NCBI GenBank assembly: GCA_019694215.1
Contig: JAIBCK010000007.1
Location: forward strand, 1-58,617
Length of the DNA stretch: 58,617 nucleotides
From: Thermoflexales bacterium
Lineage (GTDB): Bacteria > Chloroflexota > Anaerolineae > J036 > Brachytrichaceae
Reading direction: 5' to 3'
Below are positions 1 through 58,617 of the stretch, piece after piece. The position numbers and the translations under genes were made by a program. Numbering within the stretch: the stretch's first letter is position 1; every line of letters begins with the position of its first letter. The notes under the pieces were generated by a model. That model did no database searches. It was given only the letters and a program-made list of their open reading frames with translations, and had not been told where the DNA came from.

Positions 1-942
1 GTCACCAGCGGCATCAATGCCAACACCCAACGCATGTATCGCGCCCACTGGGCTGACTTTGCCTCCTTCTGCGCGCTCAACCGCAAGACCAGCCTGCCCG
101 CACAGCCCCAGACCATCGCGCTCTACCTGGCGACGCTCGCCGAGGGCGAGCTCAAGCGGGCCACGATCCAGGCGAGGCTCGCCGCAATCGCAAAGGTCCA
201 CGACTGGCGCTTTGCGGGTACTTCTGCCTATGCGAACCCGGCCCGGGATCCCCTGGTCAAACTCGCCCTGGGGGCCGCGATCCGACAGCGCGTGCTGGCG
301 CGCGAAGACGTCCGTCAGGTCGATGCGCTGGCTCCCGCTGACCTCGCGGCGCTGCTTGACCGCCTCGATGTCATCTATCCGGGCGACGGCAACGCCGCGC
401 GAGTGGCGTGCTATCGCGCCATGCTCCTGATCGGCTTTGCAGGCGGCTTTCGGCGCAGCGAGCTGGTCGCGGTGCGCCATAAGGACATCCGCCGCACAAC
501 GCACGGACTGCGCATCACCCTGCCCTTCTCCAAGACCGACCAGGCCGGCCTGGGGATGGACAAGTTCATCAACCGCGCGGCCGACCTCGAGCTCTGCCCG
601 GTGCGCGCCTTCGAGACCTGGCGGCGCCACCTCGGCCCACCTCTGTGCGCACCGGAGGCCTGGGCGTTCCCCAGCTTCACACGCGGGGGAACGCCGCGCA
701 AGACCCACCTCTCCGACAAGATGGTCGCGCTGTTGCTGAAGACGCTGGCCAAGTCGGCCGGACTGGCCAACTGGTCAGACCTGGGAGGCCACAGCCTGCG
801 CGCCGGCTTCATCACCTCGGCGTTGCGCAAGGGCAACGCCGAATGGAAAGTGCGTCGACAAACCGGTCACCGCTCGTCACAGGCCTTCAGACGCTACATC
901 CGCGGCCAGGAGGATGGCGGCGACACGGCCACCGTGCTGTAG
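1..942 (+). CDS. Tyrosine recombinase/integrase, 5'-truncated by the window edge
   Basis: This is a site-specific recombinase of the phage-integrase (tyrosine recombinase) family. The reading frame is open from base 1, so the ATG at 34 is probably internal and the true start lies outside the window. An N-terminal SAM-like core-binding domain covers roughly the first 100 codons. The catalytic half follows with the family signatures: the first Arg in GFRRSEL (codon at 451), a Lys in FSKTD, HSLR in the H-x-x-R box, TGH, and a C-terminal Tyr in RRYIRG as the nucleophile. All catalytic positions are present, so the enzyme should be active if its N terminus is intact. It ends 16 bp before the convergent queA. 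No tRNA or clear attachment site adjoins it in the visible sequence, so the element it belongs to would lie to the left. Confidence 0.9.
   Translation, partial: VTSGINANTQRMYRAHWADFASFCALNRKTSLPAQPQTIALYLATLAEGELKRATIQARLAAIAKVHDWRFAGTSAYANPARDPLVKLALGAAIRQRVLAREDVRQVDALAPADLAALLDRLDVIYPGDGNAARVACYRAMLLIGFAGGFRRSELVAVRHKDIRRTTHGLRITLPFSKTDQAGLGMDKFINRAADLELCPVRAFETWRRHLGPPLCAPEAWAFPSFTRGGTPRKTHLSDKMVALLLKTLAKSAGLANWSDLGGHSLRAGFITSALRKGNAEWKVRRQTGHRSSQAFRRYIRGQEDGGDTATVL
224..236 (+). repeat. Copy 1 of dispersed word CTGCCTATGCGAA
   Basis: This 13-nt word recurs at 6080-6092 and 29971-29983. This copy is inside the recombinase coding sequence and could be coincidental. The other two copies share 16 nt, TTCCTGCCTATGCGAA. 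Confidence 0.3.
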
Positions 943-958
943 CGCCGCATCACGGGCA

Positions 959-1978
959 CTACACGATCAGCATCGCATCGCCAAACGAAAAGAAGCGATA
1001 CTGTGACTGGATGGCTTCCTGATATGCCTCACGCAGCTGGCGCATGCCCATGAATGCGCCCACTAGCGCCAGCAGTGACGAGCGCGGCAGATGGAAGTTG
1101 GTGATCATTGCATCAACGACCTGGAAAGGCCGGCCGGGGGTGATGAACAGGCGCGTCATCGCCTCGAAGGGCTCGAGTGGAGCGCCGGGGGCGAGCGCGG
1201 CACCGGCCGACTCGAGCGCGCGCACGGACGTGGTCCCGACAGCCACCACGCGCCCGCCAGCCTGCCGCGTGGCATTGATCGCAGCAGCCGTTTCGGCGCT
1301 GACCGAGCACCATTCCGAGTGAATGTCGTGCGCCTCGACCTCACTGGCCCGAATCGGTCGAAACGTGTCGATGCCCACGTGGAGGGTGACAAACCGGAGC
1401 CCGATCCCCCCACCCTGCAGGCGCGCCAGCAAGCCCGGGGTGAAGTGCAGGCCGGCCGTTGGGGCCGCCGCCGAGCCGGTCATCCGGGCAAAGACCGTCT
1501 GATAGCGCTCGGCGTCCGCGAGCGGCGCGTGGATATACGGCGGCAACGGCGTTTCCCCGAGCTCCCCCAGCACGTCATCGATGGCGGACGCAAATGCCAG
1601 GACCACCTCGCCGCTCGAGCGCTGCTCGATCACCTGCGCGCGAACCGCCAGCAGCCCACGCTCAAAGACCACATCGCGGACATTGCGGCCACCAATCAGC
1701 GCCAGCCAATGCCTCGCATCGAGGCGGCGCAACAGAAGGGCTTCGACCTTGCCGCCGCCCGGCTTTCGACCCCGTAGGCGGGCGGCCAGCACCCGGGTGT
1801 CATTGGCGACGAGCATATCCCCCGCCCTCAGCCAGTTGCCAATGGCGTCAAATCGGCTGTGCGTCAGGGTGCCTGCAGCCCGGTCGACGACCATCAACCG
1901 GGCATGGTCGCGCGGCTCAAGGGGGTGTTGGGCGATGAGCGCCTCAGGCAGCGCATAGTCGAGGTCGGCGGTCAGCAT
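959..1978 (-). CDS. queA: S-adenosylmethionine:tRNA ribosyltransferase-isomerase
   Basis: QueA transfers and isomerises the ribosyl moiety of S-adenosylmethionine onto preQ1-modified tRNA, giving epoxyqueuosine at the wobble position; it is cytosolic. The 339-residue protein has the usual family length. It begins with the typical DYALPEALIAQHP segment, followed by LMVVDRAAGTLTHSRF and NDTRVLAARL. Later it shows the PTAGLHFT box and the C-terminal TNFHLPRSSLLALVGAFMG region. The start at 1978 is preceded at 7 nt by TACAAT and has no clear ribosome binding site, which suggests a leaderless transcript. No other queuosine genes are adjacent. It is convergent with the recombinase and divergent from ftsH. 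Confidence 0.97.
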   Translation of the reverse strand: MLTADLDYALPEALIAQHPLEPRDHARLMVVDRAAGTLTHSRFDAIGNWLRAGDMLVANDTRVLAARLRGRKPGGGKVEALLLRRLDARHWLALIGGRNVRDVVFERGLLAVRAQVIEQRSSGEVVLAFASAIDDVLGELGETPLPPYIHAPLADAERYQTVFARMTGSAAAPTAGLHFTPGLLARLQGGGIGLRFVTLHVGIDTFRPIRASEVEAHDIHSEWCSVSAETAAAINATRQAGGRVVAVGTTSVRALESAGAALAPGAPLEPFEAMTRLFITPGRPFQVVDAMITNFHLPRSSLLALVGAFMGMRQLREAYQEAIQSQYRFFSFGDAMLIV

Positions 1979-1985
1979 CGCAGGG

Positions 1986-1991
1986 ATTGTA
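1986..1991 (-). promoter_or_regulatory. -10 box of queA (TACAAT), leaderless spacing
   Basis: TACAAT on the minus strand ends 7 nt before the queA ATG, so transcription should start at or next to the start codon. No good -35 was seen. Confidence 0.5.
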
Positions 1992-2032
1992 ACGGCCGGA
2001 ACGCACCGCGATCTAACAGCACACTAATCCGG

Positions 2033-2060
2033 AAGACATACGGTATTGCGTCGCTATAAT
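2033..2060 (+). promoter_or_regulatory. ftsH promoter (AAGACA-N16-TATAAT)
   Basis: A perfect TATAAT lies at 2055-2060, with a partial -35 (AAGACA) 16 nt upstream. It leaves a leader of about 40 nt containing AAGGA ahead of the ftsH ATG, so this gene uses a conventional leader, unlike its divergent neighbour. Confidence 0.55.
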
Positions 2061-2106
2061 CACACCGACATACGCCGGGCCCCGGCCCGGTACAAGGACT
2101 GGCAGC

Positions 2107-3951
2107 ATGCCAAAAAGCCTCAAGAACAACCTCATCCCGATCCTCCTGGTGCTTGCGACCCTGGTCTTCGTCATGGCGGCCTTCTCCGCACCCAACCGTT
2201 CGCGCACCGATGAACCCACGATCAACACTCTGGTCGCCGACATCAAGGCCAACAATGTCAAGCGTGTTTCGGTGTCGTCAGGTGGCGAGTCCGTCCGCGT
2301 CGAACGCAGGGACATCACGGGCGCACAGCAGCGCATCTACACGATCGGCAAGGCTGATCAGACCGAACTGACGACGCTTTTGCACAACTATGGCTTGACA
2401 GATGCCGACCTCGCCAGTTTCGAGTATCTGATCGAGGCACCCTCCGCGTGGATGCAGATCCTTCCGATACTTGCCTACCTCGCGCTTCCCATCGGGCTGG
2501 TGCTGGTTTTCATGCTGCTGATGCGGCGCGCACAATCAGGTACCGATCAAGCCTTCAGCTTCGGTCGGAGTCGGGCGCGGCGCATGAGCCAGGAAACGCC
2601 GGTGGTGACGTTCTCGGACGTCGCCGGTTGTGATGAGGCAAAACAGGAGCTGGTCGAAGTCGTCGATTTCCTGAAGGCGCCGGAGAAGTTCATCCAGCTC
2701 GGCGCGCGCATCCCGAAGGGTGTGCTGCTGGTTGGTCCTCCGGGCTCCGGAAAGACATTGCTGGCCAAGGCCGTGGCTGGTGAGGCTGGCGTGCCGTTCT
2801 TCTCGCTGTCGGGCTCCGAGTTCGTCGAGCTCTTCGTCGGCGTTGGCGCCAGCCGCGTGCGCGACCTGTTCGATCAGGCCAAGAAAGCGGCACCGTGCAT
2901 CGTCTTCATCGATGAAATCGATGCAGTCGGTCGCCAGCGCGGGGCCGGCCTTGGTGGCGGGAACGATGAGCGCGAACAGACCCTGAACCAGATGCTCGTG
3001 GAGATGGACGGGTTCAACACCGACACCAACGTCATCATCATTGCTGCGACGAACCGCCCGGACATCCTTGACCCCGCCCTGCTCCGCCCCGGCCGCTTTG
3101 ACCGCCGCGTCACCGTGGATGCCCCGGACGTCATCGGACGCGAGGCGATCCTGAAGGTGCACACGCGCGGCAAACCAATCTCCGGTGACATCGACCTGAA
3201 GGTCATTGCCAAGCAGACGCCGGGCTTCACGGGTGCTGATATAGAGAACCTGGTGAACGAGGCCGCCATCCTCGCCGCCCGCGCCGGTCGCAAGGAAATC
3301 ACCCAGGCCGAGTTGCAGGAGGCCATCGAGAAGGTGGCAATGGGCCCTGCGCGTCGTAGCCGTCTGATGTCGGCCCGTGACAAAGAGATCGTGGCCTATC
3401 ACGAGGCGGGCCATGCCATTGCCATGGTGATGATTCCCGAAGCAGAGGAAAGCGTTCAGAAGGTGACCATCGTCCCGCGCGGGATGGCCAGTGGCATCAC
3501 CTGGTACACGCCGAACAGCGAGGACACTGTGGCGAACTCGGGGCGCAAAAAGCTCGAGGGCCGCATCGCGACAATGATGGCCGGGCGAGCCGCAGAAGAA
3601 ATTGCGTTGGACGACATCACGGCCGGCGCAAGCGGAGACATGGAGCATGCCACTTCGATTGCGCGCGCAATGGTGCGCCAGTATGGCATGAGCGACATCC
3701 TCGGCATGGTTTCATTCGGCGACCGCCAGGAGCTGGTCTTCCTGGGCCGTGAGATCCAGGAGGGTCGCAGCTACAGCGAGAAGGTTGCCGAAGTCATCGA
3801 TTCGGAGGTGAGCCGCATCATCAACCAGGCCTATGGCCGGGCCAAGGAATTGCTGCTGCGCAACCGCGCCAAGCTCGACGCGGTGGCCCGCGCCCTGCTC
3901 GAGCGAGAGACGCTCGATGGCTCCGAATTCCTCAAGGTGATGGAAGCCTGA
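2107..3951 (+). CDS. ftsH: ATP-dependent zinc metalloprotease FtsH
   Basis: FtsH is a membrane-anchored AAA+ protease that unfolds and degrades membrane and regulatory proteins. Membrane segments lie at about residues 9-27 and 116-138, enclosing an extracytoplasmic loop. The AAA+ domain follows, with Walker A GPPGSGKT (about 210-217), Walker B IVFIDEID and the second region of homology [21 protein letters not shown]. The M41 peptidase domain has the zinc motif HEAGH at about 432-436. The 614-residue length is normal. The start has AAGGA a few bases upstream. A strong terminator follows, so it is a single-gene unit. Confidence 0.98.
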
Positions 3952-3986
3952 GGACACGCCGACAGGCGCGGCAAAACAAGACCACC

Positions 3987-4040
3987 TCAGGGCGAATGGC
4001 AGGATCTGCTGGGATCACGTCATTCGCCCTGATTGTTTTT
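3987..4040 (+). terminator. Intrinsic terminator of ftsH
   Basis: Perfect 12-bp arms (3987-3998 and 4021-4032) enclose a 22-nt loop and are followed by TTGTTTTT. The distal arm also occupies the place where a -35 for the next gene would sit. Confidence 0.85.
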
Positions 4041-4046
4041 CAGCAG

Positions 4047-4052
4047 TAGGAT
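4047..4052 (+). promoter_or_regulatory. -10 box (TAGGAT), 6 nt before the dehydrogenase start
   Basis: TAGGAT is followed by 6 nt and then ATG, the spacing repeated at many genes in the window. No clear -35 is visible because the ftsH terminator fills that region. Confidence 0.4.
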
Positions 4053-4058
4053 CAGGGC

Positions 4059-5231
4059 ATGGGCACGCTCACCCCCACCGAAGCGCTCTCCCGCTGCCGT
4101 GACCTGGCTGCGCAGTTTGCGCTGACCGTTGATGCAGAGGACAGGGCCGGCGCCTTCGCCTCGCACAAAGCCGAGGCCATGCGCAACGCAGGCTTGTGCG
4201 CCCTGCCCATCCCTCGCGAGCGTGGTGGGATTGGCGCAGGAATCCAAGTGTGCAGCCAGGCGCTGGAGACCCTGGCTCAGGGGGATGCCAACGCCGCGCT
4301 GGGAATGGCCATGCACCTGCACGTCATGGGCGGCGCGTGCGAGAGCGGGCGCTGGTCGCCGATCGCGTTGAACGCCCTGTGCGAGGCGTCGGCCAGCCCG
4401 GGCATCTTTGTGAACGCCGTCCATAGCGAGCCCGAGATGGGCAGCCCCTCGCGCGGCGGGCTGCCGGCCACGACAGCAGATCCCGTTGACGGCGGCTTTT
4501 TGGTGACTGGTGTCAAGCGCTGGGCAACCTACGCCCCCGCACTCGACTACTTCATCGTAAGCGCGCGCCTGGCCACCGACCCCGGGCGCCCTGAGGGGAC
4601 CGGCATCCTTGCCGTTGCGCGTGATTCGGCCGGGTTGTCGCTGCAAGACAGTTGGGCAGACAGCATGAGCCTGCGCTGCTCGGGCAGCTGCGACGTCACC
4701 CTGCGTGATGTGTTTGTGCCTGAGCAATGGCTGCTGGAAATCCGTCAACCGTCACCATCCGAAAGTACACTCCCGCCCGGCTGGGCGAGCTGTGCCTTCG
4801 GCGCCGTCTATCTGGGCATCGCACAGGCGGCGCTGAATACCATCATCCGCTATGCGAACTCCCGGGTTCCGACGGCGCTGGGCAAGCCCATTGCCAGCCT
4901 GGCCAAGGTGCAGCGCGCCATCGGGGAGATCGCACTTGCGGTGCGCGGTGCTCGCGCCCTGCTCAGCGAGGTGGCCGGCCGCTGGGACGCGCGCCCTGAC
5001 GCGCGGCAGGGCATGGCCGCGGACGTCGTCGGTGCCAAGACGGCCTGCGTCAATGCTGCGCTCGAGGCGACGGAAGGCGCGATGCGTTGTGCCGGCATCG
5101 GCGGTCTGGAGCGCAAGCTTGGCCTGGAGCGGTTGTTCCGCGATGCCCGGGCCGGACCGTTGAACCCACCGCAGGAAGATCTTGCGCTGGAGCTGATTGG
5201 TCGGATGGCGCTTTCGACATCCGAATCATGA
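4059..5231 (+). CDS. Acyl-CoA dehydrogenase family protein
   Basis: This 390-residue protein has the three-part acyl-CoA dehydrogenase fold: an N-terminal helical domain to about residue 115, a middle beta domain, and a C-terminal helical domain from about 240. Family marks are the middle-domain stretch SMSLRCSGSCDVTLRDVFVPE and a C-terminal RDARAGPLNPP segment. Such enzymes bind FAD and oxidise acyl-CoA or act as related flavin oxidoreductases; the substrate cannot be read from sequence. No catalytic Glu could be assigned. The gene follows the ftsH terminator with its own -10 box 6 nt upstream. A pentapeptide-repeat gene begins 18 bp after its stop, so they are probably co-transcribed. Confidence 0.85.
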   Translation: MGTLTPTEALSRCRDLAAQFALTVDAEDRAGAFASHKAEAMRNAGLCALPIPRERGGIGAGIQVCSQALETLAQGDANAALGMAMHLHVMGGACESGRWSPIALNALCEASASPGIFVNAVHSEPEMGSPSRGGLPATTADPVDGGFLVTGVKRWATYAPALDYFIVSARLATDPGRPEGTGILAVARDSAGLSLQDSWADSMSLRCSGSCDVTLRDVFVPEQWLLEIRQPSPSESTLPPGWASCAFGAVYLGIAQAALNTIIRYANSRVPTALGKPIASLAKVQRAIGEIALAVRGARALLSEVAGRWDARPDARQGMAADVVGAKTACVNAALEATEGAMRCAGIGGLERKLGLERLFRDARAGPLNPPQEDLALELIGRMALSTSES

Positions 5232-5249
5232 TTGACAGGGAGGGGCAGC

Positions 5250-6050
5250 ATGGCTGAGATTACGCGACGGGAATTGATCTTGATTCTTTCGGGCGTCACC
5301 CACCCCGAGCACGGCGCGCGCCTCGCGGGCGTCGATTTGTCCGGGCTGAACTTGACAGGGCTCAACCTGCATCGCGCCGACTTGCGCCGCGCGGATCTCT
5401 CCGGCTGCCAGATGGCGCGAGTCGATCTGAGCGCCGCGCTGCTGGACGATGTCATCCTGCGGGGCGCGGACTTGTCTGATGCCAGCCTGGTCGGCGCGCA
5501 GGGGCCAAACGCCGATTTTTCCGAGGCCCGGCTCGATCGTCTTCAGGCGCAAGGCGCGGCATTCACTGCCGCGGAGTTCATCGGCGTCATCGGGCAAGGC
5601 GCCGACTTCACCGAAGCACGCCTGGCCATGGCGGATTTCCAGGGCGCCGATTTGACCAAGGCTCGGCTGGTGCGTGCGCGTCTGTCCCGGGCAGTGTTCG
5701 CCTCGGCCACCTTGACAGACGCACTGCTCACGCAGGCTGAGCTGACGGACGCGAATGCCGAGGGAGCCCGCCTGGGTCGCGCGGATTGCACCGGCGCGCA
5801 CCTGCAACGCGCGGCACTCTCGAACATCACGGCCAGCTGGGCCAAATTTCGCGAGGCCAATCTGAGCGAAAGCGTGCTCGGTGGCGCTGATCTTCAGCAG
5901 GTGGACTTCCGCCGCGCCCTGCTCCGCGGCGCCGATCTGCGCGGTGCGCAGATGTCCGGGGCAGATTTCTCAGGTGCGATCCTGCGCGAAGCGCATTATG
6001 ATGTTGAAGCGTTGGGCAAGGCGCTGCTGGGAGACGCCCGTCTCGGATAA
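5250..6050 (+). CDS. Pentapeptide-repeat protein
   Basis: This protein of about 266 residues consists mainly of A(D/N)LXX repeats, for example ADLRRADLSG and GADLRGAQMSGADF, predicted to form a right-handed quadrilateral beta-helix. The first 25 residues (MAEITRRELILILSGVTHPE) are not repeated. The start was set at 5250 because AGGGG lies just upstream; a TTG at 5232 would add six residues. There is no signal peptide or membrane segment, so it is probably cytosolic. Known members range from gyrase-protecting proteins to proteins of unknown role, and no function can be assigned here. It probably shares the transcript of the upstream dehydrogenase-like gene. Confidence 0.9.
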   Translation: MAEITRRELILILSGVTHPEHGARLAGVDLSGLNLTGLNLHRADLRRADLSGCQMARVDLSAALLDDVILRGADLSDASLVGAQGPNADFSEARLDRLQAQGAAFTAAEFIGVIGQGADFTEARLAMADFQGADLTKARLVRARLSRAVFASATLTDALLTQAELTDANAEGARLGRADCTGAHLQRAALSNITASWAKFREANLSESVLGGADLQQVDFRRALLRGADLRGAQMSGADFSGAILREAHYDVEALGKALLGDARLG

Positions 6051-6076
6051 TTCCGTTGATGTCGCGCAACCCGAGT

Positions 6077-6092
6077 TTCCTGCCTATGCGAA
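6077..6092 (+). repeat. Copy 2 of dispersed word TTCCTGCCTATGCGAA
   Basis: This is an intergenic copy of a 16-nt word found identically at 29968-29983, with a 13-nt core also at 224-236. It lies downstream of the pentapeptide-repeat gene and upstream of the RRM-gene promoter. Confidence 0.4.
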
Positions 6093-6151
6093 GTCCCGCG
6101 GTCCCAGGCAAGCCGTCCCGGGCGACCCGCTTGCCCTCGCGCGGGCTGTGA

Positions 6152-6157
6152 TATAGT
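6152..6157 (+). promoter_or_regulatory. Putative -10 (TATAGT) of the RRM gene
   Basis: TATAGT is preceded by TTGCCC (6131-6136) at a short 15-nt spacing. If used, transcription begins near 6164, at the base of a perfect hairpin, giving a leader of about 285 nt. Confidence 0.45.
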
Positions 6158-6162
6158 CATGC

Positions 6163-6448
6163 CACGGCTGTGGCAGCCGTGTCCGAACTCGATAGGTGAT
6201 CGTTTCGTCCGCCGCATGGACCGAGTGGCCCTCCGCAATCGCGCGGGCCTTTCAATATGTGTCGCGCAAGGGTAGCGCGCCACACCTCCGGTATCGCGCG
6301 AGCATCACCCCAATGCGCACTGGCGCAGGAGACTGTCTGAACGACCGATAGATACTGATCTGATCCCTCTTACCCTCCCCCATCGGGGGCGCCCAACCGG
6401 GCGTGTCAAACAAATTGTCCATGTTCGTTACGGAGAAACTGAATCACA
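6163..6448 (+). promoter_or_regulatory. Long structured 5' leader of the RRM gene (or an unrecognised small RNA)
   Basis: No open reading frame of note fills this interval. It opens with a perfect hairpin (CACGGCTG, loop TGG, CAGCCGTG; 6163-6181). It ends with two adjacent small hairpins, CCCCC-ATC-GGGGG (6377-6389) and CGCCC-AACC-GGGCG (6390-6403), just ahead of an A/T-richer segment and the start codon. No terminator T-run follows, so the hairpins are leader structures. Long leaders are typical of cold-inducible RNA-binding protein genes. The sequence does not match tmRNA, RNase P or SRP RNA signatures I know. The preceding bases 6051-6150 show nothing beyond the repeat word. Confidence 0.45.
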
Positions 6449-6835
6449 ATGACCGCTAGACTGTACGTTGGCAACCTTGCCTATGCCACCACCGATGAGA
6501 GCCTGCGCGCGTTCTTCGAGACCGCCGGGGCCGTGAAGACCGCTGAAGTCGTGATGGACCGCGAGCGCGGCCGCTCCAAGGGCTTCGGCTTCGTCGAGAT
6601 GATGAGCGCCGAGGATGCCCAGAACGCCATCCAGCGCCTGAACAACCAGTCGCTCGATGGGCGCCCCATCCGCATCGACCTCGCCAAGCCGAAGGACAGC
6701 TCGGATCGCCCGATGCGCTCGGGTGGCGGCTTCGGTGGCGGCGGCCGCGGCTTCGGCGGCGGCGGCGGTGGTGGTGGCTTCGGCGGCGATCGCCGCGGCG
6801 GCGACCGCCGGCCCCGCAGCAACGACCGCTGGTAG
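6449..6835 (+). CDS. Glycine-rich RRM RNA-binding protein
   Basis: This 128-residue single-stranded RNA-binding protein resembles the Rbp proteins of cyanobacteria and other phyla. One RRM occupies residues 1-82, with RNP2 LYVGNLAY (5-12) and RNP1 KGFGFVEM. A flexible Gly/Arg tail (GGGFGGGGRGFGGGG and RRGGDRR) follows and ends in a basic stretch. Such proteins are often cold-inducible and act as RNA chaperones, which fits the long structured leader and the strong terminator after the gene. The ribosome binding site is weak: ACGGAG lies about 14 nt before ATG. It is a single-gene unit. Confidence 0.95.
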   Translation: MTARLYVGNLAYATTDESLRAFFETAGAVKTAEVVMDRERGRSKGFGFVEMMSAEDAQNAIQRLNNQSLDGRPIRIDLAKPKDSSDRPMRSGGGFGGGGRGFGGGGGGGGFGGDRRGGDRRPRSNDRW

Positions 6836-6854
6836 TTGCTGATTGCCCAACCAA

Positions 6855-6894
6855 AAACGGTCGGCTGCGTTTGCAGCCGACCGTTTGTCTTTTT
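6855..6894. terminator. Bidirectional intrinsic terminator
   Basis: A perfect 14-bp stem (AAACGGTCGGCTGC, loop GTTT) is followed by GTCTTTTT on the plus strand and by TTTTT on the minus strand. It serves the RRM gene and the convergent response regulator. Confidence 0.93.
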
Positions 6895-6913
6895 CGCAGC
6901 GCGTGCGGCCCGT

Positions 6914-7597
6914 CTACGAGTCCTCGCGCATGACGTAGCCCACGCTGCGCACGGTGTGGATGATGCGTGATTCGCCGCCGGCCTCGGTCTTCTGCCGAAG
7001 GTAGCGGATATAGACCTCGAGTACGTTGCTCTCGCCGCCAAAGTCGTAGCCCCAGACACGGTCCAATATCTGCTCACGCGTCAGCACCTGTCGCGGGTTG
7101 CGCATCAGATACTCGAGCAGGTCATACTCTTTGGCGGTCAGCTCAAACTGACGCTCAATCCGTCGCGCCAGGCGCGTGCCCGTATCGAGCTGAAGATCCG
7201 TGAACTTGAGAATCTCCGGCTTGGCGGTGGGCGTGGCGCGGCGCAGCATGGCGTGCACCCGGGCAAGCAACTCCGGGAAGGCAAAAGGCTTGACGACGTA
7301 GTCGTCCGCGCCTGATTCCAGCCCCAGCACGCGATCCGGGACAGATTCCTTGGCCGTCAACATGATGATCGGGACATTGCTGGCCAGACGCAGGCGACGG
7401 CAAACTTCGAGGCCGTCCATGCCAGGCATCATCCAATCCAGGATGACGAGGTCGGGCGGATTATCACGCGCCGACGCCAGACCACTTGCCCCATCCCCGG
7501 CCACGGCGACCTTGTAGTTTTCATACGCCAACCCGCGGCGCAGAAGATCCCTGATCTGAGGGTCATCTTCGATGACCAGAATTTGCTCGGCATTCAT
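6914..7597 (-). CDS. OmpR/PhoB-family response regulator
   Basis: This two-component DNA-binding regulator of about 227 residues has an N-terminal receiver domain: acidic pair in VIEDDPQ, phospho-acceptor Asp in [12 protein letters not shown], Thr/Ser in LTAKE, Lys in VVKPF. It is joined to a winged-helix domain ending [11 protein letters not shown]...RSVGYVMRE. The start was set at 7597 ([12 protein letters not shown]) because AGGAG lies upstream; a longer frame would add twelve unlikely residues. No sensor kinase gene adjoins it, so its partner is elsewhere. A TACAAT at 7650-7655 gives a leader of about 45 nt. Confidence 0.94.
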
Positions 7598-7649
7598 GTG
7601 CGCACTCCTGAGGGCCGTTGCGCTTGTGCTCACGGCGACCTCGCCGAAG

Positions 7650-7655
7650 ATTGTA
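7650..7655 (-). promoter_or_regulatory. -10 box (TACAAT) of the response regulator
   Basis: TACAAT on the minus strand lies about 52 nt before the ATG, leaving room for the leader with AGGAG. No convincing -35 was found. Confidence 0.45.
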
Positions 7656-7694
7656 TGCCGGGCCCCTGCGCAAGGACAGCGCCTGAGTGGCGTC

Positions 7695-8375
7695 TTAGTT
7701 GGTGGCCGGGCGCGCGTTCAGGCCCAGGGCCTGGAAATACTCGTCACTCATGAACTTGAGCATGTAGCGCAGCGCCCCACCCTCGCGTCCCACGAGGCGA
7801 AAGCCCGCTTCCTCCGCCCATCGCTCCACCGTACGGCCGCGAACGTAGTCGGGCTCGCGAATCTCCTCGCCCACGATCAACGCGCCCGACGGCTTAAGCA
7901 CGCGCCGCGCTTCCTTGAGCGCAGCGCCACGGTCCTTGATGACCGGCAGCATCGACATCATCACCACGACATCGGCGCAGTTGTCGGGAACTGGAAGCCG
8001 GTCGGCCGGCCCCAGCCCGATCTTGACGTTGCGCGCGTCGATGTCCGACAGCCGACGATCGAGCTGATCGAGCACCTCGGCGTTCATGTCCACCGCATAA
8101 ACCTGACCCTCAACCCCCACCCGGCGAAGGGCCTCGAGGGTCAGTACACCGGGGCCGCAGCCCACGTCGACGACGCAGGCGTTGCGTCGCACGCCGGCGA
8201 AGTCCAGAATGCGCAGGGGGTCAGAATATCGCAGACGCGCGCGGCTGCCGAGCAAAGGGGCGATGCGGTGCGGCGTCGGCCCGGGCCGAAAACGAAACAG
8301 GACCCGGATGCCGACCTGAATACCAACCCACGTTCCAAACAGGAAAGCGGTCAACCTGATGAGCGCCTTGAACAT
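7695..8375 (-). CDS. Class I SAM-dependent methyltransferase
   Basis: This 226-residue protein begins with a hydrophobic N-terminal segment (about residues 5-25) that may anchor it to the membrane. A Rossmann-fold methyltransferase domain follows: motif [12 protein letters not shown], motif II VYAVDMN, motif IV with [17 protein letters not shown], and the post-motif [16 protein letters not shown] typical of the Methyltransf_11 group. The substrate is unknown. The start was set at 8375 because a promoter (TTGTTG-N17-TACAAT) ends 6 nt before this ATG; an in-frame GTG at 8396 lies upstream of the -10 box and would be untranscribed from it. It follows cdsA by 21 nt, so it can also be read from the upstream operon. 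Confidence 0.85.
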
Positions 8376-8381
8376 GCGGCT

Positions 8382-8410
8382 ATTGTACCGACGCACTCAC
8401 ATGCCAACAA
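8382..8410 (-). promoter_or_regulatory. Promoter TTGTTG-N17-TACAAT inside the end of cdsA
   Basis: The -35 TTGTTG (8405-8410) and -10 TACAAT (8382-8387) on the minus strand have the ideal 17-nt spacing. The -10 ends 6 nt before the methyltransferase ATG. This is the clearest complete leaderless promoter in the window. Confidence 0.65.
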
Positions 8411-9230
8411 ACCGCGCGAGGTAGTAGACGACGACACCCGCCCACAGCAGCGAGTCGATGCGGTCGAAGACGCCGCCATGCCCCGGAATCAGCGCTCCGG
8501 AGTCTTTCGCGCCCGCCTCCCGCTTGATGAGCGACTCGGCGAGGTCGCCGAGCGTGCCAACCATGCCCGCTGCAAAAGCCAGGAACGTGCCCTTGACCGC
8601 GCCCACTTCGGGCACAAGCAGACCGAACACGAGCCCGCCAACCGTGGCCGCGACCACCCCGCCCCAGAAGCCCTCCCAGGTCTTTTTCGGGCTCAGGGCC
8701 GGCGCGAGCCGATGCCGGCCCCAACGGTGGCCGGCCAGATAGGCGGCGCTATCGGCCAGCCAGGTCGCGCCGACAGCGACGGTTGTCCAGGCCAGACCGG
8801 CCGGCGCATCACGCAACAACGCGAGATGTGCACTGCAGAAGCCAATGTATCCCCCGCTCAGGACGGTGGCCGCCCAGCCGGCGACATGCGAGGCCACATC
8901 CGCGGTTGTCCCGGAAACGTCCGTTGCGCGGGATACGATGTGGCGAAGCAGCGAGCCAAGCATCAGCAAGGCCAGGACCAGCCCGGGGACGGGTTCGATT
9001 GGCCGCAGCCAAACCAGCAGATATACGGCAGCGCCGATCAGGACAGCGATGGGCATGGAAACGAAGCGCCCCAGCCGCGCCTGTGCCATGGTCGCCATCT
9101 CGGTGATGGCAAGGCAACCGAGAACCAGGACGAAGCCCGCCCACCACAAGCCGCCCAGCAGGCCAACAGCGATGGTCACGGCACCGATTGCGATGCCGCT
9201 CAGGACGCGAACGCGAAGGCTTTCGCTCAC
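8397..9230 (-). CDS. cdsA: Phosphatidate cytidylyltransferase
   Basis: CdsA makes CDP-diacylglycerol from CTP and phosphatidate at the cytoplasmic membrane, the branch point for phospholipid synthesis. The protein of about 277 residues is mostly membrane-spanning. Its C-terminal family signature is complete: SPKKTWEGFWGG, then GDLAESLIKR, KDSG and PGHGGVFDRIDS. The start was set at GTG 9230, 7 nt after the uppS stop; the frame is open further into uppS but that part does not look like a CdsA N terminus. It is the last gene of the rpsB-tsf-pyrH-frr-uppS-cdsA series. Confidence 0.95.
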   Translation of the reverse strand: MSESLRVRVLSGIAIGAVTIAVGLLGGLWWAGFVLVLGCLAITEMATMAQARLGRFVSMPIAVLIGAAVYLLVWLRPIEPVPGLVLALLMLGSLLRHIVSRATDVSGTTADVASHVAGWAATVLSGGYIGFCSAHLALLRDAPAGLAWTTVAVGATWLADSAAYLAGHRWGRHRLAPALSPKKTWEGFWGGVVAATVGGLVFGLLVPEVGAVKGTFLAFAAGMVGTLGDLAESLIKREAGAKDSGALIPGHGGVFDRIDSLLWAGVVVYYLARFVGM

Positions 9231-9237
9231 GATGCCG

Positions 9238-9975
9238 TCAGCGGGCGGTGACGCCGCCGAAACGCCGTTCGCGGCGGCCAAAGTGCTCGATGGCCTTGCG
9301 CACTTCGCGCTCGTCAAAGTCGGGCCAGTACGTCTCCGTGACGTAGTACTCGGCGTAGGCCGCCTGCCAGATCAGGAAGTTGCTGGTGCGAAATTCGCCG
9401 CTGGTGCGAACGATCAAATCCGGATCGGGCAGATCTGCGGTGTAGAGGTGCCGGCTGATGGCATCCTCGTCGATGCGCTCGGGCGACGTGCCCGCCTCGA
9501 CCAGCGCGCGGACGGCATCAACGATCTCTGCGCGCCCGCCATAGTTGAGCGCCACATTGAGGATGATGCGATCGTTGTGCGCTGTGCGCGCAATGGCATT
9601 GCGGACGCCGGCCTGCAACGCCGGCGACAGCCGATCGATGCGGCCGAGGTGGCGGATCTGCACGCCATTCGAGTCGAGCTCGTCGATCTCGCGTTCGAGA
9701 ACATCCTGGAAGATCCCCATCAGACCGCTGACCTCATCCTGCGGCCGCGTCCAGTTCTCAGTCGAGAACGCGTACAGCGTCAGGACTTTTACGCCGCTTT
9801 CGACGCAGGCGCGCAGCACCCGTCGGATGTTCTCCGTCCCGGCCCGATGGCCAAAGATGCGCGGCCGGTTCTGGCGCTTTGCCCAACGGCCATTTCCATC
9901 CATGATGATGGCGATGTGCTGGGGCACGCGCTCAGAAGCGGTGGCTGGAGCGATCGCGGGTGCTGTTTGCCGCAT
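9238..9975 (-). CDS. uppS: Isoprenyl (undecaprenyl) diphosphate synthase
   Basis: This cis-prenyltransferase condenses isopentenyl diphosphate units to make the lipid carrier for wall precursors. The 245-residue protein has normal length. Motifs include [15 protein letters not shown] with the catalytic Asp, [17 protein letters not shown], and the C-terminal [22 protein letters not shown] and YWPDFDE. The N-terminal 18 residues are variable. It sits 26 nt after frr and 7 nt before cdsA, an arrangement conserved in many bacteria. Confidence 0.97.
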
Positions 9976-10001
9976 GGGGCGTTTGGCGGAACTCGGAGAG
10001 A

Positions 10002-10568
10002 TCAGAGCTCGGTGATCTCCTTCTCCTTTCTGGCGGCGACTTCGTCAGCGTGGGCGGTCATCTTGTGGGTGAGGTTCTCGATCTCCTGCTTTCCCCGCTT
10101 GTGATCGTCCTCGCTGATCAGATCGCCCTCCTCATATTCCTTGAGCATCTCCATCGCATCGCGACGTTGATTGCGGATCTGGACCTTGGCTTCTTCAAGA
10201 CGTTTGTGCACGTGCCTGGCGATCTCCCTGCGTCGCTCGAGCGTGAGGGGCGGCAGCACCAGGCGCACCACCTTGCCATCGGTGTTCGGCGTGAGCTTGA
10301 GGTCCGAGGCCGAGATGGCCTTCTCGATGATGCGGATCGTGCCCGGGTCAAAGGGCTTGATGAGCAGCATCTGCGGCTCGGGGACGGAGATCGTCGCGAG
10401 CGTCTGGAGGGCCACGTGCGAGCCGTAATACTCGACCTGCAGCTTTTCAACGAGCGCCGGCGAGGCCCGACCGGTGCGAATCGCGTGGAAGTCGTTGTCC
10501 ATCGCTTCGATGGCTTTGTTCATGTGCGATTCGGTCTCATGAACCAGTTGTTTGATATCGTCTGACAT
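10002..10568 (-). CDS. frr: Ribosome recycling factor
   Basis: RRF dissolves the post-termination ribosome together with EF-G. The 188-residue protein contains the diagnostic [19 protein letters not shown] near the N terminus and [30 protein letters not shown] in the helical domain; each fits known RRF. The start was set at 10568 (MSDDIKQL) because GGTGGAG lies upstream; a GTG at 10580 would add four residues. It is separated from pyrH by 150 nt that may contain its own promoter. Confidence 0.97.
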
Positions 10569-10628
10569 GCGAAACTCCACCTTACTGTAGCCTCAGGGGC
10601 CTTCCCGCCCCCGCAGAATGGCTGCCAA

Positions 10629-10656
10629 ATGCTATCACAACGGCCGTCGACAGCAA
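10629..10656 (-). promoter_or_regulatory. Weak candidate frr promoter (TTGCTG-N16-TAGCAT)
   Basis: This lies in the 150-nt gap between pyrH and frr, about 60 nt before the frr start. Both hexamers are only partial matches. Nothing else is visible in that gap. Confidence 0.3.
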
Positions 10657-10718
10657 ATGGCAGGCCCGGCGCGGCCCACCCCGCGCGTCAAGGGCTGTCG
10701 ATCGCTGTCTGGCGCTGA

Positions 10719-11447
10719 CTATCGGGTCGGATCCGGGGCGATGACCGTGCCGACGGGCTCGCCAATCACGGCCCGTTCGAGGCTGTTGGCCTGCCACAGA
10801 TCCATCACCATGATGGGCAGTTTGTTCTCCATGCACAGCGTGATCGCCGTGCTGTCCATCACCTGAACACCCATGTTGAGCGCTTCCAGATAGGACAGGC
10901 GTTCAAAGCGGCGGGCGTTGGGGTTTTTGCGTGGGTCCGTGTCGTAGACACCATCCACCTTGGTGGCCTTGATCATGATGTCGCAGTCGATTTCCATCGC
11001 CCGCAGCGCTCCGGCCGTATCGGTGGTGAAATACGGGTTGCCGGTGCCGGCGCCCAGGATGATGACGCGACCCTTCTCCATGTGTCGGATGGCGCGCAGG
11101 CGGATATAGGGTTCGGCGACCGAGCGAATCTCGATGGCCGTCTGCACCCGGGCGGCCACGCCGACCTGTTCGAAGGCGTCACGCAGCGCGAGCGCATTCA
11201 TCACCGTCGCCAGCATGCCGATCTGATCGGCGGTGGCGCGGTCCATGCCCAAGGCCAGCCCATCCTTGCCACGCCACCAGTTGCCGGCGCCAAGGACGAT
11301 GGCGACCTGGGTGCCCAGCTCGCGGACACGCTGCACTTTTTCAGCCACATCGCGCGCGAGCTGAGGCGCAATGCCCATGCCGCCCGGGCCAGCCAGCGCC
11401 TCACCCCCCAGCTTAAGCAGTACGCGCCTGTACTTTGCTTCCGCCAT
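10719..11447 (-). CDS. pyrH: UMP kinase
   Basis: PyrH phosphorylates UMP to UDP in pyrimidine nucleotide synthesis. The 242-residue protein belongs to the amino-acid kinase fold: [13 protein letters not shown] at the N terminus, [10 protein letters not shown], the [21 protein letters not shown] stretch, and [19 protein letters not shown] near the nucleotide site. The start was set at 11447 with GGGAGG a few bases upstream; the open frame before it runs back through the terminator and is not plausible as protein. It is separated from tsf by a strong terminator only 35 nt before its ATG. Confidence 0.97.
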
Positions 11448-11482
11448 GCCTACCTCCCTGCCCGCCCGCTTGGGAGCGGGGC

Positions 11483-11523
11483 AAAAAAAATCTCCCGAAT
11501 CGACCGTGCCGGTTCGGGAGATT
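11483..11523 (-). terminator. Intrinsic terminator between tsf and pyrH
   Basis: Perfect 11-bp arms (11489-11499 and 11513-11523) with a 13-nt loop are followed on the minus strand by a run of eight T. A second small hairpin (11465-11480) lies just after it and before the pyrH ribosome binding site. No promoter is evident in the 35 nt left, so pyrH probably depends on read-through. Confidence 0.93.
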
Positions 11524-11541
11524 CTATCCACAGTTTCTGGC

Positions 11542-12138
11542 CTATTCCCCGCCCAGTTGGTAGCGGGTGAAGCGCCGAATCACCACGTTCTCACCGATCT
11601 TGGCGATCCCGTTCTTGACGAGTTCGGAGATGGTCATCGCGTCGTCCTTGACAAAGGCCTGCTCCATGAGCACGACTTCCTTGATCCAGGCATCGACCTT
11701 GCCCTGAGCCGCGCGGGCGGCAATCTCAGGCTTCTTGCCCTGTTCGATGTATTCCTTGGCGAAGCGCGCCGTCTGCTCGGCCAGCGTCTCCGCGGAGATG
11801 TCCTCGCGGCGAACGTAGGTTGGGCCCGTTGACGCGATCTGAATCGCGATATCGTGCGCGAGCTCTTTGAACTCCGGCGTGCGCGCGACAAAGTCGGTCT
11901 CGCAGTTCACTTCGACGATGACGGCCATGCGGCCGCCCTGGTGCGCGTAGATTTCGATCTTGCCTTCATTGGCCTCGCGGCTGGCCTTCTTGACGGCGGC
12001 GGCCAGGCCCTTTTCCTTGAGGAACTCGACGGCCTTGTCCATGTCGCCGGCATGGAGGTCGAGCGCCTTCTTGCAATCAAGCATCCCCGCGCCAGTCATC
12101 TCGCGCAGGGTCTTGACCATCTCTGATGTCACAGCCAT
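11542..12138 (-). CDS. tsf: Translation elongation factor Ts
   Basis: EF-Ts recycles EF-Tu by GDP/GTP exchange. The 198-residue protein is of the short type also found in Thermus, with a single core subdomain. It starts with the UBA-like segment ending [15 protein letters not shown], followed by the signature [18 protein letters not shown] precedes the start. It is 48 nt downstream of rpsB, with which it is doubtless co-transcribed, and it is followed by a strong terminator. Confidence 0.97.
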
Positions 12139-12186
12139 GTCACTTTCATCCTTTCGCGGCCGGACGAATCCGGCGGCATGCTCGGC

Positions 12187-12981
12187 TTATTCTTCCTCAC
12201 CCGGGTCAAACGAACGCGTCGTGTCGCCGAGCGCGGCCGTGTCTTCGGTCTGAGCGTCCTTCTCGGCCAGCGCGGCATCTGTCTGATCGCTGCCCTTGCG
12301 CAGATGCAGGCCTTCCATCGCTGCCGTCGCCATCGCCTCGACGATCAGCTTGATCGCACGGATCGCGTCATCGTTGGCCGGGATGACATAGTCGACGCCT
12401 GAAGGGTCACAGTTTGTATCCACCATCGCGATGACGGGGATGCCCAGCTTGTTGGCTTCCTTGATGGCGTTGGCCTCGCGCGAGACATCGACGATGAAGA
12501 GCGCATCGGGGAGACGCTTCATGGTCTTGATGCCACCCATGCGGCGGTTCATCTTGGTCATTTCGCGGTCGCTGAGCAGGGCTTCCTTCTTGGTGAAGCG
12601 CTCGAGCTCGCCGCGCTCCTTCTGCCCTTCGAGCTCGCCGAGGCGATCGAGGCGGCTCTTGATCGTGCGCCAGTTGGTCAGCGTGCCACCGAGGAAGCGC
12701 TCGGTGATGTAGGGCTGGCCACTGCGCTGGCACTGCGTGATGATCGGCTCCTGCGCCTGGCGCTTGGTGCCAACGAAGAGAACAAACCCGCCGCGGGCGA
12801 CGATGTCGCGCACGAGCGCGGCGGCATGGTCAATTGCGACGATGGTCTGCTGCAGGTCGATGATGTGTACGCCGTTCCGCTCGGTGAAAATGAACGGCTT
12901 CATCTTTGGGTTCCACCGCTTCGTGCGGTGGCCGAAGTGCACACCCGTCTCCAGGAGCGACTTCATCGGTACTACGGACAT
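12187..12981 (-). CDS. rpsB: 30S ribosomal protein S2
   Basis: S2 binds the head-body junction of the small ribosomal subunit. The protein of 264 residues carries the S2 hallmarks: [22 protein letters not shown] at the N terminus (residue 6 onward), [32 protein letters not shown], and [10 protein letters not shown] with [13 protein letters not shown]. The acidic C-terminal tail is variable in the family. The start at 12981 has AAGGAG upstream; the frame stays open to 13290 but this extension is unrelated to S2. The promoter is at 13140-13145, leaving a leader of about 150 nt. Confidence 0.97.
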
Positions 12982-13145
12982 ATGGAATTTCTCCTTGTGA
13001 TCCTCTGCGCGGGGGAGCCGTTTCAGGCCATACACGCCGACTTGCGGCGTCAGGAGTCGTATCCCCGGCACATGTTGGTTTGGGCCCGCCCCGTGGGCGA
13101 GCGTTTGCCCCTTGCGAGGCTGCCATTTGGGCGGCCGCGATTGTA
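12982..13145 (-). promoter_or_regulatory. rpsB promoter (TACAAT) and leader of about 150 nt
   Basis: TACAAT on the minus strand (13140-13145) is followed by a leader with a perfect 6-bp hairpin (ACGCCG, 5-nt loop, CGGCGT; 13034-13050) and AAGGAG before the start. The length and structure would suit feedback control by S2, as known for rpsB leaders elsewhere, but no specific motif was recognised. Confidence 0.4.
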
Positions 13146-13168
13146 TCACGCAGATACGGCGAAGGGGG

Positions 13169-13174
13169 TAGAAT
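13169..13174 (+). promoter_or_regulatory. -10 box (TAGAAT) of the acnA transcript
   Basis: TAGAAT lies 24 bp from the divergent rpsB -10. It ends 8 nt before a small ATG reading frame (13183) and about 165 nt before acnA, so the acnA mRNA would have a long leader. Confidence 0.45.
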
Positions 13175-13182
13175 CGCTGCCG

Positions 13183-13260
13183 ATGAGCGCTGCTGTGCAG
13201 GCGCCCCGCAAGGGCGACTCCCTCCAGGACAAGCAAACGCTGCGTGCGCGAGCCCCCTAG
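13183..13260 (+). CDS. Possible 25-residue leader peptide upstream of acnA
   Basis: The reading frame starts with ATG 8 nt after a TAGAAT box and ends with TAG 81 nt before acnA. It reads [11 protein letters not shown] and ends LRARAP; it has no cysteine, histidine or aromatic residue, so no obvious attenuation codons. It could be a leaderless upstream reading frame affecting acnA, or chance. Only the position supports it. The remaining 13261-13341 is an untranslated spacer with GGAG before acnA. Confidence 0.25.
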
Positions 13261-13341
13261 CCCGCCCCGTGACGGCTTTGAGCCGCCCACCGCGTCGCCC
13301 CTTTTCGCGTATTCATCTCTCTTTTTCAGACTGGAGCCAAA

Positions 13342-16032
<2,691 letters not shown>

Positions 16033-16048
16033 TCGCCCTTCCCTGTCG

Positions 16049-16093
16049 AAAAACACCGCGGCCCGCGCAAACCAACCGGATGCGCGGGCCGCG
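16049..16093 (-). terminator. Terminator of the yeiH-like operon
   Basis: Perfect 13-bp arms (16057-16069 and 16081-16093, rich in G/C) enclose an 11-nt loop; on the minus strand they are followed by GTGTTTTT. On the plus strand there is no T-run, although the hairpin lies right after acnA. Confidence 0.8.
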
Positions 16094-16106
16094 TCACGTA
16101 CAGCGT

Positions 16107-17120
16107 CTACAGGCCGATGCCCAGCAGCTTGATCAGGATGGCGCTGAGGGCGATCATGACGGCCAGCGAGGCGACGACCGCGAGCGCAACCGGCCGGCCG
16201 ACCTTGCGCACCTGACGGAAGTCGACGCCGAGGCCGAGCGCGGCCATGGCGGCAATCGTCAACCAGCGGCTGACCTCGCGGATGGCATCCGCAACGTTTC
16301 CCGGCAGCAGCCCCGTCGAGCGGAGCACGGAGAGAATCACAAAGCCGATGATGAACCACGGCACGAAGCGGGTCAGGGTGAACTTTTCCCGTTTGCCGCC
16401 CTCGGCCCGCGCGCGCAGCAACGAGAAGGTGAGGACGACTGGGCCGATCATCAGCACGCGCACGAGCTTGACCAACGTGGCCGTGTCGCCGGCCAGCGCA
16501 CTGACCGAGTAGCCGGCGGCGACCACCTGGGGTACTGCATACACGCTCATCCCGGCCAGCACGCCATATTGCCGCTCCGTGTAGCCAAGCACCGCGTGGA
16601 AGACCGGCAGGGTCAGTACGACCAACACGCCGAGCACCGCCGTGAGCGAGATTGACGAGGCGATCTCCTCCTTGCTCGCACCAATCACGGGCGCGACGGA
16701 GGCGATCGCCGAGTTGCCGCAAATCGAATTGCCGACTGCAACCAGTGTGGCGAGGTTGTTGGAAAGGCCAAAGGCGCGCCCGATGCGTGTGCTGATCAGC
16801 AGAACAACGATAACAAGCGACACAATCATGATCAGCAGGATTGGCCCAGCCTTCATCAGGTCGGCGAAGTTGACCGATGCACCGAGCAACAACACCGCAA
16901 ATTCGAGGACCTGCTTGGCCGTGAAACTGACGCCAGCGGCTGCGGAGGCGGGCATGCCCCGAACCGTTCGAAAGAGCATCCCCAACAGGATGGCGATGAC
17001 CAGGCCCTCGATGATGGCCTGACGGAGGAACTGAATCTCGAGCAGCTGCAGGCCAAATGCCACAAGGCCAATGGCGGCGGCCAGCAAGATGCCGGGGAGG
17101 TGTTTGCGAAACCAGCTCAT
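16107..17120 (-). CDS. YeiH-family putative sulfate exporter
   Basis: This 337-residue integral membrane protein with about ten hydrophobic segments belongs to the YeiH/Cons_hypoth698 family. The family core GNSICGNSAIASVAP (about residues 131-145) is intact, as is the downstream YAVPQVVAAGYSVS segment. Family members are annotated as sulfate/sulfite exporters, but the substrate is not proven in general. It starts 4 nt after the mgtC-like gene stops, so it is the last gene of a cbpA-mgtC-yeiH unit and ends at a clear terminator. Confidence 0.88.
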   Translation of the reverse strand: MSWFRKHLPGILLAAAIGLVAFGLQLLEIQFLRQAIIEGLVIAILLGMLFRTVRGMPASAAAGVSFTAKQVLEFAVLLLGASVNFADLMKAGPILLIMIVSLVIVVLLISTRIGRAFGLSNNLATLVAVGNSICGNSAIASVAPVIGASKEEIASSISLTAVLGVLVVLTLPVFHAVLGYTERQYGVLAGMSVYAVPQVVAAGYSVSALAGDTATLVKLVRVLMIGPVVLTFSLLRARAEGGKREKFTLTRFVPWFIIGFVILSVLRSTGLLPGNVADAIREVSRWLTIAAMAALGLGVDFRQVRKVGRPVALAVVASLAVMIALSAILIKLLGIGL

Positions 17121-17124
17121 GGCA

Positions 17125-17823
17125 TCACACCCACGTCACGCGCTGGACGCCGGTTTGCTCGGCGACCTTGGCGATCACGCGGCCAGACAGCCCGAAGACC
17201 TTTTCGCGCTTGAATTTCACCTCGAAGCGCAGGGTCTTGCGATGGTTGGCGAGGTCGTAGTCCAGGTCGGCCTTCTTCACCCGCACGCCCTGCCCTTCGA
17301 TCACCTGACGCAACGCAAGGTCTTCGGGGCCATCGAGCGCCAGCTGTACCGTGACGACGGCATACCAGTCATTCTTGACGCGACCTTCGACACGCGGCAG
17401 GGCGACCAGAATGAACAACGCAACCAGAACACCCACGGCACCGATCAACCACTGGCCACCGCCAAACGCGAGGCCGAGCATCGAGACGTACCACAGGGTG
17501 GCTGCAGTGGTGACGCCTTGCACGCGGTTGCCCTGGCGAACGATGGCTCCGGCCCCGAGAAAGCCCATCCCGCTCAAGACGCCCTGGGCGAGGCGTGCCG
17601 GATCAGGTCGGGTGCCGGAGTTGGCCGAGATGTCAACGACATAGTCAAACAGCGACTCTGAAATCAGCATCGCAACGCAAGCTGCAACGGCAACCAGGAT
17701 GGTGGTTCGCATGCCAGCAGCGCGACCATGGCTTTCACGCTCGATGCCCACAAGCGCGCCGGCCGCCAGGGCGGCCAGCACACGCAGAAGAATCTGCTCA
17801 ATTGGTACGTAGGAATGAATCAT
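17125..17823 (-). CDS. MgtC/SapB-family membrane protein
   Basis: This 232-residue protein has an N-terminal half of four to five membrane helices with the MgtC signature: ALVGIERESHGRAAGMRTTILV, GMGFLGAGAI and GVTTAATLW. A soluble C-terminal domain of about 80 residues resembles the ACT-like domain found in MgtC homologues. MgtC proteins affect magnesium or phosphate homeostasis, partly through F-type ATPase; transport itself is doubtful. The ATG overlaps the cbpA stop (ATGA, 17820-17823), implying translational coupling. Confidence 0.9.
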   Translation of the reverse strand: MIHSYVPIEQILLRVLAALAAGALVGIERESHGRAAGMRTTILVAVAACVAMLISESLFDYVVDISANSGTRPDPARLAQGVLSGMGFLGAGAIVRQGNRVQGVTTAATLWYVSMLGLAFGGGQWLIGAVGVLVALFILVALPRVEGRVKNDWYAVVTVQLALDGPEDLALRQVIEGQGVRVKKADLDYDLANHRKTLRFEVKFKREKVFGLSGRVIAKVAEQTGVQRVTWV

Positions 17824-18740
17824 GAATAACGCCTGGCCATTTTTTCAAGTGCGCGACGGTCTTCGTCGGCGAGGTTTGCGGGCACCGAGATCTGGATCTT
17901 GAGATACAGGTCACCGTGCTCGCCCTTGACTGCAAGTCGTGGCATCCCCTTGCCACGCAGTCGGATCTGTTTTCCGGATGAGGTACCGGGCGGAATGCGG
18001 ACGACGAGGTTGCCGGCCAGCGTCTCCGCAGTCACTTCGCCGCCGAGCAGGGCGGTGAAGACATCCACATGCTGGGTGCGATACAGGTCATCGTCCCTGC
18101 GCTCGAAGACGGGATCGGCGGCCACCTGCACCACGAGATAAAGGTCGCCAGCGGCGCGCGCAGAACGGGCCCCCTGCCCCTTCACCCGGACCCGGGAGCC
18201 GGTCTTGACGCCGGGCGGGATGCTGACTTCAATCTCCTGATTGGCGCGGCGCACGAGACGGGTGGTGCCGTGAAAGGCCTCCTGCAACGTCAGCTCGACT
18301 TCCTGCTCGAGATCGGCACCTGCGCGGGCACCCGTGCCTTCCGCGCCGGCCATATTGCCAAAGAGCGTCTCGAAGATCGCCGAAGGGTCGAAGCCCGCCT
18401 CGCCAGGACCACTTCGTTGGCCGCCGGCACGGTTGGCCCGCGCGCTTTGCGCCTGGCGGAACATCTCCTGCCAGTCCATGCCACCGAAGCCACCCGCCCC
18501 GCCGCCCTGCTGCATGCGTTCGTAGTTCGGACCGAGCTGGTCATACATCCGGCGCTTATCCGGATCAGAGAGCGTCTCGTAGGCGGCATTGATCTCCTTG
18601 AAGCGCTCCTCGGACTGTTTGTCACCCTTGTTGACGTCGGGGTGATGCTGGCGGGCCAACTTGCGGTAGGCCTTTTTGATTGTGTCAGAATCCGCCTGAC
18701 GGTCAACGCCAAGTATCTTGTAGTAGTCCTTTGCTGCCAT
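17820..18740 (-). CDS. cbpA: DnaJ-class co-chaperone of the CbpA type
   Basis: This 306-residue Hsp40 stimulates DnaK. The J domain occupies residues 4-70 and has the essential HPD in ARQHHPDVNKGD. A Gly/Phe-rich linker (about 75-120) follows, then two beta-sandwich client-binding domains with VSIPPGVKTGSRVRVKGQG and VVRIPPGTSSGKQIRLRGKGMP. The zinc-finger Cys repeats of DnaJ proper are absent, so it is CbpA-like. A promoter with TTGGAC-N16-TACAAT lies upstream, with no CIRCE element. It leads the cbpA-mgtC-yeiH unit. Confidence 0.93.
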   Translation of the reverse strand: MAAKDYYKILGVDRQADSDTIKKAYRKLARQHHPDVNKGDKQSEERFKEINAAYETLSDPDKRRMYDQLGPNYERMQQGGGAGGFGGMDWQEMFRQAQSARANRAGGQRSGPGEAGFDPSAIFETLFGNMAGAEGTGARAGADLEQEVELTLQEAFHGTTRLVRRANQEIEVSIPPGVKTGSRVRVKGQGARSARAAGDLYLVVQVAADPVFERRDDDLYRTQHVDVFTALLGGEVTAETLAGNLVVRIPPGTSSGKQIRLRGKGMPRLAVKGEHGDLYLKIQISVPANLADEDRRALEKMARRYS

Positions 18741-18762
18741 TCTGGTTCGAACTCCGGCGCGG

Positions 18763-18790
18763 ATTGTATCGCTGATCGACCGCTGTCCAA
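18763..18790 (-). promoter_or_regulatory. cbpA promoter TTGGAC-N16-TACAAT
   Basis: A good -35 (TTGGAC, 18785-18790) and -10 (TACAAT, 18763-18768) on the minus strand give a leader of about 15 nt. Confidence 0.65.
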
Positions 18791-18828
18791 TGCACCGCGG
18801 TCGCCGGCGCGGCGGCGCTGCACGCGGC

Positions 18829-18834
18829 TACAAT
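18829..18834 (+). promoter_or_regulatory. -10 box (TACAAT) of recQ
   Basis: TACAAT ends 9 nt before the recQ ATG at 18844, and 3 nt before an in-frame GTG. No ribosome binding site fits, so the transcript is probably leaderless or nearly so. Confidence 0.5.
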
Positions 18835-18843
18835 CGCGTGCGC

Positions 18844-20712
18844 ATGGATGAAGCCGGCCTGCTCCACCTTCTCAAGACCCGTTTCGGGCTGACCGGTTTT
18901 CGCGGTGGTCAGCGCGAGGGTGTCGATCACGCCCTGGCCGGCCGACACGCCCTGGTCGTCATGCCGACGGGCTCCGGCAAGAGCCTGATCTTCCAGCTAT
19001 CGGCGGTTGCCCTGCCCGGCACGACGCTCGTGATCTCGCCGCTGATCGCGTTGATGAAGGATCAGGTCGACGCGCTGGGTCGACGCGGCATCGCCGCCAC
19101 CTTCGTCAACAGCACCTTGTCGAGCGACGAGCAGTCCCGGCGGATCGAAGGCATGGCGAATGGGCGCTTCAAGCTCGTCTACATCGCGCCGGAGCGACTG
19201 CGCAGCACCGCCTTTGTCGAGGCCTTGAAGCGCACGCAGATCTCCCTGCTGGCCATCGACGAAGCGCACTGCATTTCGCAGTGGGGGCATGACTTCCGCC
19301 CGGACTATCTGGCGCTGGGTCAGGCCCGTGAGATGCTCGGTGCGCCGACGACACTTGCCCTGACAGCGACGGCGACACCGGAAGTTCAGGACGACATCCT
19401 GGCGCAGTTGCGGCTGCCGGCCGCCGAGCGCGTGATCACTGGCTTCCAACGTCCAAACCTGGTCTTCCACACGCGCTACACACCTGACCTGAGAAGCAAA
19501 TTAAACGTTGTGCGGAAGGTGCTCAGCGTGGTCAAGGGCGCGGGGATCGTCTATGTCGGCACGCGCCGCGATGCCGATGAGCTGACCACGACGCTGGAGA
19601 GCGAGTATCAGGTGCCGAGCTTCGTCTATCACGGCGGGATGGAGAAGAGCCAGCGCAGCATGATGCAGGATGCCTATCTCAGTGCCGCAAATGCCGTGAT
19701 GATCGCGACGAATGCCTTCGGCATGGGCGTAGACCGCCCCGACGTGCGCTTCGTGCTGCACTTCAGCATCCCCGGATCGCTTGAATCGTATTACCAGGAG
19801 GCCGGTCGCGCCGGCCGCGACGGAAAGCTCGCCCAGTGCATGCTGCTGTATGCGCCGCAGGATCGCAACCTGCAAGAGTGGTTCATCGAGAATGATGCGC
19901 CGTCGCAGAATGAACTTGTCCATCTGTGCAAGCTCATCGCCAGCCGAGCCAGAGAAGGTGTGGCAACCGTCTCGGTCGACGAGTTGCTTGCCGCGACACG
20001 CATGTTCGAAGTCAAAGTGCGTGTTGGCCTTGCCCAGTTGGAGGCGGCCGGCGCGCTGACGCGCCTCGAACGCTCGGGGACGGGCACCTCCTTCCGCGTG
20101 GGTGAGCTCACCGAGGTGATGCTGCGCGACATCCAGGTGGACGTAGCACAACGTCGACAGCACAAGCGCGAGCAGCTCGCCAAAATGATCCACTACGCCG
20201 AGACCACCACACGCTGCCGTCAGCAGATGCTGATCGAGCACTTTGGCGACAACAGCACGATCACGTCGACACCGTGCTGCGACTTTCACATCCGGGTGGC
20301 CCGTAACGAGCCGCACCCGGATTTCGCGGGGGAGGCCGCTGGCCGCGCGGCGCAGGCGGCCGATGTTCCCCGTGGCGACACCATCCGCGAGACCGCCCGC
20401 CTGCTGGGCGAGGGCTTGACTGTGCGCGAGGTGGCAGCCAAACGCGGCCTGACGCCATCGACCATCTACCATCACGCGGCGCAGTTGATTTCCGAGAAGA
20501 GCCTGGCCGTGCGCGCGATCGTGACGGAAAGTCGCGAAGCCGAAATCCGCGCGGCGGTGGCGCGGGTGGGCGCGTCGGATCGTCTGCAACCGATCAAGAG
20601 CGCACTGCCCGATAGCGTCGACTACGGCGAGATCCGGTGCGTCGTCGCTGCCATAGGCGCAGAAAACACCCCTTCACCACCTCCAACGCTTCCGCCCGAG
20701 AACGCCCCATGA
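18844..20712 (+). CDS. recQ: RecQ-family ATP-dependent DNA helicase
   Basis: This 3'-5' DNA helicase of about 622 residues acts in recombination and fork repair. Motif I PTGSGKS is at about 41-47, DEAH at 139-142 with the RecQ aromatic loop CISQWGHDFRPDY, and the second RecA domain has TNAFGMGVDRPDVRFV and ESYYQEAGRAGRDG. The zinc-binding region is present as TRCRQQMLIEHFGD followed by PCCDF. The C terminus carries a helix-turn-helix domain (REVAAKRGLTPSTIYHHAAQLI, HTH_40 type) rather than an HRDC domain. The start was set at 18844 (MDEAGLLHL). Its stop overlaps the next start (ATGA). Confidence 0.94.
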   Translation: MDEAGLLHLLKTRFGLTGFRGGQREGVDHALAGRHALVVMPTGSGKSLIFQLSAVALPGTTLVISPLIALMKDQVDALGRRGIAATFVNSTLSSDEQSRRIEGMANGRFKLVYIAPERLRSTAFVEALKRTQISLLAIDEAHCISQWGHDFRPDYLALGQAREMLGAPTTLALTATATPEVQDDILAQLRLPAAERVITGFQRPNLVFHTRYTPDLRSKLNVVRKVLSVVKGAGIVYVGTRRDADELTTTLESEYQVPSFVYHGGMEKSQRSMMQDAYLSAANAVMIATNAFGMGVDRPDVRFVLHFSIPGSLESYYQEAGRAGRDGKLAQCMLLYAPQDRNLQEWFIENDAPSQNELVHLCKLIASRAREGVATVSVDELLAATRMFEVKVRVGLAQLEAAGALTRLERSGTGTSFRVGELTEVMLRDIQVDVAQRRQHKREQLAKMIHYAETTTRCRQQMLIEHFGDNSTITSTPCCDFHIRVARNEPHPDFAGEAAGRAAQAADVPRGDTIRETARLLGEGLTVREVAAKRGLTPSTIYHHAAQLISEKSLAVRAIVTESREAEIRAAVARVGASDRLQPIKSALPDSVDYGEIRCVVAAIGAENTPSPPPTLPPENAP

Positions 20713-21587
20713 AAAACAAAATCGTTGTCATCACCGGAGCCACCAACGGCATCGGCCTGGAAACCGCGCGTGCGCTGGCGGCCCGCGAAGCCATCGTGCA
20801 CCTCGTTGGTCGCAGCAGCACCAAACTCGACCAGTCGGTCCATGCCCTGCGAAGGGAGACGGGAAGCGAGACCGTGTTTGCGTGGCGTGCCGATCTCAGC
20901 AGCCTGGCCGAGACGCGCCAGCTCGCCGCCGACCTGATCACCTCCCTCCCTCGAATCGATGTGCTGATCAACAACGCCGGCGCGTTGTTTGAACGGCGGG
21001 AAGTGACACCCGAAGGCTTCGAGCGCACCTGGGCGCTCAACCACCTCAGTCCCTTCCTGCTCACGAACTTGTTGCTGAGCCGGCTGCGGGCCTCTGGCGC
21101 TGCGCGCGTCATCACCACTTCGTCCATGATTCACTCCGCTGCACGGATCGAATTCGACGATGTGTCGATGCGGAAAAGCTACAGCGGATGGCGCGCCTAT
21201 GGCCAGTCGAAGCTGGCGAACATCCTCTTTTCATCGGCGCTTGCGCGGCGGGTCGAGGCGGATGGCATCACCAGCAACAGCCTGCACCCCGGGATGGTCG
21301 CATCCGGGTTTGCGCAGAACAACGGGCTCGCGTATCGCGTGGCGATGGGCCCGCTCTACCGGCTGGTCGCCCTCACCCCGGCGCAGGGCGCGCGCACACC
21401 CATCTTCCTCGCGACTTCGCCCGATGTCGCCACCGTGACCGGGAAATACTTTGCGTTTGCGAAAGCCCGCGCGCCTTCGGAGGCGGCCCGTTCGGTGCCC
21501 GATCAGGAGCGCCTATGGGCGCTGAGCGTCGAGCAGACTGGCCTCGACGTTACGCCACCCGAGCCGAACGGACAGCCATCGCACTGA
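20709..21587 (+). CDS. Short-chain dehydrogenase/reductase, retinol-dehydrogenase-like
   Basis: This NAD(P)-dependent oxidoreductase of 292 residues has the glycine-rich cofactor motif TGATNGIG (about 9-16), NNAG, the catalytic Ser in ITTSSMIH, and YGQSK holding the catalytic Tyr and Lys. The closest subgroup by overall pattern (WALNHLSPFLLTNLLL, SLHPGMVASG) is the retinol dehydrogenase 11-14 type, which in bacteria has mixed substrates. The ATG overlaps the recQ stop (ATGA at 20709-20712), so it is translated with recQ; no functional link to the helicase is known. Confidence 0.9.
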   Translation: MKNKIVVITGATNGIGLETARALAAREAIVHLVGRSSTKLDQSVHALRRETGSETVFAWRADLSSLAETRQLAADLITSLPRIDVLINNAGALFERREVTPEGFERTWALNHLSPFLLTNLLLSRLRASGAARVITTSSMIHSAARIEFDDVSMRKSYSGWRAYGQSKLANILFSSALARRVEADGITSNSLHPGMVASGFAQNNGLAYRVAMGPLYRLVALTPAQGARTPIFLATSPDVATVTGKYFAFAKARAPSEAARSVPDQERLWALSVEQTGLDVTPPEPNGQPSH

Positions 21588-21600
21588 CGCTGCGGCTGGG

Positions 21601-21606
21601 TACAAT
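21601..21606 (+). promoter_or_regulatory. -10 box (TACAAT) of the amaP-like operon
   Basis: TACAAT lies 21 nt before the ATG at 21628. A GGGGGG stretch serves as ribosome binding site on the short leader. Confidence 0.5.
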
Positions 21607-21627
21607 GTCCGTTCGGGGGGCCAATCC

Positions 21628-22260
21628 ATGAACCTATTCAACAAGATCTTCACCATCATCACGCTCGTGCTGGCTCTGATCACAGGGCTGCTCGCCCTGA
21701 TCTTCCCGCAGCAGGCGCTCCAGGCAGTCAACGGGCTGGCTGCCGGCTTCCACACCAGCTATTTCCCGGCGACAGAGGGACTCGCCCGCACGGCCGCGCG
21801 GCTGCCGCTGGCCATCGCCCTCGCGGCCGTGATTGCCGGAATCCTCTTTTTCGAGTTGCGCGCGCCCCGATCGAGCACGATCGAGGTCGCCAAGGCAACC
21901 GGCGGCAAGGTCCGCGTGACCGTGTCCTCGGTCGAGAGCCGGATCCTGCAAAGCGTCAACGCCATGCCGGACATCGTTTCGTCCAAGGTGCGCGTCGCCA
22001 CGCGCGGCAGCGCCTTGTCGGCGAACATCGAGGCCGAAACGCCAGACACCGTCGACGTCATCGCCAAGGGCGAGGAGATCGCCGCGAACGTCAAGAGTGT
22101 GGTCGAGGAACAGCTCGGGTTGAAGCTTCAGGGCAAGCCCAACGTTGTCATTAAACCCAAGGCAATCAAGGTCAAGGCTGTGAGCGGCGGACGAGGACGT
22201 TTTGCCCGCCGCGTCGAGCGCGACTACGATCCCAAGCAAAACGGTACGAACACGCTCTAG
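21628..22260 (+). CDS. AmaP-like membrane protein with Asp23-type domain
   Basis: This 210-residue protein has two membrane segments (about residues 7-27 and 56-80). The C-terminal domain has the pattern of alkaline-shock Asp23/AmaP proteins: GGKVRVTVSSVESRILQ, then ALSANIEAETPDTV and VKSVVEEQLGL. In Firmicutes AmaP anchors Asp23 at the membrane and is tied to envelope stress; here that role is inference. A basic tail ends the protein. It stands where scpA often stands, directly before scpB (3 nt gap), which makes a shared transcript likely. Confidence 0.7.
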   Translation: MNLFNKIFTIITLVLALITGLLALIFPQQALQAVNGLAAGFHTSYFPATEGLARTAARLPLAIALAAVIAGILFFELRAPRSSTIEVAKATGGKVRVTVSSVESRILQSVNAMPDIVSSKVRVATRGSALSANIEAETPDTVDVIAKGEEIAANVKSVVEEQLGLKLQGKPNVVIKPKAIKVKAVSGGRGRFARRVERDYDPKQNGTNTL

Positions 22261-22263
22261 CAC

Positions 22264-22953
22264 GTGACATCACCTACGCCTTTGACGCTCACGGCGCTGG
22301 TCGAGAGCATCCTTTACGCCGCGGGCGAGCCCGCCGCGGTTTCCGCCATCGCCGCCGCGCTGGACGCCAGCGCGCAGGACATCGAGCTGGCGCTCGACGA
22401 CCTTGCGACCGGGTATGCCGAACGCGGGGTGCGCGTCCAGCGGCTCGGCAATCGCGTCCAACTGGTCACCGCGCCTGAGAGCGCGGAGCGCGTGCAACGC
22501 TTTCTTGGGCTGGAGAGCCAGAACCGGCTTTCGACCGCAGCGCTGGAGACGCTGGCCATCATTGCGTATCGCCAACCCGTGACAAAGCCGCAGATCGAGA
22601 TGCTGCGTGGGGTGAACTGCGATGGCGTGATGGCGACACTCGAAGCGCGCAATCTGATCCAGGAACTTGGCAAAGCGGAGAGCGTTGGACACCCGATGCG
22701 TTACGGCGTGTCGTTTGAGTTTCTACAGTATTTCGGGCTAAAGGGCACACACGACCTGCCCACCGTCGAGAACCTCGAAACGTTGCCCAGTCTCGAGGGC
22801 GCACCCGCGCCCCCTGGCGCACCGCGGGACGCCGATGCACCAGAGCAGGCACTGCTCCCGCTCGGCGCGGAGGCCGAGACGCCATCAGCGCTGCCGACGG
22901 ATGCCGGCCCCGAAGCAAGCGGATCGGATCCCGGCACCGTCGCCACCCCATGA
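22264..22953 (+). CDS. scpB: Segregation and condensation protein B
   Basis: ScpB is the winged-helix kleisin-associated subunit of the SMC condensin complex. The 229-residue protein starts with GTG and has the usual tandem winged helices: LTALVESILYAAGEP, VQLVTAPESAERV, and the signature ALETLAIIAYRQPVTKPQIEMLRGVNCDGV. The last 60 residues are a Pro/Ala/Glu-rich tail lacking in short homologues. Its stop overlaps the rluB start (ATGA). scpA, usually the adjacent upstream gene, is absent here. Confidence 0.95.
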   Translation: MTSPTPLTLTALVESILYAAGEPAAVSAIAAALDASAQDIELALDDLATGYAERGVRVQRLGNRVQLVTAPESAERVQRFLGLESQNRLSTAALETLAIIAYRQPVTKPQIEMLRGVNCDGVMATLEARNLIQELGKAESVGHPMRYGVSFEFLQYFGLKGTHDLPTVENLETLPSLEGAPAPPGAPRDADAPEQALLPLGAEAETPSALPTDAGPEASGSDPGTVATP

Positions 22954-23672
22954 AACCCCAACGCTATCTGGCCGTCGCGGGGCTCGGTTCGCGCCGGGCC
23001 TGTGAGGCGTTGATCAAGGCGGGGCGTGTTACGCGCAACGGTGAACAGCTAACCTTCAACCAGGACATTGGCGAAGGTGACGATGTCCGCGTGGATGGCG
23101 CGCCAGTTCGCGCACCAAGCGCGCCGGTGTATGTCGCGCTGCACAAGCCGGCCGGCCTGATCTCCGACCGCGGGGCGCGCGGTGCCCGCAGCGCGTTGGA
23201 CCTCGTCCCCGGCGAGGCGCGGCTGTTTCCGGTGGGTCGGTTGGACATCGATGCGACGGGGCTGCTGCTGCTGACCAACGACGGCGAGCTGGCCCTCACG
23301 CTGACGCACCCGCGCTACGAGCACGACAAGGAATACCGAGTCCTGGTCGACGGCGTGCCCGGCGCGCGCGCACTGGCGCACTGGCGCAAAGGCATCATTC
23401 TGGAAGGCGAGGAGCGGCCAACGGCGCCGGCGAAGGTCGAGGTCCTGCCAGAACAACGTGAAGCGGGTGCCACCTGGCTGTCCGTTACGCTGCACGAGGG
23501 GCGCAAGCGGCAGATCAAGCGCGTGGCGAAGGCGGTTGGGCATCCGGTCCGCCGTCTGATCCGCGTGCGGATCGGGCCGCTCAAGCTGGGAGATCTCGAA
23601 CCGGGCAAGTGGCGCGCGTTGGCGAAGGACGAAATCGACGCGCTGTTGAACGCGTCAAAGGGAAGGGCATGA
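22950..23672 (+). CDS. rluB: Pseudouridine synthase, RluB/RsuA family
   Basis: This enzyme makes pseudouridine in rRNA, probably in 23S helix 89 as for RluB. The 240-residue protein has an N-terminal S4 RNA-binding domain (about residues 1-60) and the catalytic domain with GRLDIDATGLLLLTNDG, which contains the catalytic Asp. The C-terminal RKRQIKRVAKAVGHPVRRLIRVRIG is also family-typical. It overlaps scpB and cmk by 4 nt at each end, in the common order scpB-rluB-cmk. Confidence 0.94.
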   Translation: MKPQRYLAVAGLGSRRACEALIKAGRVTRNGEQLTFNQDIGEGDDVRVDGAPVRAPSAPVYVALHKPAGLISDRGARGARSALDLVPGEARLFPVGRLDIDATGLLLLTNDGELALTLTHPRYEHDKEYRVLVDGVPGARALAHWRKGIILEGEERPTAPAKVEVLPEQREAGATWLSVTLHEGRKRQIKRVAKAVGHPVRRLIRVRIGPLKLGDLEPGKWRALAKDEIDALLNASKGRA

Positions 23673-24367
23673 GAATCGCAATCGACGGACCTGCCGGGTC
23701 GGGCAAGAGCACCATCGGCGCAGCGCTGGCGCGCGCGCTGGGCTATCTGTATTTCGACACCGGCGTAATGTACCGCGCCGTCACCATTGCCGCACTGCGG
23801 CGCGGCATCCCGCTGGACGAGGAATCCGTCGTGACCGAGATCAGCCGCAACGTCCTGATCGAGGTGCGCCCCCCCACCCCGGCAGAGAATGATGGGCGAC
23901 AGAATACGGTGCTGCTCGACGGTGAAGATGTGACGTGGGACATGCGCACGCCCGCCGTCGATGCCAGCGTGTCAATTCCATCTGCCTATCGCGGCGTCCG
24001 CGAGGCGATGGTCGATCAGCAGCGACGGATCGCCGCGGGGGGCAACCTGGTCATGGTCGGCCGCGACATTGGCACGGTCGTATTGCCCCGCGCCGAAGTC
24101 AAGATCTACCTCACGGCCACGGTCGAGGAGCGCGCCATGCGCCGACACAACGAGCTGTTGGCTCGGGGTCGCCAGAGCGACTACGAGCTCGTGTTGTCCT
24201 CGATGAAGGAGCGTGATCGCCTGGACAGCGAGCGCGCCGAGTCTCCACTCCGGCGCGCGCCGGACGCCATTCGCATCGATTCGACGGGGCTCTCGCCGGA
24301 GGAGGCGCTGGAGGCCTGTCTTTCTGTGGTCCGGGACCGACAGCGACCCGCCACTCGTCCCGCCTAG
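23669..24367 (+). CDS. cmk: Cytidylate kinase
   Basis: Cmk phosphorylates CMP and dCMP. The 232-residue protein has the P-loop GPAGSGKSTIG at the N terminus (7-17), the YFDTGVMYRAVT substrate region, VMVGRDIGTVVLP, and the lid RRHNELLARG. The start was set at ATG 23669, overlapping the rluB stop; a longer frame from 23609 lies inside rluB. Its stop codon shares the palindrome CTAG with the stop of the opposing carboxypeptidase gene. Confidence 0.96.
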   Translation: MRIAIDGPAGSGKSTIGAALARALGYLYFDTGVMYRAVTIAALRRGIPLDEESVVTEISRNVLIEVRPPTPAENDGRQNTVLLDGEDVTWDMRTPAVDASVSIPSAYRGVREAMVDQQRRIAAGGNLVMVGRDIGTVVLPRAEVKIYLTATVEERAMRRHNELLARGRQSDYELVLSSMKERDRLDSERAESPLRRAPDAIRIDSTGLSPEEALEACLSVVRDRQRPATRPA

Positions 24368-25878
24368 CTCAGGTCGAATAGCGGCGAATATTTCCCGCGC
24401 AAATACGCCAGATAGGGACCAACGGAGAGCGGCCCGCCGGTGATGCGTTGCAACAGCTCATTGGCCGTGTATTTGCTGGCGTGCTGGTAGAGGTTCTCCC
24501 GCAACCAGCCATGCAACCCCGCGAAGTGCCCGGAGGCAATCTGCGCGTCGAGATCGGGCATGGCCGCGCGTGCCGCCGCCATGAATTGCCCGCTGATGAT
24601 GTTTCCCAGCGTGTAGCCCTGGAAGGCGCCCCCGATCAGACCGGCGTACCAGTGCATGTCCTGAAGACAGCCGTCGCGATCATCCGGCGCGGTGATGCCC
24701 AGGTCGCTCGCGTAGCGCGCGTTCCAGGCCTGCGGAAGGTCCCTGACCGCCAGCTTGCCCTCCAGCAGGTCAAGCTCCAAGTCGAAGCGGATCATGACGT
24801 GCAGGTTGTAGGTCACTTCGTCGGCATCGGTGCGGATGAGCGAACGCTCCACTTTGTTGATCGCGCGGTGGAAGACGTCGAGCGGGACATCGCCCAGCTG
24901 CGCGGGGAACACCGCCTGAAGGCGCGGGTAGAAGTGTATCCACATCGCCCGGCTTCGCCCAACGATATTTTCCCAGGTGCGGCTCTGGCTCTCATGCACG
25001 CCGGCGGAGGTGCCACCCTGCAGTGATGTGCCTTCGTAGGCGGGGTTGCCGCCCTGCTCGTACATGGCGTGGCCGGCCTCGTGCAGCGTGCTGAACAGCG
25101 CCTCGGTCAGGTCATTGGGTTTGACGCGGGTGGTGATGCGGACGTCATCCACCGAGAAGGTCGTGCAGAAGGGGTGTGGCGCGAAGTCCTGGCGTCCCCG
25201 GGAGAAGTCAAATCCGTATGCCTCGATAATGGTCTTGCCAAACGCAAGCTGCTTATCCGTGTCAAAGGGTTGCTTGATGCAGCTGTCGTCGGCAGGCGGG
25301 CGGGACAGAATTGCCGCCGCGAGCGGGGCAAGGCCGGCACGAAGCTCCGCGAAGACGGCGCGGATGCCACGCGCCTTCATGCCCTGGTCGGCGTAGTCGA
25401 TCAGGGGATCGGCGATGTGCTCGTAGGGTGCGAAGTATTCGGCTGCCCGGCGCGAAAAGTCGAGCGTCCGCTCCAGCCCGGGCACCAGGGAGGCAAAGTC
25501 GTTGGCCGGTCGCGCGGCCATCCAGCGCATATACATCGCCGAGGCGTGCTCCTGGAACTCGCCGACGAATTCGACAGGGAGCTTGATCGCCTTGAGGTAG
25601 TTGCGGCGCGCCACGCGGATCAGCGCGGCATCATCGTGATCGGCAGGAAGACTGGCTTCGTAGGGGGCGAGGTCATCGAGCAGCCTGCCCAGGCCCTTGT
25701 CGGTGGCCTTCTCCTGCGCGATGCGGGCCAGGGTCGCGCTTTGGCGGCCGCGCGCGGCGCCACCCCCGCTCGGCAAATACGTGCTCTGATCCCACCCCAG
25801 TATGGCCCCCACCCGGTTGAGATCATCGATCTCCGCCAGGCGGAGCTTCAAGTCAGCGAGCATGGCTGTGTGTGTCAT
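24364..25878 (-). CDS. M32-family metallocarboxypeptidase (Taq type)
   Basis: This zinc carboxypeptidase of 504 residues belongs to the thermostable carboxypeptidase 1 family. The zinc motif HEAGH lies in STLHEAGHAMYEQG; downstream HESQSRTWEN and VTYNLHVMIRFDLE are typical of M32. It is cytosolic, with no signal peptide, and probably trims peptides with broad specificity. The start was set at 25878 (MTHTAMLADL): TACAAT ends 6 nt upstream, which means the 100-codon upstream open frame is untranscribed. It ends on the shared CTAG with cmk. Confidence 0.94.
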   Translation of the reverse strand: MTHTAMLADLKLRLAEIDDLNRVGAILGWDQSTYLPSGGGAARGRQSATLARIAQEKATDKGLGRLLDDLAPYEASLPADHDDAALIRVARRNYLKAIKLPVEFVGEFQEHASAMYMRWMAARPANDFASLVPGLERTLDFSRRAAEYFAPYEHIADPLIDYADQGMKARGIRAVFAELRAGLAPLAAAILSRPPADDSCIKQPFDTDKQLAFGKTIIEAYGFDFSRGRQDFAPHPFCTTFSVDDVRITTRVKPNDLTEALFSTLHEAGHAMYEQGGNPAYEGTSLQGGTSAGVHESQSRTWENIVGRSRAMWIHFYPRLQAVFPAQLGDVPLDVFHRAINKVERSLIRTDADEVTYNLHVMIRFDLELDLLEGKLAVRDLPQAWNARYASDLGITAPDDRDGCLQDMHWYAGLIGGAFQGYTLGNIISGQFMAAARAAMPDLDAQIASGHFAGLHGWLRENLYQHASKYTANELLQRITGGPLSVGPYLAYLRGKYSPLFDLS

Positions 25879-25884
25879 GGCTGG

Positions 25885-25890
25885 ATTGTA
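25885..25890 (-). promoter_or_regulatory. -10 box (TACAAT), 6 nt before the M32 start
   Basis: TACAAT followed by CCAGCC and ATG on the minus strand is the standard leaderless arrangement of this window. Confidence 0.5.
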
Positions 25891-25924
25891 GACCTGGCTT
25901 GCGCTCGAGATGCGCGCAGCTGCG

Positions 25925-25930
25925 GATAAT
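25925..25930 (+). promoter_or_regulatory. -10 box (GATAAT) of the RlmI-like gene
   Basis: GATAAT ends 10 nt before ATG 25941 and overlaps an earlier in-frame ATG at 25929, which argues for the later start. Confidence 0.4.
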
Positions 25931-25940
25931 GAAGGCCGCC

Positions 25941-26939
25941 ATGACCGAAACACAGGCGTTGATCGACCAAATCCTGAAGGCCGCCATGCGCCGATCAAGC
26001 GTGATCGATGCGAGGCACGAGGGCGCCTTTCGGCTGTTCGCCGGGTTCTACGAAGGTGAGCCGCGCCTGCTTCTGGATGTCTACGCCACGACGATGGTCG
26101 TCCATGACTACAGCGCGCGGGAAGCGCCGCTGCCCATCGATGCCATCGTCGACGCCGTGCTGAGCACATTCCCCTGGTTGACGGCCGCATTGCTCAAGCG
26201 ACGGGACGCGCCAGGCGCATCAGCGCGAAACGGCGTGTTGATCCGAGGGAGTCGAAGCGCAACCCGGATTCGAGAGGACGGCGTACGTTATGCAGTGAAC
26301 CTGTGCCTCAACCAGGATTGCAGCTTCTATCTTGACACACGGGTGCTGCGGGGCTGGGCTCGGGCGTCGCTGAACGGCAAGCGGGTGCTCAACACGTTTG
26401 CATACACGGGCAGCCTCGGTGTCGCCGCTGCTGCCGGTGGCGCACGCGTCCTGCATATCGACCTGAACCCGCTTTTCTTGAATGTGGCAAAAGACAGTTA
26501 TGCGTTGAATGGACTGCCGGTGCAGCGCGCGGATTTCTGGCCCGGGGATTTCTTCCCGGCCCTGACGCGGCTAAACCGGCAAGGCGAACGTTTTGACAGC
26601 GTCCTGCTCGATCCACCCTTTTTCGCGCGCACGGGCGCGGGGACCGTGGACACCGAAAACGCCCTCCCGCGCCTGATCAACAAATGCCGCCCGCTGGTGG
26701 CGGACGGCGGCACGCTGGTCGTGGTCAACAACGCCGTCTTTGTGTCAGGCCAGACGTTCCTGACGGAGCTGGGTGGGCTGTGCGCGGACGGCTATCTCAC
26801 TATCGAGCGCACCCTGGACGTTCCGGCGGACGTCGCCGGCTACCCAGAAACACGGATTGGCCAGCCGCCGGCGGACCCGAGCCCGTTCAACCACTCGACC
26901 AAGATCGTGGTAATGCGGGTGCGCCGCAAGTCGGCCTAG
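25941..26939 (+). CDS. SAM-dependent RNA methyltransferase, RlmI/RlmK-like
   Basis: This protein of about 332 residues resembles the 23S rRNA m5C/m7G methyltransferases RlmI and RlmK(L). A central stretch FAYTGSLGVAAAAGGARVLHIDLN is the SAM-binding motif I. DPPFF is the target-base motif IV, and NKCRPLVADGGTLVVVNNA follows. An EGVRYAVNL-like segment (DGVRYAVNLCLNQD) precedes the Rossmann core as in RlmI. An N-terminal PUA domain is not evident, and the Cys pair of typical m5C enzymes was not identified, so the exact target is open. It ends on a shared CTAG with the next gene. Confidence 0.8.
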   Translation: MTETQALIDQILKAAMRRSSVIDARHEGAFRLFAGFYEGEPRLLLDVYATTMVVHDYSAREAPLPIDAIVDAVLSTFPWLTAALLKRRDAPGASARNGVLIRGSRSATRIREDGVRYAVNLCLNQDCSFYLDTRVLRGWARASLNGKRVLNTFAYTGSLGVAAAAGGARVLHIDLNPLFLNVAKDSYALNGLPVQRADFWPGDFFPALTRLNRQGERFDSVLLDPPFFARTGAGTVDTENALPRLINKCRPLVADGGTLVVVNNAVFVSGQTFLTELGGLCADGYLTIERTLDVPADVAGYPETRIGQPPADPSPFNHSTKIVVMRVRRKSA

Positions 26940-27325
26940 CGGTAGCCGCAGACCCGCCACTCACCGCCATCGAGCGTCAGGGCGTAGCGCTTGTCCGCCA
27001 GGTTGACTTCGCGGGACTCGCCGTTGTAGCTCGTGATGATCTTCCCCGCACAGGTGACCGTTGAGGCGTTTCCCTGGGTGTCGCCCGCGCTGCACACCAA
27101 CCCCTCGATACGGGCGTTGAGAGACTTGAACGTCGAGGCCTCGATGCGCGCCTGACCCTCCCAGCTGGAGCAGGAGAGCGAAACCATCTGGTTGGCGTTG
27201 CCCTCGGCGCGGGCCTTGAGATAGGCCTCTACCTGCTTTTCGGGGCCACCCGCGCCACACCCTGTCAGCAGGGCGAACATGAGCGCGGCAACGGGAAGGA
27301 GGAGGATGGGGAATCGCTTCGACAT
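26936..27325 (-). CDS. Small lipoprotein of unknown function
   Basis: This 129-residue protein has a lipoprotein signal peptide ending in LLTGC (Cys at about 23), so it should be anchored outside the membrane. The mature part has the pattern of a small cystatin/NTF2-like fold: KQVEAYLKARAEGNANQM, then alternating strands to a final GGEWRVCGYR. It contains four further Cys residues that could form disulfides. It shares a 20-bp divergent promoter region with the LysM-SGNH gene, with start codons exactly 20 bp apart. No name can be given. Confidence 0.8.
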   Translation of the reverse strand: MSKRFPILLLPVAALMFALLTGCGAGGPEKQVEAYLKARAEGNANQMVSLSCSSWEGQARIEASTFKSLNARIEGLVCSAGDTQGNASTVTCAGKIITSYNGESREVNLADKRYALTLDGGEWRVCGYR

Positions 27326-27331
27326 GGCAAC

Positions 27332-27339
27332 CCTATAAT
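27332..27339. promoter_or_regulatory. Bidirectional leaderless promoter core CCTATAAT
   Basis: Plus strand: TATAAT (27334-27339), then 6 nt, then ATG 27346. Minus strand: TATAGG (27332-27337), then 6 nt, then ATG 27325. The same two-fold layout occurs at 33921-33928. Confidence 0.55.
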
Positions 27340-27345
27340 TCTGCC

Positions 27346-28860
27346 ATGCGATTCGGCCAGCGCCCGCTCACCCTGCTCGCCGTCGGCGGTGCGCTTCTGG
27401 CGATCGCGGCCGGCCTGGGCGTGGCGATCTCCACGGCCTCCAGCCGCGTTCCAGCCGTGCCGGTGGTGCCGGGCGCGGTGACGTACTACCCGACGCCGAC
27501 CTCACTGGCAACAGCGACCGTGCCAGCGACGGCAACATCGGCACCGACCGCCGCCCCGACCGCGACGCCCGCCCCAACCCCGGTCGTGTACGTCGTGCAG
27601 GATGGCGACACCCCCTGGGACATCGCGCTGAAATACCGCATGAGCGTCGACGACCTGATGGCGGCAAATCCCGGCGTCAACCCGGCGCTGTTGCGGTCCG
27701 GCGCCCGGCTCGTCATCCCGATTGCCGGTGCAGCCCCCGCGGTGCAAGTGTCTCGGCCGATCACGCTGGATGCGATGGTGTCCAACCTCGTCAACGTCGA
27801 TGGTGTCAACCTCGCGCTGCGCAAGGGCCCGGGCACCAGCCAGGACCTGATCGCGCGGCTGCCGGCCTTCACCCCGCTCAAGATTCTCGGTCGCACCGAA
27901 GACAGCGCCTGGCTCAAGGTGAGCAACACCCAGGGGCTGGAGGGCTGGGTGTTCACGCTGTATCTCGACATCCTGCCGAACCTGAGCATGGCGAGCCTGG
28001 ACATCCTGAGCCGTGACGTCGTGCGGCCGCCCATCCAGCTCGCCGTCAGCACCCCGAGCACTGCCACGGGCTCGGGCACGCCCGCCCCGACGCGCATCGT
28101 GAGCGGCGGGCCAGCCAGCTACCCGTACATCAGCGGAATTGGGGCGCGCTCGCGGGCGATCTTCGCCGCCGGCCAGAAGCTCGGCAACCGTCCCGGCAGC
28201 GTGGCATTGGTCGGAGACAGCAATACAGACAACCCGGCCTTCTTCAAACCGTTTGCCTGGGGCACCTATGACCTCGCGGGCTTCGCCTATCTGCAGCCAA
28301 CGATCGATTTCTTCAAGGGCTCCTTCCTGCACGACAGCCCGGCTGCCGTCGGCGGGTTCAACACGACCAAGGTGCTGGACCCTGCCAATGCGCGGGCGGG
28401 TTGCCTGCCCGGAGAGAGCCCGTTGCGCTGTGAATATCGTCAAACCAAACCGAGCGTGGCGCTGATCCTCATCGGAACGGGCGACCAGCACACCTGGCAG
28501 GGCTACGAGGGCCGGTTGCGCCAGATCCTGAACGAGACAATCGATCTTGGCATCATCCCGGTGCTGATCACAAAGGCAGACGACCTCGAAACGAAGGACA
28601 ACACCGCGCCACTTGGCTACATCAACGGCATCATCATCCGCCTGGCCGGCGAGTACGGCACCCCGCTGCTCAACCTGCGGGCGGTCGTCGACACGCTGCC
28701 CAACAAAGGCTGCATCGCGGATGGCTTCCACTACAACAAGCCCGCGGACGGGCAGGCCGCCAACTTCAGCGCAGCTTATCTGCAATACGGCTACAACCAG
28801 CGCAACTTAACCGCCCTTCAGGTGCTCGATCTGCTGCGGCGTCAGGTCATTGCGCCGTAG
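27346..28860 (+). CDS. LysM-SH3-SGNH envelope protein (SGNH array, member 1)
   Basis: This 504-residue exported protein has a hydrophobic N-terminal segment (about 8-28) without a lipobox Cys, followed by a Thr/Pro/Ala linker (about 45-80). A LysM domain is at about 81-125 (VVQDGDTPWDIALKYRMSVDDLMAANP), an SH3b-like domain at about 147-210 (NLALRKGPGTSQDLI, EGWVFTLYLDIL), and the SGNH-like domain from about 265. That domain has GDSN (290-293), a Cys pair (GCLPG, LRCEY), GTGDQHTW in block III, PVLITKADDLE and a DGFH that keeps the family Asp-His dyad. LysM and SH3b suggest peptidoglycan binding. It is the only member of the five with both Ser and DxxH. The stop lies in a tandem repeat. Confidence 0.85.
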   Translation: MRFGQRPLTLLAVGGALLAIAAGLGVAISTASSRVPAVPVVPGAVTYYPTPTSLATATVPATATSAPTAAPTATPAPTPVVYVVQDGDTPWDIALKYRMSVDDLMAANPGVNPALLRSGARLVIPIAGAAPAVQVSRPITLDAMVSNLVNVDGVNLALRKGPGTSQDLIARLPAFTPLKILGRTEDSAWLKVSNTQGLEGWVFTLYLDILPNLSMASLDILSRDVVRPPIQLAVSTPSTATGSGTPAPTRIVSGGPASYPYISGIGARSRAIFAAGQKLGNRPGSVALVGDSNTDNPAFFKPFAWGTYDLAGFAYLQPTIDFFKGSFLHDSPAAVGGFNTTKVLDPANARAGCLPGESPLRCEYRQTKPSVALILIGTGDQHTWQGYEGRLRQILNETIDLGIIPVLITKADDLETKDNTAPLGYINGIIIRLAGEYGTPLLNLRAVVDTLPNKGCIADGFHYNKPADGQAANFSAAYLQYGYNQRNLTALQVLDLLRRQVIAP

Positions 28861-28893
28861 TGGCGGCGCCGTAGTGGCGGCGCCGTAGTGGCG
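28852..28893 (+). repeat. Three tandem 14-bp repeats over the stop codon
   Basis: The unit GCGCCGTAGTGGCG is repeated exactly three times. The first unit contains the TAG of the LysM-SGNH gene. Because 14 is not a multiple of three, the three TAGs fall in all three frames. Each unit has CGCC/GGCG arms that could pair. The interval to 28920 separates convergent SGNH genes and holds nothing else. Confidence 0.85.
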
Positions 28894-28920
28894 GCTTGGT
28901 GATAGCGCGGGGCGCGGCCC

Positions 28921-30081
28921 TCATCCGGCGATGAGCGCAAGCATGTCCAACGTGGTAAGGATGCGCATCTCCTTGCCCAGGTCGCTGAGATGAAAGTAGT
29001 AGCCCCACTCGTCCAGCAGCCCATTTTGGGTGAAGGGCCGGTCCGGCAGCTGCGGGTTTGGAATGACCGGTAGACCCCGCGTGGACGCCCAGAAGTCGAT
29101 CAGGGGCAGTTGATACGCGGCCGCCAGTCGACGGACCACATCATTCAGGTAGCCCATCGGTGCCCCGCCCTGCCAGTTCTCGAGGTCATCGGCCTTCGTC
29201 ACGAGCACGGGCAGCACGCCCTGGCTGAGCGCGAGGTCGAGCATGCGGCGCAGGTTGGCCTCGTATTCGGTCCACACGTAGCGGTCTCCTGTGCCGATCT
29301 GGATGAAGACGATGGATGCCCGCGACAACCGCAGCTCACAGGGATAGCGTCCCTCCTCGGCAAGGCAAGTAGCGGGTTTACCCGGCCAGTTGGGCGCGAA
29401 CATGTCCGCGGCACGCAGCCCCCCTTCGACGGCCACGCTCTGCCGCCAGAAGGCGGGGGCGAAGCGCGCCGCGATGGCCGCCTCACGGGGCCGCCCGGAG
29501 AGCGGATAGCTGCCGGTCGCGATCTGGCCGAGGTAGCCCACCCAGGCCGAGTTGCTGTCGCCGGCAACCGTGAACATGGCCGGATCCCGCCCACGCGCGG
29601 CGGCCTGCGCATAGAGCGCCCGCTCCCGCCCACTGAGCTGCAGGACCCCGGCCGGTACCGTCAGAGCTCCCGAGGCAAGCGGGGCGACGCCGGGTGAGGT
29701 CGCCGTTGGCGCAACAGGCACCGGGCTGGGGGCCACCGGTGTCGGCGATGGGCGCGTCGGGGCGGCGACCGGAGAAGCAGCCGTCGCCGTCGGGATGCGG
29801 GTCGCCGGCGGCGCCGCGGTCGGAGTTGGCGTCGACGTCGAGGTCTCCGTCGGTGCCGCTGTTGCGGTGGGTGTCGCTGTTGCGGTGGCCGTCGCTGTTG
29901 GCGTTGCCGAAGGGGACGCCGTCGCGGTCTCGGTCGGCACGGCCGAGGGAACGGAGGTCTCCCCCACTTCCTGCCTATGCGAAATAGCAGGCGGGGAAGG
30001 CGACGCCGGAGGTGCCGCACAGCCCGCCAGCAGGCCGCCCGCCAGCGCGAGTGCCGCCACGTGCCTAACGTCGAATCGCAT
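28921..30081 (-). CDS. SGNH-like lipoprotein (array, member 2)
   Basis: This 386-residue lipoprotein has a signal peptide ending in LLAGC (Cys 21), then about 125 residues of Thr/Pro/Ala-rich linker, then the SGNH-like domain. Block I is GDSNSAW with Ser retained. The Cys pair is TCLAEE/YPCEL, block III is IQIGTGDRYVW, followed by PVLVTKADDLENWQGGAP and IDFW. The block V region is YYFHLSDLG, so His is kept but no Asp sits three residues before it. Its start lies 17 nt inside the upstream gene, implying coupled translation. Enzyme activity is uncertain. The linker holds an atypical SHRQEVGE stretch that coincides with a copy of the dispersed 16-nt word. Confidence 0.82.
   Translation of the reverse strand: MRFDVRHVAALALAGGLLAGCAAPPASPSPPAISHRQEVGETSVPSAVPTETATASPSATPTATATATATPTATAAPTETSTSTPTPTAAPPATRIPTATAASPVAAPTRPSPTPVAPSPVPVAPTATSPGVAPLASGALTVPAGVLQLSGRERALYAQAAARGRDPAMFTVAGDSNSAWVGYLGQIATGSYPLSGRPREAAIAARFAPAFWRQSVAVEGGLRAADMFAPNWPGKPATCLAEEGRYPCELRLSRASIVFIQIGTGDRYVWTEYEANLRRMLDLALSQGVLPVLVTKADDLENWQGGAPMGYLNDVVRRLAAAYQLPLIDFWASTRGLPVIPNPQLPDRPFTQNGLLDEWGYYFHLSDLGKEMRILTTLDMLALIAG
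29855..29908 (-). repeat. Imperfect 18-bp tandem repeat in the linker of member 2
   Basis: Three 18-bp units (29855-29872, 29873-29890, 29891-29908) encode part of the TATATP-type linker. Such in-frame repeats can change linker length. Confidence 0.7.
29968..29983 (+). repeat. Copy 3 of dispersed word TTCCTGCCTATGCGAA
   Basis: This copy is identical over 16 nt to the intergenic copy at 6077-6092. It lies within the linker-coding part of SGNH member 2, where it produces residues unlike the surrounding Thr/Pro/Ala composition, as if inserted. Confidence 0.4.
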
Positions 30082-31150
30082 CCAGCACCTCGATGGTCAG
30101 CCGCAGGTGGAGGTCCATCCCTGCCGGGCTGAGATGAAAGTCCAGATCTCCCTCATCCAGCAGTCCGTTGTTCGGCAGGCTACGCGTGGCCTGCCAGAAG
30201 TCGATCAAAGGCACGTCATATTCGCGCGCCAGCCGCCGCACCACACTGTTGATGAAGTCCGGCGGCGCCCCACCCGAGCGCGTCTCGAGGTCATCGGCCT
30301 TGGTCACCAGAACGGGCAGCACACTCTTCGAGAGGGCATGTTCGATCAGGGGACGTAGATGGCTTTCGAACGTTTGCCACTGATACTGGTCGCCTGTCCC
30401 GATTTGGATGAAGACGACGCTGGCGCGGGACACCCAGACCTCGCATTGGAACGGCGTCTGGGTCGTCCCACACAGGGCGCCGTCCGCCCAGACCGGATCG
30501 TTCATCGCGGCCGCCGTGAAGCCGCCGCCGGCCGCGAGGCTCACGCGCGGAAACGACTGGCTGAAGTAGTCGACCGTTGCCCGAAGGGAAGCGGGCAGGC
30601 CCGCTGCCGGGAATTCGCCCGTCACCACGCGCCGCAGATACACGGCCGGCTGCGAGTTGCAATCGCCGACGATGGTGAACATGCGCAGGTCCTTGCCCTG
30701 CGCGACGCTGCCCTGATAGATCGCCTTGTGACGCGCCGAGATGGCTGGCAACACACCGTTGGTCAGGGACACCGGCGGGAGGGTCGCGACTGCCGTCGCC
30801 GGCGACGCCGCCGTTGGGGTCAATCCGGCAGGCGCCGTCGCGACGGCCCGGAGCGGCGTTGCGACAGGAGCCGCGGACGTTGGGGGAGGATTGGGTGTCG
30901 GCGTGGCCGACGGGACCGGCGACGCGGTGGCGGTCGGTGTGTCAATCCGAGTCGCCGTCGCCGTCGCCGTCTCGGTTGGTGGCGGCGGCAGCGTCACCGT
31001 CGGCGGCGCAACGGTAGGCGCAGCCGGCGGGAGCGTTTGTGACGTCACCGGTGACGTCGGGCTCGTTGGCAGCGGTGTTGAGCTCGCCGGTGCCGCGCAG
31101 GCGGTCAGGAGGAGGAGGGCCAGCGTTGCGCCCCTTTGGAACGGTGTCAT
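30065..31150 (-). CDS. SGNH-like lipoprotein (array, member 3)
   Basis: This 361-residue lipoprotein begins MTPFQRG with lipobox LLTAC and a Thr/Pro-rich linker of about 100 residues. The SGNH-like domain has GDCNS, where Cys replaces the usual nucleophilic Ser. The Cys pair is LCGTT/FQCEV, block III IQIGTGDQYQW, then PVLVTKADDLE and IDFWQATR, and the block V region is GDLDFHLSPAG. The start was set at 31150, overlapping the previous stop by ATGA; the open frame upstream of it belongs to member 4 read in another frame. It is the third gene of a four-gene minus-strand unit starting at 33914. Confidence 0.82.
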   Translation of the reverse strand: MTPFQRGATLALLLLTACAAPASSTPLPTSPTSPVTSQTLPPAAPTVAPPTVTLPPPPTETATATATRIDTPTATASPVPSATPTPNPPPTSAAPVATPLRAVATAPAGLTPTAASPATAVATLPPVSLTNGVLPAISARHKAIYQGSVAQGKDLRMFTIVGDCNSQPAVYLRRVVTGEFPAAGLPASLRATVDYFSQSFPRVSLAAGGGFTAAAMNDPVWADGALCGTTQTPFQCEVWVSRASVVFIQIGTGDQYQWQTFESHLRPLIEHALSKSVLPVLVTKADDLETRSGGAPPDFINSVVRRLAREYDVPLIDFWQATRSLPNNGLLDEGDLDFHLSPAGMDLHLRLTIEVLDAIRR

Positions 31151-32487
31151 GTCAGGAGCGCATTCAGAAATTGAAGCGTGAGCAACAAGTGAAGGTCGGA
31201 GCCTTCGGGGCTGAGGTGGAAGTCGAAGTTGCCCTCGTCCAGCAGGCCGAAGTTTGGCAGGCCGCGCGTCGCGGCGTGGAAATCGATGAGCGGCAGATCT
31301 CGCGCCGCGGCGACGCGGCGGATTACCGTGTTGATGTAATCGGGCGGCGCGCCACCCTGCTGCATGTCCAACGCATCCGCCTTGGTCACCAACACCGGCA
31401 GGACCGGGACCGCCAGGGCGGCATCGAGGATGGCGTTCAGGCGGCCTTCGTACTCGCGCCACTCGAACTGATCGCCTGTCCCCAGCTCGATGAAGAGCAC
31501 GCTCGCCCGCGTGAGGCGGAACTCGCACGCGAGCGGCCCTTCGCTCGGCGGACACAGGCCGGGCATCACCCAGGCCGGATCGAACAGCGCGGCTGCGGTG
31601 TAACCACCATGGGCGGCCATGCTGGCCCGGCTGAAGGACGGCGCAAAGGCGGCCGCAGCAGCATGCATACTGGACAACGGCGCAATATCATACAAGTCCG
31701 TGGCAACCCTGAGCACGAAGGCGTAACCCTCCGAATTACACGCGCCAGCGACGGTGAACATTCGCCCGTCGCGTCCGGCTGCAATGGCGGCCCGATAGCG
31801 CGCCCGTGCCGAGGCCGTCATCGTGATGCTGGGCGGGAGGGGCTGCGGCTGGGGGGCCGGCGCTGGCACCGCCGCGGCGCGCGGCAGGTTGTCTGGCGAA
31901 GCGGTCAGTGCGACAAAGTCGCGCAGCAGCCAGCCCGTCTGCCCATCGCCGCCCCGCACGGCATACCAGGCCGCGGTGGCATCCATGCCCACCACGGAAA
32001 CGGGCGTGCCCGCGAAAACCGGAAAGGCGCGAGGCGCCCATAGCGCCGGCGCACTGCGCGCCCATGCCCCCGCGACGTCCACGCTGCCCGGGAGCGCCGT
32101 TGCCGCCGGGACGGAGAGCGCTGTCGGGGTCGGTCGGCTGGCGAGCGGCGTTGGTGGCACCAGAGTTGCGGCAGCTGGCGGCACCAGCGTGGCTGTAGCT
32201 GTCCTGGTGGGTGGCGTCACCGTCGGTAGTGAGGTCGGCGATGCGGACAAGGGCGTGGCCGTCGGTGACACTTCAGGCGTCGTGGTTGAGCGTTGTGCGG
32301 TTGGCGTCGGCACCGACGTCGGGGTCGCGGATTCAGTGGGTGGCGACGTTGCCGCGATCGTCGCGGCTGGGCCGCTGGTCACGGGCGGGAGGGTCGGCGC
32401 GACGGTGGCGGGGCTGGGCGCTCCCGCCTGACACGCCACGAACGCGAGGGCGACGATGCCGACAATCACCTCCCGCATGACGATCAC
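31147..32487 (-). CDS. SH3-like plus SGNH-like lipoprotein, altered block I (array, member 4)
   Basis: This 446-residue lipoprotein starts with GTG at 32487 in a GTGA overlap with member 5; ATG 32478 is an alternative. The signal peptide ends FVAC, a less typical lipobox. A Thr/Pro/Ala linker is followed by an SH3b-like segment (FPVFAGTPVSVVGMDATAAW, GQTGWLLRDFV), then the SGNH-like domain. Block I reads GACNSE, so both the Asp and the Ser of GDS are replaced. The Cys pair, IELGTGDQFEW, PVLVTKADALD and GNFDFHLSPEG are kept. This pattern suggests a binding protein or an enzyme using another residue. Confidence 0.8.
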   Translation of the reverse strand: MIVMREVIVGIVALAFVACQAGAPSPATVAPTLPPVTSGPAATIAATSPPTESATPTSVPTPTAQRSTTTPEVSPTATPLSASPTSLPTVTPPTRTATATLVPPAAATLVPPTPLASRPTPTALSVPAATALPGSVDVAGAWARSAPALWAPRAFPVFAGTPVSVVGMDATAAWYAVRGGDGQTGWLLRDFVALTASPDNLPRAAAVPAPAPQPQPLPPSITMTASARARYRAAIAAGRDGRMFTVAGACNSEGYAFVLRVATDLYDIAPLSSMHAAAAAFAPSFSRASMAAHGGYTAAALFDPAWVMPGLCPPSEGPLACEFRLTRASVLFIELGTGDQFEWREYEGRLNAILDAALAVPVLPVLVTKADALDMQQGGAPPDYINTVIRRVAAARDLPLIDFHAATRGLPNFGLLDEGNFDFHLSPEGSDLHLLLTLQFLNALLT

Positions 32488-33914
32488 CGCGCGATGGCGC
32501 TCAAGGTCTGCAGGGTCAGTACGATGCGGGCGTTCATGCCGTCATCGTTGAGATGAAAGCGCTGCGCGCCAAGGTCGATGATGCCGCGGGCGGCATCCTC
32601 GCGCACCTCCGGCGCAAGACCGCGATCCGTCAGCCCGCGCGTGGCCTGCCACAGATCGATGACCGGCACGCCGTATTGCGCACCGACGGCGCGGATGACA
32701 TTGTTGATGAAGCCCGGGGGCGCCCCGCCCTGCTGCGACTCGAGGTCATCGGCCTTGGTCATCAGGATCGGCAGCGTCCTGGCGGCGATGGCGCGGTCGA
32801 GAATCGCGCGCAGGCTGCCCTCAAAGCCCTGCCAGGTGAACGTATCACCGGTGCCCAGCGCGATGATCACGATGCTGGCGTTGGACACGCGAATCTCGCA
32901 TTCGAGCGGCGATTCGCCCCCTTTGCATTGCCCCGGATCCGACCAGGTGGGATCGAGCGCGGCGGCCGCGTTGAAGCTGCCGTGGGTGGCGAGGCTGGCG
33001 CGGTAGAAGGATTTGGCGAAGCGCGCGGAGACGCCGGCGAGCCCCCCGGCCCCGGAGGCGGAGAGGCTGTAGCCGCCATTTGCATAGCGTCCGAAATACA
33101 CCTGCCATTCGGAGTTGCAGTCACCAATGACCGTCACCATGCCGCCGTCGCGACCGGCCGCGACGGCCTGGCTGAACAGACCGTAAGCGCGATCGGGGAT
33201 GGCCGGCAGACCCCCCGCCACGCGCGAGAGGGGCAACACACCCGGGCTGAAGCCCTGCGCATTCACAGGCAACACGGTCAGCTCACCGACCACCTTGAAC
33301 ATCGAGCCATGCAGCCACACGCGCGAGCTGCCATCCTGCACCAGCACCCACGACGCAGTGCTGTCGCGGGCAATGGCGGTGTAGCTCGACCACTTCAGCA
33401 TGCGCCCCACCGGCCCCGCTGACCAGTCCGGGCCGTTACGCGGATAGGTGCTGTCGATGTTGATCGTGATCGGCAGCGTCGCGCCCTGCACGCGGGCCGA
33501 CGGCGTCGCGACGGACAGCGTCGGGAACGGCGTCGGCGAGGCCGGACCGCCGCTGGAAACGGCAGTTGGCGGGAGGGTCGATTGCGGCCCCGCGGTGATC
33601 GTCGCGGCCGGCGGGATCGGTGTGGCCACGGGCACGGCGCTCGTGGCGGGCGGGGCCGTCGCCGATGGCGTGGCGGTCGGCGGCGCCTCAGTGGGCTCGA
33701 TGGCGGCCTGCGTTGGCGCAATGACGCGTGGCGTCACCGTTGGCGCGATCGTGGCCGTGGCTGGCGGAACGGGCGTCTCCGTTGGGGCCGCCGTCGACGC
33801 TGGCGCGGCTGCGGTCGGCGGCAGCGGCGTGCTCGCCGGCGCAGCAGCCGCGCACGCGGTCAAGGTTGGGACAAGAAGAAGCGCGGCCAAAGCCGCGCGG
33901 CGTATTCGTGACAT
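32484..33914 (-). CDS. SH3-like plus SGNH-like lipoprotein (array, member 5)
   Basis: This 476-residue lipoprotein leads the four-gene unit, with lipobox LTAC and a linker of about 120 Thr/Pro/Ala-rich residues. A beta-rich SH3-like segment (RMLKWSSYTAIARDSTASW, SRVWLHGSMFKVV) precedes the SGNH-like domain. That domain has GDCNSEW with Cys at the nucleophile position, the Cys pair (QCKGG/LECEI), IALGTGDTFTW, PILMTKADDLESQQGGAP and QRFHLNDDG. No Asp precedes the block V His at the usual spacing. TATAGC ends 6 nt before the ATG and shares its bases with the -10 of the divergent lipoprotein gene. Confidence 0.82.
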   Translation of the reverse strand: MSRIRRAALAALLLVPTLTACAAAAPASTPLPPTAAAPASTAAPTETPVPPATATIAPTVTPRVIAPTQAAIEPTEAPPTATPSATAPPATSAVPVATPIPPAATITAGPQSTLPPTAVSSGGPASPTPFPTLSVATPSARVQGATLPITINIDSTYPRNGPDWSAGPVGRMLKWSSYTAIARDSTASWVLVQDGSSRVWLHGSMFKVVGELTVLPVNAQGFSPGVLPLSRVAGGLPAIPDRAYGLFSQAVAAGRDGGMVTVIGDCNSEWQVYFGRYANGGYSLSASGAGGLAGVSARFAKSFYRASLATHGSFNAAAALDPTWSDPGQCKGGESPLECEIRVSNASIVIIALGTGDTFTWQGFEGSLRAILDRAIAARTLPILMTKADDLESQQGGAPPGFINNVIRAVGAQYGVPVIDLWQATRGLTDRGLAPEVREDAARGIIDLGAQRFHLNDDGMNARIVLTLQTLSAIAR

Positions 33915-33920
33915 GGTCTC

Positions 33921-33928
33921 GCTATAAT
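33921..33928. promoter_or_regulatory. Bidirectional leaderless promoter core GCTATAAT
   Basis: Plus strand: TATAAT (33923-33928), 6 nt, GTG 33935. Minus strand: TATAGC (33921-33926), 6 nt, ATG 33914. Start codons are 20 bp apart, exactly as at 27326-27345. Confidence 0.55.
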
Positions 33929-33934
33929 TTTAGC

Positions 33935-34504
33935 GTGATGACCGACTTCCGGGCCAGCGGCCTTGGCCGCGCCGCCCTCTCCCTCCTCCTGGCCGGGGTC
34001 TTCGCCGGCTGCACCGTCACCACGGGTGCCGTCCCGCCTGCCACCCCCCCGACCGAGAAGCCGCCCCCCGTCGCGCCAAGCGCCGTGCCTCCCACCGCAC
34101 TGCCACCAAGGCCGACCGTGGCCGCGGCAACGGCGACGCCGAGCGGACCGGACTATTCGCCCAAGGTGCAATCGGTCTGGGACACCAAGGTGGGGGCCGA
34201 TCAGATGCGCGGATGCAGCGGCGGCTCGCTGCTGCCCGCCTATGGGCTGGTCCAGGTGACACCCGACGGCGAGACCCTGACGTGGAAGAACACCGAGCCC
34301 AAGCCCTACGTGATGAAGAAGATCGGACCGGGCCAATGGCGCTACGAAGGCCCGACCTCGCTCGATGACGGCACCGTGAAAATGGTGGTGACCTTCACCG
34401 GTGAGAAGACCTTGACGATGTCGCGCAGCTTTATCCCCAAGGGCGAGCCGGGTTGCACCCACATGCACGAGTACACCGGCGAGTACAAGTGGGATCGGCC
34501 GTAG
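33935..34504 (+). CDS. Lipoprotein of unknown function
   Basis: This 189-residue lipoprotein has a signal peptide ending FAGC and a Pro/Thr-rich linker of about 45 residues. The compact C-terminal domain of about 110 residues contains one Cys pair (MRGCSGG, EPGCTH) and ends HEYTGEYKWDRP. I do not recognise the domain; strands such as TLTWKNTEPKPYVMKK and KMVVTFTGEKTLTMSRSF suggest a beta-barrel, lipocalin-like ligand binder. The GTG at 33935 is preferred over ATG 33938 because TATAAT ends 6 nt before it, matching the sister promoter. It is divergent from the SGNH lipoprotein unit. Confidence 0.78.
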   Translation: MMTDFRASGLGRAALSLLLAGVFAGCTVTTGAVPPATPPTEKPPPVAPSAVPPTALPPRPTVAAATATPSGPDYSPKVQSVWDTKVGADQMRGCSGGSLLPAYGLVQVTPDGETLTWKNTEPKPYVMKKIGPGQWRYEGPTSLDDGTVKMVVTFTGEKTLTMSRSFIPKGEPGCTHMHEYTGEYKWDRP

Positions 34505-34529
34505 CCGCCCGTCCGCACAACGCTTTTCG

Positions 34530-36224
34530 TTACGCTACGCGCTCGGGCGGCTGGCTGAGGTACTTTTCGCGGTTGGCGGTGCGGGCGACCTTGCCCGAGC
34601 TGGTCTTGACCAGCCAGCGTGGGGGCGCCAGGGCGATGACGCGGGCCACGACATCACTGCGCGACGCAATCTGACGGCGCAGGCCTTCGCGCAGGGCTTC
34701 GCGCGCCTCCAACTCCGATAGCTCGGTCTCCGCGATGAGCGCGACTTCCTCTGTCCCCGAGGCCTCGTCAAACAGGCCAAAGGCCACGACACGCCCGGCG
34801 AGGACGCCCGGGACCTCCTCGGCCAGCAGTTCGAGGTCCTGCGGGTAGACGTTCTTGCCACCGACGATGATCAAGTCCTTCTTGCGTCCGGTGACATAGA
34901 GCTCGCCGTCGGCGAGATAGCCAAAATCGCCGGTGAGATACCAGCCGTCGCGGAAGGCCTGTGCGGTGGCATCGGGGCGGTGGTAATAGCCCGAAAGCAT
35001 GCAGTTTGAGCGTAAGGCGATCTCGCCGACCCGCCGTTCGGCCAGGCTGGTGCCATCCCCATCGACGATGCGCACGTCGACGCCGTGAATCGGGCGTCCG
35101 GCCGACAGCATCTCGAGGGTCTCAGCATCGTTGCCCGGCGGAGGAAGCGCGGCATGCCTGTCCTCCCGCAACGCGCGCGCGAGCGGCCGGTCGATGGCCA
35201 CGGGTCCCGTCATCCCGCCCTGCGTGACGGCGAAGACGTTTTCGGCCATGGCGTAGCACGTCGTCATCATCGCAGCGCGCACCCCGAGGCCGGCAAAGCG
35301 CTCGACGAAGAGGCGGTGGCTGGCGGCGCGCATGGGCTCGGAGCAATTGACGAACGCGCGCATTGCCGAGAGGTCGACGCCGTCTACATCGCGCTCGCGC
35401 ACCCGTGTCGCCATGAAGTTGTAGGCGAAGTTCGGCAGCCAGCACAACGTTGCATGATGGGTGGCCATCGCCTGCAGCAGGCGGGCCGGAGCGCGCACCC
35501 AATCAAACGGCGAGAGCAGAACGAGCGGGACGCCAAGCGTGATCGGCAGCACGAAGGAGGCGATTAGGCCCATGTCGTGATACAGCGGCAACCAGCTGGC
35601 GATGCAATCCGTCGCGGGGTCAAGCCGAATGGCCGCGGCGTAGGCGTGGAGCTGGTTGAAGACGGCGCGATGGGACAGCGCGACGCCCTTCTGCAGGCCG
35701 GTGCTCCCAGAGCTGTGCTGCAGCAGCGCGATGTCCTCCGCCTCGATGTCCGTGCGCCAGTGCGGCATCGCGGGCTCGACAGCGTCCAACGTCAGAAGTC
35801 GAGGCAGCTCGGTGATCCCCTGCCCGGCCGCCTCGGCGAGCGCCTTCTCCGCCTCGGGCAGGAAGGCCGTGTAGGTCACGATTGCTGCGGGCCGGGTCAC
35901 GCCAATCAAGGCGACCAGGTCCTGTCGGTATTTCTCGGGCGAGAGTTTCTCGGTGAGGAAGGGCAGAATGGCCGGCGTCGCGCCGCACAGAACCGCGCCC
36001 CAGAAGGCGGCCAGCAACGGCTCGCCGTGTTCGAGGATGATGGCGATCACCGCGCCGCGCCCCAGCCCGTGCGCCTCGTATCGCGAGGCCGCCCCCGCAG
36101 CAAGCTCGGCCAGGCGCGCGTAGGTGATCGGGAGATCCGGCTGGCGGGCGCGCAACAGGTGGATGGCCACCTGATCACCTCGCACCTCCACATGAGCGCG
36201 CAGTGCCGCGGGGAGCGTGTTCAT
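34530..36224 (-). CDS. Fatty-acyl-AMP/ACP ligase (FAAL-type, ANL superfamily)
   Basis: This 564-residue adenylate-forming enzyme activates a carboxylic acid, probably a fatty acid, as acyl-AMP and loads it on a carrier protein. Landmarks are the P-loop SSGSTGLQKGVALSH, SWLPLYHDMGLIASF typical of FAAL proteins, TTCYAMAENVFAVT, and the C-terminal YLTGDFGYLADGELYVTGRKKDLIIVGGKNVYPQDLE region with the hinge Asp. The terminal domain ends SSGKVARTANREKY with the catalytic Lys. It starts 9 nt after the acyl carrier protein gene on the same strand, so the two form an activation-loading pair equivalent to DltA-DltC. Confidence 0.88.
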   Translation of the reverse strand: MNTLPAALRAHVEVRGDQVAIHLLRARQPDLPITYARLAELAAGAASRYEAHGLGRGAVIAIILEHGEPLLAAFWGAVLCGATPAILPFLTEKLSPEKYRQDLVALIGVTRPAAIVTYTAFLPEAEKALAEAAGQGITELPRLLTLDAVEPAMPHWRTDIEAEDIALLQHSSGSTGLQKGVALSHRAVFNQLHAYAAAIRLDPATDCIASWLPLYHDMGLIASFVLPITLGVPLVLLSPFDWVRAPARLLQAMATHHATLCWLPNFAYNFMATRVRERDVDGVDLSAMRAFVNCSEPMRAASHRLFVERFAGLGVRAAMMTTCYAMAENVFAVTQGGMTGPVAIDRPLARALREDRHAALPPPGNDAETLEMLSAGRPIHGVDVRIVDGDGTSLAERRVGEIALRSNCMLSGYYHRPDATAQAFRDGWYLTGDFGYLADGELYVTGRKKDLIIVGGKNVYPQDLELLAEEVPGVLAGRVVAFGLFDEASGTEEVALIAETELSELEAREALREGLRRQIASRSDVVARVIALAPPRWLVKTSSGKVARTANREKYLSQPPERVA

Positions 36225-36233
36225 GCCCGGCGC

Positions 36234-36485
36234 TCAGCCCGCCTTCGCGGCGCGGATGACTTCTGCCAGTTGCTCGAGCGTATCGAAGGTGTCGGCGTTG
36301 AGATCGGCGTCATCGATGCGCACATCGAAGGTCTTCTCGACGAAAAGGCCGAGGTCCACCAGGTGAAACGAATCGATCAGGCCGCTCGACAGGAGCGGTT
36401 CGTCGGCGCGCAGAACGCGCTTGGGCTGCTTGAGGATGCTGGTCGTGACGAAACCGGCCAGCGTGGCGATCATGTCGTTGCTCAT
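36234..36485 (-). CDS. Acyl carrier protein
   Basis: This 83-residue carrier protein has the attachment motif GLIDSFHLVDL, with Ser at about residue 39 as the 4'-phosphopantetheine site. It has the four-helix ACP pattern (IATLAGFVTTSIL, FHLVDLGLFVEKTF, LEQLAEVIRAA). It is separate from the housekeeping fatty-acid ACP context (no fab genes nearby) and pairs with the adjacent ligase. TAGAAT ends 8 nt before its ATG, so the transcript has little or no leader. It is divergent from the DUF456 gene. Confidence 0.88.
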   Translation of the reverse strand: MSNDMIATLAGFVTTSILKQPKRVLRADEPLLSSGLIDSFHLVDLGLFVEKTFDVRIDDADLNADTFDTLEQLAEVIRAAKAG

Positions 36486-36493
36486 CGCGCGCG

Positions 36494-36499
36494 ATTCTA
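36494..36499 (-). promoter_or_regulatory. -10 box (TAGAAT) of the ACP-ligase unit
   Basis: TAGAAT on the minus strand is followed by 8 nt and then the ACP ATG. Confidence 0.45.
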
Positions 36500-36524
36500 C
36501 CCGCGGCCCCGCCGTAAAGGCGGG

Positions 36525-36530
36525 TACACT
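36525..36530 (+). promoter_or_regulatory. -10 box (TACACT), 6 nt before the DUF456 start
   Basis: TACACT is followed by CGCAGC and a GTG start at 36537, the recurring leaderless spacing. Confidence 0.4.
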
Positions 36531-36536
36531 CGCAGC

Positions 36537-37031
36537 GTGGATGCCACCCTCTCAATCCTGCTTTGGATCGGCGCGCTGATCTGCGTCGTGCTCGGCGTTG
36601 TGGGCATCCTGCTACCGGCCCTGCCGGGCGTGCCGCTGGTGTTCGGCGGGATGGTGCTGGGCGCCTGGGCGGATTCGTTTCAACGCGTCGGTGCGTTCGG
36701 GCTGATCGTTGGCGCGGTGTTGATGATCGTCTCGTTCGTCGTCGACTGGCTGGCCGGTGTGCTCGGCGTGCAGAAGCTGGGGGCCAGCAAACTGGCCATG
36801 CTCGGATCCTTTCTGGGTGGCATCGTCGGCCTGTTCTTCAACGTCCCTGGCATTCTGCTCGGCCCGTTCATTGGCGCGGTGATTGGCGAGTATCTGAGTG
36901 TGCGCAACCTGCGCCAGGCCGGCAAGGTCGGACTGGGCACTTTCCTTGGCATGGTGATCGGAGCCGCGCTCAAGATCGCGCTGATCGTCGCGATGTTGGG
37001 CGTGTTTGTCCTCGACTACGCGCTGTTGTAG
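36537..37031 (+). CDS. DUF456-family membrane protein
   Basis: This 164-residue integral membrane protein has four to five helices. The family pattern is visible: GVVGILLPALPGVPLVFGGM near the N terminus and a Gly-rich middle (GSFLGGIVGLFFNVPGILLGPFIGA). DUF456 has no established function. The GTG start at 36537 (VDATLSILLWIG) is chosen because TACACT ends 6 nt upstream and no ATG fits; the much longer open frame upstream lies antisense to the ACP and ligase genes. It stands alone between divergent ACP and tetR. Confidence 0.85.
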   Translation: MDATLSILLWIGALICVVLGVVGILLPALPGVPLVFGGMVLGAWADSFQRVGAFGLIVGAVLMIVSFVVDWLAGVLGVQKLGASKLAMLGSFLGGIVGLFFNVPGILLGPFIGAVIGEYLSVRNLRQAGKVGLGTFLGMVIGAALKIALIVAMLGVFVLDYALL

Positions 37032-37056
37032 TTTCTGAGCGTCTCTCTCATTCCCG

Positions 37057-37085
37057 CTGGCAGTCAGGTGTTCACAGGTTAGAAT
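37057..37085 (+). promoter_or_regulatory. tetR-crtB promoter (CTGGCA-N17-TAGAAT)
   Basis: CTGGCA (37057-37062) and TAGAAT (37080-37085) have ideal 17-nt spacing. The -10 touches the inverted repeat that follows. Confidence 0.55.
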
Positions 37086-37108
37086 ACCTACCAACTTTTA
37101 GGTAGGTA
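37085..37108. promoter_or_regulatory. Inverted-repeat operator of the TetR regulator
   Basis: Perfect arms TACCTACC (37085-37092) and GGTAGGTA (37101-37108) are separated by 8 nt. The repeat covers the expected transcription start, as in autorepressed TetR genes. Confidence 0.75.
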
Positions 37109-37117
37109 AGAGCAGCA

Positions 37118-37759
37118 GTGCCGCGTTCATCACCTCCTCCCCAGGCGGATGCCTCTCCCGCCCGCGACCGCGTTCTCGATGCGGCAGAGGTGCTGTTTTC
37201 CGCACGCGGATACGCCGCGGTGACGCTGAAAGACATCGCGGGTGCGTTGGGCATGCGGCAGGCCTCGCTCTATTACCACGTGCCCGGGGGTAAGGAGGCG
37301 CTCTTCATCGAGGTGACCGAGCGCAGCTTCGCGCGGCACCGGGCGGGGCTGACCGCTGCGTTGACAAGCGCGGGGCCGCATCCCCGCGCCACGCTCGTCG
37401 CGGCGGCCCGATGGATCCTGCTTCAACACATCCCCGACCTCGGCCGGATGCTGAACTCAGACATGCCGGCCCTGCCCGAGGCAGAAGCGGCGCGGCTGAT
37501 GCGCCTGGGCTTCGAGGCGCTGCTGGTCCCCATCGCCGGTGTCTTTGCCAGCCTCCCGATGAAGCCACCGCCAAAGCCCGCCGCCGCGACGCTGTACGCC
37601 GGGGCCTTCATCTCCACCATCACCAGCCTGGGCAACCTGCCCGAGGTGTTCGCCTCCCAACCCAAGGCGGCGATGGCCGAGCACCTCGTGGACGTCTTTC
37701 TGAGCGGGATCGCCGCCCAGCACCCGAAACGGGGGCGAAAGCGCGCGCGGACGGCATGA
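37118..37759 (+). CDS. TetR-family transcriptional regulator
   Basis: This 213-residue repressor has an N-terminal helix-turn-helix: RDRVLDAAEVLFSARGYAAV, then TLKDIAGALGMRQASLYYHVPGGKEALF. The C-terminal helical ligand domain is unassigned. The GTG start at 37118 is the first plausible codon after the operator. A perfect inverted repeat over its promoter suggests autorepression. Its stop overlaps the crtB-like start (ATGA), so the regulator and the terpenoid enzyme are made from one mRNA, and crtB-type activity is likely controlled by this protein. Confidence 0.9.
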   Translation: MPRSSPPPQADASPARDRVLDAAEVLFSARGYAAVTLKDIAGALGMRQASLYYHVPGGKEALFIEVTERSFARHRAGLTAALTSAGPHPRATLVAAARWILLQHIPDLGRMLNSDMPALPEAEAARLMRLGFEALLVPIAGVFASLPMKPPPKPAAATLYAGAFISTITSLGNLPEVFASQPKAAMAEHLVDVFLSGIAAQHPKRGRKRARTA

Positions 37760-38697
37760 ATATCGCCGCCTGGGAACATCCCCTGATCGAGCGCGCCATC
37801 GCCGCGCTCTCCAGCCCCGTCCCAGCCTTCAGGGCGGATGCGTCATACGCAACGCTGGCGAGCGCGCAGGCGTATTGCGAGGCCATCACGCGGCAGGCCA
37901 GCCGCACGTTTCATCTTGCCGCCTCGCTTCTGCCCGCCGCCAAGCGACGCGCCGTGCACGCGTTGTATGCCTTCTGTCGCGTAACAGATGATCTCATTGA
38001 CCGGCCAGGCGATCCAGCCGACATCGACCTGCGTTTCGAGCATTGGCGCGCGCGCGCAGCCAGCCCCGCGCCAGCCGCAGGCGACCCTGTCCTCATGGCC
38101 TGGGCGGATGCGCAGACACGCTTCGGCATCCCCATCGGTCTCAGTGTTCAGCTGATCGAGGGTGTCGCGCGGGACCGCGCCGGCGCGCACTACGAGACCT
38201 TCGAGCATCTGACCACCTACTGCTATGGCGTTGCTTCCACCGTTGGGCTGATGGCGATGCAGATCATCGGGTTTGACAGCCCGGACGCCCTGCCCCATGC
38301 GATCAAGCTCGGCGTTGCATTGCAGATGACCAACATCCTGCGCGACGTCGGCGAGGACTGGCGCGCGGGTCGGGTGTATCTCCCGCGCCAGGAGTTGCGC
38401 GAGTACGGGCTGGACGTGGAGACGCTAAACACGGCGGTGGGATCATCCGCCTGGCGCGATTTCATGCGCTTTCAGATCGCGCGGACGCGGGCGCTGTATG
38501 CGGAATCCGGGCGCGGGCTCGCCTACCTCACCAGGGATGGACGCACGGCCGTCGCCGCGGCATCTGGCCTGTATAGCGCCATCCTCGAGCGGATAGAAGC
38601 CAATGAGTTCGATGTCTTCGGCCTGCGCGCCTCGGTCAGCGCCGCCGACAAGCTGCGCCGGCTGCCCGGATTGTGGTGGCGCGCACAACGGCTGTAG
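37756..38697 (+). CDS. crtB: Phytoene/squalene synthase family protein
   Basis: This 313-residue trans-prenyl head-to-head synthase joins two prenyl diphosphates. Both Asp-rich motifs are present: DDLID (from about residue 78) in ALYAFCRVTDDLIDRP, and DVGED (from about 197) in QMTNILRDVGEDWRAGRVYLP. The SRTFHLAASLLP entry segment is typical of CrtB. Phytoene synthase is the most likely role, but squalene synthase-type enzymes (HpnC/HpnD) look similar. No desaturase or other carotenoid gene is in the window. It ends 3 nt from the convergent SGNH gene. Confidence 0.85.
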   Translation: MNIAAWEHPLIERAIAALSSPVPAFRADASYATLASAQAYCEAITRQASRTFHLAASLLPAAKRRAVHALYAFCRVTDDLIDRPGDPADIDLRFEHWRARAASPAPAAGDPVLMAWADAQTRFGIPIGLSVQLIEGVARDRAGAHYETFEHLTTYCYGVASTVGLMAMQIIGFDSPDALPHAIKLGVALQMTNILRDVGEDWRAGRVYLPRQELREYGLDVETLNTAVGSSAWRDFMRFQIARTRALYAESGRGLAYLTRDGRTAVAAASGLYSAILERIEANEFDVFGLRASVSAADKLRRLPGLWWRAQRL

Positions 38698-38700
38698 TCC

Positions 38701-39834
38701 TTACCTCCGGCCGGCCGCCATCACCCGCGCAAGCGCATCCGCGGTGGCCGCCGCAAGGCGCGCCGAGCCGGCAGGATTCAGGTGAACGGGGCTGTTGGTG
38801 TATTCGGCCAACGGGGAAAGGTCCCATACGTCCAGCAGCGGCACCCCGAGCTCCCCGGTCCGGCGCGTGAGCACGGCGCGGTAGCGGTCATAGGCGCGGC
38901 GGGGATAGAAGGCGTTGTAGCGCAGGTCGCTGTTCGCGCCGCCGGTCGTGGCGGTCGGCTCGTTGATAATGAGCAGCGGCACGTCCGCCTCACGGACGAT
39001 CTTCACGCCAACATCCAGCGCCGACCACAACACCTCCCCACCCTCCAGATCCGCCGATGTCACGCCGCGGAGGGTCTCGTTGGGTTCGAGGTCGATCGTG
39101 AGGCGCTCGGCCGGCCCGCTCAGGTCCTGGTCGATGCCCGTCGCCGCCCACATCGCGCCGAGCACCTGCAGCCGCATCAAGTCCGCGATCGGCCGGCGCT
39201 GACCCACCAGCGTCCTGCCCCACAGGTCTGGCCCCGCCAAACGCGCATCGTTCAGCGCCAGGGGCAGGCCCAGCCCGGCCACGGCGCGGGCATCGGCGGG
39301 GTTGTCCTGCAACAGCACGTGCTCCGGCTGCCGCTCGGCGACAAAGGCGTGCAGCGTCACCGCCCACACGATCAGATCGGGGTGATAGGCGAGCGCGCGG
39401 CGCATCAGCATCAGGTCCTTGGCGACCGAGAAATCGGGATAGCCCAGGTTGTAGAAGCGAACGCGGCGGCCATCCGGCGCGCGCAGGGCCATGGCATTCA
39501 GCTTGCCGGTGAGCGTATCGGCCGGCGCGAGCAACACCCCCCACACCGAGCTGTCGCCGAGCACCACGATGCGATACTCATCCGCCGCCTTTGGCGCGGC
39601 GAGCGCGTGGCTGGCAAACAGGGCGTCGAGGTTGCCCACCACCAGGTTGTAGTCGCGCGCAGGGTCATCGCCAAACGGGAAACGCTCACGCGCTGGGAAA
39701 ACCCTGCCATACAGGCTGAGCGAACCGAGCCAGGGCAGCGGCTGGAGCACGGCAAAGGCCAGGTTGAGGATGACGAAGAACACCAGCGCCCGCCCGAGCA
39801 CCCGTATCGCAATCCCACCGGTCACGGGCCTCAT
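38701..39834 (-). CDS. SGNH-fold membrane protein, partner of the MBOAT
   Basis: This 377-residue protein has one N-terminal membrane segment (about 11-33) and an extracytoplasmic SGNH-type domain. Block I is VVLGDSSVWG with Ser at about 95. The block V region is SPVHLNPAG, with His but no Asp three residues before it. MNEPTATTGG-like NEPTATTGGAN and YRAVLTRRTGELGVPLLD lie between. It corresponds in place and type to DltD or AlgX/AlgJ, which finish O-acylation with an MBOAT. Its ATG overlaps the MBOAT stop (ATGA, 39831-39834), so the two are translated together. Confidence 0.85.
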   Translation of the reverse strand: MRPVTGGIAIRVLGRALVFFVILNLAFAVLQPLPWLGSLSLYGRVFPARERFPFGDDPARDYNLVVGNLDALFASHALAAPKAADEYRIVVLGDSSVWGVLLAPADTLTGKLNAMALRAPDGRRVRFYNLGYPDFSVAKDLMLMRRALAYHPDLIVWAVTLHAFVAERQPEHVLLQDNPADARAVAGLGLPLALNDARLAGPDLWGRTLVGQRRPIADLMRLQVLGAMWAATGIDQDLSGPAERLTIDLEPNETLRGVTSADLEGGEVLWSALDVGVKIVREADVPLLIINEPTATTGGANSDLRYNAFYPRRAYDRYRAVLTRRTGELGVPLLDVWDLSPLAEYTNSPVHLNPAGSARLAAATADALARVMAAGRR

Positions 39835-41231
39835 CGCGTCACCCCCAGAAGGGCGCCAAACACGCGCAGGGCACTGGCGGGCATGGGTGTGGCGAACCAC
39901 ACCCAGCCGAGCGCGACGAAGTGAAAAGTGATCAGCACCCCCACGAGGTGGCGCAACTTCGTCCAACGTGGATCGAGCAGGCCGGATTGCGGCCGCGCCT
40001 TGAGCGCATCGGCGAAGCGGTTGTGCACAAACAGGCCCACCGCATGCCAGGCCCCCCACAGCGCGAAGTTGGCCGTCACGCCATGCCACAGCGCAATCAA
40101 CATCATCGTGCTGGCCTGCCCCACGGCGACGATCTGCATCGGCTGCCAGTCGCGTAGACGCAGGGCGCGGGTGAGCGGATTGAACCAGTAGCCGCGAAAC
40201 CACTGCGACAGCGACATGTGCCAGCTGTTCCAGAACTGGGTGAGGTTGGGCTTGAGATACGGCCGCTCGAAGTTTTCCGGCAGGCGCACGCCCAGCGCCC
40301 GCCCGATGCCGATGGCGATGTCGCTGTAGCCGCCGAAGTCAAAGTAGATGCGCAGGGCGTAGGCGTAGACCAGCAGCCACATCCACAGCCCGTGGGCGTG
40401 CAGGGCGTTATCGCCGTTCAGCGCCACAAGGGCCAACGTATCGGCGAGCGCGAGCTTCTTGACCAGCCCAATCAGGATGCGCCGGGCCGACTCGCCCAGG
40501 TCCGCCACATTCGGCCGCCAGGGCGCGCGCCAGTCCTTGAGAAAGCGGTCGGCGCGATCGATCGGGCCGGACAGGAAGGCGGGCGTGAAGAGCGCGAACA
40601 CAACGAACTCTGCCAACCCGTACGGGCGGAGCGTCCGCGCACCGGTCATGCGGTCGCGCAGCACCGCCAGCAGGCGGAACGCCAGATACGAGTAGCCCAG
40701 CCAGTTGACGTCGGATGCCGAGGCCTGCGCGAGGTCCTGCGCGCCGAGCGCGCGGAGGCCGGCGCTTATCAGCGCGGCCAACACTTCGGCCTTGAGCAGG
40801 ATGAAGAGGACAAGCAGCAGTGCGACGGGCAGCCAGAGCACCCTGGTGGCGGCGGTCGACAGCCGCGCCGCAAGTGCACCCAGGCCCGCGAGAAGCGTCA
40901 GCGCGACGGCCACCAGCAGCGGATCCGGCGGCCGCGCCGGCAGCAGGGACAGAGCAGGAAGGAAGCGCGTCACGGCGAGCGCGGCGACGACGAGCGCGGC
41001 GGCGATCAACGCGCGGCGGGTTGCGGCCTCACGCAACGCGGAGAGCCCATGCAGCGAAAACCACACCAGCACCACCAGACCGAGCGATGCGAGCGGCAGC
41101 CAGAACGTGAGGTTGCGGATCGGCGAGACGGGCTGGAGCAGAAAAGGAAACGCGATGGCGGCCGCAAACGCGAGGCCGTTGCGAATCTGCATTACGCGCG
41201 AGGTCTGCAATGGCGTGGCGGATGCCGTCAT
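39831..41231 (-). CDS. MBOAT-family O-acyltransferase (AlgI/DltB-like)
   Basis: This 466-residue polytopic membrane protein belongs to the membrane-bound O-acyltransferase family. The MBOAT core is clear: LSGPIDRADRF, YAYALRIYFDFGGYSDIAIGIGRALG, RPYLKPNLTQFWNSWHMSLSQWFRGYWF, and the conserved His in IALWHGVTANF. Relatives pass acyl groups across the membrane from a cytosolic donor to an outside acceptor with an SGNH partner. Its ATG shares a base with the stop of the upstream microprotein (TGATG at 41229-41233). It forms one unit with the microprotein and the SGNH gene. Confidence 0.92.
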   Translation of the reverse strand: MTASATPLQTSRVMQIRNGLAFAAAIAFPFLLQPVSPIRNLTFWLPLASLGLVVLVWFSLHGLSALREAATRRALIAAALVVAALAVTRFLPALSLLPARPPDPLLVAVALTLLAGLGALAARLSTAATRVLWLPVALLLVLFILLKAEVLAALISAGLRALGAQDLAQASASDVNWLGYSYLAFRLLAVLRDRMTGARTLRPYGLAEFVVFALFTPAFLSGPIDRADRFLKDWRAPWRPNVADLGESARRILIGLVKKLALADTLALVALNGDNALHAHGLWMWLLVYAYALRIYFDFGGYSDIAIGIGRALGVRLPENFERPYLKPNLTQFWNSWHMSLSQWFRGYWFNPLTRALRLRDWQPMQIVAVGQASTMMLIALWHGVTANFALWGAWHAVGLFVHNRFADALKARPQSGLLDPRWTKLRHLVGVLITFHFVALGWVWFATPMPASALRVFGALLGVTR

Positions 41232-41347
41232 CAGAAGCCCTGGTAGATCCAGCGCGGCGAGGTGCCGGCCGTCGCGATGATCAACAGCAGAACGGCAAGG
41301 CAGATCAGCAGCGCGGCCAGCGTTTCGCGATCAAACAGGCGTCGCAT
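41231..41347 (-). CDS. DltX-like 38-residue membrane microprotein
   Basis: This short gene starts with ATG at 41347 and ends with TGA at 41231-41233, sharing its last base with the MBOAT start. The product begins MRRLFDRE, has one hydrophobic helix (about residues 9-28), and ends SPRWIYQGF. Charge placement predicts N-in, C-out. In the Gram-positive Dlt pathway, DltX is a similar single-helix protein encoded in the operon. Its C-terminal aromatic motif holds a Tyr that relays the acyl group between DltB and DltD; the pattern W-x-Y-x-x-F here matches that type. It lies 9 nt after the M20 gene. Evidence is position, coupling, topology and motif. Confidence 0.75.
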   Translation of the reverse strand: MRRLFDRETLAALLICLAVLLLIIATAGTSPRWIYQGF

Positions 41348-41356
41348 GGGCGTCGG

Positions 41357-42490
41357 CTACCAATCGCGCAGCATCGCCGCGCACAACGCAGCGCGTTCAG
41401 GCAAGCTCTCGATCAGGATGTGCTCGTGGCTGGCGTGCATGCCGTCGCCGATCGCGCCCAGGCCGTCCATGGTCGGCACGCCCATCCCAGCGGTGAACGA
41501 CGCGTCACTGCCACCACCGCTGGGCGCGTGGGCAAAGACGCGCCCGAGCTCGTGCTGGGCGATCGCGTTGATCTTCTCGATCGTCGCAAGGCGGCCGGCG
41601 TCGCACTCCATCGGCGGCCGGTTGAGGCCACCCTCGACGGTCAGGCTTGCGCCAGCAAGCACCGGGCGCAGCCCCTTGAAGCGCTCGACCATTTCGGGGC
41701 CATCGGCGCTGCGCGCGATGCGCAGGTCGGTGCGGAAGTAGGCGCTGTCGGGCACGACATTCGTCACACCCCCGCCCCGAATATCACCGACAGAGACGGT
41801 GATGCCGCGCGCGTAGTCGGTCCAACGTTGGACGGCAAGCACGTGGTGGGCCAGCTCCTCGATGGCATTGATGCCCTTCTCGTGGTCGCCGCCCGCGTGC
41901 GCGGCCCGGCCGGTCGCCCGCACCGTGAACAGCCCGGTACCCTTTCGCGCCGATTTGAGCGCGCCGTTCGCCAGGGCGGGCTCCATCACCATGGCCAGCG
42001 CGCAGCCCTCCGCCAGTCGCTCGATCAGCGCGCGAGAGGTGCGGCTGCCCGTCTCCTCGTCCGACGTGAACAGCACGCGCACCTCGCGGGTCGGAAAGGC
42101 ATCCGCCTCGAGCAAAGCGCGGATCGCGGAAAGCGCGATGACGTGCGAGGCCTTCATGTCGCACACGCCGGGGCCATACAGCTTGCCGTCGGCGTGTCGG
42201 ATCGGCATCGCCGAAAGCAGGGACCCGACCGGATGAACGGTGTCCATGTGCATGAGCAGCAGAAGCGGCTCGCGCTGGCCGGGATTGAATGTGCCCAGCA
42301 CGTGGTCGCCCACGTTGGCCTGCGGGAACACCGTCACGGTGGCGCCCAACGCACGCAAGGTGGCCTGATGATCGGCACCCACGGCATCAACGGCGGCCTT
42401 GTCGTTGGTCGGCGATTCCAGCGCCACGATCCGCTCGAGGTGTTCGAGCGTGTGCGGCAGCGCGTGTTCCAGGGCGCGCAACAGGGTCAT
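41357..42490 (-). CDS. M20-family metallopeptidase/amidohydrolase
   Basis: This 377-residue cytosolic enzyme belongs to the glutamate carboxypeptidase/ArgE group. Metal and catalytic motifs are HMDTVHPVG, GPGVCDMKAS, SDEETGS with the general-base Glu, an acid in MEPALANGA, and a late His in MHASHEH. The dimerisation domain contains GRAAHAGGDHEKGINAIEELA. M20 enzymes cleave C-terminal Glu/Asp, N-acyl amino acids or acyl-homoserine-type amides; the substrate is unknown here. It lies 12 nt after RNase Y and 9 nt before the microprotein, in one transcriptional direction. Confidence 0.9.
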   Translation of the reverse strand: MTLLRALEHALPHTLEHLERIVALESPTNDKAAVDAVGADHQATLRALGATVTVFPQANVGDHVLGTFNPGQREPLLLLMHMDTVHPVGSLLSAMPIRHADGKLYGPGVCDMKASHVIALSAIRALLEADAFPTREVRVLFTSDEETGSRTSRALIERLAEGCALAMVMEPALANGALKSARKGTGLFTVRATGRAAHAGGDHEKGINAIEELAHHVLAVQRWTDYARGITVSVGDIRGGGVTNVVPDSAYFRTDLRIARSADGPEMVERFKGLRPVLAGASLTVEGGLNRPPMECDAGRLATIEKINAIAQHELGRVFAHAPSGGGSDASFTAGMGVPTMDGLGAIGDGMHASHEHILIESLPERAALCAAMLRDW

Positions 42491-42502
42491 GGGGACCTCC
42501 GG

Positions 42503-44041
42503 CTACTTGGCGTATTCGACGACACGCGTCTCGCGCACGACGGTGACCTTGATCTGGCCCGGGTATTCCATCGTGTCCTCGATGCGCTTGGCGATGTCGC
42601 GGCTGAGCGTGACGCAGGCCAGGTCGTCGATCTGCTCCGGGCGGACGATGATGCGCAGCTCGCGGCCGGCCTGCACGGCGAAGGACTCGGCCACGCCGGG
42701 GAAGGCGCGCGCGGTGTCCTCGAGCTGGCGCACGCGCTTGACGTAGTTCTCCAGCGACTCGCGGCGCGCGCCCGGGCGCGAGCCCGAGATGGCGTCCGCG
42801 ATCTCGACGATCACCGCCTCCATCGTCTCCTGCGCGACGTCGTGATGATGCGATTCGACGCAGTGCACGACCTTGGGGTTGATGTTGAAGCGGCGGAGCA
42901 GCTCTACGCCAAGCTGAACATGCGTGCCCTCGTTCTCGCGGTCTAGCGCCTTGCCGATGTCATGGAGCAGCGCGCCCATCTTGGCGACCTTGACATCGGC
43001 CTTGAACTCCGACGCAAGCAGGCCGGCCAGACGAGCGGCTTCGACCGAGTGATAGAGCTGGTTCTGGCCATAGCTCGTGCGGTACTTCAATCGCCCAAGC
43101 GTCTTCACGACTTCATTGGGCAGGTTGCTGACGCCGGCCTCCTCGACCGCGCGCTCACCCTCATCCCACATGATGCGCTCAACGTCGCGGCGCGCATCCT
43201 CGAGCGTCTTCTCGATGCGCTGGGGCTGGATGCGGCCATCGCGGACCAAAGCGTCCAACGCACGGCGCGCGATCTCGCGACGAACCGGATCAAAGCAGGC
43301 GATGGTCACGGCGTCAGGGCTGTCATCGACGATGACGTCGACGCCGGCGGCCTGCTCGAAGCTCTGCACGTTGCGGCCGTTGCGGCCAATGATGCGTCCC
43401 TTGACTTCCTCGTTCGGAATGGCCACCGTCGTGACTGCCTTCTCGGCCACAGTGTCGGTCGCCACGCGCTGCATGGTCTCGATGACGATCTTGCGCGCGC
43501 GGACGTCGGCGGTCTCCCGCGTCTGGGCCTCGACCTCGCGGATGACGCGGGCCATGTCATTGCGCGTCTCCTCGCGCACTGCGCTGAGCAGCTCGTTGCG
43601 CGCATCCTCGCGCGTCATGGCGGCGGCTTTTTCGAGGGCGGCGACGCGCTCCGCCTGCAGCTTCTCCACATCCTGCGCGAGCTTGTCGAGCTGGGACTGG
43701 CGCTTGTCCGCCGCCTTGTTGCGCTGGTCGAGCTTATCGCGCTGGGATTCGACTTCGGCCCTGCGGCGGCTCTGGCGCTCCTCTTCCTTCTGAATCTCGC
43801 TGCGGCGGTCCTTGAATTCCTGTTCGGCCGACTCGCGGGTGCGAATCGACTCGTCCTTGGCCTGCACAAGCAGCTCCCGCGCGCGGGCCTGCGCCTCGAC
43901 CAGGGTTTTCTCAGCCTCGTTGCGAAGGACCGCGCCTTCGTCGCGGGCCTGCTTGCGGCCGGTGCGGTACGCATACGCGATGCCCGCCGCTGCGATGATC
44001 AATCCGATCACGAGCCCAATGATGATGCCAACTACGTCCAT
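42503..44041 (-). CDS. rny: Ribonuclease Y
   Basis: RNase Y is a membrane-anchored endoribonuclease that starts mRNA decay. The 512-residue protein has an N-terminal membrane helix (about 3-24), then a coiled coil of about 180 residues rich in Glu/Arg/Lys. The KH domain carries GRIIGRNGRNVQSFEQAAGVDVIVDD, and the HD phosphohydrolase domain has metal-binding LLHDIGKA and CVESHHHD. Order and length match the family. Its start lies 10 nt inside recX. Confidence 0.97.
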   Translation of the reverse strand: MDVVGIIIGLVIGLIIAAAGIAYAYRTGRKQARDEGAVLRNEAEKTLVEAQARARELLVQAKDESIRTRESAEQEFKDRRSEIQKEEERQSRRRAEVESQRDKLDQRNKAADKRQSQLDKLAQDVEKLQAERVAALEKAAAMTREDARNELLSAVREETRNDMARVIREVEAQTRETADVRARKIVIETMQRVATDTVAEKAVTTVAIPNEEVKGRIIGRNGRNVQSFEQAAGVDVIVDDSPDAVTIACFDPVRREIARRALDALVRDGRIQPQRIEKTLEDARRDVERIMWDEGERAVEEAGVSNLPNEVVKTLGRLKYRTSYGQNQLYHSVEAARLAGLLASEFKADVKVAKMGALLHDIGKALDRENEGTHVQLGVELLRRFNINPKVVHCVESHHHDVAQETMEAVIVEIADAISGSRPGARRESLENYVKRVRQLEDTARAFPGVAESFAVQAGRELRIIVRPEQIDDLACVTLSRDIAKRIEDTMEYPGQIKVTVVRETRVVEYAK

Positions 44042-44688
44042 GCTTCGTCCTTGCCTTCGTCCGGCGGACCCTCGTCCGCCAGCGCCAGTTTTGCAAGGAC
44101 GTCTTCGATGATGGTGTATGAAAACCCGTTTCGGGCGAGATGCTCGATCAGCTTCTGTCGGCGCTCGCGCGCTTCCAGCCCGTCCAGGCGGGGAAGACGC
44201 TTTCGCGCTGCCGCGAGGGCGGCAACCGAATCGTCGATCCCGCTGAGGGCCGCGGAAACGGCATCTGGAGCGGCGCCTTTGCGGCGCAGCTCCCAGGCCA
44301 ACATGCGCTTTCCGCGCGGGTTGGCTCGCAAGCGACTCTCCACCCAGGCATCGGCAAAAGCGCGATCGTCCAGCAAGCCGGCTTCGCGCAATTCGTCGAT
44401 TACCTTCCCGCTCGTCGCTTCATCCACGCCGGCGCGCGCGAGGCGCTGTCGCACCTCCTGCACCGTGCGCGGACGATATTCGAGCAAGCCTATGACACGT
44501 TGTCGGGCCTTTTCGAGCGTGTCCGAGGCCCGCAGCGCATCGATCTCGTTATCGCTCAGGGTCTGACCAACCTTCAGCCACAACGCGTGGATGAGCGCCA
44601 GACTGAACGACTCTTCCCCATCCAGAAACACGGCTACCCGCGCCCGATCGCGCCGGAGCGCCTTGAGTGCGGTAATCGTGCCTGCCAT
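44032..44688 (-). CDS. recX: RecX-family regulatory protein
   Basis: RecX modulates RecA filaments. The 218-residue protein has the three-helix repeats of RecX: LLEYRPRTVQEVRQRLARAGV, VIDELREAGLLDDRAFADAWVESRLRANPRGKRMLAWELRRKG, and a third repeat ending FSYTIIEDVLAKL. recA is not in the window. Its TATAAT promoter faces away from the mfd promoter within a 29-bp overlap region. It leads the string recX-rny-M20-microprotein-MBOAT-SGNH. Confidence 0.93.
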   Translation of the reverse strand: MAGTITALKALRRDRARVAVFLDGEESFSLALIHALWLKVGQTLSDNEIDALRASDTLEKARQRVIGLLEYRPRTVQEVRQRLARAGVDEATSGKVIDELREAGLLDDRAFADAWVESRLRANPRGKRMLAWELRRKGAAPDAVSAALSGIDDSVAALAAARKRLPRLDGLEARERRQKLIEHLARNGFSYTIIEDVLAKLALADEGPPDEGKDEAWT

Positions 44689-44727
44689 CGAATCCGTCCA
44701 CCCGCCCCAGCCGGGGCAGGCGTCTCG

Positions 44728-44756
44728 ATTATAGTCATAGCGATCAGTCCTACAAT
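44728..44756. promoter_or_regulatory. Overlapping divergent promoters of recX and mfd
   Basis: On the minus strand TATAAT (44728-44733) drives recX. On the plus strand TACAAT (44751-44756) drives mfd. Each -10 falls where the other promoter's -35 would be, so they may exclude each other. Both genes act in DNA repair. Confidence 0.5.
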
Positions 44757-44787
44757 AGGGCTCGTTTTTCCCCAGCCCTGAAGCGTC

Positions 44788-47700
44788 ATGTCGATCACCC
44801 CGCTGCTTTCCTGGTTTGGTGCCCTGCCCGGTTTTGCCGGACTGGACGCGGGCCGTCCCCTGGGTCTGCCCCGGGCGGCGCGCGCGCTGGCCGCCGCAGC
44901 GCTATGGCGCGAGCGGCGCGTGGCGGTGGTTTACGTAACCGCTTCCGTGGATGCCTCCCGTCAGGCCGCCGACGCCATCCGCACCCTGCTTGGCAGCGGG
45001 GTGAGCGAGCGTCTGGCGTTGATCCGGTTGGTGGAGCCGAACACCTCGTTCTACGACAGCGTTGCCCCGGTCGCCGACGTGCTCTCGCAGCGTGCGGCGG
45101 CGCTGGCGCGTCTCAATGCGTCGACGCGGGGCGGCAGCGAGCTTCCCCTCATCGTCAGCAGCCCGCGCGCGCTGATGCACCCGACGCTTGGCGCGGGGGA
45201 GTTTGCCGGCGACCTGCGCCTCATCCGGCGGGACATGACGCTTGCGCTGGACGCCATGTTGGCGAGCTGGGTGCAGGCCGGCTACGAGAGCGCGCCAGTC
45301 GTCGACCGGGTCGGTACATTTTCGCGGCGCGGCGGCATCCTCGATGTGTGGTCGCCGGCCAACGAGCAACCCTGCCGCATCGAGCTTTTCGGCGACCAGG
45401 TCGAGTCGATTCGCACCTTTGACCCGGGCACACAGCGCAGCGCCGAGTTCATCGAGCGCATCGCGGTGACGCCGCTCGACCTGCCGGCCCCCTCGCGCGC
45501 ACCAGCCATGCTGCTTGATCACTTGCCGGGCGATGGGCTGATCCTGCTCGATGACGTCGCTGAGGTGATGTCGGCCTGGCAGGAGCTGGAGGAGAAGGCC
45601 GCCCGCGAACGCGCCCTGATGGAGGAGACCGGCGAGGCGGCCGAGGCCGCGGCACGGCTGCAACCGTTTGTCACCGCCACGGCCCTACAGGCGCGGCTGA
45701 CCCATCGCGCCGGCGCGGTGATCGCGCTGGGTGGCGGAAGCGGCGTCGACGGATCGACCAACGAAAGCTTGCAACCCATCGCCGAGGGCTTTGGCGCGGC
45801 GCCGCATTTTGGCGGGAAACTGCAACCGGCCATCGACTTCCTCAAGGCGCGCGGGAGCGCCCCCACGCTGGTCGTCTCGCGGCAGGCCAGCCGCCTGAGC
45901 GCGCTGTGGGCGGAACACCGACCCGGCGCGACGGCGCACACCGACATCGAGTCGCTGCCCGAGCATGGCGCGCTGTTCGTCACAGGTGCCCTGCCCGGCG
46001 GCTTCCAGCACGGCAGCGGGCTGACGCTGCTGACGGATACCGAGATTTTTGGTTATGCGCGGCCGGACACCTTCACGGCCGGACGCGCCCGCAAGGCGGC
46101 GCCCGAGAAGGGCTTCTCCGACTGGAAGCCCGGCGACGCCGTCGTGCATGAGGACTACGGCATCGGCCTCTTCCGCGGCATGGTCAAGCTCACGGTCAAC
46201 ACGGGCACGGCCGTCGAGCCCGTCGAGGGCGAGCGCGCCTATCTGTTGCTCGAATACGCCGACGGCGATCGCCTCTTTGTACCGCTTCACCACCTCGACC
46301 GCCTGGCGCGCTACGTCGGCGGGGAGGACTTGCAGCCCACGCTGACGCGGCTGAGCGGGCCGGAGTGGCAGGCCGCCAAGACGAAAGCCAAGGGGGCCGC
46401 GGCCGATGTCGCGCGCGAGCTTCTGACGCTGTATGCCGCGCGAGAGGTCGCGCCGGGCCACGCCTTTGCCGAGGACTCGACCTGGCAGCGCGCCCTCGAG
46501 TCGTCCTTCCCGTATGTCGAGACCGACGATCAGCTTGCGGCCATCGAGGCCGTCAAAGCAGACATGCGCAGCGACCGACCGATGGACCGCCTGATCTGCG
46601 GCGATGTCGGCTTCGGCAAGACCGAGGTCGCGTTGCGCGCCGCCTTCAAGGCGGTTCAGGACGGCAAGCAGGTCGCCGTGCTTGTGCCGACCACCGTGCT
46701 CGCCCAGCAGCACTACAACACCTTCAAGCGGCGGCTGGCCGCCTTTCCCGTGGGCATCGAGATGCTCTCGCGCTTTCGCACACCGGCCGAGAAGGCGCGC
46801 GTGCTCGAGCGCATGCGCGGCGGCGACGTGGACATCGTCATCGGCACGCACGGGCTCGTGGCCGAGCGGGCACAATTCGCCGATCTCGGGCTGCTCGTCA
46901 TCGACGAGGAACAACGGTTTGGGTTGACCGCCAAGGAGAAGCTCAAGAAGCTCAAGGTGGGCGTCGATGTGCTCACCCTGACCGCGACGCCGATCCCGCG
47001 CACCCTGCACCTCGGGCTGTCGGGCGTGCGCGAAATCAGCCTGATCGAGACGCCGCCCGCCGAGCGCCTGCCCATCATTTCGTATGTCGGGCCATTTGAG
47101 GACGCCGTGCTGCAGCAGGCCATCCAGCGCGAGCTCGACCGGGACGGCCAGGTTTTTGTCGTGCACAACCGCATCGCCACCCTGCACCTGCTGGAGCAGA
47201 AGGTGCGCCGCCTCGCGCCGGACGCACGCATCGCCAGCGCGCACGGCCAGATGCCGGAGCGGGCGCTCTCGCGGATCATGCAGGCCTTCTCGGATGGCGA
47301 CACCGACATCCTCGTCTCCACGAACATCGTCGAGAGCGGCCTCGACATCCCCAACGCCAACACCATCATCATCGACCAGGCCGATCACTTCGGGCTGGCC
47401 GAGCTGTATCAGCTGCGCGGGCGGGTCGGCCGTTCATCGACCCAGGCGTACGCCTATTTCTTCCATGACCGGCGCGCGCAACTCACCGAGGACGCCCGCG
47501 AGCGTCTGAATACTCTACGTGAGGCAGCCGGCATCGGGGCCGGCTACATGATCGCCATGCGCGACCTCGAGCTGCGCGGGGCCGGCGACCTGCTCGGGCC
47601 AAAGCAGAGCGGGCATGTCAGCAGCGTCGGCCTGGACCTGTACACGCGCCTGCTTGCGCACGAAGTGAAGACCCTGCGCGCCATGCGCGATGGCGGTCCC

Positions 47701-48168
47701 CTCCCCGTCGAAGCCAGCAAACCCATCACCATCGATCTGCCGATCTCGGTCGAGCTCCCCGACCGTTATGTGGGTGGGGAGAACCTGCGCCTGCAGCTGT
47801 ATCGCCGCGTCGCCAGCCTGGACGACGAGGCAGCCGTGGTGGCCTTCGAGGAGGAGCTGGCCGACCGCTTTGGCAAGCTGCCGCTGTCCGCGCTCAACCT
47901 GACCTATCAGGCCCGGCTGAAGATCGCCGCGGGGGCGTTTGGCGCGCAGTCGATCACCACCGACGGCAACCGCATCGTCATCCGCGCCGACGCCATCGAG
48001 CGCATTCCGCGCCTCAAGCTCGAGCGTTTGCTCGGCGAGGATGCGATCATTGGTCGCCGCCAGGTCACCTACTCACGTTCAGGCACCCCGGAGCAGTGGA
48101 AGGCCAGGCTGATGGCAATCGTGCGTGCGCTCGGCGAGATGTCGGCCGCGGCGCCTGCCGCGCCCTGA
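44788..48168 (+). CDS. mfd: Transcription-repair coupling factor
   Basis: Mfd removes stalled RNA polymerase and recruits UvrA to template-strand lesions. The 1126-residue protein has the UvrB-like N-terminal module (RRGGILDVWSPANEQPCRIE), then the RNA-polymerase-interacting domain (KPGDAVVHEDYGIGLFRGM). Its translocase domains have Walker A GDVGFGKT (about 605-612), DEEQRFG, TATPIPRTLHLGLSGVREIS, IVESGLDIPNANT and QLRGRVGRS. A C-terminal TRCF domain carries DRYVGGENLRLQLYRRVAS. The leader is about 25-30 nt long, with no strong ribosome binding site. Confidence 0.98.
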   Translation: MSITPLLSWFGALPGFAGLDAGRPLGLPRAARALAAAALWRERRVAVVYVTASVDASRQAADAIRTLLGSGVSERLALIRLVEPNTSFYDSVAPVADVLSQRAAALARLNASTRGGSELPLIVSSPRALMHPTLGAGEFAGDLRLIRRDMTLALDAMLASWVQAGYESAPVVDRVGTFSRRGGILDVWSPANEQPCRIELFGDQVESIRTFDPGTQRSAEFIERIAVTPLDLPAPSRAPAMLLDHLPGDGLILLDDVAEVMSAWQELEEKAARERALMEETGEAAEAAARLQPFVTATALQARLTHRAGAVIALGGGSGVDGSTNESLQPIAEGFGAAPHFGGKLQPAIDFLKARGSAPTLVVSRQASRLSALWAEHRPGATAHTDIESLPEHGALFVTGALPGGFQHGSGLTLLTDTEIFGYARPDTFTAGRARKAAPEKGFSDWKPGDAVVHEDYGIGLFRGMVKLTVNTGTAVEPVEGERAYLLLEYADGDRLFVPLHHLDRLARYVGGEDLQPTLTRLSGPEWQAAKTKAKGAAADVARELLTLYAAREVAPGHAFAEDSTWQRALESSFPYVETDDQLAAIEAVKADMRSDRPMDRLICGDVGFGKTEVALRAAFKAVQDGKQVAVLVPTTVLAQQHYNTFKRRLAAFPVGIEMLSRFRTPAEKARVLERMRGGDVDIVIGTHGLVAERAQFADLGLLVIDEEQRFGLTAKEKLKKLKVGVDVLTLTATPIPRTLHLGLSGVREISLIETPPAERLPIISYVGPFEDAVLQQAIQRELDRDGQVFVVHNRIATLHLLEQKVRRLAPDARIASAHGQMPERALSRIMQAFSDGDTDILVSTNIVESGLDIPNANTIIIDQADHFGLAELYQLRGRVGRSSTQAYAYFFHDRRAQLTEDARERLNTLREAAGIGAGYMIAMRDLELRGAGDLLGPKQSGHVSSVGLDLYTRLLAHEVKTLRAMRDGGPLPVEASKPITIDLPISVELPDRYVGGENLRLQLYRRVASLDDEAAVVAFEEELADRFGKLPLSALNLTYQARLKIAAGAFGAQSITTDGNRIVIRADAIERIPRLKLERLLGEDAIIGRRQVTYSRSGTPEQWKARLMAIVRALGEMSAAAPAAP

Positions 48169-48177
48169 AAGCAGCAC

Positions 48178-48204
48178 AGCGGCCGGGGATATCCCCCGGC
48201 CGCT
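48178..48204. terminator. Strong hairpin between mfd and thuA-like gene
   Basis: A perfect 11-bp G/C-rich stem (48178-48188 and 48194-48204) with a 5-nt loop sits 9 nt after the mfd stop. There is no good T-run on either strand, so termination may be partial or factor-dependent. Confidence 0.55.
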
Positions 48205-48235
48205 TCATGCTTCGCTTGCTTGACGGCAGCCCGCG

Positions 48236-48958
48236 TCAGGACTGCACAGGCTGGGTGTTGCCGCGCAGCGGAGCCGCGCCCCCGACCGGGGCCGCCCAAC
48301 GCACGCCGTTTGCAATTACCCGGCGAACGTCCTGGTGATAGTAGGTGGGATAGGTCTCGTGGCCGGGTCGGAAGTAGAACACCCGCCCTGCCCCGCGATA
48401 CCAGCAGCACGCCGAGCGGAAGACCTCACCGCCCTTGAACCAGCTGATGGCCACCAGCTCATCCGGGGTCGGCACGTCGAAGTGCTCGCCGTACATTTCC
48501 TCGGCCTCGATCTCGATGCGCTCGGGCAGCCCACGCGCGATGGCGTGGCCGGGGTTGACGATCCAGATGCGCTCGTTGTCGTCGGCCTCACGCCATTTCA
48601 GCATGCACCCCGTCCCCATCAGGCGGCGGAACGGTTTTGACATGTGACCGCTGTGCAGGACGACCAGCCCCATCCCGTCTAGCACGCGCTGCTGCACGCG
48701 CTCGGCCAGGGCATCGGCAACCTCGTGGTGGGCGAGGTGCCCCCACCACACCAGCACATCGGTGTTGTTCAGTGTCGCCTCGGGCAGCCCCTGCTCGGGG
48801 TCGTCCAGCGCGACGAGACGAATATCGAAGTCTCCAAACATGCGCAGGCCGTCCGCGATGGCGGCATGCATGCCCTGCGGATACAGGGCGCTGACGACCG
48901 GGTTGCGCTTCTCGTGGCGGAACTCGTGCCAGATCGTTACGCGAAATGCCTCACTCAT
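48236..48958 (-). CDS. ThuA-like trehalose-utilisation family protein
   Basis: This 240-residue protein has the class I glutamine-amidotransferase-like fold of ThuA: VTIWHEFRHEK at the N terminus, NNTDVLVWWGHLAHHEV, GLVVLHSGHMSKPFRRLMGTGC, NPGHAIARGLPE, and GRVFYFRPGHETYPTYYHQDVRRVIANGVRWA. ThuA homologues take part in catabolism of trehalose-like sugars as oxidoreductase-pathway accessory proteins; the exact reaction is not settled. It starts 12 nt after acs stops, with GAAAGG before its ATG, so it is co-transcribed with acs. Confidence 0.9.
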   Translation of the reverse strand: MSEAFRVTIWHEFRHEKRNPVVSALYPQGMHAAIADGLRMFGDFDIRLVALDDPEQGLPEATLNNTDVLVWWGHLAHHEVADALAERVQQRVLDGMGLVVLHSGHMSKPFRRLMGTGCMLKWREADDNERIWIVNPGHAIARGLPERIEIEAEEMYGEHFDVPTPDELVAISWFKGGEVFRSACCWYRGAGRVFYFRPGHETYPTYYHQDVRRVIANGVRWAAPVGGAAPLRGNTQPVQS

Positions 48959-48970
48959 GACCTTTCACTC

Positions 48971-50878
<1,908 letters not shown>

Positions 50879-50919
50879 TTCGGGTTTCCTTCAGATAAAG
50901 TGCTTCGCGTCGAGCGCGG

Positions 50920-50948
50920 ATTATCGGACGGTGCACCGAAGCCGGCAA
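50920..50948 (-). promoter_or_regulatory. acs promoter TTGCCG-N17-GATAAT
   Basis: The -35 TTGCCG (50943-50948) and -10 GATAAT (50920-50925) on the minus strand are 17 nt apart, giving a leader of about 35 nt with GAAGGA. Confidence 0.6.
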
Positions 50949-50967
50949 GCGGGCCGGATCGTGCGGG

Positions 50968-51004
50968 GAAAAGGCACGGGGCGCGCAAATCTCTGCGCGC
51001 CCCG
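50968..51004 (-). terminator. Terminator after the cyclophilin gene
   Basis: A perfect 11-bp stem CGGGGCGCGCA/TGCGCGCCCCG (50977-50987 and 50994-51004) with a 6-nt loop is followed on the minus strand by GCCTTTTCC. Confidence 0.75.
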
Positions 51005-51012
51005 CGATGCGA

Positions 51013-51522
51013 TCAGGCTTCCTCGATCTCGACCGAGATCAGCGTCTCGCCCGGCTTGGCCGCCCGCGACGGGTCGCGCTCGGGGATGGCGTTGACGACG
51101 TCCATGCCCCCGACCACCTGGCCAAACACCGAGTGCTTGTTGTCCAGCCACGGCGTCGCCGTGTGGGTGATGAAGAACTGGCTGCCGTTCGTGCCGGGGC
51201 CGGCGTTTGCCATTGACAGCACCCCGGCGCCGGAGTGCTTCAGCGTCGGGTGAAATTCGTCCCCGAACTTGTAGCCGGGCCCACCGGTGCCAGTGCCCGT
51301 CGGGTCACCGCCCTGGACCATGAAGTCCTTGATCACACGATGAAACGTCGTGTTGTTGTAGAACCCCTCGCGGGCGAGGAACACGAAGTTGTTGACGGTC
51401 TTGGGCGCCTTGTCGGCGTGCAGGGCGATGACGATCACCCCCTTGCTCGTGGTCAACCGCGCGGTGTACTTCTTCTTGGGGTCGATGACCATCGCGGGCG
51501 GCTGACTGTATTTCTTGGACAT
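51013..51522 (-). CDS. Cyclophilin-type peptidyl-prolyl isomerase
   Basis: This 169-residue cytosolic cyclophilin catalyses Xaa-Pro isomerisation. Family motifs are [19 protein letters not shown] with the catalytic Arg, [26 protein letters not shown], and [18 protein letters not shown]. It has no signal peptide. AGGAG precedes the start at 51522. It is third in a unit with the membrane protein and the PfkB kinase, ending at a terminator. Confidence 0.96.
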
Positions 51523-51540
51523 GGTTTGAGTTTCTCCTGT

Positions 51541-52524
51541 TTAAGGTTCCTGTGGAATGCCGGCCTGTGAGATGCCGGAATAAAGCGCATCGAGCGACAT
51601 GCCGGGGGCGACCGTCGCGCTCTCGCGCAGCGTCATGGCGGCAGCGCGCAGACCGAGCTGCACGGCGTCGCTCAGGCCGATCTCATGGGTGAGGCCAAAG
51701 ACCAGCGTGGCGGTCAGTGAATCCCCCGCCCCCGTGGTGTCGACGATGTCGACCTTGACCGCGGGGAAGTGGCCGCTCTCGAACTCGGTCGCGTAACATG
51801 CGCCGCGCTCGGCCTGCGTGACGACTACGGTGTTCACCCCCAGATACACCAGACGGCGCGCAGTCTGAAGCGCGCGATCCGGATCCTGGATGTGCGACAG
51901 CGCCTCGACCAGGTCCGGGCGCGCCTTGCAGGCGGCTTCGAGGATCGCCTCAGCCTCGGTCATGTTGGGGGTGATGATATCGATCTCGGACAGATAGTCC
52001 ACCAGACGCACCGCGCGCTCGTCGGTGGTTGGATCGACGCAGATCGGTTTGCCGGCCGTGCGCCCGAGCTCCAGCGCGCGCTCGAGCGCGGTATCGCTCA
52101 GGTTCAAATCGAGCACGACCATGTCGCAATCAAAGAAGGCATCGGCGTTGTCGCTGAGATAGCTCGCCGTCATTCGTTGTGCGATCTCGAGGTCGTCCAG
52201 CCCCACCATGAGGTCGCCGGTGTGGTCGAGCGCGGCGAGATAGACGCCCGTCGGTGTGTCGGCCACGCGCAACGCCCGGCTGACATCCACGCCCTGCGTT
52301 TCCAGCGCATCGAGCAACTCGTCGCCCGCATTGTCGTCGCCAACCACCGTCAACAGCACCACCTCGGATCCCAGGCGGGCCAGGTTCTCAGCGATGTTGC
52401 GCCCCACCCCGCCGTGCGCCGTGCGCACGCGCGCGGAATTCGACGAGCCGGGGATGGCCGGATTTAGCAGGCGACCCTTGATGTCGAGGTTCGAGGAGCC
52501 GATCACCAGCGTGTAGTCACCCAT
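51541..52524 (-). CDS. PfkB-family carbohydrate/nucleoside kinase (pseudouridine kinase-like)
   Basis: This 327-residue sugar kinase of the ribokinase fold has the N-terminal VIGSSNLDIKGRLLNPAIPGSSN, the substrate signature GGVGRNIAENLARLG, and the C-terminal catalytic signature VDTTGAGDSLTATLV with the base Asp. The N-terminal SSNLDIKG and PGSSN pattern is closest to pseudouridine kinase (PsuK/YeiC), but psuG is not adjacent, so the substrate remains open. AGGAGG precedes the ATG. It lies between the membrane protein (9 nt gap) and cyclophilin (18 nt gap). Confidence 0.9.
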   Translation of the reverse strand: MGDYTLVIGSSNLDIKGRLLNPAIPGSSNSARVRTAHGGVGRNIAENLARLGSEVVLLTVVGDDNAGDELLDALETQGVDVSRALRVADTPTGVYLAALDHTGDLMVGLDDLEIAQRMTASYLSDNADAFFDCDMVVLDLNLSDTALERALELGRTAGKPICVDPTTDERAVRLVDYLSEIDIITPNMTEAEAILEAACKARPDLVEALSHIQDPDRALQTARRLVYLGVNTVVVTQAERGACYATEFESGHFPAVKVDIVDTTGAGDSLTATLVFGLTHEIGLSDAVQLGLRAAAMTLRESATVAPGMSLDALYSGISQAGIPQEP

Positions 52525-52533
52525 CTTGTCCTC

Positions 52534-53385
52534 CTAGCGCACCGGCGCGAGCTGCCAGGCCGCAAACACGGCCACGGCGAGCACCACGGCGAACTCCACC
52601 ACGACGTTGGGGGCCATCTTGTCCTGGTAGTACTGCTGGGCCACCCCAACGATGCAGTAGAACAGGGCCAGCAACAGCACGCCCGCCGACCAGGCAGAGA
52701 GGTTCCCGTAGTTGAGCGCCCAGGTGGCCTGCCCAACGAGCAGCCCGGTGATGATCGCCAGGATGCCGGCCGAGCGCAGCCCAATGATGTGCGGGCCGAG
52801 CAGGTCGAGGGCGAGCCCGGCCGCGACGAGGGCGGTCAATGTCGCGCTGATGACGCTGCGCTCGCGCGCGCTGTAGATCAGCGTGAAGAGGACGAAGGCA
52901 ATGGCGTAGGTGCTGGCCGTGATGAGCAGCCGAGATAGCGCATAGCCGGGCGCGCCGGGCGCGAGGCCGACATATTCGGCCGCCAGCGTAACGATAAAAA
53001 GCAACGTCCCAAAGGCCAGGGTGAGAAACCAGAGCGGCCAGTTCGGGATGCGGGTAAGCAACAGCGCGACCGAGAGCGCGCCAAAGGCCGGCGCGATCCA
53101 GAACGGAAAGAGATACGGCGTCGCCCCGCTGCGCGACTCGGGATGCGCCCGCAGCAACCAGTCCGTGCCCGCACAGGCCAGCACCGGCAGAAAGACAATC
53201 AGCAGCGAGTTTGTCGTGATGGTGAGGCTGAGGTCCGACCCGAGAAAGGCGGTTTGCACCCGGCGGGCCGGCAATTCGGCCGCCTTAAGGGCGATGGGGG
53301 TGAGCGCGAAAAGCGCCGCCACGACAAAGACGCGATTCCTTGCGACGACGGCGCCAACCGACTCGGGTTCCTTGAGCATGGCCAC
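52534..53385 (-). CDS. Polytopic membrane protein of unknown function
   Basis: This 283-residue protein has about eight hydrophobic helices, including VFVVAALFALTPIALKAA near the N terminus and NVVVEFAVVLAVAVFAAW at the C terminus. It also has a short soluble N terminus (MAMLKEPESVGAVV). I recognise no family motif. The GTG at 53385 is chosen because TAATAG ends 6 nt upstream; ATG 53379 is also possible. It heads a three-gene unit with the PfkB kinase and cyclophilin, and its start codon is 23 bp from that of the divergent aminotransferase gene. Confidence 0.75.
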   Translation of the reverse strand: MAMLKEPESVGAVVARNRVFVVAALFALTPIALKAAELPARRVQTAFLGSDLSLTITTNSLLIVFLPVLACAGTDWLLRAHPESRSGATPYLFPFWIAPAFGALSVALLLTRIPNWPLWFLTLAFGTLLFIVTLAAEYVGLAPGAPGYALSRLLITASTYAIAFVLFTLIYSARERSVISATLTALVAAGLALDLLGPHIIGLRSAGILAIITGLLVGQATWALNYGNLSAWSAGVLLLALFYCIVGVAQQYYQDKMAPNVVVEFAVVLAVAVFAAWQLAPVR

Positions 53386-53391
53386 GCGCGC

Positions 53392-53401
53392 CTATTATCA
53401 T
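53392..53401. promoter_or_regulatory. Bidirectional leaderless promoter core
   Basis: Minus strand: TAATAG (53392-53397), 6 nt, GTG 53385. Plus strand: TATCAT (53396-53401), 7 nt, ATG 53409. This is a looser version of the cores at 27332 and 33921. Confidence 0.4.
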
Positions 53402-53408
53402 CGAAGCC

Positions 53409-54254
53409 ATGCTCCCCGTGTTCGAACTCGACCCTTCCGGCCAACCCGTGCCCGTGCCCGGCGACTTCGCCTCGATGACCGCGGTCTCGGCCGCCCTGCC
53501 CGACGGCGCCTACACGACCTTCCGCACCTACGACGGCACGCGCGTGCTGCGCCTGGAACGTCACTTTGACCGGCTTGAGGACTCGCTGGCCCTGATGGGC
53601 ACCCCGGCCCGGCTCGACCGGGCCGGCGCGCGGCGCGTCATCGCGGCGGCCTGGCGGGCTGGCGGTTTCGCCGAGGGCCGCTTCCGCCTGACGTTCTCAG
53701 CCAACCCAGCGCCGCGCTTCGTCGCCGCTGCGGAGCGGTTCACCGGCCCGAGCCCCGAGGAAGTGGCGCGCGGCGCGCGCTGCGTGACCGTGCGTGCCGA
53801 ACGGCACAACCCGCATGCCAAGAGCACCGGATTCATTGCCGAGGCCGCGCGCCAGAAAGGGCGCTTGCCTGCCGGGGTGAACGAGGGCCTGCTGGTCGCC
53901 GAGGATGGCGTGATCCTGGAGGGGCTGAGCAGCAACGCCTTCTTCATCGTTGGCGAGGAGCTGTGGACCGAGGAAGCGCGCGCCTTGTCAGGCCTCACCA
54001 AGGCCTTGGTCCTCGAGCTGGCCCCGGCCGTCGGTTTGGCGGTGCATCCGCACGGGCTGCCACTTTCGAATCTGGCAACGGCTGACGAGTGCTTCATCAC
54101 CAGCGTCAGCCGCGAGATCCTGCCAGTGGTCGAGATCGACGGCCAGCCCGTTGGGGCAGGACGGCCCGGCCCGCGCACAACGGCCTTGAGACAGGCCTGG
54201 GCGGCCGTCATCACGCGCGAGGCTGTGGACGTCTTCAGCGAACCAGCGCGCTAG
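53409..54254 (+). CDS. Class IV aminotransferase (BCAT/ADC-lyase fold)
   Basis: This 281-residue PLP enzyme of fold type IV could be a branched-chain aminotransferase, D-amino-acid transaminase or aminodeoxychorismate lyase. The PLP Lys is in HNPHAKSTGFIAEAARQ, the phosphate-binding region is EGLSSNAFFIV, and ECFITSVSREILPVVEIDGQPVG is the C-terminal signature. The short length and YTTFRTYDGTRVLRLERHFDRLEDSLALMG opening fit the family; specificity cannot be fixed. TATCAT ends 7 nt before its ATG. It ends on a shared CTAG with the LCP gene. Confidence 0.9.
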   Translation: MLPVFELDPSGQPVPVPGDFASMTAVSAALPDGAYTTFRTYDGTRVLRLERHFDRLEDSLALMGTPARLDRAGARRVIAAAWRAGGFAEGRFRLTFSANPAPRFVAAAERFTGPSPEEVARGARCVTVRAERHNPHAKSTGFIAEAARQKGRLPAGVNEGLLVAEDGVILEGLSSNAFFIVGEELWTEEARALSGLTKALVLELAPAVGLAVHPHGLPLSNLATADECFITSVSREILPVVEIDGQPVGAGRPGPRTTALRQAWAAVITREAVDVFSEPAR

Positions 54255-55636
54255 GGCAAACGCGCATCCGCGCCCAGCACCACCACGATGTCGGCCTGAC
54301 CAGTGCCGTTTGTGGAGCGTTTTGCTTCCGGCGCAGGCCGCAGACCAAGCGCATCGGCAACAGCGGCGACGGTGGCCGGCTTGCCGCTGTAGTCGGTGAA
54401 GGTCGTCGCCGCGTAATCGAAGCGATCATCCGGCGCGTTGCCCACCTCGACGACCGTGAAGCCCCGCGCCTCGAGCGCCTGGCGCACCCGGCTGGCGAAC
54501 CCAACCTGGGGCGTGCCGTTGAGCACGATCAGCCGCGCCGATTCGCTCTTCCAATCGCCAGAAACAGGGGCCGGCGTGCCGCCCGCCTTCTGAATCTCCG
54601 CAGCGCTGTTCGCGCCCACGGTGAACAGAGTGTTGCGCAGCTTGCGAATTTCGGACTGCACGGGTACCTCGACCTGCATGCCATCCGGCGTGGTGACGTT
54701 CTCCGTGTAGTTCTGATCGATCACCGCGGTCCGAATGTTCTTGCGGTCAATGTCCTTGGCGAGCACCGCCAGGCGTTGGATGAGGTCGATGGGCATGTCG
54801 GTCTTGACCGACTGCTTCAGGCTCGCCCACAGCTCATCGGATCCGGCAAAGAGCGTGGGCAAGGCGCGCGGATCCTGGGTGAGTTTGTCGCGCACCGCGA
54901 AGATCACCTGCTGCTGGCGTCGGGCGCGATCGAAGTCGCCGCCAAAGGTGGCGCGCGTCCGCGCGTATTTCAGGGCGGTCGCGCCGTCCATCGTGCGCAC
55001 GCCCTTGGTCATGGTGAAGACCTCGGTGCCATAGCTGCTGGTCGGGTACTTCTTGTCGACGATGTCCTCAGGCACATCGATGGTGATCCCGCCGATGCGA
55101 TCGACAAAGTCCTCAAACGCCGTAAAGTTCATGCGCGCGTAGTAGTCGATGGGAATGCCGAGCAGGTTCTCGACCGTCTTCTTGGCGAGGGCCGGGCCAC
55201 CACCGGGATAGTCGTCGGTGTCGCCCTTGTAGTTGGCGGTGTTGATGCGGTCGCTGCCGTATCCGGGGATGGGCACCCACAGGTCACGTGGGATGGACAG
55301 GATTCCCGCCGAGAGTGTCACCGGATCGAGGGTGAGCACCATCATCGTGTCGGTGCGGTGGCCGCGCTCGCCGTCGCCGACGCGCTGGTCGATTCCAAGC
55401 AGCAACACATTGATGCGCTGCTTGCCGTCCCAGGCCTTGGGAAGCGCGATCCGAATCACGGTGGTGTCGGTGATGGGTCCGGTCTGGGTGGCCACCGCGA
55501 CCGGCTGGAGCGGGTCAAAGATGGCGCTGACCTGGTTGGCGGTGAAGTCCCGCCCCCAGCGGTAGGCAAAAAAACTCGCCCCTAGGGTGAGGACGAAAAG
55601 GATGATCAGGACCCAAAAACGCTTGCGACGCAGCAT
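54251..55636 (-). CDS. LytR-CpsA-Psr (LCP) family protein with LytR_C domain
   Basis: LCP enzymes transfer undecaprenyl-linked glycopolymers to peptidoglycan at the outer face of the membrane. The 461-residue protein has one N-terminal membrane helix (about 7-25). The LCP domain has NVLLLGIDQRVGDGERGHRTDTMMVLTLDP, LSIPRDLWVPIPGYG, INTANYKGD, and KYARTRATFGGDFDRARRQQQV, with the phosphate-binding Arg and Asp residues. A C-terminal LytR_C domain (RLIVLNGTPQVGFASRVRQALEARGFTVVEVG) follows. The start was set at 55636: TATATT ends 7 nt upstream. No teichoic-acid-like genes adjoin it. Confidence 0.94.
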   Translation of the reverse strand: MLRRKRFWVLIILFVLTLGASFFAYRWGRDFTANQVSAIFDPLQPVAVATQTGPITDTTVIRIALPKAWDGKQRINVLLLGIDQRVGDGERGHRTDTMMVLTLDPVTLSAGILSIPRDLWVPIPGYGSDRINTANYKGDTDDYPGGGPALAKKTVENLLGIPIDYYARMNFTAFEDFVDRIGGITIDVPEDIVDKKYPTSSYGTEVFTMTKGVRTMDGATALKYARTRATFGGDFDRARRQQQVIFAVRDKLTQDPRALPTLFAGSDELWASLKQSVKTDMPIDLIQRLAVLAKDIDRKNIRTAVIDQNYTENVTTPDGMQVEVPVQSEIRKLRNTLFTVGANSAAEIQKAGGTPAPVSGDWKSESARLIVLNGTPQVGFASRVRQALEARGFTVVEVGNAPDDRFDYAATTFTDYSGKPATVAAVADALGLRPAPEAKRSTNGTGQADIVVVLGADARLP

Positions 55637-55643
55637 CTTCGGC

Positions 55644-55649
55644 AATATA
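55644..55649 (-). promoter_or_regulatory. -10 box (TATATT), 7 nt before the LCP start
   Basis: TATATT on the minus strand is followed by GCCGAAG and ATG, the leaderless spacing. No -35 was seen. Confidence 0.4.
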
Positions 55650-55734
55650 TCACGCGCATGTTTGCGCCGGGGAGGACGCAAGCGCGGGCGCAAGGGCGGG
55701 CGCTCATTTTGCGATCGGCAAGGTGTGGATTTGG

Positions 55735-55740
55735 TATGAT
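55735..55740 (+). promoter_or_regulatory. -10 box (TATGAT) of the copper operon
   Basis: TATGAT puts the transcript start near 55747, directly before the G/C palindrome at 55754-55770. No confident -35 was seen. Confidence 0.4.
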
Positions 55741-55753
55741 ACGCGCGCCACCA

Positions 55754-55770
55754 ATCCCCCCCGGGGGGAT
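55754..55770. promoter_or_regulatory. CsoR-like operator palindrome
   Basis: Perfect arms ATCCCCCC and GGGGGGAT flank one central C. Copper sensors of the CsoR family bind operators of this build, with a C/G tract bounded by A/T. Its position between the -10 and the copper chaperone gene would allow repression. Confidence 0.5.
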
Positions 55771-55799
55771 CAACAATCACCGACACCGGAGGTCAACAA

Positions 55800-56030
55800 A
55801 TGTCAAGCAAAACCGTTTCCGTGCCCAACATCGGCTGCATGGGCTGCGTGCGCACGATTCAGAATGAAGTGAAGGCGATGGCGGGCGTGACCGCCGTCAA
55901 GGCCGATCTGCCGAGCAAGACCGTGACCATCGACTGGAGCGACGCCACCAGCTGGACGGCGATCGCCGCCAAGCTCAAGGAGATCGACTACCCCGCCGCC
56001 GAAGACGCCGGGCTGATCAAGCCGCTCTAG
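55800..56030 (+). CDS. copZ: Copper-chaperone-like HMA protein
   Basis: This 76-residue protein is a single heavy-metal-associated domain with the ferredoxin-like beta-alpha-beta pattern. The metal site is GCMGC (Cys residues at about 13 and 16), a variant of the usual MTCxxC because the Met lies between the two Cys. It should carry Cu(I) to the adjacent ATPase. GGAGG precedes the ATG, and a CsoR-like palindrome lies in the leader. copA begins 19 nt downstream. The acidic C-terminal stretch is typical of chaperones that dock on ATPase domains. Confidence 0.85.
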
Positions 56031-56049
56031 CGCCGCTATCGAACAAACC

Positions 56050-58500
56050 ATGACCGACCAGACCGCCCTGCGCTCATTGGACCTGCCCATCACGGGCATG
56101 ACCTGCGCCAACTGCGCCACAACCGTGGAGCGCGTCCTGCGCAAGACGCCCGGCGTGTCCGGCGCGGCCGTCAACTACGCCAACGAGCGCGCAACGGCGC
56201 AGTTTGACCCATCGCAGGTCAGCGCAGCGGCGCTGATCGAGCGCGTGCAGCAGGCCGGCTACGGCGTCGCCACCGCGCACGCCGAGCTGCCGATCCTCGG
56301 CATGACCTGCGCCAACTGCGCCAACACCGTGGAGCGCACCCTGAAGCGCATGCCAGGCATGGTCGGCGCGGGCGTGAACTACGCCAACGAGCGGGCCAGC
56401 GTCGAGTATGTGCCGGGTGCGGTCTCCCTGTCGGACATGATCGGCGCCGTGCGCAACGCCGGCTATGACGTGGTGACCGCCAGCACCGAGGATGAATCCG
56501 GTGGGTTGGACGCCGAGGCCCGGGCGCGTCAGGATGAGATCGACCTGCGCTGGCGGCGGGTGATCGTCGGTTTCCTGTTTGGGCTGCCTCTTCTCGTTCT
56601 GGGGATGGGGCGCGACTTCGGCCTGCTCAACAACCTGCTGCCGATGTCCTTCCTGCACGGGCCGGCCTTCCACTGGCTGCTCTTCGCCCTCGCCCTGCCC
56701 GTCCAGGTCTATGTTGGCTGGCCGTTTGTCGTCCACGCCTACAAGGCGCTGCGCAACGGGGCCGCCAACATGGATGTGCTGGTTGCGTTGGGCTCCGGGG
56801 CTGCGTTTCTGTACTCGGTGGTGGTCACGGTCTTCAACACCGGCGGGCACGTCTACTTCGAGACCGCTGCGTTGATCCTGGCGCTGATCAGCATCGGAAA
56901 GTGGCTGGAGGCGAAGGCCAAGGGCCGCACGAGCGAGACGATCAAGCGGCTGATCAACCTGCGCCCGAAGACGGCGCGCGTCGAGCGCGATGGCGCCGAG
57001 ATCGACGTCCCGGTCTCGCGCCTGAGCATCGGCGACCTGATCGTGGTGCGCCCGGGTGAGCGCATCCCGACCGATGGCGTGGTCGTGGGCGGGGCGTCGT
57101 CGGTGGATGAAAGCGTCATCACCGGCGAAAGCGTGCCGCGCGACAAGCGCGTGGGCGACCCCGTCACCGGGGCGAGCGTGAACAAGGAAGGCGCCTTACG
57201 AATCGAAGCCACCCGCGTCGGACGCGACACGGCGCTCGCGCAGATCATCCGCCTGGTTGAGCAGGCCCAGGGCAGCAAGGCGCCGATCCAGGCGCTTGCT
57301 GACCGCGTCTCGGCGATTTTCGTGCCGGCTGTGCTGGTCCTGGCGTTGCTGACCTTCATCGGAAATGCCCTGATCACACGCAACCTGGAAGGCGCGCTGA
57401 TCAACGCGGTGGCCGTGCTTGTCATCGCCTGCCCGTGCGCGCTTGGGCTGGCCACGCCGACGGCCATCGTCGTCGGAATGGGGCGCGGCGCCGAGAAGGG
57501 CATCCTCTTCCGCAACAGTGAGGCGCTGGAACGCGCCGCCTCGCTGCGGACGGTGGCGCTGGACAAGACCGGGACGCTGACGCGCGGTGAGCCGGCGCTG
57601 GTGGCACATCAGGCCGCAGCGGGGTCACAGATCGATGCCGATGACTTGCTGCGCCTCGCCGCAAGCGCCGAGAAGGGCAGCGAGCATCCGCTGGCGCGGG
57701 CGATTGTCAATGCCGCCGAAGGCGCCCAACTCCCGCTGGCGCGGGCCGAGGCGTTCAGTGCCCTGCCCGGCCGCGGCGTCACGGCGAGCATCGACGGACG
57801 CACCGTCCTCGTGGGCAACGCGCGCCTGATGAGTACGTCCAATGTCGCCATTGCACCCGCGAATCAGGCGGTGATCGCTGAGTGGGAGTCGGCCGGGCGG
57901 ACGGCGATGGCGCTGGCCGTCGATGGTGTCCTGACCGGGCTGTTTGCGGTTGCGGACACGCTCAAACCAGAATCAGCCGACGCCGTGCGCGAGCTCGGCG
58001 GGCTGGGCATCGCGTCGGTCATGGTGACCGGCGACAACGCCCGCGCGGCCGCGACCATCGCGCGTCAGGCCGGCATCGCGCGCGTCGAGGCCGAGGTGCT
58101 GCCCGGAGACAAGGCCGCGATCGTTACGCGATTGCAGGGTTCCGGGCAGGGCGTGGCGATGGTGGGCGATGGGATCAACGATGCCCCTGCCCTTGCCCAG
58201 GCCGATGTCGGCATTGCCATGGGCGCGGGCGCAGACGTCGCCATCGAGGCGGCGGGCGTCACGGTGGTTGGCGGGGATTTGCGCAAGTTGCCGCAGCTCG
58301 TGACGTTGGCGCGCGCGACGTTGCGCACGATCCGGCAGAACCTGTTTTGGGCGTTCTTCTACAACGTCATCCTGATCCCGGTCGCGGCCGTGGGTGTTTT
58401 CCAGCAATACGGGCCAATCCTGGCGGCGGGGGCGATGGCCTTCAGCTCCTTGTTCGTGGTGTCTAACAGCATGCGCCTGAAGAACGTGCGTCTGGAGTGA
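56050..58500 (+). CDS. copA: Copper-translocating P1B-type ATPase
   Basis: CopA exports Cu(I) across the membrane. The 816-residue protein has two N-terminal HMA domains with GMTCANC (Cys 19/22 and 87/90), then the membrane part with the transport motif CPC at about 461-463. TGES is in the actuator domain, the phosphorylation motif is DKTGT with Asp at about 505, SEHP lies in the nucleotide domain, and the hinge is GDGINDAP. The C-terminal helices contain [10 protein letters not shown] and [12 protein letters not shown] typical of Cu(I) pumps. It follows copZ in one unit. Confidence 0.97.
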
Positions 58501-58542
58501 GCGTGGCGGGTGTCGTCCTGCGTCATCTGTCAGGCGTTTCGG

Positions 58543-58587
58543 GAGTCTGCGTCGCTGACCGCAGACGGCAGACCGCGGACTCTTGTT
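58543..58587 (+). terminator. Possible terminator of the copper operon
   Basis: GAGTCTGCG (58543-58551) can pair with CGCGGACTC (58574-58582), one G-T pair, followed by TTGTT. An alternative inner pairing exists. The remaining bases 58501-58617 contain no gene. Confidence 0.4.
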
Positions 58588-58617
58588 AGCCGTCTCCATT
58601 CACAGAAGAACGAAGGG

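Follow-up and report, generated by a model that had tools for sequence, protein, structure and literature searches.

A conserved 38-residue microprotein is the probable stand-alone acyl shuttle of a Dlt-like envelope acylation pathway in Anaerolineae

PMC12148441 describes MBOAT/SGNH acylation as a relay: by way of the MBOAT, an acyl group leaves a carrier thioester for the Tyr within an FXYXXF tail, from where it reaches the Ser of the SGNH protein. DltX binds both DltB and DltD as a heterotrimer (PMC12148441), and the same paper reports that the Tyr motif of PatA, a motif of the kind studied here, was shown to be acylated. That MBOAT/SGNH systems generally use a Tyr relay has been published before, mostly with the motif fused to the MBOAT (PMC12148441 and the work cited there), and MBOAT/SGNH pathways outside Dlt are said to operate without a carrier protein and without a DltX-like microprotein (PMC12148441). 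The pair PatA/PatB, which O-acetylates peptidoglycan, and related pairs resemble the system described below in combining an MBOAT with an SGNH protein and in having, as acyl carrier, a Tyr within a C-terminal hexapeptide. In those pairs the motif sits on additional helices of the MBOAT itself and acyl-CoA is the donor, whereas here the motif is encoded by a separate gene and accompanied by an acyl carrier protein (ACP).

The window, by which we mean the whole 58,617-nucleotide stretch of DNA analysed, contains between its M20 and MBOAT genes a minus-strand open reading frame, 41347-41231(-), whose product is MRRLFDRETLAALLICLAVLLLIIATAGTSPRWIYQGF. A sequence-only reading had described this product as a 38-residue microprotein with one membrane helix and a C-terminal tail, starting at an ATG 9 nt past the M20 stop and ending in a TGATG overlap with the MBOAT start; the translation and the window sequence bear out each of these details, the overlap amounting to one shared base. 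The M20 gene itself was considered as a functional partner and set aside as incidental, not being found beside the system in the relatives examined. The features of the system in the window are as follows:

41231..41347, minus strand: microprotein of 38 aa, proposed shuttle, with one transmembrane helix and a C-terminal PRWIYQGF in which Tyr35 is the proposed acyl carrier
41231..41233, minus strand: microprotein stop codon TGA, which shares one base with the start codon ATG of the MBOAT (TGATG), a stop-start coupling kept in relatives
39831..41231, minus strand: DltB-like MBOAT of 466 aa, with invariant His383 (LWHG) and His338, without a C-terminal Tyr motif
38701..39834, minus strand: SGNH-fold protein with an N-terminal helix, a GDSS block, invariant Ser95 and invariant His351; proposed second transferase
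36234..36485, minus strand: acyl carrier protein with an SGLIDS phosphopantetheine site; adjoins the MBOAT-SGNH cluster in relatives
34530..36224, minus strand: fatty acyl-AMP ligase (FAAL), whose closest solved relatives are FAALs, not DltA

The hydrophobic stretch of the microprotein covers residues 10-28 (19-residue window, mean Kyte-Doolittle 2.88). The basic N terminus that had been claimed for it is weak in the window sequence, where the N-terminal side has a net charge of +1 and the tail also +1, but the claim holds across 27 homologues, with a mean charge of +1.85 on the N side and +0.04 on the C side. This charge bias appears in 25 of the 27 members, and it is the sole basis on which the C terminus is predicted to be extracytoplasmic. 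Comparison with NCBIfam and Pfam gave no credible match for any member of the family, and a search of the PDB with the family profile returned insignificant matches only.

MBOAT relatives were taken from the window's family and from GTDB representatives, the close ones being Chloroflexota and mostly Anaerolineae. Just upstream of nearly every intact MBOAT homologue lies an open reading frame with a P-x-WIYQGF ending. WIYQGF is the ending of 77 of the 83 distinct genes and FIYQGF that of two; WIYQGY, WIYQAF and WVYGGF occur once each, and there is one outlier. In the alignment of 27 homologues A12, P31, W33, I34, Y35, Q36, G37 and F38 are invariant, and a segment before the helix, REN, is also conserved. 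The codons of the tail differ synonymously, third codon positions are the most variable, and the median dN/dS is 0.20 over 448 homologue pairs. The reading frame, the helix and the C-terminal Tyr and Phe upstream of homologous MBOAT genes, on whose conservation the sequence-only reading had staked its proposal, are therefore all kept. A gap of -1 or 0 nt between the microprotein stop and the MBOAT start, found in 38 of 50 linked homologues, suggests that the two are translated in a coupled manner.

The window holds many spurious open reading frames, so that a chance frame in GC-rich DNA had to be weighed. The invariant tail, the dN/dS and the stop/start gaps place this gene far beyond chance; together with conservation, purifying selection and the co-inheritance described below, they refute that explanation, which has essentially no probability left. 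The 38-residue frame is a real gene. Nor is it a piece of its neighbour: many relatives have the MBOAT ATG in frame immediately past the stop, as would be expected if the stop were recoded and the frame were an N-terminal extension of the MBOAT, but the stop codons are used almost equally (TAA 28, TAG 26, TGA 24), the MBOAT lies in another frame (gap -1) in the window and in 12 other cases, and the gene is located elsewhere in three genomes (G521, G011 and G170). Even stop-codon use, frame differences and unlinked copies led us to reject recoding as having hardly any likelihood.

In many relatives the operon runs on one strand in the order microprotein-MBOAT-SGNH-ACP-FAAL; in one family the FAAL-ACP genes are divergent. 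The window has the same five genes in two blocks: some 2.2 kb separate the MBOAT-SGNH pair from the ACP and FAAL genes downstream of it, which the sequence-only reading had missed and which directly adjoin the pair in relatives. Plus-strand genes lie between the two blocks. The isolated MBOAT/SGNH pair implied by the sequence-only reading thus gives way to a five-component Dlt-like pathway in which a fatty acyl-AMP ligase replaces DltA. Five further SGNH/GDSL proteins are encoded after the FAAL gene (window 28921-33914 on the minus strand and 27346-28860 on the plus strand), at least three of them with lipoprotein-like signal starts and one with LysM and SH3 domains, and similar genes also occur near the system in relatives (L111, L112).

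The MBOAT is nearest to DltB both in sequence and in fold comparison, and its H383 and H338 align with DltB and are invariant across homologues; its DltB-family score of 203.7 falls below the equivalog cutoff of 375. We looked for a Tyr shuttle motif at the C termini of the cognate MBOAT homologues and found it absent. The SGNH protein combines an SGNH fold with an invariant GDS Ser95 and an invariant His351, and its N-terminal helix looks membrane-spanning. The catalytic His of the MBOAT and the Ser and His of its partner that mark MBOAT/SGNH relays are both present. It does not match the DltD family PF04914, its profile gave no sequence match in the PDB, and the fold search returned generic SGNH esterases, with DltD at rank 7 (TMq 0.40) and PatB at rank 33. 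Position H-3 of block V, where the catalytic Asp usually stands, has no Asp in most SGNH homologues, and Asn predominates at H-4; the invariant Asp335 is a possible stand-in for the missing Asp. The carrier protein has a weak DltC score.

FAALs are typically associated with the assembly of polyketides, peptides and lipids. The top PDB matches of the window ligase are FAALs, and its best NCBIfam match is PRK09192 at 350.8 bits, a score that does not reach the subfamily cutoff of 600; by its sequence the ligase is assigned to the FAAL family. The system is like known FAAL/ACP pairs, including those of ligases 3pbk and 3kxw, in its ligase family and its ACP partner. A search of the literature for a FAAL tied to an MBOAT/SGNH relay found none.

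The closest described counterpart of the microprotein is DltX (PF12459) of the Dlt D-alanylation pathway, which is likewise about 40 aa long with one helix, encoded by a stand-alone gene clustered with a DltB-type MBOAT, ending in aromatic-x-Tyr-x-x-Phe, and partnered by a carrier protein and an SGNH protein. The microprotein is unlike DltX in having Trp for the first Phe and a REN segment before the helix, in having a FAAL as partner ligase and an SGNH partner outside the DltD family, and in occurring beside true DltX in some genomes. The Tyr and terminal Phe of FXYXXF are kept, and the motif as a whole fits only when Trp is accepted in place of the first Phe, which is itself present in 2 of 83 genes. 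Comparison of the microprotein and DltX profiles aligned the helix end and the tail with a probability of 93.7 over 21 columns, too few to tell homology from convergence.

These likenesses raise the alternative that the gene is a divergent DltX in an ordinary dlt operon attaching D-alanine or another amino acid to a polymer. Equal size and topology, the tail recovered by profile comparison, its near-identity to the FIYQGF of Chloroflexota DltX and the DltB-like MBOAT all speak for this. Against it, PF12459 matches none of the 27 members at E<=1, whereas true Chloroflexota DltX do match it, and DltX above the Pfam cutoff occurs in 9 of the 301 genomes of the phylum sample, with endings mostly FIYQGF. 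The company of dltA, dltB, dltC and dltD is also missing at the locus, where the ligase is a FAAL, the SGNH protein is not PF04914, the MBOAT is below its cutoff and the DltC score is weak. In addition, one genome (G055) has a true dlt set, with DltD, DltX, DltA and DltB each identified by its own family, on the same contig as a FAAL-type shuttle gene. We consider an ordinary dlt operon unlikely. By PF12459 the microprotein falls outside the DltX family, and it is most likely DltX-like in action.

Co-inheritance was assessed in three genome samples. In the family sample of 28 genomes, 24 have both a close MBOAT and the microprotein and 4 have neither, with 26 microprotein genes and 26 MBOATs in all. 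Among the 249 genomes of the class sample, where a cognate MBOAT was one scoring above 300 bits, 53 have both, one has the microprotein only and 195 have neither. The 301 genomes of the phylum sample comprise 26 with both and 275 without a confident pair, with two marginal microprotein matches, both outside the class. Presence therefore agrees in 24/24, 53/54 and 26/26 genomes, respectively. Because the samples have genomes in common and their members are related by descent, the Fisher values exaggerate the significance of this co-occurrence. In genome G339 (locus L186) a shuttle-like gene with an FIY.. ending is present and a cognate MBOAT was not detected in that assembly.

The microprotein is inherited together with the MBOAT even when the two are unlinked. 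In G521 the microprotein gene overlaps the FAAL stop (ATGA) on a contig apart from the MBOAT and SGNH genes, and in G011 and G170 microprotein and MBOAT lie on different contigs. In two genomes (G012 and G018; loci L026, L027 and L035), two cognate MBOATs are matched in number by two shuttle genes. At L195:7888-8817 in G011, the shuttle gene stands 3 nt after a fatty acid hydroxylase gene (PF04116), on a contig separate from MBOAT and FAAL; this single case is a hint that the cargo may be a hydroxylated fatty acyl group.

Taken together, these results make it probable that the microprotein serves as a free-standing acyl shuttle in a Dlt-like pathway of envelope acylation. In this pathway, the FAAL would activate a carboxylic acid that is probably a fatty acid and load it onto the ACP. 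The MBOAT would then move the acyl group through the membrane onto Tyr35 of the extracytoplasmic C-terminal WIYQGF, and the tail of the microprotein, presumably held in a complex with its partners, would swing over to the SGNH protein, whose Ser would accept the acyl group and esterify an acceptor on the outer surface. As the cognate MBOAT is without a fused C-terminal motif, the microprotein most likely provides the acyl-Tyr shuttle in trans, much as DltX does for D-alanine. The DltX-like relay proposed by the sequence-only reading has good support from comparative evidence, namely the conserved Tyr and Phe, co-inheritance, the motif-less MBOAT and a full Dlt-like gene set, and is amended in that the locus is FAAL-based.

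The microprotein might instead have a structural or assembly role, linking MBOAT to SGNH, with a Tyr motif that binds and carries no acyl group, as the DltX heterotrimer and the conserved REN segment ahead of the helix would allow. However, conservation along the protein is highest at the Tyr and the terminal hexapeptide, which are of the kind reported as acylated in PatA (PMC12148441), and no other such Tyr motif is present at the MBOAT C terminus. A purely bridging role is accordingly quite improbable in our estimation. An AlphaFold model of a microprotein-MBOAT read-through chain with a one-residue linker modelled the MBOAT well and left the tail unplaced, with pLDDT values of 39-45 for the blocks that span residues 21-40, so that the model speaks neither for nor against docking.

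Lower-scoring MBOATs in the same genomes carry FIYFQF or FIYARF fused at the C terminus, the PatA-like arrangement described in PMC12148441. The Tyr hexapeptide of the MBOAT/SGNH relay class is present in the new system as well, as a separate gene. The group therefore includes Dlt systems with a separate shuttle, FAAL-type systems with a separate shuttle and MBOATs with a fused motif, and some genomes bearing the microprotein family also have true Dlt or fused-motif MBOATs. Of the earlier suggestion that the relay is general in MBOAT/SGNH systems, the generality of the Tyr relay stands but had been published before, and the separate microprotein is not general. A Rickettsiales MBOAT (L055:2555-3979) has a fused C-terminal FLYFNF and is followed by a candidate partner gene.

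A stand-alone shuttle together with a carrier protein outside Dlt is new and departs from the published picture (PMC12148441), to which the microprotein family, present in about one-fifth of the sampled genomes of its class, is a counter-example. The family suggests that an MBOAT fed by a carrier protein has its shuttle as a separate protein, irrespective of the cargo. The chances appear evenly balanced that this is a lipid-cargo branch of the Dlt type, in which the microprotein Tyr carries a fatty acyl group via the DltB-like MBOAT to the SGNH transferase; Anaerolineae would thus use fatty acids from an ACP to acylate a polymer or lipid of the outer surface. The family points to a new kind of acylation on the surface of Chloroflexota cells.
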